Source of the DNA: a virus
Virus record (IMG/VR): IMGVR_UViG_3300044675_006066
Span: 1 to 48,848 of that record
Direction: 5' to 3' (one strand)
Length of the DNA stretch: 48,848 nucleotides
Part shown: positions 1 to 48,848 of the stretch, one piece after another
Layout: each line of letters opens with the position of its first letter
Position numbering within the stretch: the first letter of the stretch is position 1
Position numbers and translations under genes: made by a program
The notes under the pieces: model-generated
What the model was told of the DNA's origin: nothing
The model's database searches: none
The model's input: only the letters and a program-made list of their open reading frames with translations

Positions 1-1855
1 CGGGTGTGATATTAATAACTCCATCATCGCTATAACCAACAACGTCTATTGTGTAATCTGGAGATCCTACAGCTTTTCTGGCACTAATTTGTAATTCTAT
101 CGAGTCAATAGTAAAGAAAATATCATTACCATATATCAACTCTTTGACTGAGCTACTTAGTGATTTATTTCTGCCCTTGCCGCCAAAGTTGAAAGAACCG
201 CCAGTTTGTTGCTTAATACCAAACGGTGGCTCATGTTTATACTGTAACTGAAGCTTACCAGAGTTTGTTACGCTTGTAGTAGAGTCTAGCGTAATATGTC
301 CAACCTTGAATATGTTGCGCAACCTATCTGCTAGTACGGCTTGGCCACTATTGCTGGTATTAGTTGAGATATTGCCATCAATATCTGGAGAAGATTCCCA
401 AACGCTATTGGCAACTGGATATACCCCAGTATCAAAATCAGAAGACAATACATTGTAAGGATATATAATGCGTTCTAGCCTGTTGCCAGTGGGCTGAACT
501 TCAGTGTGGAAACCTAGATAGTTATCGTTTAATAATCCAAAGAGTGCGCCACTGTTGCAGATTTCAATACAAGAAATTCTAAGTGAGTTATTTGGATTGA
601 GTTCATATCCTTGTGTTCTTGTTGATAGCGGCGATCCATCTAATGCTAGATAATCATTCTTACCAGTTTCAACAAAGTCTAGCTTGCATTCATCTTCATA
701 GCCGCCACTAAAAGCCCGAGAGAATGGGTTATGTATACAATCAACCGTAAAATCTAGATTAAGAGTGTAACCACTGGCTTCACCCAGAATAGGAAACTTT
801 GGTTCCCAAGTGTGTAACGATGCGTAGTTGACCTCTGGCTCTGTAACATATGTTGTAAAATTATACTGATCTTCTTTTAAGTAGTTACCGTCACCACGGA
901 AAGTAATATCTTTGTATTTGACAATCAAATTACCAGATGGGTCTTCTAGCTTGATGTTGTGAATCTTGTAAATTGCTGGAACATCTGATTCATAAGAAAT
1001 TAATGGGGCGGCTGCTCTTACGAATAAGAAGCTCTCTTTTGGAGTGATTGTTGGTGGAAGAACTTCACATCTGTATGTAAAATCACCCTGAGAGTATATA
1101 GAAGATGGTTGTATAAATGTAGATGCATCATCAGATATTCTAGTGCTTTGATCCCCATTGTCTGTATAGTTACCAATAGCAAGCCCCTCGTCAATGCTTT
1201 GGTATATATTTCCAGATGATAGATCTTTGTTAACAAAGTAAACGTCATTAGATGAAGTTACAATATCTCTGATTGGATATAGTTTTTGTGTGGCCCTAAA
1301 TCGTGGTATTGATTTAATCTTACTTAAATTACCACCAATTTTATCTGTATGTATATTTCTGAATTGGCCAACAGCTAAAATTTTGGATTCTAGATTATTG
1401 CTTGATAATGTGAGAAATCCAGAAAATCCAGAGTTATCTTGGTCAGCCTCAATTGTTGGATTAATATCGCTATATGGATTGACAACATCAATAACTCTAG
1501 CGTCATTAAGTCTAATAGCTAAAATATCGCTCTCATCGTCTACTATGTATGTCTGTTCATTGAATCGGTATTGTCTAGAATTTAGAATTCTAAAAGAACC
1601 AACGCACGATAGCCTGTTTTCTGATCTTGTGACAACAAGTGGCTGAGAGGGCGCAGCACCAAACAAAAGCTCTTCAGATTGACCAAATAATGGTTGATTA
1701 TTGCTAAAACCAACATTGATATTGATGCCACAACTTGCTTTTATAGAGCCGCTGCCTTCTATTATTTTGGCTGGCCTGTGAATAACTGTGGCGTTGGCTT
1801 TAAGTGTGCCACTAGCAAGATTTTTAGCACTTGTCTGTTGTAAAATACAATCCAT
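1..1855 (-). CDS. Virion protein, probably distal tail/baseplate (3' end cut off)
   Basis: The frame is open from an ATG at 1855 to the window edge with no stop (about 618 residues, C-terminus missing). The start is supported by an AAGGAGG Shine-Dalgarno 6-7 nt upstream, which lies inside the last codons (Gln-Gly-Gly) of the tape measure gene; only 3 nt separate that gene's stop from this ATG. The product is beta-rich in appearance, with many short Asn/Asp/Ser turns and no signal peptide or membrane segment. I recognise no catalytic motif. Position directly after the tape measure gene is where siphophages normally encode distal tail or tail-associated proteins, so a role at the tail tip is inferred from synteny only. 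It could also be a large fibre-like protein. Confidence 0.6.
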   Translation of the reverse strand, partial: MDCILQQTSAKNLASGTLKANATVIHRPAKIIEGSGSIKASCGININVGFSNNQPLFGQSEELLFGAAPSQPLVVTRSENRLSCVGSFRILNSRQYRFNEQTYIVDDESDILAIRLNDARVIDVVNPYSDINPTIEADQDNSGFSGFLTLSSNNLESKILAVGQFRNIHTDKIGGNLSKIKSIPRFRATQKLYPIRDIVTSSNDVYFVNKDLSSGNIYQSIDEGLAIGNYTDNGDQSTRISDDASTFIQPSSIYSQGDFTYRCEVLPPTITPKESFLFVRAAAPLISYESDVPAIYKIHNIKLEDPSGNLIVKYKDITFRGDGNYLKEDQYNFTTYVTEPEVNYASLHTWEPKFPILGEASGYTLNLDFTVDCIHNPFSRAFSGGYEDECKLDFVETGKNDYLALDGSPLSTRTQGYELNPNNSLRISCIEICNSGALFGLLNDNYLGFHTEVQPTGNRLERIIYPYNVLSSDFDTGVYPVANSVWESSPDIDGNISTNTSNSGQAVLADRLRNIFKVGHITLDSTTSVTNSGKLQLQYKHEPPFGIKQQTGGSFNFGGKGRNKSLSSSVKELIYGNDIFFTIDSIELQISARKAVGSPDYTIDVVGYSDDGVINITP

Positions 1856-1858
1856 AAT

Positions 1859-4800
1859 CTATCCTCCTTGCCCATTATTATTAAGTAATGAGCCATTTTT
1901 TTCTAGCTTCCCACCATTACCTACACGATATTGACTAATTTCTTGACCAACATGTTCATAAATTTTTGCTTGAATCCCATCTGTAAGATCTTTTAGTAAA
2001 GATGCGCCAGTAAGATTTACATTAATGTTTGCTGTTTCTAATTTGATTGTAAATTTCGTGTTGGCTAAATTTGTAATGTTTGTTGCCAACTTGGAATTAA
2101 AGTTAGTTAAGGCTTCTGCAAACTTGCCTAAAGACTCTAGATTAAAACCAAACCCACTCCCACCGCTACCAGAGCCACCTCCACCGCCAGCTTCTTGACT
2201 TTGCGCACCGCCGTTCAAGCCGCCGCCGCTAAAATATCTTACTTTTCCACCTGTAGCCATCATTGCCACTGAGCTAGATTGACCAGTTGCTGTATTTGAA
2301 CCACGGTTCATTGATTGTAACATTTGTAAGTTATTGCCTCTTTGAACAGCTTCTCTTCTTACAACAAACTCACCGGGAGTTAACATAGCGGGAACTGTAT
2401 CTGTACCGCGAGGAACAAAAATGCCACGGCTAGCATATACCATGCCGCCATTAGCCATTAGTTCAGTACCTAAAGCTTTGCCTTTTTCTATGGCATTATT
2501 TAGAATCACTTCTGCATTTGCTACATTCATAGTGGCAGTTGCAACATCTATTTGAGATAAGTCTTGTCCTAATTGTCCAGTTTCTCCAAGAGCGCCCCCA
2601 AGCTCTCTTAGTCTAGCTTTAGATGCTTCTTCTTCGCCGGTGGTGCCAGCGGCAACTTGAGCCATAGCCAATGGGTTTTGAACGCCAGCAGCAGAAATAG
2701 CAGATCCATAAGCTCTTTCCGTTAAACCTCCGGGACCAGCGAGGTTTTGACCATACATTGATGTAACGCCAGCTTCTTGTTGTCGCTTGGTTTCTTGTGC
2801 TGCGCCACCTAAAGCCGACATGCCAAATTGACCAATTAATCTTTGGTCGCCAGTGGCTATAGCAGCTTGTGCGCCAACGGCTGCTTGTTGGTCAAAGAAC
2901 TTCTCTATGTCGCCAGAAACTAATGAGTCTATTGAATCTCTTTCTAATTTATTTTTTTCAGAGATCAATTTTAAGTTTTCTTCTTCAAGTTTAACCAACT
3001 CTCTAATGGTCTGTATTTGATCCTTTTGAGCTTGTTTTAAATCTTGTTGCTGCTGTCTTAATTGTTCTCCACTCTTAGTGCCAGCACCTTCTCCAGCATT
3101 TATCTGTTGTTGATTACTCGCAAATCTTCCCTGAATTGCTTGAGATCTTGCTGTAAAATCTGCTCCACTGGCTGAACTTAGCGCTGGCAATCCTGTTAAA
3201 CTATTACTGGCGTTAGCTTTTGTTAATACCGATGCTCTTCTTTCTTCTATTGTTAATTTTGGGCCACCATATTTTGATTGAATTTCTCTACCTTCCATCA
3301 TCAAATCTTGAGCTTCTCTAACAGATTGTATATAGCCTCTTTCTGCTTCAATTCTCTCTTTTGTTAATTTTACTACAACGTCTTGAGCCTTTTGGTAATC
3401 TTGTAAGACTTTTTGTACAGGCTCAAAGAATTTCTTGCCTTGTTCTCCTAAAGCGTCAGCAATGCCACTATAGTCATTTCTAGCAATCTGATCTGTTATT
3501 GCATCTGTAAGCTCTATGCCGTTAATAATATTTTTAAATTCTTCTGGCGCTCCTTCACCAAGTTTTTCAGCAAATTTTTTCCTTATTTCTTCTGGTGAAA
3601 ACGATTTTCCAGAAGCGCTTTGTTCATCTTTTATTTGCTGTGCAACATCTTTATACTTTACTTGTGCTGAATTAAAAGCTCCAGACATACCTTGGAATTT
3701 TGTTACTTGTTCTGGAGAAGCTCCTAAGTCTTTTAATGTAGAAGCAACTTGCTCATTTGCTTTATCTAATGATGCCTTATCCATAGCTGCGCCAGCGGAC
3801 GTTGCTGATGCTTCTAGTAAGCCAATAGCATTAACTGCTGGCAATGCAGTTCCTTCTATTTGGGCAGCAAAATTTTGTAATTCTGCCGCAGCAGCGCCAG
3901 CACCAGCCGCTGGGCCACGAAGACCAAGATTAAGAGCTTGAAGAGACTTCTCTAGTCTTTCCTGTTCTTTAATTAAATTACTAATACTTTGTTCGTAGTC
4001 TTCAGCTTGTTTTCTAAGTGCTTTAGCTTGTTCTTCGTAGGCGCTTCCGGTTTCTGTATCTCCACGTTTATTAGCAGCCATTGCTTTAGAAAAAGCTTCT
4101 GAAGCCTGTTTTCTAATAGCTTGCGGCCCGCTATCTCCAAGCTGGCTGTCTAGACCTGCGGCAATTTCTTCTCTAGTTTTACCAGCTTTAACACTAGACA
4201 ATATAGATGTTCTTGCTGTTGCAAGGCCAACCTGCTTGTTGATATCATTAGCCTGTAATATTGAAGCTTTTTGTCCTTCTATAACTTTAGCATTCTCACT
4301 ATCTATTCTTTTATTTCTCGTATCAGCAGTTTCCACCCCAAATAAAGCACCGCCTAAAGAATAAGCAAGACTATTTCTAGCCATAGAACCGATTCCAGTT
4401 GATTTATTTTCATTATTTTTTGCGACAGCTTTTTCATTTTTTTGTTGAAGAGTATTTACTTCTTGTGTTGCAGACTGAACTTTTCTTAATGCCTCTGCTG
4501 CCGTTATAGTTCCAGCTTGAAAATCTTTAATACTTTTTTCAGCGGTTGTCTGAGCTTCAGCAAGAGCTTGACTTGTTTTTACAGCTTGAGCTTGAGCTTC
4601 CGCTAAAGCTATTGCGCTAGCCTTAGTGTTTCCACCAAAAAGAATATTAAGACTTTCAGTAAGTCCCGGCGCTGCATTTGCAAACAGTGTTCCTATTCCA
4701 GCGCCTATTGTGGCACCAATAGCTGAACCTATTGGTCCTCCTAGGAAAAATCCAATTCCAGCACCAACCGTTGCGCCAGCAGTCCTCGCTGTATTAGCAG

Positions 4801-7800
4801 CTTCTAATTCATATTTTTGTCCAGCAACCTTACCAGCTTTTGATACATCTCCTTTACTGATGGCTTTTTTGAGTTGATTATCATAATCATACATAGAACT
4901 TATCAATGTGTTAAATACCGAAGAAACAACTAATGCTGAACCCCCAATTGCTACCAATGGTCCTGCCAATGAAACTAAATTGGTAATTAGTGGACCGGAG
5001 GCTTGAGTTATTCCTGCCATTGCGCCACTAAGTTTAGCTCCTGCGGAACTAGCTACGTTACCTAAACCAACTTTACTTGCTGCTAATTGTACGCCAGAGC
5101 CTATTCCAGAACCAACACTTTGAAAACTTTTTCCAACGAAATTAGCACTATTCATGGCGGCATTGGTAGCATTACTCAAAGCTCCACCCTGACTTGATAC
5201 TTTTCCAACGTTTTGAGCAAATTTTCCAGTAACTGATGTTGGAGATGGGCTAGATAATCTTTGTTTTCTTAAATCTCTAATTTGATCTGCTCTTGATTGT
5301 CTAGACAATTGCTCCATTGGAGTATCATTTCTAACAAATCGTCCGCTTGTAGCGTCATAAGCGCCACGACTATTCCCCTGTCTATTGGGGGCAGAATCTC
5401 TTAAATTTTTAATTTGTCCATCTATTTTGCCAGTTTGAAATGCTTCTTTAAAACTTTCTCCAGCGCGCTGTTTACCAGAAGTAACACCGCTAATAATATC
5501 TCCAAGACTACCAGATCCAGTGCCAAGCAAAGTTTTTAATTTATCCACATTTAAACTAACACCAAAAGATTGTAACGCAAAAATAACGCCACCAACAGTT
5601 GTGGCCATAGATAACAGAGAATTAGTCATTCTAGTAATAGCAGATGAGTTTTCATCTATCGGCGGAATCATACTTTGAATGATAGATGGCAATAAAGTTA
5701 GCGCAATTAATCCACCTTGTGCGTCTTGTGAGCTTCCTGCCCCAGAACTGCCAGCTTTACTTTTTCCTGAACCAACAATCGCTACACCGCTAGATGGTGT
5801 AACTTTGGCTGAAGATGTATTTGGTAGAATAGTACCAGCCGTTGCAGAAGCGTTAACAGCGGATGCTTGTATAGTCTTTATTTTAGCAATTGTGCTGGTA
5901 TTTAATTGTTGTACTTGTTGCTTATATTGATTAGTAATATTGGCAATTTCTTGCTGGGTCTTTCCAGATGCTTGAGCAGATTTAACTTCTTGATCGTGGG
6001 CATTTTTAATTTGTTGAAAGCTTTCTTTATAGTCAGCTTTAATAGCGTCTAAATATACTTGTTGTACATTAATGCCCTGCTTGGCGGCTGGGGAAGCGCC
6101 AACTGTCGATGTGGTGGCAGTTGGTTGTGCCGCACTTGTCGCCGCCGTGGTCACGTTAGATGTTGCTCCAGCCAATGTCATTGCGGAAGTAGCTTTAGCA
6201 GATGCTAACTTAGCATTAGTATCTGCTTTAAGTGCATCTACATATGGTTGCATACTAGCAACTATTTGCGAATCTTTGTCTCCTTGCATTAACATTGTGC
6301 CGACAAGCTTAGAATATGCGCTAGCTAATTGTCCAGTTTGTTTAACATTTAAATTTGAAGCTTGAGCATAGTCCATTAAAGATTTAGCTAAATCTGGCGT
6401 AATTGTTTGAAGAAGTTTAAACTGCTTAGAGCTTTTTTTCAAGTCAATATCAACAATAGAAAATGTTCCGGTTAGTTGAGCAACAATTTTATTAAGTAGA
6501 GTTGGAGCCTTTGTGTCAAAACCGGGAACAGGAATATTACTAATAACTGATTTTGCTCCAGAGCCAGAAGTTCCTGTGGCAAACTTTTGCACACCGACAA
6601 AGCCACCCTTGGCATATTTACCAACTTTATTCATGCGGTTAAGATTGCCATAACCAATACTTTTCGCGGAAGGTTCGTCAAATACAAACTCTCCGGGCGT
6701 TAGTAATGCTGGTACGCTCTTTGATACATTGCCGCCTGCCGCATATCCAGCCATAGATGCTAAATTTTCAGCACCAAGTTTACTAACACTGCTTTTACGT
6801 ATAACAAAATCGCCCTCTCGCAATGTTGCTGGAACCGTATCTGAATTTCCAACACCGGGAACTAAACCTCCAGACGCAAAGGCTTTTGGTTTACCACCAA
6901 GCATTATTCTCATTTTTTCAGCTTGTGGTGATAGCCTTTTGATTTGTGGAGTAGGTTCTGGGCCACTTAATTGTTGAACCATAGCCGCTTGTGCTGATGT
7001 AGCTTGTGGTCTTGGGTCATCTTTTAGCGAGCTTAACAAAGATGGAACATTGGTTTTCAGTTGTGATTTATTCTTTTTCTCTGCAACTCTCTTTGCTAAA
7101 TACTGTTTAAATTGGGGTATTGTATTATAACCCAATGTATTCGCTGTTTGTACAATGTCGCCAAACTCTAAATTGTTTAAGCCGCTAGATTTTTGTAGAG
7201 CATATACTTCTTGACCTAGCTTATTAGATTTTTGCGAAGCAAATGGGCTTGGGCCAACACCAGATTCATAGTCTACTTTTCTTGACGGTTTCCCCATACC
7301 GCCCAAAGCAAATCTTTGAATAAATCCACCTAGATTTTTCTTAGCAACAACCGATTTAAATGGAACACTAGACTGCGCCATTTGTTCTTGAGCGGCTAGA
7401 ATATTTTCCTTTAAATCATCAACAAAAACAATGCCATCTGGATAATTTTTAGTATATCTAGATAAGATCATAGATTTTGCTGTAGACGTATTTACGCCCC
7501 TTTTACCAGACATACCAGCAACGCCAATGACACCCTTAAAATTTAATCCATGTTTTGAGCCAAAGGTTCGTATGCCACCTACTGTATCTTTGTCTCCGGG
7601 TCTAGCAGTTAAAACCCAAATATCATTACCTTGTGCGGCTCTTCTTTTTGCCATTTCTGCATATCTAGTTGCAGAAGCAGATTCAAGAAATGTTTTACCT
7701 TTCGCTCCACGAAAATCAGAATATGGATCGGCAGTACCCGGCCTTTCTATGGCTCCGGTTTCTGCTAAAGTGTCATCAAAATCAAAAAAGAATCCTCTTT

Positions 7801-10800
7801 TTTTACGTCTGTCTATACCTTTAGCTCTACCACCAACAGCAAGCTGTTGAACATTTGCCCAAAGATTGTGCCTCCCCATTAGATCTACGTATCTTGCTTT
7901 GTCTACTCTAAATCTAGAACGAGGCGAAAGCATAAATTCATTTTCTTCATTGGGCTGCTTCATGAAGAATGTGTCCATTTTGCCCGTTCTTGGGTTTATA
8001 TCTTGCTTTGTTACATTGATTTTACGATCTTTTAGTTGTTCAGCAACGTCTACTCCTTGTGCGTTTTTCTTTGTGGCAATTGTAAGCATTGCTGCCCAGT
8101 TATCTTCTGATCTTGGAGCATTATCTAAGAAAGATTTAGCAACTGTGTAATTTTTACTAGTAGAAACAAAACCCGGAAGGCTAAAAGTTTTACCAATAGT
8201 TTTAGCTACTTCTGGAGCATAGTATGATTGCCTATTATTAAATTTTGTGCCTTGTGGAATATCTGGGTTTTTATTTAAGCCAGTATCCATAGCAAACTTA
8301 TCAAAAGCACTACGAGATATTGAACTATACAATTCTGTTGGTGCGGATGTTCTTAGTTTACGTAAATCTTTGGTATCAGAAGCTAATTGCTTGCGCTGAT
8401 CTTTACTAAGAGCTTTACTGTTTGAAAGACCAAGATTAATTGGTGCCGCATCTTCAAAATATCTTTGTAGAGTATCTTTTGGTTTTGCTAAACCGCCAAC
8501 AGCAAATTTTTGTATTGAAATTCCTTCTAGGCGATTTGCATTTATATCGTTAGCTATTTTATTTTTAATGGAGTCTATGGCAGACCTACTGTTACTTCTT
8601 TTTGCATCAGCTTTTATTAGTGAGTCTATTCCTTCTCCGCTACTATTAGCAAACATTGCTTTTAAAGATGCCTTAGAAGCAGACATTGAGCCAGAAGGAA
8701 AGTCAAAGTTCGCTTGATTACCAGAAAGTTTGGCTCCAGTAATAGCCTTAATTAATCCTTCAAATATAAATCCCTCTGTTGTGGCTCTAGCATTTGGGTC
8801 ATTTGATATTTTTGATGCGCCCCTTTTAGCCTGTTGTTTATCTACAGATAAAACTGGATTATTTAAAACCGATAATGCTGGATCAACACTTTTTAATACT
8901 GTATTATACAAACCTCGTTTTGTATTTTCTGCTATGATGTTAGAGATATTAGATGTCGCAAAATCATCTTTACCGGGGAAATAAGATGAAATTGATCCAG
9001 ACATTGGTACTGACTTTGATTCAACAGATAACTTACCTTTTTCAATGCCTCTATTTAATCTGGTTTGTACTTTATTTATGTCGATACGATCTATCTCTTC
9101 TTTGCTAACACCCTTATCTCTTAAAGCTTGCCTTCCGGGACTAGATATTGAGCTAGTTAAATTAACATTTCCTTGTCTGAAAAATTTTGAAGAATCAATT
9201 TTTCCTGCTGGAATAGTTGATAATCCTAACAATGAAGCTTGTCGTTCTTTAGTTAGTTTATCAAAGGCTTGCTGTCTTGTTTTTCCTTTTGATTCTGATA
9301 ATCCAAGTTTTTTTAAAACAGAATTATTACTTATTTGAACTGATCCCTTCATGGAAGCGCCAGACCTATCTAATCCTTCTTCTGGTCTAAGAAAAAATGC
9401 TCCTATTTTTGTAGGATCAACAACTATACCGCCAGTGGCAAATTCTTGTACAGTCCCACCCCTGTTCATTGCTGCTAAATTGTTTGCGCCAATTCTTTGA
9501 ACGGCGCTCTTTTTCATTACAAATTCACCACTACTAACCATAGCAGGAACATCATCAGCGGTTCCAGATCCAGAACCGGGAACTAATCCACCTTTAGCAA
9601 ATGCTAATACTTTGCCGCCTTTGTTAAAAGTTTTACCAGACGTTAACCCAGCACCAATGCCGCCAAGAAATCCACCAATACCCTTTACTGCTTTAAATGC
9701 CGCCACGGCGGCAAGGAGAGGAAGTAAGGGTTTGATAGAATCAGCAATCTTTATTAATGCAGAAGCTAAAGCCAAGGCAGTATTAGCCATGACTTGAAAT
9801 GTTGTTGTTTCTGTTACAGATCTTACTAAGGCTAAGAATTCTTCTCTAACCTTGATGATTCTAATTGCTAGAGAAGCTTGAGCCATTTCTGCATTTTTAG
9901 TTAAACCATTGCCAGCATTTTGCGCAACGTTAAGAGCGGCTTGTGCTGTACTAAACTGTTGTAATAATGGAAGAACTTTACCAATTTGTCTGAATCCACC
10001 AAGCTCTTCAGCAATCTTAATAAATGTTAAGTCACCTTCTCCTAATCCGCTAATGGCTTCGCTTAATCTTTTAATAGCTTCATATGGACCAACGAACTTG
10101 CCATTTAAGTCTACAAGTTCCACACCAAATTGTTTTAAGAATTCAATTGTTTCTGGTCGCTGAATACGTGTGAAAATAGTTCTTAAGCCAGTACCAATGC
10201 TTTCAGCACTTTCACGGGTTGTGGCTCTTACTGATGTAAATAAAGCAAGTAGTTCATTAAGGCTACCACCAGACGCCTTGAAAACACCACCAGAACGGCG
10301 AATAACGTCGATTAAGTCGCCAGCTTCTACGGCGAACGCGCCAGCCACAGCGTCAATCGAACTAAGCTGACCTTCTAATGCGCCCACGCCCTGCTTAAAC
10401 TGAGCAAGAATAGCAATAGCGCCTTCTGCCGTTTCTGAAATACTGTCGAAGTTAGGAGCAAGGGCGGCTTTAGCTAAAGACTCTAAGGCTATTTTAGTAT
10501 CATCACTAGATAAACCAGCCTGTGTTAAGACTGTTGTAACCTCTAATAACGAACCAGAGGTAACACCAAGTCCAGTAGCTAATGAAGTTACTGAATCTGT
10601 TAAATCTCTTAAGCTACTAACACTTCTGCCAGTTACTTGAGAAATTTTGATTAATTCTCGTTCAAAATCAATAGCTGTTTTAACCGCATCAGCTAATGTG
10701 CTAGTAAACAATCCTACCGCTCTAGTGGCGATAGAAAAAGCGGCAAACCTACGAATAGAAACAGCAAAAGCATTACCCATTCTACCAGCCGCAGTAGTTG

Positions 10801-10972
10801 CGGCGTTGGTAGATTGAGTTATTTGCTGTAATTGCTTATTAGCTTGGGCTGAACCCTGAACTTGAACGTTAACGCTAACATTGTTTAGCTGATTTTGAAT
10901 CTGGCTAACAATTTGGGAAACGTTATTTGGGGCTTGTAGCTGTAGCTGTGCAGTCAGTACGAATTTAGACAT
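1859..10972 (-). CDS. Tail tape measure protein with embedded enzyme modules
   Basis: A 3037-residue tape measure protein. Residues about 60-420 match the TP901-type tape measure core (FERELIKISQVTG near the start, then a helical stretch with IGTGLRTIFTRIQRP and a hydrophobic segment near 405-440). Four copies of the tape-measure linker motif VPA-x-L-x-x-GEFV are seen near residues 480, 1385, 1430 and 2870. Between about 507 and 1217 three enzyme-like modules are inserted (listed separately). Residues about 1900-2100 hold hydrophobic and glycine-zipper segments (GAGIGFFLGGPIGSAIGATI), compatible with membrane insertion; about 2150-2800 is Gln/Lys/Glu-rich coiled coil. The length implies a long tail, although inserted domains should not count toward it. 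Start ATG has only a weak AGGG upstream. It follows the chaperone-like genes, as in siphophages generally. Confidence 0.93.
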   Translation of the reverse strand: MSKFVLTAQLQLQAPNNVSQIVSQIQNQLNNVSVNVQVQGSAQANKQLQQITQSTNAATTAAGRMGNAFAVSIRRFAAFSIATRAVGLFTSTLADAVKTAIDFERELIKISQVTGRSVSSLRDLTDSVTSLATGLGVTSGSLLEVTTVLTQAGLSSDDTKIALESLAKAALAPNFDSISETAEGAIAILAQFKQGVGALEGQLSSIDAVAGAFAVEAGDLIDVIRRSGGVFKASGGSLNELLALFTSVRATTRESAESIGTGLRTIFTRIQRPETIEFLKQFGVELVDLNGKFVGPYEAIKRLSEAISGLGEGDLTFIKIAEELGGFRQIGKVLPLLQQFSTAQAALNVAQNAGNGLTKNAEMAQASLAIRIIKVREEFLALVRSVTETTTFQVMANTALALASALIKIADSIKPLLPLLAAVAAFKAVKGIGGFLGGIGAGLTSGKTFNKGGKVLAFAKGGLVPGSGSGTADDVPAMVSSGEFVMKKSAVQRIGANNLAAMNRGGTVQEFATGGIVVDPTKIGAFFLRPEEGLDRSGASMKGSVQISNNSVLKKLGLSESKGKTRQQAFDKLTKERQASLLGLSTIPAGKIDSSKFFRQGNVNLTSSISSPGRQALRDKGVSKEEIDRIDINKVQTRLNRGIEKGKLSVESKSVPMSGSISSYFPGKDDFATSNISNIIAENTKRGLYNTVLKSVDPALSVLNNPVLSVDKQQAKRGASKISNDPNARATTEGFIFEGLIKAITGAKLSGNQANFDFPSGSMSASKASLKAMFANSSGEGIDSLIKADAKRSNSRSAIDSIKNKIANDINANRLEGISIQKFAVGGLAKPKDTLQRYFEDAAPINLGLSNSKALSKDQRKQLASDTKDLRKLRTSAPTELYSSISRSAFDKFAMDTGLNKNPDIPQGTKFNNRQSYYAPEVAKTIGKTFSLPGFVSTSKNYTVAKSFLDNAPRSEDNWAAMLTIATKKNAQGVDVAEQLKDRKINVTKQDINPRTGKMDTFFMKQPNEENEFMLSPRSRFRVDKARYVDLMGRHNLWANVQQLAVGGRAKGIDRRKKRGFFFDFDDTLAETGAIERPGTADPYSDFRGAKGKTFLESASATRYAEMAKRRAAQGNDIWVLTARPGDKDTVGGIRTFGSKHGLNFKGVIGVAGMSGKRGVNTSTAKSMILSRYTKNYPDGIVFVDDLKENILAAQEQMAQSSVPFKSVVAKKNLGGFIQRFALGGMGKPSRKVDYESGVGPSPFASQKSNKLGQEVYALQKSSGLNNLEFGDIVQTANTLGYNTIPQFKQYLAKRVAEKKNKSQLKTNVPSLLSSLKDDPRPQATSAQAAMVQQLSGPEPTPQIKRLSPQAEKMRIMLGGKPKAFASGGLVPGVGNSDTVPATLREGDFVIRKSSVSKLGAENLASMAGYAAGGNVSKSVPALLTPGEFVFDEPSAKSIGYGNLNRMNKVGKYAKGGFVGVQKFATGTSGSGAKSVISNIPVPGFDTKAPTLLNKIVAQLTGTFSIVDIDLKKSSKQFKLLQTITPDLAKSLMDYAQASNLNVKQTGQLASAYSKLVGTMLMQGDKDSQIVASMQPYVDALKADTNAKLASAKATSAMTLAGATSNVTTAATSAAQPTATTSTVGASPAAKQGINVQQVYLDAIKADYKESFQQIKNAHDQEVKSAQASGKTQQEIANITNQYKQQVQQLNTSTIAKIKTIQASAVNASATAGTILPNTSSAKVTPSSGVAIVGSGKSKAGSSGAGSSQDAQGGLIALTLLPSIIQSMIPPIDENSSAITRMTNSLLSMATTVGGVIFALQSFGVSLNVDKLKTLLGTGSGSLGDIISGVTSGKQRAGESFKEAFQTGKIDGQIKNLRDSAPNRQGNSRGAYDATSGRFVRNDTPMEQLSRQSRADQIRDLRKQRLSSPSPTSVTGKFAQNVGKVSSQGGALSNATNAAMNSANFVGKSFQSVGSGIGSGVQLAASKVGLGNVASSAGAKLSGAMAGITQASGPLITNLVSLAGPLVAIGGSALVVSSVFNTLISSMYDYDNQLKKAISKGDVSKAGKVAGQKYELEAANTARTAGATVGAGIGFFLGGPIGSAIGATIGAGIGTLFANAAPGLTESLNILFGGNTKASAIALAEAQAQAVKTSQALAEAQTTAEKSIKDFQAGTITAAEALRKVQSATQEVNTLQQKNEKAVAKNNENKSTGIGSMARNSLAYSLGGALFGVETADTRNKRIDSENAKVIEGQKASILQANDINKQVGLATARTSILSSVKAGKTREEIAAGLDSQLGDSGPQAIRKQASEAFSKAMAANKRGDTETGSAYEEQAKALRKQAEDYEQSISNLIKEQERLEKSLQALNLGLRGPAAGAGAAAAELQNFAAQIEGTALPAVNAIGLLEASATSAGAAMDKASLDKANEQVASTLKDLGASPEQVTKFQGMSGAFNSAQVKYKDVAQQIKDEQSASGKSFSPEEIRKKFAEKLGEGAPEEFKNIINGIELTDAITDQIARNDYSGIADALGEQGKKFFEPVQKVLQDYQKAQDVVVKLTKERIEAERGYIQSVREAQDLMMEGREIQSKYGGPKLTIEERRASVLTKANASNSLTGLPALSSASGADFTARSQAIQGRFASNQQQINAGEGAGTKSGEQLRQQQQDLKQAQKDQIQTIRELVKLEEENLKLISEKNKLERDSIDSLVSGDIEKFFDQQAAVGAQAAIATGDQRLIGQFGMSALGGAAQETKRQQEAGVTSMYGQNLAGPGGLTERAYGSAISAAGVQNPLAMAQVAAGTTGEEEASKARLRELGGALGETGQLGQDLSQIDVATATMNVANAEVILNNAIEKGKALGTELMANGGMVYASRGIFVPRGTDTVPAMLTPGEFVVRREAVQRGNNLQMLQSMNRGSNTATGQSSSVAMMATGGKVRYFSGGGLNGGAQSQEAGGGGGSGSGGSGFGFNLESLGKFAEALTNFNSKLATNITNLANTKFTIKLETANINVNLTGASLLKDLTDGIQAKIYEHVGQEISQYRVGNGGKLEKNGSLLNNNGQGG
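7337..7840 (-). other. Tape measure module 3: HAD-superfamily hydrolase domain
   Basis: Domain within the tape measure protein, residues about 1045-1212, bounded by VQQLAVGG and IQRFALGG. All four HAD motifs are visible: motif I FFFDFDDTLAET (nucleophile and acid Asp near 1064 and 1066), motif II WVLTARP (Thr near 1120), motif III Lys in STAKSMIL near 1165, and motif IV DGIVFVDDLKEN with paired Asp near 1181. Spacing resembles small phosphatases and polynucleotide-kinase 3'-phosphatase-type HADs with a minimal cap. Substrate cannot be read from sequence. Confidence 0.8.
7859..8500 (-). other. Tape measure module 2: ADP-ribosyltransferase-like domain
   Basis: Domain within the tape measure protein, residues about 825-1038, bounded by IQKFAVGG and VQQLAVGG. 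It carries the three-part R-S-E signature of ADP-ribosyltransferase toxins and VIP2/exoenzyme-type domains in the right order and spacing: ELYSSISRSAF with Arg near 887, GFVSTSKNY with the Ser-Thr-Ser near 935, and EENEFMLSPRSRFRV with an E-x-E near 1008-1010. In this family the Arg and Ser position NAD and the second Glu is catalytic. The region between (Tyr/Lys-rich, PEVAKTIGKTFSLPGF) fits the NAD-binding core. Target is unknown. Confidence 0.7.
8513..9430 (-). other. Tape measure module 1: possible PD-(D/E)xK-like domain
   Basis: Domain within the tape measure protein, residues about 515-820, bounded by VQEFATGG (near 507) and IQKFAVGG (near 821). The C-terminal half shows a pattern like PD-(D/E)xK nucleases: a helix with Glu in EGFIFEGLIKAITG (about 731-744), an NFDFP strand with Asp near 756, and a strand ending in IKADAK near 787-791. 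A proline precedes neither acidic residue in the classical way, so this is a weak pattern call. The N-terminal half (515-700) is Lys/Ser-rich and unrecognised. Confidence 0.3.
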
Positions 10973-11017
10973 AGCACCCTATGCTGTTAAAGACCACACT
11001 TTCCACTTTCCTACAAA

Positions 11018-11848
11018 CTATCCTTCAGGATTAACTTTCTTGCCTTTATCATCAACATACACGACTGAAGGTATATAATTACCCTGTTCGTCTAGTACGT
11101 TTCCGTCTTTATCAGTTCGCTGACCCTCATCATTGATGTACTGTCCTAAGTTGTTGATTCTGCGGCCTTCTAGGTCAACCGTTTCGCCCTTTTCATTAAC
11201 TAGGGAGAGATCGTCGTTAACGAAATGGTACTGTTTTAGGAACTTATTTTCCGGTAGGTTGGCTTCGAAGTCCTTGTCGATAGAATACATCATTTGAGCT
11301 AGGGCGGTAGCTGCCGCAAAGGCAATCTCACTATCCGACTGCTCCGTGTACTCATCTATGGAATTATACACTTTATTGCCATTTTCATAGAATGCACAAT
11401 TGGCAACTAAAAACTCAAATCTGGCGTTGTCAGAAATAGCTTCTGCTGTATTCTGCTCTAGTGCCATTTTTTCGGCAATTAGTTCTCTTAATTCATTGCG
11501 TTTTTTGCGCATATCAATGGCTATATTTTTAGCCTCAGAAGCCTTAACCTTGGCATTCTTACTATCGCCAACGTATAGCTTCTTTTCTAGGGCGATTATG
11601 TCGGCACTAATCTTGTCTTGCTCTACATCCTTGCCCTTGTCCCAAATCCCCTGCTCTTTCATGAACTTGGATAGTTCCTTCTTTGTCATAATGCCATCTC
11701 TAACACAATCTGTCCAAGCCTTGGCCGAAACTCTCTGGGCTTGCGACATTACTGCGCTTTGTGGCCTCTTAACAACAATCTTGACTGTCTTTTCGCCTTC
11801 GCCGTCTTTGACCTTAACTTCAACAACTTTATCCTTTTCCTTTGACAT
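11018..11848 (-). CDS. Tail assembly chaperone-like protein (paralogue of 12216-13253)
   Basis: 276 residues, acidic and helical. Residues about 40-155 align by eye with residues about 30-150 of the 345-aa product two genes upstream: both share an A-x-AV/CVxDGxMT followed by L/MSxxMKEQxxW, a run of heptad-like helix, an I-R-x-x-R/E segment, and a Thr-Glu near the end. Residues about 205-276 instead hold short Gly-rich repeats of the type D-x-x-G-x-x-I-x-x-x-G-x-Y/R. Position immediately before the tape measure gene is that of tail assembly chaperones, which bind the tape measure protein before tube polymerisation. No slippery heptamer was found near its end, so the usual frameshift product is not evident. 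Shine-Dalgarno GGAGA precedes the ATG. Confidence 0.55.
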   Translation of the reverse strand: MSKEKDKVVEVKVKDGEGEKTVKIVVKRPQSAVMSQAQRVSAKAWTDCVRDGIMTKKELSKFMKEQGIWDKGKDVEQDKISADIIALEKKLYVGDSKNAKVKASEAKNIAIDMRKKRNELRELIAEKMALEQNTAEAISDNARFEFLVANCAFYENGNKVYNSIDEYTEQSDSEIAFAAATALAQMMYSIDKDFEANLPENKFLKQYHFVNDDLSLVNEKGETVDLEGRRINNLGQYINDEGQRTDKDGNVLDEQGNYIPSVVYVDDKGKKVNPEG

Positions 11849-11857
11849 AATAATCTC

Positions 11858-12205
11858 CTATTTCTTTTCTGGTTGAATAACTGGAATCTTAATCGAATAT
11901 CTAAGCCACTCTACATCATAATGGGCTAATTCTGCATCAATATTGCGTGCTTGATTGTTTCCCTTGTCTAGTATTTCTGATCGCACCTTTTGAAAAACAT
12001 CCTTAATAATTTGTTGATCTTTGGTTAACTTGCCATCTGAAGTCTCCCAAAGAAAGCTAAAATTTTCTTCAATGCTACTTAATGCACCAATCATAGTAGT
12101 TTGAATTTTCTTTTTAAGAATCTTGGATAGTCTATCTTTTGACTCTTGTTTGTATCTTTCCTCTCTGGCTTTTTTGTAATCTGATCTATTGTTCAAATTG
12201 TCCAT
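11858..12205 (-). CDS. Conserved small phage protein between chaperone genes
   Basis: 115 residues, strongly basic at the N-terminus (RSDYKKAREERYKQESKDR) and helical throughout. The stretch KKKIQTTMIGALSSIEENFSFLW looks like a conserved core that I associate with small proteins near tail genes of large environmental phages, but no function is known to me. An AAGGAG Shine-Dalgarno lies 6 nt upstream of the ATG. It sits between two paralogous chaperone-like genes, 10 nt before each neighbour, so it is probably co-expressed and may act with them in tape measure folding; that role is inference. Confidence 0.6.
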   Translation of the reverse strand: MDNLNNRSDYKKAREERYKQESKDRLSKILKKKIQTTMIGALSSIEENFSFLWETSDGKLTKDQQIIKDVFQKVRSEILDKGNNQARNIDAELAHYDVEWLRYSIKIPVIQPEKK

Positions 12206-12215
12206 TATAAGCTCC

Positions 12216-13253
12216 TTACTTTGATTTAGCTTGCTTTGCGGCCATTTCCATCTTTTGCGTATGTATTTTCATTTTTTCATCGACAAATTCTTCCTGTCCC
12301 ACAGTTCCTTTAGATTCTATAATTTTGTTACGTTGATTGATAATAGATTTTGCTTTTTCGCTATTAAGATTTTGTATGTTTTTGGCCTTGTCTGTATTCT
12401 GAGCCATTATGAATACTTCTGAAGATCCCTTGATCTTTGCATTCTTGGTAGAATTCTCAAAATCCTTTTCTAGTTTTTCCTTTTCTCGTTTCCTATTTTG
12501 AACTATAAACCATCCATCTAACATATCATCGTCTTCTATGACTTCTTTACTTGGGCAGTCTAGTGACTCTTGTATGTTGTCATACATTTGCGACCAAACT
12601 ATTAAGTTTTTTTGATTGTGATTAAGCTCCGTAAGTCCTGCGTTTGCAAATAATTGTAGTTGAGATTTTTCTCTAATAATCCAAAGCGATTTCCAAGGTT
12701 CATTTCGCGCCAAATCTCTACATTTACTATCTGGAAGAAAAGATAGATACCATTGTTCAATAACTGTTTGTAAAGATGTGTCAGAAAAGTCATAAAGCTG
12801 ATTATTTTTAAATGTGAGATTTTGTATGAGCCAAGATGTTTTTTCTGTGGAAGCAAATCCTTCGCAAGTATTTTGATAGTTATAGTTTTTTTGTAATAAC
12901 TGTTCTGAAAGAATATCTTCAGTTTCTCTAATAGAAGATCTAATTCTTTTGGCTAGCTTTGCGTCTTGTCTAGCTTCATAGATATCTACTTTAAGATTTT
13001 CAACTTTCTTTTTGATTTCCTCTAACTTATTTTCGTGAAAACTTGTCCAAAGATACTGCTCTTTCATCCAAGAAGACATATCATCTTCTGTCATTAATCC
13101 ATCATTAACTGCCTGCTCATATGCTTCATTGTATTTTTGACAAGAATGTACTAATTGGTCAATTGTTGGAGAGTGTACAACTAAACCTTCTTGTAAAAAT
13201 ATCTTTCCAGATCTTATTGTTGAAATAAAAAACTCCCGCTCATGCTGTTTCAT
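12216..13253 (-). CDS. Tail assembly chaperone-like protein, larger paralogue
   Basis: 345 residues. The N-terminal half matches the 276-aa product at 11018-11848 (shared DGLMTEDDMSSWMKEQYLW-type motif near residues 52-70, then an IRSSIRETEDILSEQL helix and a TCEG near 126), so the two arose by duplication. The C-terminal third is Lys/Glu/Asn-rich and probably coiled or disordered. It is the first gene after the tail tube. The start is unusual: the GAGG Shine-Dalgarno and the ATG both lie in the loop of a terminator-like hairpin whose 3' arm is codons 5-8, so transcription and translation of this gene are probably throttled relative to the tail tube. The chaperone role rests on position and paralogy. 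Confidence 0.5.
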   Translation of the reverse strand: MKQHEREFFISTIRSGKIFLQEGLVVHSPTIDQLVHSCQKYNEAYEQAVNDGLMTEDDMSSWMKEQYLWTSFHENKLEEIKKKVENLKVDIYEARQDAKLAKRIRSSIRETEDILSEQLLQKNYNYQNTCEGFASTEKTSWLIQNLTFKNNQLYDFSDTSLQTVIEQWYLSFLPDSKCRDLARNEPWKSLWIIREKSQLQLFANAGLTELNHNQKNLIVWSQMYDNIQESLDCPSKEVIEDDDMLDGWFIVQNRKREKEKLEKDFENSTKNAKIKGSSEVFIMAQNTDKAKNIQNLNSEKAKSIINQRNKIIESKGTVGQEEFVDEKMKIHTQKMEMAAKQAKSK

Positions 13254-13279
13254 TACAAAACCTCATTGCGGGAGTCTTT
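13228..13279 (-). terminator. Terminator-like hairpin enclosing the next gene's RBS and start
   Basis: On the minus strand AAAGACTCCCGC (13279-13268) pairs with GCGGGAGTTTTT (13239-13228): twelve pairs including one G-U, with an 8-bp perfect GC-rich core (13268-13275 with 13232-13239). The 28-nt loop holds the GAGG ribosome binding site and the ATG at 13253. The 3' arm runs straight into a TTTTTTATTT tract. This is the geometry of an intrinsic terminator or attenuator placed after the abundant tail tube gene and across the start of the chaperone-like gene. Confidence 0.6.
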
Positions 13280-13325
13280 ATTTTTGTTTCCTTTTGAGTC
13301 CTAGAGCTTTATAGATTATTAATTA

Positions 13326-14297
13326 TCAAGGAGCAGGAGCATATGTTACATTGAATGTATTATATGTTGAATAGCTATATTGAACGGTGGCATTTCCACC
13401 GCTAGCATCGCCTCCACCATATGTTACAGACTTAAGAAAGCACTTATTACCAAGATCTACAGTATAAGCGCCAGCCGTCACAGAGATTGTCTGATCTCTA
13501 ATTGGAAGCTCGTCTGTGTCTTCATCAAACCCAGTGCCTGTTTCCAAAGTGTTTTCATCAACTAAGTATTCTATTTCTGCTGTAACTTCTACTGGGTAAT
13601 TTGGAATACGAGCATATGGGGCTTTTTGTCCAAGCTCTAATAAGTCTTCTCTGCCTAAGTCTATGCTAATATTCACAGATTGAACCTTGTCGCCTCCCTG
13701 TGGAAGATTTAGACCTGTAACGTCTTTTCTGGTTAATACGTTGCCACCAAGTGGTTCGTCAGTTGTGGATGTGTCATTATCAGAAATGTCGGCAGGAATG
13801 TTTAGAGTATCATTATTCCATGCCTTATGGTTGCCAGCTAGAGTGACTGACTCTGTAAGATTACCATCTACTGGAAACTGATAAGAAACACTGTTAACAT
13901 ACATACCAGTACAGTATACTGTCTGTAGTGGCGCTGACACACCGGCGTTTTCTGTATCTTTATAGATAGCAAACTTTAGACATACTCTTTTTTTGCTGTC
14001 TATTAGCAAATCTTGATCTGATCCAACTAAAGAATATACTGTTGGATGATTGTCTAATACTTTTTCTAAAGTAACTTCAATTTGTGGAATTTGAAGAACA
14101 CTATCATAAATCTCTAACTGACCTAATTCGAAAACGTTTTCAAACTCAAAGTTTGTATTTAGCCCAACAGATTGGACACCATGAAGGAATTGATAATCAC
14201 CAGCAGCGGGAGCAGCGTATTCGCCGGTAATTGCGTCTGGTAATTGAACAGCTATAGCTACCGCTTGACAAGCATAAAATGTACGATCATTTGCCAT
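13326..14297 (-). CDS. Major tail tube protein
   Basis: 323 residues. The N-terminus (RTFYACQAVAIAV), the FELGQLEIYD segment near 58-67 and the VYCTGMYVNSVSYQFPVDGN segment near 127-146 followed by ESVTLAGNHKAW are features I recognise from tail tube proteins of long-tailed phages. The product forms the hexameric rings lining the tail and is one of the most abundant virion proteins. An AGGAG Shine-Dalgarno precedes the ATG; a GTGTATAA motif lies 39 nt upstream of the start; a terminator-like hairpin follows the stop. It is thus a near-monocistronic, independently controlled unit, as expected for a high-copy protein. No sheath gene accompanies it, which argues for a siphovirus rather than a myovirus. 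Confidence 0.8.
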   Translation of the reverse strand: MANDRTFYACQAVAIAVQLPDAITGEYAAPAAGDYQFLHGVQSVGLNTNFEFENVFELGQLEIYDSVLQIPQIEVTLEKVLDNHPTVYSLVGSDQDLLIDSKKRVCLKFAIYKDTENAGVSAPLQTVYCTGMYVNSVSYQFPVDGNLTESVTLAGNHKAWNNDTLNIPADISDNDTSTTDEPLGGNVLTRKDVTGLNLPQGGDKVQSVNISIDLGREDLLELGQKAPYARIPNYPVEVTAEIEYLVDENTLETGTGFDEDTDELPIRDQTISVTAGAYTVDLGNKCFLKSVTYGGGDASGGNATVQYSYSTYNTFNVTYAPAP

Positions 14298-14336
14298 TAT
14301 ATCTCTCCTATGAAAGTTCTATAAAACTCTAATTAG

Positions 14337-14344
14337 TTATACAC
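14337..14344 (-). promoter_or_regulatory. Recurrent late-promoter-like octamer upstream of tail tube gene
   Basis: Minus-strand GTGTATAA followed by CTAATTAGAG; the same 18 bases recur at 19986-20003. There is no recognisable -35 box 17 nt upstream. Located 39 nt before the tail tube ATG. Confidence 0.55.
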
Positions 14345-14349
14345 AAAAA

Positions 14350-15324
14350 CTAGATATTAAGTTGAATTACTTCAGTGGTGGTTCTGACTATACCAGCGTA
14401 GAAATTGGTATTAATCATATCCATCCCCTGCACGGTAGAATTCTGAAAATCCATCTTTTTAGATGGGTATTTTTCGATTAAATCTGGGTACCTTAAGGCT
14501 CCAGAAACTGGAAAGCCTCTGTAATCTAGGGGCATATCTCCACTATTAGCAATACGATTGCTATCGAACATGTATATGGTTTTATCATTCTGAAATGATA
14601 TGATATCTACCAGCTTATTTCGCGTGATTTCATCTTCGGCTATGCAGTGAAATAAAACGTCTGTCAAAACCCGCTGACCACCGCCCAGTTGAAATCCACG
14701 CATAGTTCGTCTTGGTACAACTTCTACCGCTATAGCTGGAAGCTGGACCCGCATTTCTGCTGGAAGATCAAATTCTCCCTTATTTATATTAATGAAGCTT
14801 TGGCTTGGCTCAAGAGTTCTATACTGTATTTCTCTTAACCAAGGTAAATTATTAGCATAAATAATGTTAATATATTTGTAGCTATATTCAGCCTGAACCT
14901 TACTACCAGTTGGAATGGGATTGTCAAATACCACCCTGCCATTGTAATAATCTACTTTATATGCATATTGACCGGTAGTATTGGTTGGATAAAAAGTGTC
15001 GTTTATGTAAATTCCAGAAATACCGGGATAAGCTGGATTATTATCTACAAGCGGGGCTGGCTGATATGTGATGCCACTTTGCCATACCCAATTTTTTCTA
15101 AATCCTTCCCACGCAATCCCATCTGTGAAGTTGTTATTGCCAGACTTTCTCAAGATACTATAGTCTAGATTATCAGAAGAAACTTCATTAAGAGTCACAT
15201 TGAAATAGTTTCCCTTTTGAAGCAATGCCCAATCGAAAAATTCAACAATATTATCTTGCAACTCATTATTCAGAGTTGTGTCGAAAATACTGTTAATACC
15301 ATCGATATTAAGGTGATTTGACAT
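14350..15324 (-). CDS. Conserved virion/tail completion protein
   Basis: 324 residues. It begins with helical segments (FDTTLNNELQDNIVEFFDWALLQ) and continues as a beta-rich body with GISGIYINDTFYPTN and YKVDYYNGRVVFDNPIP, typical of structural phage proteins. No catalytic motif. It lies between the putative tail completion gene and the tail tube and overlaps its upstream neighbour by a TAATG junction, so translation is coupled. By position it could be a tail terminator or a neck/tail adaptor, but it is longer than usual terminators (about 130-200 residues). Function not assigned. Confidence 0.6.
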   Translation of the reverse strand: MSNHLNIDGINSIFDTTLNNELQDNIVEFFDWALLQKGNYFNVTLNEVSSDNLDYSILRKSGNNNFTDGIAWEGFRKNWVWQSGITYQPAPLVDNNPAYPGISGIYINDTFYPTNTTGQYAYKVDYYNGRVVFDNPIPTGSKVQAEYSYKYINIIYANNLPWLREIQYRTLEPSQSFININKGEFDLPAEMRVQLPAIAVEVVPRRTMRGFQLGGGQRVLTDVLFHCIAEDEITRNKLVDIISFQNDKTIYMFDSNRIANSGDMPLDYRGFPVSGALRYPDLIEKYPSKKMDFQNSTVQGMDMINTNFYAGIVRTTTEVIQLNI

Positions 15325-15959
15325 TATGCACCTAGCACGTTTCTAAATATAGCTGCTATTGCTGACTCTTGGGCCTGACCGATCAATGCTCTTGTGATGA
15401 AATTGTTCGTATCTGTGCCTGAAAATTGTGGCGGCACTCTAAAAGCTCCACCGCCAATCATGTGTCCCAGACCAGATCGGCCAACTCCAGACTTTGGATC
15501 ATATTGGTAGTTAACAATAATAATGTTATCCCCGCGCTTTAGTAACCAATCCATCCAGTGTAAGTCGCCCCCATTAATTGGCGTGTGACCTTGTGGAATG
15601 TTTAAGATATTGAGAAAATTTGCTGGTTGAAATTCTACAGTGATTCCGCCCTGAAGCTTGTTATTAAATGTTGCTATTTTGACTGTGATAGAATCTTTGA
15701 CCGCGTTTATAATACTGTTTGTTGCAGATGCGGCTTGGCCGGGAAGTAGTCCAAACTGTCCAGCCAAAGAATCTGGCGATGAGCTATTGAGCGAAATTAT
15801 CTCTGGTTGTAATAAAATCCATCCACTTATAAGTGATTGGCACTTCTGTAAAATTTCTGTTCTGCTATTACCTATTTTTGTGTTTGCCAAATCGGCAATG
15901 GCCGCATTTACTTTTTTCTCTATCTCTGCCACGGAATCTAATAGTTTTAATGTTATCAT
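15324..15959 (-). CDS. Putative neck/tail completion protein
   Basis: 211 residues. The C-terminal part has the pattern GRSGLGHMIGGGAFRVPPQFSGT followed by NFITRAL, a conserved-looking block that resembles HK97 gp10-like tail completion proteins of other phages in my memory. The N-terminus is a helix (VAEIEKKVNAAIADLAN). The ATG overlaps the stop of the upstream connector gene (ATGA), and the downstream gene starts inside its own stop, so all three are translationally coupled. Role in joining head and tail is inferred from order. Confidence 0.5.
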   Translation of the reverse strand: MITLKLLDSVAEIEKKVNAAIADLANTKIGNSRTEILQKCQSLISGWILLQPEIISLNSSSPDSLAGQFGLLPGQAASATNSIINAVKDSITVKIATFNNKLQGGITVEFQPANFLNILNIPQGHTPINGGDLHWMDWLLKRGDNIIIVNYQYDPKSGVGRSGLGHMIGGGAFRVPPQFSGTDTNNFITRALIGQAQESAIAAIFRNVLGA

Positions 15960-16441
15960 GCTCTTTTCCAGAAACAGGCGAAGTATCGGTCTTGTTTAAT
16001 GCCCATTGGAATAAATTCACCAATTCTTTCAAACCTTATTACTTTGTAGTCTTTGATGCCATTGTGAGCTATTAGTTGTTTAGCTTTTAAGACTAGTGGC
16101 AAGTCTGTCATAAGTCCAATAGTTTGAATTGATCCGTCAGGGATTTTAATATCGCTGGTAACATTTATCCACTGCCTAGAATCCCAGTAAACTTTTAATT
16201 TGATATCGGTTAGCGTTTCTACTTCTTTGAATGTCTTATGTCCAACGTCATAAACTGAATTGCCGCCGGTTCTGTGGGCATTGAGTGAATTTTTATTGGG
16301 CGCATTATTGTTTGGGTTGTAGACTATTTCTTCGATTTTATTGATAGATACTAGTTGACACGTAACGCCAAAAATATCAAACGTTGAGTCAATTAACTCA
16401 TAGTATTTATCAAAAACAGATTGAGAAATATTAATTGGCAT
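15956..16441 (-). CDS. Putative head closure (stopper) protein
   Basis: 161 residues, beta-rich. The opening (FDKYYELIDSTFDIFGVTCQLVSI) and compact size resemble stopper or head-closure proteins that sit between the connector and the tail. The start overlaps the preceding gene (TAATG) and its stop overlaps the next (ATGA). Nothing catalytic is visible. Assignment rests on size, fold impression and position between an adaptor candidate (18787-19308) and a gp10-like protein. Confidence 0.4.
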   Translation of the reverse strand: MPINISQSVFDKYYELIDSTFDIFGVTCQLVSINKIEEIVYNPNNNAPNKNSLNAHRTGGNSVYDVGHKTFKEVETLTDIKLKVYWDSRQWINVTSDIKIPDGSIQTIGLMTDLPLVLKAKQLIAHNGIKDYKVIRFERIGEFIPMGIKQDRYFACFWKRA

Positions 16442-17808
16442 TATACTATTACTTTATGTGCCGTGATGTAAAAATTTAATGTTTGACTCGTTGAAGAAGA
16501 GCTTCCGCAGTTGTAAAATACAGACGATATAGTGTTAGTGCCGCTTGGGAATGAATAGCTTAATAATACATTATCATTTAGCATGACACTTGGGCTAACG
16601 TTAACGGAATATGGCTGACCCGATATAATTCCAGAAACGGTAAAAGATGTTGCATAAGTAGTGTTTGCAGAAATAACAGGTATTGTTTTATTTACTACTT
16701 TATAAAGCGGAGTGATATTATTGATATTGCCAGATGTTGTAATGATAAAATCTTCTAGTCTTCCAGAGGCTGCAACAACGTAGTCATCGAATCTACTTTC
16801 GCCACTGGCGATTGACTCATTGATGATGGCTATGCCGCTATTATGTTGTTCCTGTAGTGATCCAGAAACAGCAGTTATTCTATTTGTCAAGCTTGTATTT
16901 AAAGCTCCAGATACACTAGTAAGCTGCGTAAATGTTGCATAAATACTTGATAAATCTGGGATATCTTCTAAAGCTAGGTTTCTAAAACTTGGATATCCGG
17001 GTTGACAAGGTGGAGTGCATGAAGCTGGAGGTCCAGCAAAAACGCTTCCGGCATTTTGCTTTTTAAATAGGATGTACTGGTTAACAACGCCGCTAAGTTC
17101 TAGAACAGCATCGCTACCAGTTAGTTGACCAAGAAGACTTTGAGAATAAGCGTATGCATCCAGCCTGTTCTTTTCAAAGTGTTGAAACTGAGTACCTCCG
17201 GGATAACTTGACTCGTTACCGTTTTGTTCTTGAAAATATACGCCAGTAGAACCAACATAATACCCAGAAGCACGAATAGCAGAGCTAACAGTGCCATTTC
17301 CACCAATGTCTATGCCATATGTTGGATATGTTTTCTGTAAACCAAGAGAATTAAATGTAGCATCCCAAATAATGTTCGGGTCATAGTTAAGAATATTTTC
17401 TGAATCCCAAACAGCCAAGCCTTTACGTTGTGGAACCCTAAGTCCACCTAAACCAGAACCCATCATAACAGCATGTGTTGCTGGATACGTAACATAAACT
17501 TCTTTAGTGCCGGGAGGAAAACTTACTAAACCATTGCTATTACTACTTCTAATAGGAGTTCTATTAGACAATGTATCATAAGTAATTCCATCTCCATTGT
17601 CGTAGTCGGCTCTTAATAAAACACCTGAACCTACTTCATAATTTGTTCCATCTGTAACAGCATAAATTATTGGAGAATTATGGCTATAAACTGAAGCAAA
17701 AGAACTAAACCCAACTGCGGCTCCAGCCAAACCAAGATTACCAGTGCCTACAGTGTAACTTACTTCTTTAATACGATCATATAGATTAACTAGGTTTTGA
17801 TTAGGCAC
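16441..17808 (-). CDS. Tail fibre/appendage protein with DRIKE-type N-terminal domain
   Basis: 455 residues. Residues 1-115 form a domain recurring in phage fibres: YDRIKEVSYTVGTGNLGLAGAAVGF, NYEVGSGVLL, then VYVTYPATHAV. The same domain opens the 221-aa product at 23827-24492, suggesting a shared attachment module. The middle (about 130-260) has irregular beta segments; residues 270-345 contain SGAL/SGSLQ-type helical repeats (VSGALNTSLTNRITAVSGSL) likely to form a trimeric coiled-coil stalk; the C-terminus is beta-rich. The start is GTG with a GGAG Shine-Dalgarno. It is placed among neck genes, so it may be a head-tail whisker or collar fibre rather than a tail-tip fibre. Confidence 0.65.
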   Translation of the reverse strand: MPNQNLVNLYDRIKEVSYTVGTGNLGLAGAAVGFSSFASVYSHNSPIIYAVTDGTNYEVGSGVLLRADYDNGDGITYDTLSNRTPIRSSNSNGLVSFPPGTKEVYVTYPATHAVMMGSGLGGLRVPQRKGLAVWDSENILNYDPNIIWDATFNSLGLQKTYPTYGIDIGGNGTVSSAIRASGYYVGSTGVYFQEQNGNESSYPGGTQFQHFEKNRLDAYAYSQSLLGQLTGSDAVLELSGVVNQYILFKKQNAGSVFAGPPASCTPPCQPGYPSFRNLALEDIPDLSSIYATFTQLTSVSGALNTSLTNRITAVSGSLQEQHNSGIAIINESIASGESRFDDYVVAASGRLEDFIITTSGNINNITPLYKVVNKTIPVISANTTYATSFTVSGIISGQPYSVNVSPSVMLNDNVLLSYSFPSGTNTISSVFYNCGSSSSTSQTLNFYITAHKVIV

Positions 17809-17821
17809 TTGTTATCTCCAC

Positions 17822-18775
17822 TTATTCTGGATTGTTTTCGATAGTTACGCCCGTTGAAGGTGTTACGCCGCTAGCGTTACCAAATATCACAAGATCATTT
17901 ACTGCGGCATCAACGAATGATCCAGCAGAATTTAGAACTTGAAATGTAATGTAGTCTTTGTCGCGCTCTACAATGCCAACAGTATTATTAGAGAAATCTT
18001 CTGCGCTATCGTTGTCGCTTCTGGCGTTACTGCTAGCAACAGCTACATAATTACTGTCAGTAAAAGTGTTGGGCTTAAAGAAAATCTTAAATTTGCCGGG
18101 GCTTGTTTGACCAAGTGGGCGCTGTAATTTAGAAACGTTATAAGAGGATAGCACCTGCATGTTGCCCGAACCACTAAATCTAATCCAAGCTTGTGCTACG
18201 CCCTTTGCTGTTGGCATCATGCTATTATCAACATCAAACTTTACAGTTGTGCCACTGCCAACATGCATAATTTCTTCATCGGCATCAATATATCTAAATG
18301 AAATACCATGCATTCTATTTGTCATGGTGATCCCGCTAGCATTGATCCAGTTGTTTGGACCGCCTGTGCCAAGATTACCGTCCATATTTCTATTGCCAGT
18401 AAGCTTAAGGTATTGTGGGTGTGGATCGCCCAATGTTAATCCTGCTAAACCACTGTGTGGAATACCTGTCGAGCCGGGGTATGGCTCTACTTGGATTCCA
18501 TTATTACCAATTGGGTTAGAAAATTGAATACCAGACTCAACGATAAGGGTGCCGCCCTCTATGTTTGCTGGATCAACGTCGTTTATTTTGCATCTCACAT
18601 CTTTTGCGAATGGGTGTGTAGCGTCGAAATCACCGCTTGCAACAATGTACTTTAAAGACTCAATAATATCTACCATATTCTGCCTAACGTCTCTGGCAGA
18701 AATAAGACCGGCGTTATTGTCCGCTAGGTCTGTTTGAATGTTGTTTCTTATAGTTTGATCATTTAAAACGGTCAT
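17822..18775 (-). CDS. Fibre/whisker-type virion protein with LND-type N-terminal domain
   Basis: 317 residues. Residues 1-45 (TIRNNIQTDLADNNAGLISARDVRQNMVDI, read in two parts) match the N-terminus of the 1125-aa fibre at 30010-33387, so both probably dock to the same virion component. It continues with GDPHPQYLKLTGNRNMDGNL, a segment seen in many phage fibre shafts, and a beta-rich C-terminal domain ending in TGVTIENNPE. An AGGAG Shine-Dalgarno precedes the ATG. It lies directly before the 455-aa fibre-like gene, making a two-gene appendage cassette within the neck region. Confidence 0.6.
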   Translation of the reverse strand: MTVLNDQTIRNNIQTDLADNNAGLISARDVRQNMVDIIESLKYIVASGDFDATHPFAKDVRCKINDVDPANIEGGTLIVESGIQFSNPIGNNGIQVEPYPGSTGIPHSGLAGLTLGDPHPQYLKLTGNRNMDGNLGTGGPNNWINASGITMTNRMHGISFRYIDADEEIMHVGSGTTVKFDVDNSMMPTAKGVAQAWIRFSGSGNMQVLSSYNVSKLQRPLGQTSPGKFKIFFKPNTFTDSNYVAVASSNARSDNDSAEDFSNNTVGIVERDKDYITFQVLNSAGSFVDAAVNDLVIFGNASGVTPSTGVTIENNPE

Positions 18776-18786
18776 TTTCTTCTCCT

Positions 18787-19308
18787 TTAGTATCTAAAAT
18801 ATCCACCCCTAAGATCACTATCGCTGTGATTTCTGGTAACAAATTCGCTTGCTGGGCTATATGGACCAAGAATTGCCTTGCCAGCTATACTGTTTCCAGC
18901 GCGATAATTCATCAAGGCTTGATTGTATTTGTCGTTCAAATCTTTGTATAAAACTAATAGTGTGCTAGATACGCCGCGTAAATCTATTGCGGATGGTCCG
19001 TCTTTAATAGAAATAGCATTTCCAGACTCTGTTCTAACCTCACTACCAACAATAATACATGCTGATTTTAATGTGACCAAAGTGATAAATGCGTCATCTT
19101 TTGTCTCGGCGTCCGTTGGGTCTGGAGATAAAGAGCATTGCTCTACGTTAATTGAGTATACGTTATTAAAGTCTGTGTCAAGCATCACCAGTTGCGCTGA
19201 AACAAGGGCTGTGGTTTCTATGCGCTTGGCGCTGTATTTATAGTTTGTTGGCTCTAGATCGTTAACTAGATACCTTACCATCGTTGATATTTGACCTTGC
19301 CACGACAT
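18787..19308 (-). CDS. Putative head-tail connector (adaptor) protein
   Basis: 173 residues, with N-terminal helices (WQGQISTMVRYLVNDLEPTNYKYSAKRI) and a mid region TLKSACIIVGSEVRTE. Size and helical opening fit gp6/gp15-like adaptors that bind the portal from below. It is flanked by a beta-sandwich protein and fibre-type genes rather than by the capsid gene, from which it is separated by about 15 kb of adsorption genes. Shine-Dalgarno is weak (AAAGAGA). The call is moderate because the family is defined more by structure than by sequence. Confidence 0.5.
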   Translation of the reverse strand: MSWQGQISTMVRYLVNDLEPTNYKYSAKRIETTALVSAQLVMLDTDFNNVYSINVEQCSLSPDPTDAETKDDAFITLVTLKSACIIVGSEVRTESGNAISIKDGPSAIDLRGVSSTLLVLYKDLNDKYNQALMNYRAGNSIAGKAILGPYSPASEFVTRNHSDSDLRGGYFRY

Positions 19309-19319
19309 AGTTTTCTCTT

Positions 19320-19625
19320 TTATAGGTTACAGGATACTTGGAAGGTATAGATATCTGTGTAATATGTGCCACTTGGTAGGGCAACTCTGCCCTGTAATTT
19401 GTACAACCCCGGTTCATCAAGGTCGCCCGCCACTGTGTCATAATACACTTTGCCATCTGAGCCGTTAGTGTACAATGTGCCAGATCTATAAATAACCGTG
19501 TCGCTGGGCTTTTTGAATATCATGGAAAGAACGGATGCGTTTGAAATATTAACAACCTCGCCGCTATCTTTAATGGTGGCTAGGAATCTGGTTCCAAGGT
19601 CATCTACATGTATTTCGCTAGGCAT
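19320..19625 (-). CDS. Small baseplate/tail beta-sandwich protein (BppU N-terminal-like)
   Basis: 101 residues. The pattern MPSEIHVDDLGTRFLATI, SMIFKKPSDTVIYRSGTLY, DGKVYYDTVAGDLDEPGLYKL and SGTYYTDIYTFQV (conserved IFKKP and DLDEPG/Y elements) resembles the N-terminal immunoglobulin-like domain of baseplate upper proteins and similar small structural proteins. The whole product is this one domain. It probably decorates the virion or scaffolds fibre attachment. It lies 11 nt upstream of the adaptor candidate. Confidence 0.6.
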   Translation of the reverse strand: MPSEIHVDDLGTRFLATIKDSGEVVNISNASVLSMIFKKPSDTVIYRSGTLYTNGSDGKVYYDTVAGDLDEPGLYKLQGRVALPSGTYYTDIYTFQVSCNL

Positions 19626-19685
19626 TTTATCTCTTAAGTATGATATGGATTGTTTGTAGGATAGACAGGGTGAATTCTACTGTAA

Positions 19686-19970
19686 TCATAGTGTTGTTGG
19701 GTTATTTTCGATATTAAGCACCATTTCTACTCGACTAGAAACCAAAGACAGAATATTTTCACTTCTATTTATGCTTAAAACTAGCTCAAAAATGTCACCG
19801 TTTTGGTATATAGTGTTGCGGGTGTCGATATTTAGGGCCATTTCTACCAAACTAGAAACTGAGGATACGACTTTTTCGCTTCTGTTGATGTTTAAAAGTA
19901 GCTTAAAAACCTCGCCGTTTCGGTATATAATATCAGAAGTGCTGAAAGGTAGTAGGCTGAAAATAAACAC
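19686..19970 (-). CDS. Possible small protein of two 39-residue repeats
   Basis: A 94-residue frame with a GTG start (weak GGGG upstream) that consists almost entirely of two tandem repeats: residues 14-52 and 53-90 share I-Y-x-NG-x-x-F-x-L-x-L-x-INRSE, then S-x-VSS-x-VEM-x-LNI. Roughly two thirds of positions agree. The GTGTATAA motif lies 25 nt upstream of the GTG, supporting transcription. I recognise no family. The alternative is that this is a non-coding DNA repeat that happens to stay open; conservation of the repeat at protein level mildly favours coding. Confidence 0.4.
   Translation of the reverse strand: MFIFSLLPFSTSDIIYRNGEVFKLLLNINRSEKVVSSVSSLVEMALNIDTRNTIYQNGDIFELVLSINRSENILSLVSSRVEMVLNIENNPTTL
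19697..19930 (-). repeat. Imperfect tandem repeat of about 117 bp (two copies)
   Basis: Two adjacent copies read on the minus strand, each starting near a TATATACC/TATACCA block and ending with an AATATCGA/ATATCGAC block. Period is 117 bp. The same region encodes the two protein repeats of the 94-residue frame. Confidence 0.7.
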
Positions 19971-19995
19971 ATTTTGCCCCGTAATCTCTAATTAG

Positions 19996-20003
19996 TTATA
20001 CAC
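19996..20003 (-). promoter_or_regulatory. Recurrent late-promoter-like octamer
   Basis: Minus-strand GTGTATAA followed by CTAATTAGAG, identical over 18 bases with the copy upstream of the tail tube gene. It lies 25 nt before the 94-residue frame and would drive the connector and neck block. No -35 box was found. Confidence 0.55.
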
Positions 20004-20027
20004 CTAGATCCTTGTATTCTTTCAAAC

Positions 20028-20534
20028 TTAAATAATTTGATTTAGACTGTCTATAGAATTTGCATTATTTATAAGTTCCCTTTTTAGTGCGTCTTGTGAA
20101 CTCAATTGTGATCTAAATTGGCCGTATTGGAGCATTAGAATGGTCATATCTTGTAGGGACAATTCGTGAGACTGTCCATCCATGTCAATAACGGTTCCCG
20201 TAGTAGATAAGCCCATGCTGTTAGCTTCTTTGGCTAATATGAAAGCTCCTGTTAATAGTGTTACATCCTGTGTGTCTGTTCCAAGCTTCCACCCATAAGG
20301 AGTTGTCCAACCATTGCTCATGGTGGTTTTCCAAGATATATCTACTTGTTCTAACTTCTCTAATTTGGCTTTGCGTAAGGGCCAATCCGCTATTATATTA
20401 TTAACTTGTGTTAGCTGTTCTGAGCTTGGTTCAGTTAAATATTCTATATGAAAAGTATTGTTTCCAAGGTCTTGAACTCCCTCAATACTAACTATAGAAT
20501 CTATTTGTTCGTGTAGTTTACATAGATAAGTCAT
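20028..20534 (-). CDS. DUF4376-type tail fibre accessory protein
   Basis: 168 residues from the ATG at 20534, which has AAAGGA at a better spacing than the ATG at 20540 two codons upstream. The C-terminal half has a pattern I recognise from DUF4376 proteins next to phage fibres: GWTTPYGWKLG, then DVTLLTGAFILAKEA, GTVIDMDGQSHELSL and LMLQYGQFRS. The N-terminal half is mixed. It directly follows the 630-aa fibre gene and probably assists its assembly or trimerisation, or is a fibre accessory; the precise function is not known. Confidence 0.6.
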   Translation of the reverse strand: MTYLCKLHEQIDSIVSIEGVQDLGNNTFHIEYLTEPSSEQLTQVNNIIADWPLRKAKLEKLEQVDISWKTTMSNGWTTPYGWKLGTDTQDVTLLTGAFILAKEANSMGLSTTGTVIDMDGQSHELSLQDMTILMLQYGQFRSQLSSQDALKRELINNANSIDSLNQII

Positions 20535-20547
20535 TAACATATTCCTT

Positions 20548-22440
20548 TCAACATGTTATTGAAGCCATTATGCTGCAATTACTAAAAGTAGCGCCGGTAG
20601 CACCAAGCAACTGAACCATTGCCAGATAATGATAGCCTGCTCCTGCGGAAGTTTGGTAATCAGTAGTTCCAGCTCGTAAAGTAGCGGTATCAACATTGTT
20701 TATAATTGCCAAAGTGTTAATACCATTAGTTATATCTAATCCTATACCTACTGGTATTGATGAAACTGGGTTAACTGTGGTACTCGATAATATTGTCATA
20801 TTTATGGCAGTATATCTATTTAATCCGGTTATGAATTCAACAATGTTAGTACTTACGTTTCTATAAATACGAGAGGATGCTGTTGTGTAGGTATGGGAGG
20901 TGCCATCTGAGACAGACATATATTTATTAACCCTATTATACATATTCCATAAGAATCTTTTATCTGTTCCATCAGATATGAATCCTGCTGTTCCAATAGT
21001 TCTTGCTGTTCCTATGTATCGTTTATTTGGTGATCCGCTTTTCACGTATACTCCATCTTGTAGTGCTAAAACAGACCCTGTGGATCGTGCGCTAGCTGTA
21101 GCTGTTGGACTAGCGTATCCTCCCTGTGTTGTCCAAGCTGTCAATTCTAACGTTTTGGTGCCAGCATTATCAAAAATAAACACATCATACATGGTATTAG
21201 CGGCGTATCCTGTAGCTAAAGATATAGAAATTTCTGAAAATGTATGAATTTGCCACCTGCTATTAGTAGTATCATATAAAGATATTCTATTCCCGTTAAA
21301 GGGGGTAAAGTATAACGTGCTTCCAAAAGTATTTCCTACTTCTGAGCCTATGGGATCTCCTGTATAAATAGTAAGTCTGCCGTCTACGACATTATTATTA
21401 GATGCATTTCCAGCAATACTATTTGCAATGATGGTTCCATTAAAGAAATTGTTTGTTATAGAAGTATTTCCTATGGTGACAGTATTAGACCCGTTTCCTC
21501 TTGAGGTACTACCAATAACAATTTCGTTAGTATTTCCATTTGCTGATGCTCTGGAATCATTTCCTATATAAATACTAGTGCTACTGGTCTGGTTTACTGC
21601 TCCAGAGTTGATATATCTTCCAGCTTCCGCTCCGAAAGCGCAGTTGCTAGAGCCTGTTGTGTTTGCAAAAAGACTTGTGGTGCCAAACGCAGAGTTATTA
21701 TTGCCAGTAGTTGTACTCTGCATTGAACAAAAACCAAAAGCTGAGTTATTACTAGTGGTGCTTGTAAGTAGAGCATTAAGACCAAACGCACAATTGCCTA
21801 GACCAGTTATGTTAGTTTGTAAAGAAGCTTGACCAAAAGCGGAATTATAGTATCCAGTTGTATTGTTTACCAAAGAAGAGTGTCCAAAAGCGCAATTTTG
21901 AAATCCGGTGGTATTATTATTTAAGGAAGTAACACCAAAAGCACTGTTATAGCTACCCATGTATGTAGTGCCAGAGGCACCTATGGCGGCTGACCCTCCG
22001 TTACCTACCCATATGTTGAAACCAACGCTATTTGCTCCATATCTTGTACTAAAACCATAGGATTGACCATTGGTATTAATTGATAGACTTCCACCCGTTA
22101 CAGACAAATTTGTAAAAACCCCACTACTAAGATATAAATTCCTGAATATAAAAGAGCTAGATCCTATGTCATATGCATTATTTAATAACGGCTCTAAGTG
22201 GCCGTTGCTAGTAATTTTTAATTTTCCAGTAGCAGATTCACTACTAGCAGTTGCAAATACTAAAGATGTGGCATTAGAAACTGCTGTAAATGCACTTTCT
22301 GCTTCTGCGTATATGCCGCCCCCAATTAAAATAGCATCTGAACCGCTAGTCTCACTGGAGGCAGCGAACGCAATACGTCCCAAAATATCTGAAGCGATTA
22401 TATCGCTATCAGAAGTTTGTAAAGTAATTGATTGAGCCAT
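20548..22440 (-). CDS. Tail fibre with YadA-like beta-roll repeats
   Basis: 630 residues. Residues 1-130 are a fibre N-terminal type common in environmental phages (SDIIASDILGRIAF, then GSDAILIGGGIYAEAE, GHLEPLLNNAYDIGSS). Residues about 160-290 hold six to seven repeats of about 20 residues with the core N-x-AFG-x-x-SL-x-x-NTTG, the left-handed beta-roll repeat of YadA-like trimeric adhesin heads. A further VTIGNTSI element follows near 325; the C-terminal 250 residues are beta-rich and probably receptor-facing. No Shine-Dalgarno is seen, but the start is 3 nt after the upstream stop, so it is translationally coupled to the 445-aa fibre. Confidence 0.75.
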   Translation of the reverse strand: MAQSITLQTSDSDIIASDILGRIAFAASSETSGSDAILIGGGIYAEAESAFTAVSNATSLVFATASSESATGKLKITSNGHLEPLLNNAYDIGSSSFIFRNLYLSSGVFTNLSVTGGSLSINTNGQSYGFSTRYGANSVGFNIWVGNGGSAAIGASGTTYMGSYNSAFGVTSLNNNTTGFQNCAFGHSSLVNNTTGYYNSAFGQASLQTNITGLGNCAFGLNALLTSTTSNNSAFGFCSMQSTTTGNNNSAFGTTSLFANTTGSSNCAFGAEAGRYINSGAVNQTSSTSIYIGNDSRASANGNTNEIVIGSTSRGNGSNTVTIGNTSITNNFFNGTIIANSIAGNASNNNVVDGRLTIYTGDPIGSEVGNTFGSTLYFTPFNGNRISLYDTTNSRWQIHTFSEISISLATGYAANTMYDVFIFDNAGTKTLELTAWTTQGGYASPTATASARSTGSVLALQDGVYVKSGSPNKRYIGTARTIGTAGFISDGTDKRFLWNMYNRVNKYMSVSDGTSHTYTTASSRIYRNVSTNIVEFITGLNRYTAINMTILSSTTVNPVSSIPVGIGLDITNGINTLAIINNVDTATLRAGTTDYQTSAGAGYHYLAMVQLLGATGATFSNCSIMASITC

Positions 22441-22443
22441 AAA

Positions 22444-23781
22444 TTACACTATGAACCAATTTGTACCATCTGAAACAAATGTTAAAGCTTCATACTGATA
22501 ATATAAAAGTTTTGAAGTTGCACCATCAATAGTATCGGTAGCATTACGACTTATTGTGACTGCTCCAGCAGCACTGTCTGTCTTTTTGACAATAACCTTT
22601 TTGCCAGCTAGTGGTGCTGGTAACTTAATTGTTATCCCACCAGCGCCAGCAGCAACTAAGTTAATATCTGATGCGATAGTATCATTTGTAAGAAACGATG
22701 AATCTACCGTTCTTGATATTTTTGCTTCTGTGACGGCTGAATCTGCAATTTTAGCAGTTGTTACATTAGAATTAAGAATTTTAGCTGTAGTTACTGAGTC
22801 GGCAGCTAACTTCGCATCAGTTACAGCAAGACCAGCAATCTTGGCTGTAGTTACTGAATCAGCAGCGAGCTTTGTGTCCGTTACAGCGAGATTAGCAATT
22901 TTTGCTGTAATCACTGAATCAGCAGCTAGCTTTGCATCTGTTACAGCAAGGCCAGCAATTTTAATGGTTGTGACTGAATCAGTAGCAAGTTTAGCATTGG
23001 TTACGTTTGAGTCAAGAATTTTAGCAGTTGTTACAGCATTTGCGGCCAATTTAACATCTGTAACAGCAGAATCGGCTAATTGAGTTGTTCCAACTGCCCC
23101 GGTTGCTATCTTGGCGGCTGTTACACCAGCATCTTTAATCCTTAGTATGTCTGTATTTATTTCTACAGTAGAATTGTCGACATTGAGGTGAACTGTTACA
23201 GTGTCTGTTGCTCCAGCAACGGTTGATATGCCGCTTCCTCCAGCGACAGTAATAGTATCTCCACTAAAGAGTGTCTGCGACGTTCCACTATCGCCAGTGA
23301 AGCTAAAAGATGTAGAAGCTACGCCCGTTGGTATAGCATAAAAGGTTGTGCCGTCATTAGTAAATCTCCACTGATCTATACCTTCATCATAAAAAAGTCT
23401 AACATTAGCAGATGTTCCGCGCTTTACTTCTAATCCAGCGTCTAATGATGGAACTCCAGTAACGTTCTTATTAAGTAGAATGATATTATCTTCTACGGTG
23501 AGGGTAGTTGTATTAAGTGTTACAACGTCACCATTAACTGTTAGGTCGCCCTCAATAACTACGCCAGAAGAGAATGTCGCTATTCCATCGCTTCCTAAAG
23601 TTAATATTCCGGTTTGGCTTGCACTCCCTATTTTTCCACCGTTAGGAAGTCGTATATTTGGAACAACTAAATTGGTGCCATCAAATGTAAAACTACTATT
23701 TGATTCAAAAACTGCATCAGTAGAAGATGCTCCAAAAAATACAATTCCAGATGCGTTACGGTCGAGCGGTGCGTATGACAT
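22444..23781 (-). CDS. Tail fibre with tandem TAKIAxxAVT repeats
   Basis: 445 residues. The N-terminal part carries fibre shaft elements (GDLTVNGDVVTLNTTTLTVE, then VEDNIILLNKN and a GLEVKRG segment). Residues about 215-350 are near-perfect repeats with the unit A-V/DSVT-x-AKIA/L-x-x, about ten residues long, expected to form a long trimeric shaft. The C-terminal 65 residues (LPAPLAGKKVIVKKTDS, IDGATSKLLYYQYEAL, GTNWFIV) match the C-terminus of the 221-aa product just upstream. An AAGGAG Shine-Dalgarno precedes the ATG and a GTGTATAA motif lies 38 nt upstream. Confidence 0.75.
   Translation of the reverse strand: MSYAPLDRNASGIVFFGASSTDAVFESNSSFTFDGTNLVVPNIRLPNGGKIGSASQTGILTLGSDGIATFSSGVVIEGDLTVNGDVVTLNTTTLTVEDNIILLNKNVTGVPSLDAGLEVKRGTSANVRLFYDEGIDQWRFTNDGTTFYAIPTGVASTSFSFTGDSGTSQTLFSGDTITVAGGSGISTVAGATDTVTVHLNVDNSTVEINTDILRIKDAGVTAAKIATGAVGTTQLADSAVTDVKLAANAVTTAKILDSNVTNAKLATDSVTTIKIAGLAVTDAKLAADSVITAKIANLAVTDTKLAADSVTTAKIAGLAVTDAKLAADSVTTAKILNSNVTTAKIADSAVTEAKISRTVDSSFLTNDTIASDINLVAAGAGGITIKLPAPLAGKKVIVKKTDSAAGAVTISRNATDTIDGATSKLLYYQYEALTFVSDGTNWFIV
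22730..23090 (-). repeat. Tandem coding repeats in fibre shaft
   Basis: Degenerate direct repeats with a unit of about 30 bp and a stronger higher-order period near 60 bp (alternating AKIAGLAVTD and AKLAADSVTT units). They are in frame with the fibre gene, so unequal recombination would change shaft length without breaking the gene. Confidence 0.75.
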
Positions 23782-23819
23782 AAAAATGTCTCCTTATTAG
23801 ATATTGGTGATGCATAGAA

Positions 23820-23827
23820 TTATACAC
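23820..23827 (-). promoter_or_regulatory. Recurrent late-promoter-like octamer upstream of 445-aa fibre
   Basis: Minus-strand GTGTATAA followed by TTCTATG, 38 nt before the ATG at 23781 and touching the stop codon of the upstream gene. No -35 box at the expected distance. Confidence 0.5.
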
Positions 23828-24492
23828 TAAAATAGGTACCAGTTTTCGTTATTAGAGATTAGTGAAACCGCTTCATATGCGTGAAATAAGATCAAAAACG
23901 ATTTGCCGTCTATATATTGGGTAGAATCAACTGGGTGCAAGGTTAGGGATTTTGTGCCTATTTTTTTAATTAGTACTTCTGAACCACCTATTCCAACGGC
24001 GCTAGGGAGTGTGATAGTAATATCTTCGGTGTTGCAATTTGCAAAAATGGCGTCATGTAATGAACTTAGCTGAGTTGTGGATGAGATATTGATATATGAT
24101 CTATTTTTGCTAGATGTTGATTGGACGGTATTATCTGGAAAAATTATACCAGAAGAGTTAATTCCAGAAATATATCCACTTTGATCAAGAAAAACGGCCT
24201 TTTCTGCTGGGTATGTGCAAAATACTATAGACACCCCGAACAAATTTATTCTTTGATTGTTATTGGAGCTAACTAATACAGTATCTCTAGAAAAACTGTT
24301 TGTAGATGCGCTGTATGTTCCTAGTCCAACTTCAAAATTAGAGTTATTTTCGATAGTGTAATATGTAGAATTTCCATCACCAATACCGTCTAAGAATGTT
24401 TGAAAAGCCCCGAAAGCTCCGGTTAGGTTTATATACTGACCGTCACCAGTAGTTATAGACGTTTCTTTTACTCTGTCAGCAAATTTTAACAT
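23827..24492 (-). CDS. Small fibre protein with DRVKE N-terminal domain
   Basis: 221 residues in two recognisable parts. Residues 1-100 are the DRVKETSITTGDGQYINLTGAFGAF, NFEVGLGTYSA and RDTVLVSS domain also found in the 455-aa appendage protein. Residues about 155-221 (LPSAVGIGGSEVLIKK, YIDGKSFLILFHAYEAV, NENWYLF) match the C-terminal domain of the 445-aa fibre. It looks like a minimal fibre of attachment domain plus tip with a short joining segment. No clear Shine-Dalgarno; 12 nt follow the preceding stop, so coupling is likely. Confidence 0.65.
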   Translation of the reverse strand: MLKFADRVKETSITTGDGQYINLTGAFGAFQTFLDGIGDGNSTYYTIENNSNFEVGLGTYSASTNSFSRDTVLVSSNNNQRINLFGVSIVFCTYPAEKAVFLDQSGYISGINSSGIIFPDNTVQSTSSKNRSYINISSTTQLSSLHDAIFANCNTEDITITLPSAVGIGGSEVLIKKIGTKSLTLHPVDSTQYIDGKSFLILFHAYEAVSLISNNENWYLF

Positions 24493-24504
24493 ATCATGTA
24501 ACTT

Positions 24505-24939
24505 TTATGAGTTTTGTTGAGTCTGTGCTTTTTTGGCTTTTTTGATTGCAAAATTTATTAATGTTGTAGCTAAATACGATGAAAAGGGCAAGTTTCTTTT
24601 GTTAGCTTCTTCCTCTAGCCATCCCACTATTGTGTCCTTATTATCTTCGCACCACTGTGTGCCATTTTCATCCATAGTTTTTGCCCTAGCATTACAAGAA
24701 CAAGTTGGAGAAGCCGTTATTCCTATTAGCTTTAGTAGTTTTTTTAGTTCTGTTCCAACGCCGCCGCTTATTTCTATTTTTTGAGATTTTGGAGAGATTG
24801 GGTAACTCGCGTGAGATGTGTCTACGGTCCAATTATCTCCATCCTGCGCAATAACGCATGGCATAACTTCTTCTATTGAATATCCGCGCTCTACACATCT
24901 AAATAATAGATATTTTTTATGAACGGTTATAGTATTCAT
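24505..24939 (-). CDS. Conserved CxC-motif protein of unknown function
   Basis: 144 residues from the ATG at 24939; a TTG 14 codons upstream would overlap the previous gene and is less likely. The distinctive part is near residues 78-105: PTCSCNARAKTMDENGTQWCEDN followed by TIVGWLEEEANKR, i.e. a C-x-C pair and a third Cys followed by a helix. I recall similar Cys-motif proteins near structural genes of environmental phages and in planctomycete-related sequence, but with no function. The Cys pattern could bind metal. The N-terminal part (VHKKYLLFRCVERGYSIEEVM) is a compact alpha/beta start. Confidence 0.5.
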   Translation of the reverse strand: MNTITVHKKYLLFRCVERGYSIEEVMPCVIAQDGDNWTVDTSHASYPISPKSQKIEISGGVGTELKKLLKLIGITASPTCSCNARAKTMDENGTQWCEDNKDTIVGWLEEEANKRNLPFSSYLATTLINFAIKKAKKAQTQQNS

Positions 24940-24949
24940 ATTTGAATTT

Positions 24950-25471
24950 TTACTTATTAGAAATAAATTCCCACATGGCAATATCGTCAGCGAAAGCTAT
25001 TTGTATCGCCAATTTTTGCTGCTCTGTCAGTGTTGGCTTTTCAGATTCTGGCTCTTCATTAAGTTTTGGAACCGGAGTTTGTAAACCAAGCCAGTTTGCA
25101 CAAGCATCAATTTCATATGGAAAACGAAAATATGTAACGCCATCTACTAATAGTCCCATATCAGATATGGGCCAAAAATGAACATCTGTTTGTAATCTTT
25201 GTAAACCTTCTTCTGGAGTTACCTTTTGTCTAGCACAGGCAGATCGAAAACGCTCAATTGGGTCACGCACAAGACAACATAGCCCATCTGCTGGCTCATC
25301 TACCTCAAGAGGAGAGCCAATATTATTGGTAGTGGCTTTGATGGGATGCCAATTATCACCCGGAATACGCAAATATTCTGGAATAGCTTGCCATATAATG
25401 GCGTAGCTAGCACTGCGTGGAATTAGCGCAAATCTTTTGCTATTAGGTAATGTTATTTTTGCACCTTTCAC
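24950..25471 (-). CDS. Sulfotransferase-like protein
   Basis: 173 residues from a GTG with GGAG 8 nt upstream. Sulfotransferase features: an N-terminal PRSASYAI (about 18-25) in the place of the 5'-phosphosulfate loop, CCLVRDPIERFRSACAR (65-81) that fits the 3'-phosphate-binding motif RDP-x-x-RF-x-S, and a C-terminal stretch KLNEEPESEKPTLTEQQ with DDIAMW near 165 like the end of Sulfotransfer_2 proteins. The enzyme would use PAPS to sulfate a glycan or protein. It is shorter than most members (200-300 residues). It sits between two virion genes, so its target may be a virion or host surface glycan; that is inference. Confidence 0.55.
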   Translation of the reverse strand: MKGAKITLPNSKRFALIPRSASYAIIWQAIPEYLRIPGDNWHPIKATTNNIGSPLEVDEPADGLCCLVRDPIERFRSACARQKVTPEEGLQRLQTDVHFWPISDMGLLVDGVTYFRFPYEIDACANWLGLQTPVPKLNEEPESEKPTLTEQQKLAIQIAFADDIAMWEFISNK

Positions 25472-25485
25472 TGCGTTTTCTCCAT

Positions 25486-26918
<1,433 letters not shown>

Positions 26919-26922
<4 letters not shown>

Positions 26923-29237
26923 GGTAGTGGATTAATATCTGGTGGTAAGTCTGATGAAAGACAAGGTATTGTTGCTAAAGTTTCGTAATTGATAACATCT
27001 TGACAATTTCCATTTGAATCTACTGATGCACAATCTGAGAATGCTGACGTTGGTGTACTTGGGCATCTACTTCCAAATTGTACAATTGGAGTATTACCAT
27101 AAACATTAACAAACTCTGCTAGCATCTGCTCCTGAGTAAGATCGCAACATGAGTCTAATACAATCTCATTTGTGCTAGAGCTTAGATTTGGTACGCACAA
27201 ATTATTTGTTTTAATACATCTTAATGTTTGCTTGCATAATACATAAATCAAATTATCGCACGGTCTGAGAGTTGTAGTCGTGGTGGTGGTTGAGGTGGTC
27301 GTCGTAGGAACTGTTTGTCCCTGAATAATAAGATCTTGTGATCCTCCATTCTGTGGCATACCATTGAGATAAAACCCAATTCTTTGATTCCAAGGTTCGT
27401 AACTAAATGATATTGGATTTAGCGCATTTAATACCGTGGGTGAAGTGGCAAAATAATATCCGGCTTGGTTTGAGAAGTAGTTAACGTATCCCATAAAAAC
27501 AGAACCGTTAAGTGGAAATACAACACTAAGTGAGAATGGCGAAATTGATCCACCGGCAATATTGTTTGTGAAATTTAGAGTATAAGTATAACTTGGTGGT
27601 GGCTCTGTAGTTGTAGTTGTTGTTGATGTTGTGGGTGCTGGCGTAGTACTTGTAGTTGTTGTAGTAGTAGTTGTTGTTGTGCCAATAAAAAATTGAGCAT
27701 ATATTTTATCATCACCGATGCTTTTTTTCTCATCTTTATAGTAAGTAACTACTAAGAATGTTTTTATTGTATCATCTAATGGTATGTCTATTGTTCTTGA
27801 TCCAATACTAGTTGCTGTGCCTGTTAGTTGAGAATCAGAAAATGTAGCATTTGTAACTAGTGGTTTGTATTTTGTTAAGTTCGTATACTCTTGATTGTAT
27901 TGCTGTGTGTGTTGTGTAGCTTTAGCTCCACTGGCACTAACAATCCAAACGGAGGCGTAGTCGCGGCCTTGTTCTGACGCAACTCTCAGATTCCAATTTA
28001 ATAGTCCAGACTTATTAATTTGTAGCCATAGAGCATTAGTATCTCCGTGCTGCCCACCAAGCCATGATATTATCGGGTCATCTGGTGATCCTTCTCCATT
28101 AAGAGAAAAATCTGTAAATGGAGAAATAATGCCATATGGAGTTTGTTGACCCCATAATGTTTGCATATTATTTCCATTAACGTTTAGTCCGCGATAAGAA
28201 AATGCAGGACCAGAACCATCCAGAGGTTTAGAAATTGGTGGATCGCACCTTGCTAGTTCTAGATTGTATGTTTTTTGTATCGTGTTAAATCTTTTGGGGT
28301 TAAACAAATCATCAACAGATACTGTAACGCTATATATTCCAGTTGAACCCGTATTTTCCGTTAGGAATAATTCGTTGTTTTCTAGCAAAAAATAATCTTT
28401 ACTTGGTCCATCCATAGTTACTACGTGTGGCCCACAGTAATCTATAAGATTTACATCTGCAACTTTGAGCTTAATATTTCTAGCTGGAGCAATTGTGGTG
28501 GTGGTTGTAGTAGTTGTTGTGCCTCTAGCGAAAACGTCTGTAAAAGTAAATATAGTAGCATTGGGTTTAGCTGTAGATATTTGTGAGATTGTTCCGTCAT
28601 ATCCAACGGCGAACCCCTTAGAGTTCACAGTGAATTGTTCTGGGATATTGTATGAAATACTATCTTGTTCAATATTTTTTGAGAAAACAATTTTTTCTGG
28701 GTCTGAATATGTTACATAGTCTTCTATTTTAAGTGGAGAAATTTCATGTAATCCAAGTAAGACGTTACTATCAAAAGAAAAAGATCTTTTAGATGGTAAA
28801 GACTGTAAATAATGAAACCATTCTGATATAATAAGGCCCATGCCACCATTTCTCACCTCGTTCAGAATTTGAGACTGTCCAGCGTCTGGCATTTTAGTGC
28901 CACCAAATGGGTTGTAGCTTGGAAGCAATAACATGCATCCGAATTGCCCAAGTCCTCCGGGATAACCGCTAAAACTATACCATCTATTATAAACAGAGGT
29001 GCTATATCCAGCAGAATTCAAAACTTCAGCAACTAAGTTATCAAACAGAGTGTTTTCAGAACTTAGTAGAATAATGCTGTTAGAATTTCTGCGAGAAGAC
29101 CAGTGTGCAGTATTTACAAATAGTCTTCTAAAGGATGCATTATTCAAGTCTTGGTAGTTGATAGCTTTTGTGAAAGCTCCAACCCTACCTCTAGCAGCGC
29201 CAATTTCCCATCCAGCTAAACCTATTGCGTTAGCCAT
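26919..29237 (-). CDS. Large poly-threonine virion protein with N-terminal GATase/ThuA-like domain
   Basis: 772 residues. Residues about 50-190 read like a flavodoxin-fold, glutamine-amidotransferase or ThuA-like domain: SIILLSSENTLFDNLVAEVLNSAG, GCMLLLPSYNPFGGTKMPDAG, ILNEVRNGGMGLIISEWFHYL; the usual nucleophile Cys is not obvious. A cadherin-like or Ig-like beta domain follows (VADVNLIDYCGPHVV, NNELFLTENTGSTGIYSVTV), then Thr-rich linkers near 245, 535, 555 and 660, and a Cys-rich C-terminus (CKQTLRCIKTNNLC, LDSCC, CPSTPTSAFSDC). Probably an extended multi-domain adhesin on the virion. AAGGA precedes the ATG with close spacing. Confidence 0.6.
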
Positions 29238-29246
29238 AACATGTCC

Positions 29247-30005
29247 TTATTTGTCGTAATAAAAATATTCAGTTAAATCTGTTGTTTCCTCTATATTTGG
29301 CCCGCTCCAAGAAAATGTTAAATTGTCGCCACCGGCAGCTTCTCTATGAACAATTCTAATTGGATAAAAAGTATTACCAGTTAAAAGAATTGATGCGCTT
29401 TTTTTAGTGCTGCCTTGGCTACCAGTAACATTATTGTTTAATAGCGCATTAGTTATATTTCTGCCAACATCTATTTCAGCAAGAACCCCAAGCCATATGG
29501 CGCTTCCATCATCACTAGCTGTTGAAAATGTATACGTTCCATTAACTGGTGGTCTAAAATAACCAAAAGCCATAAAACTAAAATAGTCTCCACCGGCATT
29601 ATTATAGCTAATATTTGACAGAACAATACCATTAGATATTGGTAAGCTGATTCCAACATTACCCTCACTTATAGTTAATATAGAATCGCTACTCATATTA
29701 AACTTACCCTTAAGTCCACCTAATACATATAGTGGATTAATAGTTGTGGTAGTAGTTGTGGTAGTCGGTGGGGCTAAAATTATTGGACAAGCTTTGCCAC
29801 TTACTGGAATCACAATAAGATCAAGAAGATCTGGATCGTATGGGGCAAAAGTAGTAGTGTTAGTAGTGGTCGTTGTGGTCGTTGAAGCTTTTTCGTTTGG
29901 TAAATCTAAATATGGCCTAGTTGGAACATCTAGTAGTGGGTCGTGTTTTTTGCCAGCTAATTTTGGCCGCTGGCAATCCTCATTAATAAAGCAGTCTTCG
30001 TTCAT
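29247..30005 (-). CDS. PA14/GLEYA-like adhesin with poly-Thr linkers
   Basis: 252 residues. Short N-terminal segment, two Thr runs (about 42-52 and 81-88), then a domain from about 138 to 250 that matches PA14/GLEYA carbohydrate-binding domains: DYFSFMAFGYFRPPVNGTYTF, SDDGSAIWLG (165-173), NTFYPIRIVHREAAGGDNLTF. In this family the Asp-Asp-Gly segment helps bind calcium and sugar. It would be a receptor-binding protein on the virion. The ATG is 4 nt after the upstream fibre stop with no clear Shine-Dalgarno, so it is translated by coupling. Confidence 0.7.
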   Translation of the reverse strand: MNEDCFINEDCQRPKLAGKKHDPLLDVPTRPYLDLPNEKASTTTTTTTNTTTFAPYDPDLLDLIVIPVSGKACPIILAPPTTTTTTTTINPLYVLGGLKGKFNMSSDSILTISEGNVGISLPISNGIVLSNISYNNAGGDYFSFMAFGYFRPPVNGTYTFSTASDDGSAIWLGVLAEIDVGRNITNALLNNNVTGSQGSTKKSASILLTGNTFYPIRIVHREAAGGDNLTFSWSGPNIEETTDLTEYFYYDK

Positions 30006-30009
30006 ATAA

Positions 30010-33000
30010 CTAACTATTATAGCTTACCCACATTGGTCTATATTCATCATTAACCTTGACAGCAATTACATAATCAGAGCCATTGATCTTTAAGAAAGGA
30101 TCTCTGTTTATAATGGAGATAAATGGATTTTGACCAGCCGGAACAACTTTATCTCTCCAAACGCCACCAACTTTTTCTTTTGGTCTAATTCTACCCGTAG
30201 TTGGAGTGTTTGGATTTTGTGGCGCTGGTATGTTTTCTTGAGCAAAACCCTCAATTATTAAATTGTTGTAGGCATTAAGTAAATTATTAAATGAGTTTGT
30301 GAGAGAAGTTAGTGCGCTAGCTGTTGAAGAACCATTATTACTAAGATTAGCAATATCTTGTAAAAAGCTAGCTGACTCAACAGATGTGGAGTCACTAAAC
30401 CTAATAGCGCCAAGCAGTTTTAAATCTCCGCTGAGTTCAGCGTTTGGTCTTGGTGTTGCTGGATTTTGATAATTAGCACTCTTACTTACTGGATTAGCAT
30501 TGTGGTCTAGCTTTAATAAATCAGACGAGTTGTTTCCCGTAAACTTAAATACCAGTTTATTGTCTGGATAGTTACTTCCACCGCTATCAATTACTTCAAT
30601 AAGATTAGCCTGTACTTTGATGCTCTCGTTTGATGTATTAGTTAAGAATAATTTGCCTTCTGGCATAATCATATTTTTAGTTATTAAATTGCCAGACATT
30701 AGAATATTATTGTCTGATCCAAGCACAAAGTTATTGCTGCTTCCAGAAGGATAGGTGCTTAATAAATTATTCCCAATGACTATATTATTAGATCCATTTT
30801 TGATAGATCTAGCAGAGTTATAACCAAGTATAACATTATTACTTCCAGTTGTAATGCCGCTTCCAGCATTATAGCCAATAGCCGTGTTATTATTTCCACC
30901 AGCAACATATGATAAAGCCCTATAGCCCAAGGCGGTATTATTTGTTGACATTGCCAAGCTGGCTTTGTTGTTTGGCGAGAATCTGCCACCAAGAGTGTTG
31001 CCAGAATTATCAGCTAACAATGGCTTGTCTAGATTTTGACCTAAAAGATCTATAGAATTCATTACAATTTCGAAAATGTTACCGCTTGCATCAACGAAAT
31101 TTAATGACGAGACTTGTGAAGTATCTGATTTTGCTTTTGTGAACACTTGTGCGTAATTAGCATAACCAGAAGGTATACCAGAGCAGTGATATAAACTCAC
31201 TACAGCTTCATGATTGTCTTTGTCTCCAACTGTTAACATTGCGTGTGGAGTACCAGAATTAAAAATACTAGCGCGTCCATTATCCATAGCTTTTACAAAA
31301 CTAATTTTATTTTCATCGCTATAGATGTTTATGTTAAATATCCCACTATTATTGAGATATTCTAACTCTGTGCCATATTTTAAGCAATTTTCTTTGCTAA
31401 GTAATTGTAGAGCAGAAACTGTTGAACCTTGGTTTTCTGCGGTGGCTCTTATTATTGCGTTTCCAGTGCTTCTTATATTGAAAATAGTATCTGGAAGCAT
31501 GTTGTCAGAATATCCAAAATTACTTATTCCAACAAAACCGTCTGCTGCGTCTTGAAGCAATGTGAAGGATCGTTTGGCATATGATGAATTGTTGTATGAT
31601 TTAATAACAAATCTACTTGGGTTTTGTCCCACTTGCTCATTGAAAAACACTGGCTGTGTAAGTTGAGAGTCTGAAATATATGAGGTTTCAAAGCCAGTTA
31701 ATTTTTCTTTATCAGTTTCTTGATCAATGGTTTTTGTTTTAACATTTGATAGAAACCTGTGGTTAATATTTACGCCAGATGCTGGGCTTGCGAATGTGAT
31801 AGTGTATTTGTCTTGTTCTCCAGAATTGGCTATGAAGTTTACATTGCCGATGCCAGCTAGATTGCTGCGTAGATTGTGTTCATTTGTTGAATAGGTCTTG
31901 CCGCTGGCGATGAAATAACCAAGTCCATCGTTATATGTTACTGCCGCAATAACATCACTACTTATAATTCTATCTGTTCTAACGTGACAGCCAGAGTTAG
32001 TATGAATACTAACATTTGAATTCCAATAAGAGCGTGAGTACGGGTTGTCTACTGATAGGTTTTTTAATGCTGAGTCTTGAGAGTGAAAAGTAAACTCATA
32101 AGTTCTTTCATAATCAACACCACGCGATCTAACGTTAAATCCAGCGCCATTTAGTTCTTCATCAACTAGATATCCAACAGGCAAAACGTTTTCTTCATTT
32201 GGATTGTAGTAATCGTATAGCCCTTTTGGTCCACCGCCATCAATAGTATTAATATGGCCACTAGATGCTAGGTGTACTGTTTTGTGTAGATAGTGAGCTT
32301 GTTCTACCGCCTCAAATCGTGTAAATCTACCAACGCCACTAACATATAAATTATCTACATAGGCATTTAACCAGCGTTTATCAAAGTCGCCCAAATTAAA
32401 AGCACTAGATACTTTAGGCTTTACGTGTCCGCTGGCATCTATTCTGCCGTCAACGTCTAACTTACCACCAACATTAAGATAGCTACCGAAATCGGCGTGT
32501 CCAGTGGCTACTAAATTACCACTAACGTCCGTATCTCCACCTATAGATGCTGGACCGCCAATTACGGTTTTATTACTTATTAGAAACCTATTCCCAGCAT
32601 TGTCATAAGTAATGTAATTACTATTTGGGAACGATAGGGTTTGTGATAAGTAAATATTGCGCCATCTATAAGTTCCGTGACCTATATCAAAAGATTGAAG
32701 AGAGTCAGACGGATGAAAGTGACCACTAATTTGAAGAGTGGCACCTTCATGGAGTCCAGAAACTGCGATACCAACTCTAAGGTTTCCAGAGGACATATCT
32801 CCTTGAATGAGAGGAACCAATCCTATCCCATCTGGATTACCGCATAGATAAGTTTCGTCAATCGGGTGAGAGGCAATAAACAATCTATTATTGGTATCTC
32901 TATTAACATAGTAACCAGCACCATGTCCTATAGCTATATTAAAATTACCAATCTTGTTATTGTGAAGACTATAGCTTCCAATACCAATATTACCAAAGCC

Positions 33001-33387
33001 ATTGGTATTACCAGCTAGAGAATGATAACCAAGAGCGGCATTATCTTCGCCGTAGATATTACAACTTAGAGCATAAGAACCTATTGCAGTATTTTTTGAT
33101 CCTTGATAGTTGGAATTTAATGCAGAAAATCCAAAAGCTGAATTGTCTACAGAAAAGTATCCATCTAAGCCAAGTTTTTGTAGAGTAAGATCGCCCGCTC
33201 GGGTAGATCTTACATCTATCGTATCAAAGTTTTTTGCTCTAAGATTCTGTGAACCAGTTAGTAAATGAACTGAGTCAATTATATCTAACAGGTTATGTCT
33301 AATATCATGTGGCGAAATTTGGCCAGTTGAATTATCTGATATCTCTCTAGCTATATTTTCTACCAGTTGTGGCTTTGATAGAATCAT
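30010..33387 (-). CDS. Long tail fibre with beta-roll repeats
   Basis: 1125 residues. The N-terminal 45 residues (LVENIAREISDNSTGQISPHDIRHNLLDII, read in two parts) are the docking domain shared with the 317-aa protein at 17822-18775. Residues about 60-145 and again about 820-890 hold N-x-AIG-x-x-AL-x-x-N-type repeats of YadA-like heads. Between them are GHL/GKLDVDGRIDASGHVKP-type shaft segments and a long beta-rich region. The C-terminus (about 1040-1125) has a short coiled coil (ASALTSLTNSFNNLLNAYNNL) and a terminal domain. It opens the adsorption cluster after a small structural gene. Confidence 0.75.
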   Translation of the reverse strand: MILSKPQLVENIAREISDNSTGQISPHDIRHNLLDIIDSVHLLTGSQNLRAKNFDTIDVRSTRAGDLTLQKLGLDGYFSVDNSAFGFSALNSNYQGSKNTAIGSYALSCNIYGEDNAALGYHSLAGNTNGFGNIGIGSYSLHNNKIGNFNIAIGHGAGYYVNRDTNNRLFIASHPIDETYLCGNPDGIGLVPLIQGDMSSGNLRVGIAVSGLHEGATLQISGHFHPSDSLQSFDIGHGTYRWRNIYLSQTLSFPNSNYITYDNAGNRFLISNKTVIGGPASIGGDTDVSGNLVATGHADFGSYLNVGGKLDVDGRIDASGHVKPKVSSAFNLGDFDKRWLNAYVDNLYVSGVGRFTRFEAVEQAHYLHKTVHLASSGHINTIDGGGPKGLYDYYNPNEENVLPVGYLVDEELNGAGFNVRSRGVDYERTYEFTFHSQDSALKNLSVDNPYSRSYWNSNVSIHTNSGCHVRTDRIISSDVIAAVTYNDGLGYFIASGKTYSTNEHNLRSNLAGIGNVNFIANSGEQDKYTITFASPASGVNINHRFLSNVKTKTIDQETDKEKLTGFETSYISDSQLTQPVFFNEQVGQNPSRFVIKSYNNSSYAKRSFTLLQDAADGFVGISNFGYSDNMLPDTIFNIRSTGNAIIRATAENQGSTVSALQLLSKENCLKYGTELEYLNNSGIFNINIYSDENKISFVKAMDNGRASIFNSGTPHAMLTVGDKDNHEAVVSLYHCSGIPSGYANYAQVFTKAKSDTSQVSSLNFVDASGNIFEIVMNSIDLLGQNLDKPLLADNSGNTLGGRFSPNNKASLAMSTNNTALGYRALSYVAGGNNNTAIGYNAGSGITTGSNNVILGYNSARSIKNGSNNIVIGNNLLSTYPSGSSNNFVLGSDNNILMSGNLITKNMIMPEGKLFLTNTSNESIKVQANLIEVIDSGGSNYPDNKLVFKFTGNNSSDLLKLDHNANPVSKSANYQNPATPRPNAELSGDLKLLGAIRFSDSTSVESASFLQDIANLSNNGSSTASALTSLTNSFNNLLNAYNNLIIEGFAQENIPAPQNPNTPTTGRIRPKEKVGGVWRDKVVPAGQNPFISIINRDPFLKINGSDYVIAVKVNDEYRPMWVSYNS

Positions 33388-33401
33388 TTTTTAGAACTTT
33401 C

Positions 33402-34085
33402 TTACTTGAGGCTAATTTCAAGTGACTTAGGATCAAACTTGATATTGTCGCCAGTGTAGATATATCTTGGATTTTTAAGAGCCGCATACATTAACACATT
33501 GCCTTGACCAGCAACTGAACTGTCTAATACAGCAACTCCAGAAACCCAACCCCAATCAGAAAGGGCGGTATCAAACACTATTTGGTTTTGGTTCTTAATA
33601 AAGCCGTTTCCATCATACTGTACATATCCCGGATTTGTTGCACTGCCAGAAACAGCAATAGCTCTAGGCGCATAAAAATTTACATTTGGAAATGTTTTTG
33701 GAAAAGTGTAGGTATTAGAATTTCCATTATTATCCGCCGCTTCAGCTACGGATTTAGATAAATAGATAGGATAAAAATATCCACTATTGCCAACCTCTTG
33801 ACTGTACACTTGAAATACTGTAGTATTATCCACGCCAACAGAAAACCATGTAGTGTCACCAACACCAGAGGGCGCTCCAAGATCTCTTCTTGAATAACCG
33901 GTGGTGACGTTTGTGGCACCTCTGGCAACGCCAGTAGGTAATTCTGGAAGAGTAGCGCCAGTATTTGAATCTAACGCAACGCTACTAGTGAGAGCTATAG
34001 CTATAGAAGAAGGCTTTACGAACTGCTCACTTCTAAAGATATGATTCAATATTTTTGCTTCAAGGTAGTCCGATATTGCGGCCAT
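33402..34085 (-). CDS. Conserved virion structural protein (fibre-associated)
   Basis: 227 residues. The opening MAAISDYLEAKILNHIFRSE, then KPSSIAIALTSSVALDSNTGA, LPELPTGVAR and TGYSRRDLG form a block I recognise from small structural or fibre proteins of several long-tailed environmental phages; exact role is not known. It is the first gene after the capsid terminator and has its own GTGTATAT motif 45 nt upstream and a strong AGGAG Shine-Dalgarno, so it starts the adsorption transcription unit. Confidence 0.6.
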   Translation of the reverse strand: MAAISDYLEAKILNHIFRSEQFVKPSSIAIALTSSVALDSNTGATLPELPTGVARGATNVTTGYSRRDLGAPSGVGDTTWFSVGVDNTTVFQVYSQEVGNSGYFYPIYLSKSVAEAADNNGNSNTYTFPKTFPNVNFYAPRAIAVSGSATNPGYVQYDGNGFIKNQNQIVFDTALSDWGWVSGVAVLDSSVAGQGNVLMYAALKNPRYIYTGDNIKFDPKSLEISLK

Positions 34086-34129
34086 ATTTGTCTCCTGAAA
34101 AATGAGTCCTGAACTTACAATCTATTGGT

Positions 34130-34137
34130 ATATACAC
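34130..34137 (-). promoter_or_regulatory. Late-promoter-like octamer variant after capsid terminator
   Basis: Minus-strand GTGTATAT followed by ACCAAT. Differs from the other copies in the last base. It begins directly after the T-tract of the capsid terminator and lies 45 nt before the ATG at 34085. Confidence 0.4.
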
Positions 34138-34138
34138 G

Positions 34139-34171
34139 AAAAAGCCACCCCCAAGTAAACGAGGGTGGCTT
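34139..34171 (-). terminator. Intrinsic terminator after the major capsid gene
   Basis: Minus-strand AAGCCACCC (34171-34163) and GGGTGGCTT (34150-34142) form a 9-bp perfect stem with a 12-nt loop, followed by TTTTT. It lies about 33 nt past the capsid stop. A perfect 16-nt palindrome GCTTAATCGATTAAGC (34168-34183) overlaps its 5' arm. Confidence 0.85.
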
Positions 34172-34203
34172 AATCGATTAAGCTAATTAGATAGCTTTTA
34201 CAA

Positions 34204-35211
34204 TTAGAATGAGCCTAGGATCACTCTGCGGTTGTCTAGAACACCAAAGCCAAGCTCTGCAAAGCCGTAGTAACCGGCGCGCTGCTGACGATGAAGAGTG
34301 GGGTCTTCAAACACCTGTAGCTGCTCCTTAACTGGCATAACAAAACTGTCTCTTGTGGAGAGGTCAAGACCAACGACGAGTTCAAGGTCGCTAGCTTGCA
34401 CTGTACCACCAAGTTCGTTCACGAAGAACGACTGATATTCTTGACCTTCGCCTAGTTCATCTAGGTCACGTAGATTCACACCGAAGATACGTGTGATTGG
34501 AGCGCCGCCTGTTGCAGCGGTATAGATCTCACGACGAGTTGTTTCGTCAACTTGATCAAAACCCCAGTTACGAATATCTTCTAGAGCTTCTGGTGACACG
34601 TAGATGTCTGTTAGACGGCCACGGCCAAGTGAAGCGGAGTTACCACCACTATTACGACGCATGACAGTTTGCATTAGCGAAACTAGTCTCTTGCTGAATA
34701 GACCGGCAGTTGCATCACCGTCATAGACGAGGATATTGCGGTCAACGCCAGCGGCGAGAAGAGTGTGCCAACCGTCATCGTTCATCTTCTTGGTAAAACC
34801 AGCTTCCATCACCTGCATTGCGCGAGCAACGATATCCCATCTGGCTTCGCGGGCATAGCGAAGAAGATAGTCAACCGATGAAGCGATTGAGTAGGTGGGG
34901 ATCATCACGTAGTCGCCTTCCACACTTCGCTCTGGAATTCTACCGTGGCCGGGGTTGGTGTAAGCGACATGCTCACCTTCAAGGCCGGGAGAAACTAGGT
35001 CGAGTGGGAATTCGGTTGTTGAACCGGCTTCCACGTTGATGGTTTCGAAAATGTCACCAAGAATGTTACCAACTAGAACGCCCTTACGAAGAGGAAGCTC
35101 TAGAGCCTTGGCAAACTCACGTTGAGCAGCCGCAGCTACATTGATATCAGCATCCCCTGACTTGCGTAGGAGACTGATAAATTCGTCACTAGGTCTTTTG
35201 TTTTCTGGCAT
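34204..35211 (-). CDS. Major capsid protein (HK97-fold)
   Basis: 335 residues. Position after protease/scaffold and decoration genes, length and content identify it: an N-terminal helix (ADINVAAAAQREFAKAL), VGNILGDIFETINVEAG and LDLVSPGLEGEHVAYTNPG in the E-loop/N-arm zone, a long spine-type helix (VDYLLRYAREARWDIVARAMQVMEAGF), and a C-terminal P/A-domain ending GFAELGFGVLDNRRVILGSF. Third codon positions are visibly richer in G/C than in neighbouring genes, as expected for translation selection on the most abundant virion protein. Strong AAGGAG Shine-Dalgarno; an intrinsic terminator follows. A cleavage site for the phage protease cannot be fixed by eye. Confidence 0.88.
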   Translation of the reverse strand: MPENKRPSDEFISLLRKSGDADINVAAAAQREFAKALELPLRKGVLVGNILGDIFETINVEAGSTTEFPLDLVSPGLEGEHVAYTNPGHGRIPERSVEGDYVMIPTYSIASSVDYLLRYAREARWDIVARAMQVMEAGFTKKMNDDGWHTLLAAGVDRNILVYDGDATAGLFSKRLVSLMQTVMRRNSGGNSASLGRGRLTDIYVSPEALEDIRNWGFDQVDETTRREIYTAATGGAPITRIFGVNLRDLDELGEGQEYQSFFVNELGGTVQASDLELVVGLDLSTRDSFVMPVKEQLQVFEDPTLHRQQRAGYYGFAELGFGVLDNRRVILGSF

Positions 35212-35241
35212 GTTTAATTCTCCTTTTAGAATTTACTTAGT

Positions 35242-35712
35242 TCAGGGTAGGTTGACTTCTACTTTAGCATAACCGTCAGCATCCTTACTTGTAAGGAAGC
35301 GACCGACTTGTAGCACACCAGAGCTACCGGGAGAGTCGGGACGGAGATTACCAGCGTTTACATGACAAGCATAAGCTGCATCACCGGCAACTGGAGTGCC
35401 TGTAATGTTATTAGTAACAACGTACCCCTTACGGAGAACAGTCACCTTGCCACCCTTTTGCACTTCATCCTTATGCTGGTTAAGATGGGTGCGAGTAAGA
35501 TCCTTGTTAACAACGTCGTTAAGAAGAACGCCTACTGGGCGACTAGCTGCTGTTACGGCTGCATACTTCACAAGGTTGACACCTTGATCCATTGCTGCGC
35601 CAGAGCCAGCCGTAGTATCATGTACAACGACGCCACCGCGAGTAGCAGTACCGGCATTGTAAAAGAAACTAATATCTGTCTGAAATTCATATCTATCTGA
35701 TTTTAGGGCCAT
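35242..35712 (-). CDS. Capsid decoration (head stabilisation) protein
   Basis: 156 residues, beta-rich: FFYNAGTATRGGVVVHDTTAG, ASRPVGVLLNDVV, GGKVTVLRKGYVVTNNITG and a C-terminal DADGYAKVEVNLP. This pattern matches small head decoration proteins (lambda gpD/DUF2190-like beta-tulip proteins) that sit between protease/scaffold and capsid genes. It should bind the capsid after expansion. Strong AAGGAG Shine-Dalgarno 8 nt upstream. Confidence 0.75.
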   Translation of the reverse strand: MALKSDRYEFQTDISFFYNAGTATRGGVVVHDTTAGSGAAMDQGVNLVKYAAVTAASRPVGVLLNDVVNKDLTRTHLNQHKDEVQKGGKVTVLRKGYVVTNNITGTPVAGDAAYACHVNAGNLRPDSPGSSGVLQVGRFLTSKDADGYAKVEVNLP

Positions 35713-35731
35713 AATTATTTCTCCTTGTAAA

Positions 35732-36385
35732 TCACTTACGTAGTACGTTTTCGGTTAACCACTGAGCTACACTTGCTCTGGTGGACTGAAGTTCATCATT
35801 TGCATCAGAAGCATCTACTAAAGCAGCCTCGGTTGAGCTTACACCATCAAAAAGTGTTTCAGTTACTTCTTCTGTTGTTTCTTCAGAAGCAACTACGGCA
35901 GCTTTAGGATTAGTGCTTTCGTTTTTCTCGTCCTTGGTAAGATTTTCCTTAAACTCTGATTTCTTTTCCATCTTTGCCATCTTCTTTTTGTACATGGCAA
36001 CAATGGCTTCGAAAGCATTATCGTCTAAGTTTTCATATAGAGAAAGAGACTCGTCAGCTTCTGTTTCTTCAAAGCCAGAAGCCATGAGCTTATCCTTGCG
36101 CATTCTATTCTTCTCTTTCTTCTTCATGTTCATCATCTCGGCGTCTTTAGCGGCGAGTGCATCTTGTAGTTCTTTGATTGCAGTTTCATGGGCCTTAAGT
36201 GTCTCTTCAAGAGCCTTAAAAGCTTCTGTTTTTTCTGTGAGGCTAGCTTCAAGTGCTGAAATTGTTTCCGCATAATTGGGAGTAACTTCTTCAACTGGTG
36301 TGCTAATGACCTCATTGGATTCTGTTGCAGCAGCTAACTCGCTTGGAGCTTCGTTAACAATCTGCTCTAAATTGGTATCAGACAT
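35732..36385 (-). CDS. Nested in-frame scaffold protein (internal start)
   Basis: Within the protease-scaffold gene, codon Met261 (ATG at 36385) is preceded by AAAGGAG (36400-36394) at 8-nt spacing, a textbook ribosome binding site encoded by Lys-Gly-Glu codons at the domain junction. Translation from here gives a 217-residue scaffold without the protease (MSDTNLEQIVNEAPSELAAA onward). The arrangement parallels lambda C/Nu3, where extra scaffold copies come from a nested start. The call rests on RBS quality and domain boundary agreement. Confidence 0.7.
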   Translation of the reverse strand: MSDTNLEQIVNEAPSELAAATESNEVISTPVEEVTPNYAETISALEASLTEKTEAFKALEETLKAHETAIKELQDALAAKDAEMMNMKKKEKNRMRKDKLMASGFEETEADESLSLYENLDDNAFEAIVAMYKKKMAKMEKKSEFKENLTKDEKNESTNPKAAVVASEETTEEVTETLFDGVSSTEAALVDASDANDELQSTRASVAQWLTENVLRK

Positions 36386-37165
36386 TTGAATTTCTCCTTT
36401 AGGTACATTTAAAATAACATCGTCTTGTTTATTTACGAGGAAGGCTCTGCTTGAATCAAGGATAATGCTTCTTGGATTAGCTGGTCTAGAAACTAATCCC
36501 TTACCAGAAAAAGAAATATCTCTTAATGATCTGCCTACCTTGTAGCCCTCATATTCACCTGTGCCACCATAGGCTCTCAAGTGTTTAGTTAAGAATGATG
36601 ATTGTTCATTCCTTGCTATGACTTTTGGATTGCCCTGTTGGTCTATTAGCGCGTAATCAAAACCCGCGAATAAACATTCCATTGAAACAAACCACTTACC
36701 TTGTTCGATTTCGTCAATGATCTTTTGCATTCTTTCCCGATTGTCGGGATTTGTCCAACTATTATATAGAACTGCTTCTGTTATAATGTCGAATTCGGTT
36801 GGTGCGGTTTCTGTGTCTGCTGCGATTGTCGCGCCCTGTCGGTCAACAACGTAACTACCAGTAATGTGTCCAATAATGTCATTTTCATTATGCATGAAAT
36901 TGAATTGCTTGTCTTCTGGAGTTGTTCTAGCAGCCCAAGTTTGTTCTGGAGCAAATACATCGTCATTTTTATTCCAACCAGTTGATACCAAGATTGATTT
37001 AATATAGTATAGATCAATTTGCTTGGGGTTTGCGCTGGCTTGGATCTTATGAGCTACTTCTGGATTTGCTTCACAAACAACCGCCTGAGAGCAATAAGCG
37101 ACTGTAGTATCGGCCTGAACTTTGTCAGCGACACCATCTAACACTTCTTGTTTAAATATTTTCAT
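35732..37165 (-). CDS. Prohead maturation protease fused to scaffold
   Basis: 477 residues in two parts. Residues 1-245 are a gp21-type herpesvirus-fold serine protease: KQIDLYYIKSILVSTGWNKNDDVF, FNFMHNENDIIGHITGSYV with catalytic His92, WFVSMECLF with nucleophile Ser161, and DISFSGKGLVSRPANPRS near 216-233. Residues about 261-477 are acidic, helical scaffold (ETISALEASLTEKTEAFKAL; Lys/Met-rich coil near 340-395). The protease digests the scaffold and capsid N-arms during maturation. A second in-frame start (36385) with a strong Shine-Dalgarno would give scaffold alone. GAGAGGAAA precedes the ATG and a GTGTATAA motif lies 18 nt upstream. Confidence 0.85.
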   Translation of the reverse strand: MKIFKQEVLDGVADKVQADTTVAYCSQAVVCEANPEVAHKIQASANPKQIDLYYIKSILVSTGWNKNDDVFAPEQTWAARTTPEDKQFNFMHNENDIIGHITGSYVVDRQGATIAADTETAPTEFDIITEAVLYNSWTNPDNRERMQKIIDEIEQGKWFVSMECLFAGFDYALIDQQGNPKVIARNEQSSFLTKHLRAYGGTGEYEGYKVGRSLRDISFSGKGLVSRPANPRSIILDSSRAFLVNKQDDVILNVPKGEIQMSDTNLEQIVNEAPSELAAATESNEVISTPVEEVTPNYAETISALEASLTEKTEAFKALEETLKAHETAIKELQDALAAKDAEMMNMKKKEKNRMRKDKLMASGFEETEADESLSLYENLDDNAFEAIVAMYKKKMAKMEKKSEFKENLTKDEKNESTNPKAAVVASEETTEEVTETLFDGVSSTEAALVDASDANDELQSTRASVAQWLTENVLRK

Positions 37166-37183
37166 ATATTTCCTCTCAAAACA

Positions 37184-37191
37184 TTATACAC
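37184..37191 (-). promoter_or_regulatory. Recurrent late-promoter-like octamer upstream of protease-scaffold
   Basis: Minus-strand GTGTATAA followed by TGTTTTGAGAGG, 18 nt before the ATG at 37165. The six bases 17 nt upstream of TATAAT (ACATAC) do not resemble a -35 box. It would drive protease, decoration and capsid genes up to the terminator at 34139. Confidence 0.6.
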
Positions 37192-37213
37192 AAAATCCGA
37201 AACAAGTATGTTT

Positions 37214-39295
37214 TTAGGTTAAATTTTGCTCTATGTATAAACCTAAAACACTTCGTCGGTAATTGTCAATTGGCATGTCTTCTAGCACAATGTTGTTATT
37301 TTTAAGCAGTTTTGCAAACTCTAGTGGTGTTTTAGAGTTAGATGATAATAGTTGTGCTATTGACTGTTCGTTAACTTCTTCAAAAAGAGGTAAATTAGTT
37401 AAAACATCTACTTTTAATTGCTCTAGATTATTAACTTCAGCCTTTGTTAATTGCCTAAGATTCTTTTTGTTGTTAGACTTAAGATAAGCATTAGTTAATA
37501 TATCAGATAGATGTTCCCAAGAAGTTTCTGACCATACTACTAATTCTGCAACTCCCGGCTTTGATTTTGGGTTAGCTATGCGTTGCTTTCTTGGACCTGT
37601 ATCATTAGATAAAGGTGGTCTGCCATTGTTTTTGGGTGGTTTAGATTTAGGTGCCACTGGACCCGCTCCCGGAACTACGGGTTTAGGAATAAGGACATCT
37701 TTAGGAACACTAGTTTTTAGTCCAACATCTTGCGGAGTAACCTTACCGCTTTGTAGAGCAATCTTTTCAAGGTTTTGCTTATGCTTTGGATCGTGATATG
37801 GACTAGCCTTTGGAGCAGACTTGCCTTCATCTCTAGCTGATATTTCTCTCTTAAGTCTAATTTTTTCAATCTCCGGTATTTCCTTGAATCTTTCAAGAAT
37901 GGTTTCATGACTAATAATATCTCTATCTGCTAACTGTATTAAGAGATTTTTTTCTGTAGCTTCATCCGACAAACTCATTTGATCAAATTGAATGTGAGCG
38001 CGATATCTAAAACCCATAGCCTTTCTGACTATTTCAATTTCTTTTTCCCAGAATTTTACAAGCATATCTCTTCCGTACTGCAATCTTTCAACCAAAGTTT
38101 TCAGCGAAATGAAGTTATTGGTAAAGCCACCGCCATTTGTTGCCATTCCAGTTAGGGTTGGTGGAACACCTAGTCCAGCATAGATGCTATTTAATACTGC
38201 GGTATATTTTTCTGAGCCTAAGAACTTGTAAACTTCGCTGTTTGATTCGTGGAATGATAGCTCTGGACCCCAAACTAATTCCATTGTGCCGCCACCAACG
38301 TTACTAGCTAAAATGTCTCTTAGCTTGTTAATTGCTGCTTTATTTGGAAGAATCTTATGCTCAAGACTACCAAGTGTCCAAAGACGAATATTAGAGATAG
38401 CACCATCAAGTGCAGATAGGTCTGCTAGTCTCATCTTTTCTAACATGATAATATCATCTAGAATAGCATAAATCATGGGGTTAGCCCATTGTAGCCAATC
38501 GTCCTTCTTGTAATGAAATACGCTTAGTCTAGATTGATCTAGAGGTATTTGCTTTTCCCCTCTCTGGAGGCTTTGTTTAATAGCTGGCGGTAATGTATCA
38601 AGAACTGTGCTTGGGATATCGCCATTTGGGAACTTGTCCAAGAATGTATTAGCTGATAGAGTATAGTCTTTCGCACCCATGAATAATGATAGATTACCGT
38701 TTATCATTTTAACAGTCATTGGATTGAAGAAGTTGTAACGCCAAGGGATTTGGTTTGCTGGAACTGTTGGAACATCAACTCTAATATCCTTAGACAAAGC
38801 CTTCATATACTTTGTTAATTCTGGAGTCATATTAGCATAGCTACGATAAATAATAACATTGCCAGCTTTATAGAGATTATTTAAGAATCTCTCTGACCTT
38901 TCTTTACCATTGACGCTCCTGAACCACTGCTGGTAGAACTTCTCTACGCTGCTATTTTGGTGAACTATTTCTATGCCTTGGCTACCAAAATCGCCCATGA
39001 GATCAATAATATTTCTAATAATACCAACTTTATCATAAGCATCCATGCACATTTTAATAGCGCGGCGCTGTTGGTGTGGAACGGCCTCATCTGGACGAAA
39101 AGCATAATAATCACTAGGATTAAATCCGGGTTTTACAGTTCTATTAGGTTCAATATCAGTGAAGTTACGATAATGATTTCCTTGAGCTTTGGGTAAGCCG
39201 ACATATGATGAGATATTATCTGAAAATTTAGCAAAAGCATCGGTTTTGCTGGATGCGTCATCGTCATTCCACGTTATCATTTCTTCATTGCTCAT
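37214..39295 (-). CDS. Portal protein
   Basis: 693 residues, between large terminase and protease. Portal-like content: RRAIKMCMDAYDKVGIIRNIIDLMGDFGSQGIEIV (about 77-110), NNLYKAGNVIIYRSYAN, a central NPMIYAILDDIIMLEKMRLAD helix, GLGVPPTLTGMATNGGGFTNNFISLKTLVERLQ in the wing/crown part and a Pro/Lys-rich C-terminal region (PKPVVPGAGPVAPKSKPPKN) with a helical tail. The dodecameric portal is the vertex for DNA packaging and tail joining. AGAGAAAA precedes the ATG. Confidence 0.85.
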   Translation of the reverse strand: MSNEEMITWNDDDASSKTDAFAKFSDNISSYVGLPKAQGNHYRNFTDIEPNRTVKPGFNPSDYYAFRPDEAVPHQQRRAIKMCMDAYDKVGIIRNIIDLMGDFGSQGIEIVHQNSSVEKFYQQWFRSVNGKERSERFLNNLYKAGNVIIYRSYANMTPELTKYMKALSKDIRVDVPTVPANQIPWRYNFFNPMTVKMINGNLSLFMGAKDYTLSANTFLDKFPNGDIPSTVLDTLPPAIKQSLQRGEKQIPLDQSRLSVFHYKKDDWLQWANPMIYAILDDIIMLEKMRLADLSALDGAISNIRLWTLGSLEHKILPNKAAINKLRDILASNVGGGTMELVWGPELSFHESNSEVYKFLGSEKYTAVLNSIYAGLGVPPTLTGMATNGGGFTNNFISLKTLVERLQYGRDMLVKFWEKEIEIVRKAMGFRYRAHIQFDQMSLSDEATEKNLLIQLADRDIISHETILERFKEIPEIEKIRLKREISARDEGKSAPKASPYHDPKHKQNLEKIALQSGKVTPQDVGLKTSVPKDVLIPKPVVPGAGPVAPKSKPPKNNGRPPLSNDTGPRKQRIANPKSKPGVAELVVWSETSWEHLSDILTNAYLKSNNKKNLRQLTKAEVNNLEQLKVDVLTNLPLFEEVNEQSIAQLLSSNSKTPLEFAKLLKNNNIVLEDMPIDNYRRSVLGLYIEQNLT

Positions 39296-39337
39296 AGTTT
39301 TCTCTGTAATTGGATTGTTAATTGGATTGTCTAATTA

Positions 39338-41335
39338 CTAATACACATCTTTCATTTGATCTGCAAACCAGCTTGGTCCAGTATAAAGTTTTTCGTTTTC
39401 ATAGGAAGGCTTATCACCGCCACCTCTGCCAGTTGCAAAGCCACCATAGAAGTTGTAAGCTTCTTGTTCTGGAGTTCTCTGCAATACTCTAGCGGCCATA
39501 TTGGCCATTAAAAGCGCGGAATATCGGTCTTTACGCATCTTGCTCTTTTTACCAGTGCCAACAACAACTTCTGGGGTATCCCACCTATCTCTACCATTAT
39601 TAGTCTGAGTCATTTGTATCATAGAAAGCTCATCTTTTAATTCTTCAATATCCATAACGCACTCTTCTAATGTATCAAACATCCTGTGCTTAATATCGTC
39701 TTGAGCATTTGATAGACCTAAACTAACAGCGTCAAAGAATGGAAACAATAAAACTTTATCCTCAAAGTCTTTTCTCATTCCGTGATTTGCTTCTGATAAC
39801 CATTCGTACTTGGCAAATTGGCACATCTCTATAATATGCAAGCCGCGTTCGCCGTCAGTATCTTTTGGTTTATCATCATCAATTGTAGGCCACATGGGAA
39901 GCTCTCCCGGCTTTATTTTATCTTGATCGTGCAGAGATTCTGTTACAGCAACACCACCACCTTGAGCGTCGATAGCGATATGTACGCACGGGTATAGTAA
40001 CATTAAGTCTCTTATTTTTCTTGCGCAATAAGAATAGAAGTCAGTTTCATTAGAATACCCCTTCTTGACTTTCTCTTTATGTTCTGACCTTGTGGTGGTC
40101 CAGCAATGTACAATTCTTCTGTGATCTGGATTTACTTCAAGCACAACAATGCTAAAATTATCTACTTCTGAAGCTGGGTCAACACCAAAGATATATTTTT
40201 TATTTGGATCGCCAATTAAATTAGCTTCGAAATGGATTGGAGTACCCTTGCTATCTTTGATCTCATTCTCTTGAGAGATAACGCAAGACTCAATTAATGA
40301 TCTCTTAAAGAATCCTTGGCTGTCTCTTGTGAAACATGCGCCGTATTCCATTTGGTAAATACCAGTATGTACAGTAGCTTTTGATCTAGCAACTTGGTCT
40401 GCATCCATGAAACCCTTTGGTAATAACTCGTATGGCATACGTATGATTGAATATTGAGTCCAATCAAAAGTTTCTGGATAATCTTCGCCACCAAACACTT
40501 CTCTTAGTTTAGCGGGATTGCCTTGACTCTTAATGATAGCTTTCCATTTTTTCCAGTAAGTTGCAAAATGATTAAAATCATAATATGCCGTGCCAGATAA
40601 CACGATCTGGTTATCTTTAGATTGTCTTGAAGAAGACTTATCATCTTCTATTATAATTCCTAATTCTTCTGCTTTTTGTTTTGCAGCAAGACGTTTAACA
40701 TTTGCCACTGGATCAGCACTAACTGCGGCGAAACCAGCAACAACGTTTTCAAAAATATCTCTAGGAATAGAAGCAAACTCATCGCTGATAATATCATTGG
40801 CTCTTTGACCTCTAATTTTTTGACCATCACCAAGTGGTAAACAAGTAATAGTGCTTTCATTAAGCCTCATTACGCACCTATCTGTATCTCGTCTTGGTCC
40901 GCTGTCGGCATCGCATATATCCCTTAACATTGGAGAATTGCGCCAAATAGTTTCCATGTATTCGAAAATAACCTTGGACTGCCTAAACGCTGCACCAACA
41001 ACGACGATCTTTCGTCGCGGTAAAACCAAAGCTCTAAGCATAGCGTATAAAGATAGCATGAAAGACTTACCAAATCCTCGGCTAGCAATAAGCATTGGAA
41101 ATTTTCTATTCCAAACTTCATCTAGCACTAAAGCCTGAGATGGTAATAGCTGAACGTTTAAGATGTGATGACAAAAAAACGATAGATACTCTGGCCTAGT
41201 CATAAGCCAAGCGAGTTTCAAATGAAAGTCATCTTCGCTTGGTCGCAAGATGCTCATTGGGTTAAATAGATCTGTATCTACAGAATCTAGCCCAAGCCAA
41301 GCCTCATCTATTTTTTTGAGTTTAGCTTCACTCAT
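39338..41335 (-). CDS. terL: Large terminase subunit (packaging ATPase/nuclease)
   Basis: 665 residues from the ATG at 41335; an upstream TTG would extend into the ClpP-like gene without a ribosome binding site. N-terminal ATPase: adenine-binding LLPSQALVLDEVWN, Walker A SRGFGKS (85-91), Walker B IISDE (Asp185-Glu186), coupling motif near VLSGTAYYD. C-terminal RNase H-like nuclease: IFGVDPASEVDNFSIVVLEV and HIAIDAQGGGVAVTESL supply the acidic residues. It packages concatemeric DNA through the portal encoded next. The ATG overlaps the upstream stop (ATGAGTGA). Near-neighbour of a ClpP-like protease rather than of the usual small subunit. Confidence 0.92.
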   Translation of the reverse strand: MSEAKLKKIDEAWLGLDSVDTDLFNPMSILRPSEDDFHLKLAWLMTRPEYLSFFCHHILNVQLLPSQALVLDEVWNRKFPMLIASRGFGKSFMLSLYAMLRALVLPRRKIVVVGAAFRQSKVIFEYMETIWRNSPMLRDICDADSGPRRDTDRCVMRLNESTITCLPLGDGQKIRGQRANDIISDEFASIPRDIFENVVAGFAAVSADPVANVKRLAAKQKAEELGIIIEDDKSSSRQSKDNQIVLSGTAYYDFNHFATYWKKWKAIIKSQGNPAKLREVFGGEDYPETFDWTQYSIIRMPYELLPKGFMDADQVARSKATVHTGIYQMEYGACFTRDSQGFFKRSLIESCVISQENEIKDSKGTPIHFEANLIGDPNKKYIFGVDPASEVDNFSIVVLEVNPDHRRIVHCWTTTRSEHKEKVKKGYSNETDFYSYCARKIRDLMLLYPCVHIAIDAQGGGVAVTESLHDQDKIKPGELPMWPTIDDDKPKDTDGERGLHIIEMCQFAKYEWLSEANHGMRKDFEDKVLLFPFFDAVSLGLSNAQDDIKHRMFDTLEECVMDIEELKDELSMIQMTQTNNGRDRWDTPEVVVGTGKKSKMRKDRYSALLMANMAARVLQRTPEQEAYNFYGGFATGRGGGDKPSYENEKLYTGPSWFADQMKDVY

Positions 41336-41966
41336 TCCTATTCCAATCCGTGAGTATCGCGTCTGCAAATCCGTAATAGACTGCTTCTTCTGCGTTCAAA
41401 TACCAATCTCCAGATTTCAGCTTTCGAATAAGATATTGCTTAACTTGTTTTTCGCTGGGCTTCTTGCCAAACTTGTCCTTAAAGAACTGCCCCTCTACGC
41501 ATCGCTTTGCATATAAATCAAACATAACGCTAGCGCACCTTCGTTCATAATCAACAAAGTTCTGAACACTTAGATAATCTGAACCAACCGCCGTAGAACC
41601 ATAGTGGCTCATAAAATATGAATTAGGAGTCATATATCGATAGTCTGCTGATTGTAGTATAATGCTACTCATTGACTCTGCTTGTCCATAGACTATAATG
41701 CTAACATATGATCTACACATTGCTATAGCATCAAAAATAGCCATACCATCTGGCCATTCTCCACCAACACTTTGCATATGTATTGTGATTGGATTATTAT
41801 TTCTAAGATCTAACGCTCTAAGGTTTTTAATAAAAGTGTTAGACATTCTGTATTCAACGCCGGGGTTTTGATTATCTTCAGCGTGATAATGGTTATGTAG
41901 AAAGATTTCTCTGGTGTTAATATTGGCACCATAGTCGTGAAAATCTTTCAGAAGTTCTGGTTCCAT
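41328..41966 (-). CDS. ClpP-like serine protease
   Basis: 212 residues from the ATG at 41966, which has GGAAGG upstream and starts 1 nt after the preceding stop; longer starts would run into that gene. ClpP/crotonase fold: PITIHMQSVGGEWPDGMAIFDAI, then the nucleophile block GQAESMSSIIL (Ser98) and SYFMSHYGS with His121; the acidic third residue probably lies in VDYERR or beyond. ClpP-like proteases serve as head maturation proteases in some phages, but this phage has a separate gp21-type protease, so its role may differ (processing another virion protein or acting with a host chaperone). Confidence 0.75.
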   Translation of the reverse strand: MEPELLKDFHDYGANINTREIFLHNHYHAEDNQNPGVEYRMSNTFIKNLRALDLRNNNPITIHMQSVGGEWPDGMAIFDAIAMCRSYVSIIVYGQAESMSSIILQSADYRYMTPNSYFMSHYGSTAVGSDYLSVQNFVDYERRCASVMFDLYAKRCVEGQFFKDKFGKKPSEKQVKQYLIRKLKSGDWYLNAEEAVYYGFADAILTDWNRNE

Positions 41967-41967
41967 G

Positions 41968-42462
41968 TTAAGTTTTCCTTCCAGTTGTGTACATTTCATG
42001 AACTCGCTTAAGAATGCTACTAACAGCCAAGAATCCGTTGTATTTATTTCCACAGAAAATAACCTGTACGTTGTTATATAGTGCGAATTCGAACAAGCAT
42101 TTCATCATATACTTGCCCGTGATTTTGACTGATGCTTTGTTTTTTAATGGTATCCTAGTTTCTTCTGGGAATTTTGCCAATTCTTCAAAGGTAAATTCTA
42201 GAACTAGAAACTTGTGAGGGAATGGCTTCATGCGCTCTATTTCGTCTAGGAAAGCGTACTTCTTTTGACCCAGATTTGTAGCCAATTCTTCTACGCAGCC
42301 CTTGCGCTCTATACATATTTTGTCTTCTAATCCCTCTATAGAGTAGTCGCCGGTATCAAGCTTACGCTCAATCATCCCACCACAAGTATTATAGTCTTTA
42401 AAGTAATATCCGTCTTGTTCGCGGGTATCTTTGATGACCATAAATTTTTTAGTTTCACTCAT
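41968..42462 (-). CDS. ERCC4-type endonuclease
   Basis: 164 residues. Motifs of the ERCC4/XPF nuclease family: DTREQ (12-16), LDTGDYSIEG (about 36-45), ICIERKG (49-55), then a FLDEIERM helix near 72-79. The acidic GD and ERK residues bind metal in this family, which cuts branched or 3'-flap DNA. The phage protein lacks the C-terminal helix-hairpin-helix dimer part of XPF, as phage members usually do. It probably trims recombination or replication intermediates before packaging. The start overlaps the HNH stop (ATGA). Confidence 0.8.
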   Translation of the reverse strand: MSETKKFMVIKDTREQDGYYFKDYNTCGGMIERKLDTGDYSIEGLEDKICIERKGCVEELATNLGQKKYAFLDEIERMKPFPHKFLVLEFTFEELAKFPEETRIPLKNKASVKITGKYMMKCLFEFALYNNVQVIFCGNKYNGFLAVSSILKRVHEMYTTGRKT

Positions 42463-42719
42463 AAATTATCCAATATTAATTTGAATACATGAACATAATG
42501 ATTTTCTTGACCTTTAATAGAATCATGACATTTTCTACATAAAGTAATCCCGTTAGATAAGTCGTATCTTAGTGCGCTAGCGGTTGACCATTTTTGTATG
42601 TGGTGAACCTGTAAATTAATTCTAGACTTACACCCCGGCATTTTACATTTTTTTCCATCTCTTTTTAGTACATCTTTGCGCCACTGGGTGTATGCTTCAT
42701 CGTTATAGTTCCTTTTCAT
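42459..42719 (-). CDS. HNH endonuclease
   Basis: 86 residues. Complete HNH core: zinc knuckle C25-x4-C30 and C61-x2-C64, LQVHHIQKW with the His39-His40 pair, Asn56 in DLSNGITLCRKCHDSIKG, and final His65. Adjacent to the terminase block as in many phages where an HNH nuclease assists terminase cutting; several genes intervene here, so homing or DNA processing remain possible. Overlaps both neighbours by ATGA, so it is an integral operon member rather than a recent insertion. Confidence 0.85.
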   Translation of the reverse strand: MKRNYNDEAYTQWRKDVLKRDGKKCKMPGCKSRINLQVHHIQKWSTASALRYDLSNGITLCRKCHDSIKGQENHYVHVFKLILDNL

Positions 42720-42964
42720 AATTGTGCTATTTTATCTATTCTCATGTGTTTTTTAATTTTTTTGCATAGTATTCTAGTTTTAAGCGACGGGTCTTGATCC
42801 ATTAACAATTTCATTAATTTAATAAGCACAGTATAACAGGCATCATCTGGGTCGTTTGCTTCTACGAAAATCAATGAAAATGGTAAACTATATTCTCTAA
42901 GGGAAAAGCTTTTAAGCTCTATGTATAGGTCTGATAAATCTATTGACAGTCTAAAGTTTCTCAT
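42716..42964 (-). CDS. Small protein of unknown function
   Basis: 82 residues, no family recognised. The N-terminal half is beta-like (FRLSIDLSDLYIELKSFSL, PFSLIFVEAND) and the second half two helices with basic residues (ILCKKIKKHMRID). It overlaps the end of gmd by 14 nt and the HNH gene by ATGA; coding is supported by this tight packing. Possibly a DNA-metabolism accessory judging by neighbours; that is a guess. Confidence 0.55.
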   Translation of the reverse strand: MRNFRLSIDLSDLYIELKSFSLREYSLPFSLIFVEANDPDDACYTVLIKLMKLLMDQDPSLKTRILCKKIKKHMRIDKIAQL

Positions 42965-44012
42965 TTCCGTTAAGTAGCATAAGCTTAATTAAGCCCTCTA
43001 GATCGTGGCTGGGCGTCCACCCTAGCTTTTCCTTGGCTTTCTTAAAACTCCCTTTCAGATATGTGACTTCAGATGGTCGATAAAACTCGGGATCTATTAC
43101 TATATAATCTCTCCAAGCCGGTAAGCCTAGAGAGTTAAAGGCTATATCTAAAAATTCAGCTACGGTGTGCGTTTGTTCTGTGCATACTACATAATCGTCT
43201 GGATGCTCTTGCTGTAACATCAACCACATGGCCTCTACGTAGTCACCAGCGTAGCCCCAATCTCTATACGTGTCTATGTTGCCAAGTCTTAATTTTTTAA
43301 AGCTCATGCCTTGTACTGGTCCATAAATGTAGTCTCCAGATGGACACATGTGTTCTGGCTTTATTTCGTATTTGTGCATCCAAGATGAGAAGTCTTTTAT
43401 CCAGTTGGTTATCTTTTTGGTCACAAAGTTATCACCCCTTCGCGGGCCTTCGTGATTAAATAATATTCCGGCACTTGCATGTAAGCTATATGCGTCCCTG
43501 TACATTCTTACAGCATAATGAGCGGCGCATTTTGCAATGGCATATGGAGAATTCGGCATAAACTTGGTATTTTCATCTTGATATTTATTACCATGATTGT
43601 CAACATCATAAGAACTACCAAACATTTCGCTGGAAGAAGCTTGATAAAATCGTGCGCCAAACATATGACAGTCAACGATTCCTTGTAATAGGTTGATACA
43701 ACCCTTGCCAGTAATATCCCAAGTAAGGGCTGGTTGCTTAAATGAAGTTCCAACATGCGATTGTGCGGCTAGATTATAGATTTCATCTACATCGTCGTAA
43801 TTTCTAAAGATATTAATTACACTACTTACATCCGTAATGTCGCCTTCGACCAGCTTGAACCTTTGTGATCCTTCTAGGTGCTTTATTCTTTGAGTATTAT
43901 CTGTGCTGGTTCTTCTTGAAACCCCAATAACATGATAATCCTTTGATAGTAAAAGATCTGCGAGATGGCTTCCATCCTGTCCGGTTACTCCAAATATAAT
44001 TGCACTTTTCAT
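42951..44012 (-). CDS. gmd: GDP-mannose 4,6-dehydratase
   Basis: 353 residues from the ATG at 44012, which overlaps the upstream stop (ATGA) and has AAGGAAA upstream; longer starts intrude into the methyltransferase gene. Extended SDR enzyme: Rossmann GVTGQDGSHLADLLL (8-22), NLAAQSHVG near 80-88, catalytic SSSEMFG (126-132) and Y157-x3-K161 in SPYAIAK, then NHEGPRRG, typical of Gmd. It converts GDP-mannose to GDP-4-keto-6-deoxymannose, precursor of fucose, rhamnose or perosamine. No epimerase-reductase partner is in the window, so it would feed a host pathway or a gene outside it. Confidence 0.9.
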   Translation of the reverse strand: MKSAIIFGVTGQDGSHLADLLLSKDYHVIGVSRRTSTDNTQRIKHLEGSQRFKLVEGDITDVSSVINIFRNYDDVDEIYNLAAQSHVGTSFKQPALTWDITGKGCINLLQGIVDCHMFGARFYQASSSEMFGSSYDVDNHGNKYQDENTKFMPNSPYAIAKCAAHYAVRMYRDAYSLHASAGILFNHEGPRRGDNFVTKKITNWIKDFSSWMHKYEIKPEHMCPSGDYIYGPVQGMSFKKLRLGNIDTYRDWGYAGDYVEAMWLMLQQEHPDDYVVCTEQTHTVAEFLDIAFNSLGLPAWRDYIVIDPEFYRPSEVTYLKGSFKKAKEKLGWTPSHDLEGLIKLMLLNGNEKL

Positions 44013-44620
44013 TTGTTTTTCCTTAGTATTGCTACCCATAGTCCATTCCACCAATTTTCTAAGTCGCCATTTCCGTTTGCTGGCAAATCCCACTCTTTAA
44101 CAATAGAGAGATTTTTTGATTGTATCGCTCTTGATGTTCCATTTTTAACGTCGGGCCAATTCCAATCGTCGCACATGTATATAAATTCATCGTCCATGTT
44201 GTCATAGTAATATTCTATAGCTTTGAATTGACTAGATTCTAAATGGCAACCGTCGTAGAAGTATATGTTGAATTTTTTTGATTGTAATTTGTCTTTAGTA
44301 GCGAAAGAGTCAGAGTTAATAAATTCAAAAGGAACTCCAACATCGTTTAAATTTGCCTGAAATATTTGTTCACTTCCTTCAAATTGTGAGAAGTTATCTA
44401 TTGCAACGGCGAACTGAGGAGAATTACCATATAGTGCTGAATAAAAAGTTGCACCCTGCCACACACCAATTTCTAAATACCTAGCATCTGGTATCTCAAG
44501 AAGTTTGTTAAGAAAATTTCGAACCTTAAAGCTAGACATGCCACTCATTTGTAAAGCTTTTTGATTCAGCTTAGTATTTTGATCTACTGTGAATAGTGAA
44601 CGTTGAACTTGCTCTATCAA
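44009..44620 (-). CDS. Class I SAM-dependent methyltransferase
   Basis: 203 residues; the start is a TTG with AGGAG 6 nt upstream. Methyltransferase motifs: motif I YLEIGVWQGAT (48-58), motif II acidic loop AVAIDNFSQF (71-80), NSDSF, then NIYFYDGCH and MCDDWNWPD, a pattern of the Methyltransf_24/TylF-like group that modifies sugars or small molecules. Overlap with gmd suggests the two act on the same glycan, for example O-methylation of a deoxysugar. Substrate is inference. Confidence 0.75.
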   Translation of the reverse strand: MIEQVQRSLFTVDQNTKLNQKALQMSGMSSFKVRNFLNKLLEIPDARYLEIGVWQGATFYSALYGNSPQFAVAIDNFSQFEGSEQIFQANLNDVGVPFEFINSDSFATKDKLQSKKFNIYFYDGCHLESSQFKAIEYYYDNMDDEFIYMCDDWNWPDVKNGTSRAIQSKNLSIVKEWDLPANGNGDLENWWNGLWVAILRKNK

Positions 44621-44631
44621 AATATACTCCT

Positions 44632-45417
44632 TTATTCCTGTACAGTGTCTGGGGTTAAAAACGGCTGATCAACCAGCCCGTCCTCATACTTATGGAACGC
44701 GCTTAAGCGTTCCTTCTCTTTTAACATAGCCATCTTCATCTTCTCCATCTCAATCCCGTACTGCTTCATAGTCTCTGGGTCTTGCATCATATTAGCCACC
44801 CACGAAATGAAACTCTGCTTGCTATCTTCTAGTCTCTTAATTCGCTGTTCGCGCGTACCCTTCATCTCGCGCAACATACTAGCTTTCTTAGTTTGAAGCT
44901 CACGGTAGTCCCTGTTTAGACTTTCTTGTGAAGCCCGTAAGGAAGCTATCTGTCTTTCTAAGTTAATAATATAATCTAGGTCTTGATCGTCTTTATCTTT
45001 AGACCGCTCATCTTTAACCATAGTTTCATAGGTGGAAATCTGTTGAATATTATCTTTATTTCCCTTTAGACACCTGTTCATCAAAAGTTCCAATTTGATA
45101 ACGTCTATAACTTGCAACTCTTCTGTTGGGAAAACGTCATCTTTAAACTGGGCGATAATGCGGCTCCAGTGATATTTAAATAGTTCCAACTCATCATTTG
45201 TGAATTGGCTTTGCAATTCTATCCAGTACGGGCGATCTTCAAGAGAGAAAGCAGCTTCTTCTTCCAGTGAAAGTCCGTGCTTAAGCTTCCTCTTCATGAA
45301 CTGTTCGACAGAATCAACGTCCCGGTCTAGAGATTTAGCTATATCTTCTAAAGTCATAGACTCGGCATTGCGAGATATAAATCTCTCTTCTTCTTTTGAA
45401 ATTCGCCCCTTACGCAT
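44632..45417 (-). CDS. Putative small terminase subunit
   Basis: 261 residues. N-terminal winged or tri-helical DNA-binding pattern (GRISKEEERFISRNAESMTLEDIAKSLDRD, then VDSVEQFMKRKL), followed by a long helical and coiled-coil region (INLERQIASLRASQESLNRDYRELQTKK) and a C-terminal segment that could contact the large subunit. Such HTH-plus-coiled-coil architecture fits small terminases. The large subunit lies 3.3 kb downstream with seven genes between, unusual for a terminase pair. A transcriptional regulator is the main alternative. The start overlaps the sigma gene's end by 8 nt. Confidence 0.45.
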   Translation of the reverse strand: MRKGRISKEEERFISRNAESMTLEDIAKSLDRDVDSVEQFMKRKLKHGLSLEEEAAFSLEDRPYWIELQSQFTNDELELFKYHWSRIIAQFKDDVFPTEELQVIDVIKLELLMNRCLKGNKDNIQQISTYETMVKDERSKDKDDQDLDYIINLERQIASLRASQESLNRDYRELQTKKASMLREMKGTREQRIKRLEDSKQSFISWVANMMQDPETMKQYGIEMEKMKMAMLKEKERLSAFHKYEDGLVDQPFLTPDTVQE

Positions 45418-45904
45418 TTCCGTGGTCTTTCATTATATTCTTGATAAGTGAGATAATTTCCGCTTTACGTTTCTTTGGTACATAAACATCACTGAGGATC
45501 TTTAAATAGTCTGAGCGGCATTTTGACGGGAGGTGTTGGTCAATAACTTTACTCATGTGGGAGACATCTATATTAATATCTACATCATCGTCTTCAGTCT
45601 CAAGACAGTCATCATAAGATAATTGTGAGGGGTTTAAGATCTTTTTCTTTTCGGTATCATTCTTAGTAAAATAGTTGTCGCGGACGAAATTCTTGAGTCG
45701 ATTAGATAGATTGACTGATAGGAAGTTTTCAAGGGGGCGGGCTTCGTCATAGCGATCAAGGGCGTCCATGCATATAATATAAGCTTCTTGCTTTATATCA
45801 TCAACGTCATAACCATTGAAGGTATACTTGGGAGCAATACGGTCTACTACTAATAATATCTTTTGCATTACTTCTTTTTCTGACATATTTTTTGGTATCT
45901 TCAT
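45410..45904 (-). CDS. Late sigma factor, T4 gp55-like
   Basis: 164 residues from the ATG at 45904, which overlaps the preceding stop (ATGA); ATG/TTG codons upstream are less likely. Residues about 15-80 fit sigma-70 region 2: YTFNGYDVDDIKQEAYIICMDALDRYDEARPLENFLS and NLSNRLKNFVRDN, with conserved acid and aromatic positions resembling gp55 of T4, the factor that directs late transcription from TATAAATA-type promoters without a -35 element. An acidic linker (DCLETEDDDVDI) and a basic helical C-terminus follow; no region 4 is visible, also as in gp55. It probably recognises the GTGTATAA motifs in this window. Confidence 0.7.
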   Translation of the reverse strand: MKIPKNMSEKEVMQKILLVVDRIAPKYTFNGYDVDDIKQEAYIICMDALDRYDEARPLENFLSVNLSNRLKNFVRDNYFTKNDTEKKKILNPSQLSYDDCLETEDDDVDINIDVSHMSKVIDQHLPSKCRSDYLKILSDVYVPKKRKAEIISLIKNIMKDHGNA

Positions 45905-46674
45905 TCGTCTTCGAATCTCCATAATAGTGTTCGCCAACGAGATCCGTCGAAGTATTGAATAGTGTCGTGTTCTTCATTGTAAATGATGCTGCCTTTTTTT
46001 ATTTGCGCTGGTTTACTTGGGGTCAACTGTAATATTTTGGTTTTTAACTTCTTAACGTCTAGTTGAGAGCAGGATAAGATAATTTGTTTAGTGCAGTCAA
46101 GTAGCAGATTGGTGGCTTTGGTGCATATATCTGAAATAGAAAGTGAGGTAACATTACCATCAAGTCTTCCAATAAGGGAGTTTTCATCTACATTGACGAT
46201 ATTGACGGGGTTATCTGGAATAGAAACTATTAATGAGTGGGGGTCAACTAATAATTCTGGAAGAGAGTGGGCGTGATAAGAGTGAACAACTAAGTAATCG
46301 TCAGGATCGTGACATCCAAAAGCATTAACTGGTCTTACAACGGGGCCAATCTGCTCGTCACCGTGCTTATATAGCAAGGGCTGAGATCGTTTAAGAAGAA
46401 TAATATTGGGGGCTTCTTGAAAGAGATGGCCTATACCTATCTCTAGGTCAATTAGCTTGCGCTTATTATACTTTTCAAGCCTGTAGTAAAACTTGTGATC
46501 TAATCCAAAAGCGACTAGAAAACTGTTATTAGAAGAACAGGGGGGATTTTTTTGATAACGAAGCTCTGGAAAATATTCACATACCTGTTCAGTACCAGAT
46601 AGAAATATATCGCAGGAGTTTTCTGTGGGCAATCCACGTTCAAGAATCTGTATGGGGCTTGTCTTTAACTTCAT
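45901..46674 (-). CDS. Conserved protein of unknown function with fibre-tip-like C-terminus
   Basis: 257 residues from the ATG at 46674; a TTG nine bases upstream is possible. Residues 60-200 are alpha/beta (RLEKYNKRKLIDLEIGIGHLF, CHDPDDYLVVHSYHAHSLPEL). The final 30 residues, KKGSIIYNEEHDTIQYFDGSRWRTLLW, resemble the terminal elements of phage fibre tips (G-x-IIYN, Y-F-DG-x-x-W). It is co-translated with the sigma factor gene (ATGA overlap). Whether it is virion or regulatory is unknown. Confidence 0.5.
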   Translation of the reverse strand: MKLKTSPIQILERGLPTENSCDIFLSGTEQVCEYFPELRYQKNPPCSSNNSFLVAFGLDHKFYYRLEKYNKRKLIDLEIGIGHLFQEAPNIILLKRSQPLLYKHGDEQIGPVVRPVNAFGCHDPDDYLVVHSYHAHSLPELLVDPHSLIVSIPDNPVNIVNVDENSLIGRLDGNVTSLSISDICTKATNLLLDCTKQIILSCSQLDVKKLKTKILQLTPSKPAQIKKGSIIYNEEHDTIQYFDGSRWRTLLWRFEDE

Positions 46675-46804
46675 CGTCCTCAAGTTCCTTTAGTAATTCT
46701 TCCATTGGAACGTCTGGCTGTTCCAAGTCCACCATGACGGATCGCTTGACTTCGGCTGTAGCTTTACAATTCAATTCACAATCTAATTGTTTCTTTTCAT
46801 TCAT
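46640..46804 (-). CDS. Small acidic ORF at the head of the leftward operon
   Basis: 54 residues (MNEKKQLDCELNCKATAEVK start, then a Glu/Leu-rich helix and acidic tail). The ATG has a GAGGAG Shine-Dalgarno and lies 20 nt downstream of a TATAAT/GTGTATAA promoter; it overlaps the next gene by 35 nt in another frame. Short size limits certainty. No family recognised. Confidence 0.55.
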   Translation of the reverse strand: MNEKKQLDCELNCKATAEVKRSVMVDLEQPDVPMEELLKELEDDEVKDKPHTDS

Positions 46805-46823
46805 ATTAGAATCTCCTCACGGT

Positions 46824-46852
46824 ATTATACACTCTAATGACAAATATCACAA
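46824..46852 (-). promoter_or_regulatory. Leftward promoter of the morphogenesis operon
   Basis: Minus-strand TTGTGA (46852-46847), 17-nt spacer, TATAAT (46829-46824); the octamer GTGTATAA is embedded (46832-46825). This is the only copy of the octamer with a plausible -35 box, so it could be read by host sigma-70 as well as by a phage factor, which would make sense for expressing the sigma factor gene from it. Confidence 0.65.
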
Positions 46853-46925
46853 AAGGGAAGTTTTTTATGCTGATTTGTTGTATTATATACTAAGGACGTA
46901 ACTCTAAAAACCAGAAGGGACTCTA

Positions 46926-48143
46926 ATGAAAAATTACTCATTAAATATTGAAAGATTAGACTCTAGAGAAATGTTAAGTTTGAACACATGGGGACTTGAG
47001 CAAATTCATGCAAATTTAGCACAAAATATAACAAAGGGATCAAAAGATGTTGTTGTGGCAATAATTGATAGTGGTATGGATACTAATCACATTGCATTAA
47101 AAAATAGCGTGTGGACAAATCCGGGAGAGATTCCAAATAACGGTGTTGATGATGAGGGTAATGGATACATAGATGATGTTAATGGGTGGAATTTCTCAAA
47201 TTATACAAATAATGTAAATGATGGATATGGACATGGAACCCATGTTGCTGGCATTGTAGTTCAGGTGGCTCCAAATATTTCCGTTATGCCATTAAAATTC
47301 ATAAATGATAGGGGAATTGGCGATACTGGTGGTGCTATAAGGGCGATTCAATATGTAGTCATGATGAAAGAACACTATGGTATAAATATTGTTGCTGTAA
47401 ATGCTAGTTGGGGTGGTGGAATTGGATACTCTAATATGCTCAGTGAATCAATAGAAAATTTGAATAAAGATAATATAGCATTTGTGGCAGCGGCTGGGAA
47501 CAGTGCTAGGAATACAGATATAGTACAAACATACCCATCGTGTTATTCTTCAGAAAATGTAATCAGCGTTGGTGCTTTTAGCGTAATAGGCGATAAACTT
47601 GCGGCATTCTCTAATTATGGGAAAAACACTGTAGATTTAGGATCTCCGGGAAGCGTAATTTACAGCACACTTCCAAATAATAGATATGGGTACTTATCTG
47701 GAACCAGTATGGCCGCTCCATTTGTTACAGGAACTATAGGCTTAATGAAAAGTGCTAACTGTGAACTAACAGTTTCAGACATAAAGTGGGGCTTATTAGC
47801 GAGTGTTACTAAAATTGAGGGGCTGTCGCAAAATACTGTTTCTGGTGGATGTTTAGATGCAAATAATGCGATAAGATTATCTCTTGGATTAACAAAAACT
47901 GAGTATCCGGTAGAAAAAAGTACATTTGATGTTAACATAAACAAAGTAAGTGGAGAAATTAAAAGATGGTTTCCTTCTGGCATAACAGTTGTTATAAATG
48001 GAAGGGAAGTAAAAAACTTTGAAGCAACGGGCAAGTTCAGCGAACCATTACAAAGAAGAATGTTTAGGAGGGGATGGAACAATGTGGACATATACGAGAA
48101 TGGGAATCTTGTGTTGCGTAAGAGGGTAAGAAGAATCGTGTGA
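46926..48143 (+). CDS. Subtilisin-like (S8) serine protease with planctomycete-type N-terminus
   Basis: 405 residues. Complete S8 core: VVAIIDSGMD with Asp48, DGYGHGTHVAGIV with His103, VAAAGNSA with oxyanion Asn192, LSGTSMAAPF with Ser261. Residues 7-18 (NIERLDSREMLS) match the LE-x-R-x-LL/ML motif that opens many planctomycete extracellular proteins. No classical hydrophobic signal peptide or propeptide is visible. Residues about 310-405 are an unrecognised domain ending in basic residues (RRMFRRGWNNVDIYEN, RKRVRRIV). It is the first gene of the opposite, rightward strand. Possible roles: cleaving host surface proteins or processing virion proteins; also a host-derived moron. AAGGGA precedes the ATG and a TATATAC box lies near 46883. 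Confidence 0.9.
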   Translation: MKNYSLNIERLDSREMLSLNTWGLEQIHANLAQNITKGSKDVVVAIIDSGMDTNHIALKNSVWTNPGEIPNNGVDDEGNGYIDDVNGWNFSNYTNNVNDGYGHGTHVAGIVVQVAPNISVMPLKFINDRGIGDTGGAIRAIQYVVMMKEHYGINIVAVNASWGGGIGYSNMLSESIENLNKDNIAFVAAAGNSARNTDIVQTYPSCYSSENVISVGAFSVIGDKLAAFSNYGKNTVDLGSPGSVIYSTLPNNRYGYLSGTSMAAPFVTGTIGLMKSANCELTVSDIKWGLLASVTKIEGLSQNTVSGGCLDANNAIRLSLGLTKTEYPVEKSTFDVNINKVSGEIKRWFPSGITVVINGREVKNFEATGKFSEPLQRRMFRRGWNNVDIYENGNLVLRKRVRRIV

Positions 48144-48430
48144 TTCTGATAGATTGGATAGTACATTTATCTTTTTTGTTTCCTATTGTTTTTGGACCAC
48201 CCCAAGGTTTTCTGCCAGTTTGGCAGCTTCCGTTTTCTAAGATAAAACCCCCACCGTAAGTCCTTACGTATCAACGACTTAGAGCATACATAGTGGCCCG
48301 CGTTTGATGTAAGTCTTTATATGCCAATACTTTACGTCAAGTTCGCGTAGCAAACGGTGTGCCATGTGTGGTAGGAAAGATTTTTGTCGTTTGGCATGAA
48401 AATATATTTGAAAATATCTGAAGATTTCGC
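48144..48430 (+). other. Intergenic region without a supported gene
   Basis: About 290 nt with no supported open frame. It contains a short hairpin CTGCCA-GTT-TGGCAG (48212-48226) preceded by a T-rich stretch, an inverted repeat CGTAAG-TC-CTTACG (48255-48268), and a loosely repeated GTAAGTC-y-TTA block at 48256 and 48309. The first could be a weak terminator for the protease gene; the others may be protein-binding sites before the small-gene promoters. None is certain. Confidence 0.35.
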
Positions 48431-48458
48431 TTGCAATGGTCGATAAATACTGTATAAT
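48431..48458 (+). promoter_or_regulatory. Sigma-70 promoter for the 67-aa gene
   Basis: TTGCAA (48431-48436), 16-nt spacer, TATAAT (48453-48458). Transcription would start near 48465, about 30 nt before the ATG at 48496. Confidence 0.8.
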
Positions 48459-48495
48459 GAAAGCATAAGAGAACGATAGAGAAAAGGATAAGAAA

Positions 48496-48699
48496 ATGGA
48501 AAAGGTTCAAAGCGTCAACGGTTTCATCAGCAGTCTCCCCAAGATTCGCAAGCGTCGAATCTGGAAGGTGATCATCAACGGTACGGTTGTTCAGGGCGTT
48601 TCCGCTTCTGACAATCGCAAATCAACTGCACAAGCGTACATCGCTAGCAAGTATCCCGGTCAAGCTTTCACCCTAGAATTCTCTCACTGGAAAATCTAA
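48496..48699 (+). CDS. Small basic protein, probably early phage gene
   Basis: 67 residues, rich in Lys/Arg near 17-22 (KIRKRRIWKVIINGT), with a compact beta-then-helix pattern (VVQGVSASDNRKSTAQAYIAS) and a closing strand (AFTLEFSHWKI). No family recognised. AAGGATAAG precedes the ATG; its own sigma-70 promoter lies just upstream and another follows 20 nt after its stop. Small single-gene units with strong host-type promoters are typical of phage early regions that produce host-takeover proteins; that role is inferred. Confidence 0.65.
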   Translation: MEKVQSVNGFISSLPKIRKRRIWKVIINGTVVQGVSASDNRKSTAQAYIASKYPGQAFTLEFSHWKI

Positions 48700-48718
48700 G
48701 AAATATTTTCTAAGGTAC

Positions 48719-48747
48719 TTGACACGGGCCGACCGATACTATATAAT
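48719..48747 (+). promoter_or_regulatory. Consensus sigma-70 promoter at right edge
   Basis: Perfect TTGACA (48719-48724), 17-nt spacer, perfect TATAAT (48742-48747), about 36 nt upstream of an ATG at 48783. A match this good predicts a strong promoter used by host RNA polymerase. Confidence 0.92.
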
Positions 48748-48782
48748 ACAGAAACAAGAGAAAAGGAAAAAGGAAAAAGAAA

Positions 48783-48848
48783 ATGGTTACTTACGAAACT
48801 TGGCATACGATGAAATTTGGCAACACTACTGCAACCTTCAAGGTTTAT
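48783..48848 (+). CDS. Start of a further small rightward gene (cut by window end)
   Basis: ATG at 48783 preceded by purine-rich AAAGGAAAAAGGAAAAAG and a consensus promoter. The first 22 residues begin MVTYETWHTMKF and remain open to the window end. No homology recognised from this fragment. Confidence 0.6.
   Translation, partial: MVTYETWHTMKFGNTTATFKVY

Follow-up and report, generated by a model that had tools for sequence, protein, structure and literature searches.

In phage T7 the partial terminator T-phi lowers the genes that come after an abundant structural gene, and in the MS2 replicase operator a hairpin encloses the start codon of the gene that follows an abundant virion gene. The gpG/gpG-T frameshift, a third kind of control, fixes the proportion of two chaperone forms to each other, not that of tube to chaperone. 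In attenuators such as pyrBI, a leader open reading frame (ORF) runs into a terminator hairpin, and a ribosome that follows close behind the polymerase prevents termination (PMC4824070). Neighbouring genes can also be coupled by RNA unfolding or by reinitiation, as is the case for f1 gene VII-IX, MS2 coat-lysis and the uPPE2-PPE2 pair of M. tuberculosis (PMC12548453, PMC11260477, PMC6728339), and in f1 and MS2 the coupling involves hairpins (PMC12548453).

The element described here shares features with each of the hairpin systems. It lies behind the tail tube gene of an uncultured virus (IMG/VR virus record IMGVR_UViG_3300044675_006066, positions 1 to 48,848; this whole stretch of 48,848 nucleotides is called the window below). 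From comparison with related phages, translating ribosomes probably decide whether the gene after the tube gene is expressed.

The hairpin and its gene neighbourhood

By gene content the virus is a long-tailed phage, with a large terminase, a major head protein and a tape measure protein of 3037 aa; no sheath protein is listed in PHROGs scans of the window. GTDB genomes were searched for a provirus or a host lead, and none was found. The features at the junction are the following, all on the minus strand, with the kind of evidence in brackets.

12216-13253, minus strand: 345-aa gene, between the tube and tape measure genes (ORF, homologues)
13223-13232, minus strand: T-tract TTTTTTATTT (T-tract percentile in relatives)
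13228-13239, minus strand: 3' arm GCGGGAGTTTTT, codons 5-9 of the 345-aa gene (folding, codon bias)
13228-13279, minus strand: whole hairpin (sequence, folding)
13240-13281, minus strand: leader position, with ATA in place of ATG, 13 open codons and a TGA stop at +11 of the main start (sequence)
13247-13261, minus strand: inner stem GTTTT/GAAAC; the start codon lies partly in its loop, partly next to it (folding, covariation)
13251-13253, minus strand: start codon ATG of the 345-aa gene (N-terminus aligns with homologues that have no hairpin)
13261-13264, minus strand: Shine-Dalgarno (SD) for the 345-aa gene, GAGG, enclosed by the hairpin (sequence; GAG or AGG kept in relatives)
13268-13279, minus strand: 5' arm AAAGACTCCCGC, untranslated (folding, covariation)
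13289-13293, minus strand: leader SD AAGGA, still present in the window (conserved before the leader ATG in relatives)
13326-14297, minus strand: predicted tail tube gene, 323 aa, directly upstream of the hairpin (fold match, synteny in relatives)

A preliminary description of this DNA had reported that a hairpin encloses the 345-aa gene's start codon and ribosome binding site; the stem, loop and T-tract are all found as it said. The stem has 12 pairs, one of them G-U. Its 3' arm is indeed coding, and covers codons 5-9 rather than codons 5-8. The loop of 28 nt does hold the GAGG and the ATG, but it is not open: the inner stem and a 3-bp AUG/CAU stem form inside it, and in the sense fold the start codon is found at the loop tip while the SD is partly paired. 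That the hairpin goes far beyond chance is confirmed, with z = -5.2 for the surrounding 91 nt and none of 200 shuffles folding as well (the plus strand of this near-palindrome was folded), and the sense-strand core has an energy of -23.3 kcal/mol. A covariance model of the element has one match in the 48.8-kb window, besides its own antisense and one sub-threshold match. In Rfam no family scores above its gathering threshold, the best being BSnc120 with 23.9 bits against a threshold of 114.

As in an intrinsic terminator, the stem is G+C-rich and the T-tract follows directly. The loop, however, is not the short one of about 3-10 nt that such terminators have; with its 28 nt and inner stems it is long for a terminator, which counts against termination. 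This is also why a standard terminator scan, which considers loops of 3-8 nt, does not list the hairpin.

The gene upstream had been called a tail tube gene, and this is borne out by structure prediction: an AlphaFold model built from 24 relatives (mean pLDDT 70) matches the tail tube proteins of T5, P74-26 and SH-Ab15497 with Foldseek E-values of 4e-8 to 3e-4. By its predicted fold the 323-aa protein is a siphophage tail tube protein. The 345-aa gene had been described as chaperone-like. Family and fold searches with its protein gave no known family and no known fold; its position between tube and tape measure fits a tail assembly chaperone, and the label is a guess from that position alone. 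The further proposal, that the hairpin acts instead of the usual frameshift control, is unsupported, because gpG/gpG-T concerns two forms of the chaperone and because the gene that follows has a start of its own, whose frame varies. A programmed frameshift at the end of the 345-aa gene was also considered and rejected, as there is no constant frame or overlap with the next ORF. Just before the tape measure gene lies a 276-aa gene (11018-11848), apparently a paralogue of the 345-aa gene, with 27% identity over about 133 residues. Elsewhere in the window, an ordinary terminator hairpin (AGCCACCC...GGGTGGCTTTTT) is found at 34129-34170 on the minus strand, behind the predicted major head gene (34204-35211), and terminator-like hairpins thus end both predicted high-abundance structural genes, tube and major head.

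Conservation and covariation in related phages

Relatives were collected by IMG/VR searches, which yielded 35 loci in a first round and the best 80 of 192 relatives in a later one, and by a further IMG/VR query centred on distant members (best 80 of 277). Comparison of these loci brings out the structure, its covariation, the T-tract and the leader frame. In related uncultured siphophages the enclosing hairpin is present at 63 distinct junctions, one of which (L121) has a weak form. In a quick tree of the rest of the 345-aa protein, the hairpin carriers fall into one deep group with 99% support, L121 excepted; two long-branched loci inside this clade, L119 and L123, are without the hairpin. 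The covariance model matches L086 and L121, and none of 53 other, mostly distant loci. Five loci from a pattern scan of IMG/VR (L043, L044, L062, L063 and L065) turned out to be unrelated chance matches.

The coding arm is constrained as RNA. Codon 6 is CGG in 60 of the 63 junctions, a codon that makes up 1.8% of Arg codons in these genes, and codon 7 is GAG in 59 of 63, compared to 29% of Glu codons. Given this codon bias, and homologues that do not have the motif, we reject the idea that conservation of the 3' arm comes from a constraint on the peptide. Compensatory changes that reach into the coding arm had been proposed as a check, and they are found: double-sided changes occur in 12 of 19 pairs in a 54-sequence alignment, and the covariation score of 0.224 is reached by none of 500 shuffles (mean 0.153), while slid registers give at most 0.112. 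As examples, the arms read CTCTCGC/GCGAGAG in L105, AATCCCGC/GCGGGATT in L084, ATTCCCGC/GCGGGAAT in L103 and AATCCCTC/GAGGGATT in L023. Counting independent changes on the tree, six pairs summed give about 11 changes in the compensating direction and about 0.1 in the opposite one, with no single pair significant. Covariation of the stem, coding arm included, is in this way supported by the alignment.

The outer stem has 37 G-U pairs but 4 A-C mismatches, and in 59 of 62 sequences the sense strand folds more stably than the antisense strand, so the functional form is the sense-strand RNA. A palindrome acting at the DNA level, as a protein site, is ruled out by the same asymmetry and by the T-tract being on one side only. 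A true start codon downstream of the hairpin is unlikely too: the N-terminal length matches that of hairpin-free homologues, and the SD and an ATG or GTG are kept (GTG in L021 and L099).

Scored against the reading frame of its own gene, the T-tract directly behind the stem exceeds the 90th percentile in 61 of 62 sequences, with a mean percentile of 0.99; it is poorer (TATTTTGTA) in many Tyr-Phe members. Sister clades without the enclosing hairpin have ordinary hairpins of unrelated sequence at the junction between tube and next gene, many of them with T-runs, for example GGGGCTTCGGCCCC followed by TTTTTT in L030. The only other strong stem with a T-tract on the minus strand of the window is directly behind the major head gene. 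The distance from the tube stop codon to the stem is 34-160 nt (59 sequences), which exceeds the limit known from E. coli, where a terminator at a distance of >27 nt is no longer repressed by a ribosome that has stopped upstream of it (PMC4824070). Terminators that lie no more than 100 bp into a coding region also work in E. coli (PMC4824070). Taken together, T-tract, sister-clade terminators, head-gene terminator, tube-stop distance and the E. coli precedents make partial termination at the T-tract likely.

The leader frame

Of 62 sequences, 54 have a short leader ORF of 1-17 codons, of the form AAGGA...ATG, that begins shortly before the 5' arm, so that a leader lies ahead of the candidate terminator and overlaps it, as in an attenuator; the window, with ATA for ATG, is not among them. 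This feature is absent from the preliminary description, and it points to gating by a leader ribosome. The leader ATG follows the AGGA by 4-11 nt, and the core of the 5' arm comes 2-16 nt after it. Most leaders (47 of 54) pass through the 5' arm and the buried SD and end at or just past the main start: relative to it, 26 stop at +11, 1 at +8, 10 at +1, 9 at -2 and 1 at -3. One further leader ends at -5, which brings those with a stop at a position expected for coupling (-3 to +11, or -5) to 48 of 54, the window itself being an exception since it has no leader ATG. Six leaders end before or within the main SD and so would not read the whole element. In 19 sequences stop and start overlap as ATGA, TAATG or TGATG. 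One of the six early-ending leaders, that of L002 (2974-2979), is ATG TAA, a start followed by an immediate stop, behind an intact SD.

Only 4 leaders share the frame of the main gene (p 1.5e-5 with relatedness ignored), and all four close before it. The other two frames from the leader start point mostly meet stops earlier. On the tree the leader frame has changed at least 16 times and the peptide varies between sisters; no conserved regulatory codons or peptide were found in it. From these changes of frame, it seems to be the act of translating the leader, rather than its peptide, that matters; what is conserved is that the element is read through. To some extent the +1 and +11 stops follow from the conserved letters ATGA and xATGA themselves, and the strongest arguments for the leader are for this reason the kept SD-ATG and the open frame.

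In the subgroup of the window (with L001, L003, L011, L017, L019, L020 and L077) the leader SD is kept and ATA or ATT stands at the leader start (13279-13281 in the window). AUA or AUU as a true start was considered, as it stands at SD spacing in 8 of 8, and was not retained because the frames it would open are inconsistent. The leader ATG is treated as lost in this subgroup, with a near-cognate start as a possibility. As the leader ATG is gone, a simpler control is evident there from the sequences, with a putative terminator and a partly buried start codon.

Proposed mechanism, alternatives and known systems

Partial termination after the tube gene combined with a buried start codon is the best reading of the sequences, and one well supported by comparison. 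It is also the part of the preliminary interpretation that stands, through the covariation, the T-tract in 61 of 62 sequences, the predicted tube fold of the gene in front and the sister-clade terminators; the replacement of frameshifting is unsupported, and the chaperone identity is a guess from gene position. We favour, with reasonable confidence, a cis-acting sense-RNA element that would be a partial terminator and a sequestered start in one, gated in most relatives by a leader ribosome. Termination, gating and product ratio, as we infer them, would work as follows. When no ribosome is on the leader, the hairpin would form and some tube transcripts would end at the T-tract, and in transcripts that read through without a leader ribosome, the SD and AUG of the 345-aa gene would stay buried. 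A ribosome on the leader would occupy the 5' arm and unfold the hairpin, so that the polymerase could pass and the SD and AUG would be exposed; leader ribosomes may even be handed to the 345-aa gene by termination-reinitiation. The net effect would be much tube and less of the 345-aa protein and of the genes behind it, with the same ribosome opening both read-through and initiation. A more far-reaching version, which we hold tentatively and with slightly less than even confidence, is that of a one-piece switch: a dedicated leader would control terminator read-through and next-gene initiation together, 3' arm and T-tract would lie in the first codons (so that the RNA dictates His-Glu-Arg-Glu-Phe/Tyr), and the whole would be conserved across a deep phage clade and set the ratio of tube to downstream tail gene.

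The leader architecture would be explained by an element that acts on translation only, with the hairpin hiding the 345-aa start, a leader ribosome opening it and little or no termination. Such an element would also fit a stem that is more conserved than the T-tract, which is weak in L098 and L112. It is nevertheless unlikely, given that the T-tract is at or above the 97th percentile in nearly all sequences, that sister clades have ordinary terminators at the same junction, and that the sole comparable structure on the window's minus strand sits behind the major head gene. Those ordinary hairpins, as well as the window subgroup with no leader ATG, are on the other hand what one would expect of a plain partial terminator or a 3'-end stabiliser of the tube mRNA, with a fortuitous overlap with the next start and an inconsequential leader. 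We consider this quite improbable, as 54 of 62 sequences keep the leader SD and ATG, the frame staying mostly open over the whole element despite at least 16 changes of frame, and as the SD and inner stem lie within the conserved structure. Finally, the layout is as in MS2, an abundant virion gene and then a hairpin enclosing the next start, and a virion protein could bind this hairpin to repress the 345-aa gene late in infection; yet the apical loops differ in size and sequence, and such unpaired letters as are conserved belong to the SD, the AUG or the Glu codon, which makes an operator of this type highly improbable.

If the gated terminator with its sequestered start is correct, it would be a compact answer to the need of phages for many tube subunits but few assembly or tape-measure proteins, and it would tie read-through to translation. 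It is also a case where RNA structure dictates how a protein begins, in many diverged genes, with CGG nearly fixed at codon 6. The covariance model and the leader layout could serve to search other viromes for the element.

In the literature searched, with most subscription journals outside its scope, no equivalent is described that unites attenuator and coupling at a junction of phage structural genes and has coding sequence as its 3' arm. Like the E. coli pyrBI and trp-type attenuators, the element has a leader ORF running into a terminator-like hairpin. Unlike in these, the phage hairpin also holds the SD and start of the gene it would control, its 3' arm consists of coding sequence, neither an antiterminator nor conserved control codons are seen here, and the site is between phage structural genes. 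With f1, MS2 and uPPE2-PPE2 it shares an upstream ORF (translated in those systems) that stops at or near the next start, and a hairpin over the next initiation site; the difference is that the phage leader is a dedicated mini-ORF without a conserved product, and that the hairpin ends in a T-tract. Compared to the MS2 replicase operator, it has a T-tract and a leader and is without conserved operator-type loop letters. T7 T-phi is likewise placed behind a major structural gene but, unlike the phage element, does not enclose the next start. The element extends known designs of attenuators and of translational coupling, and their combination appears to be new.
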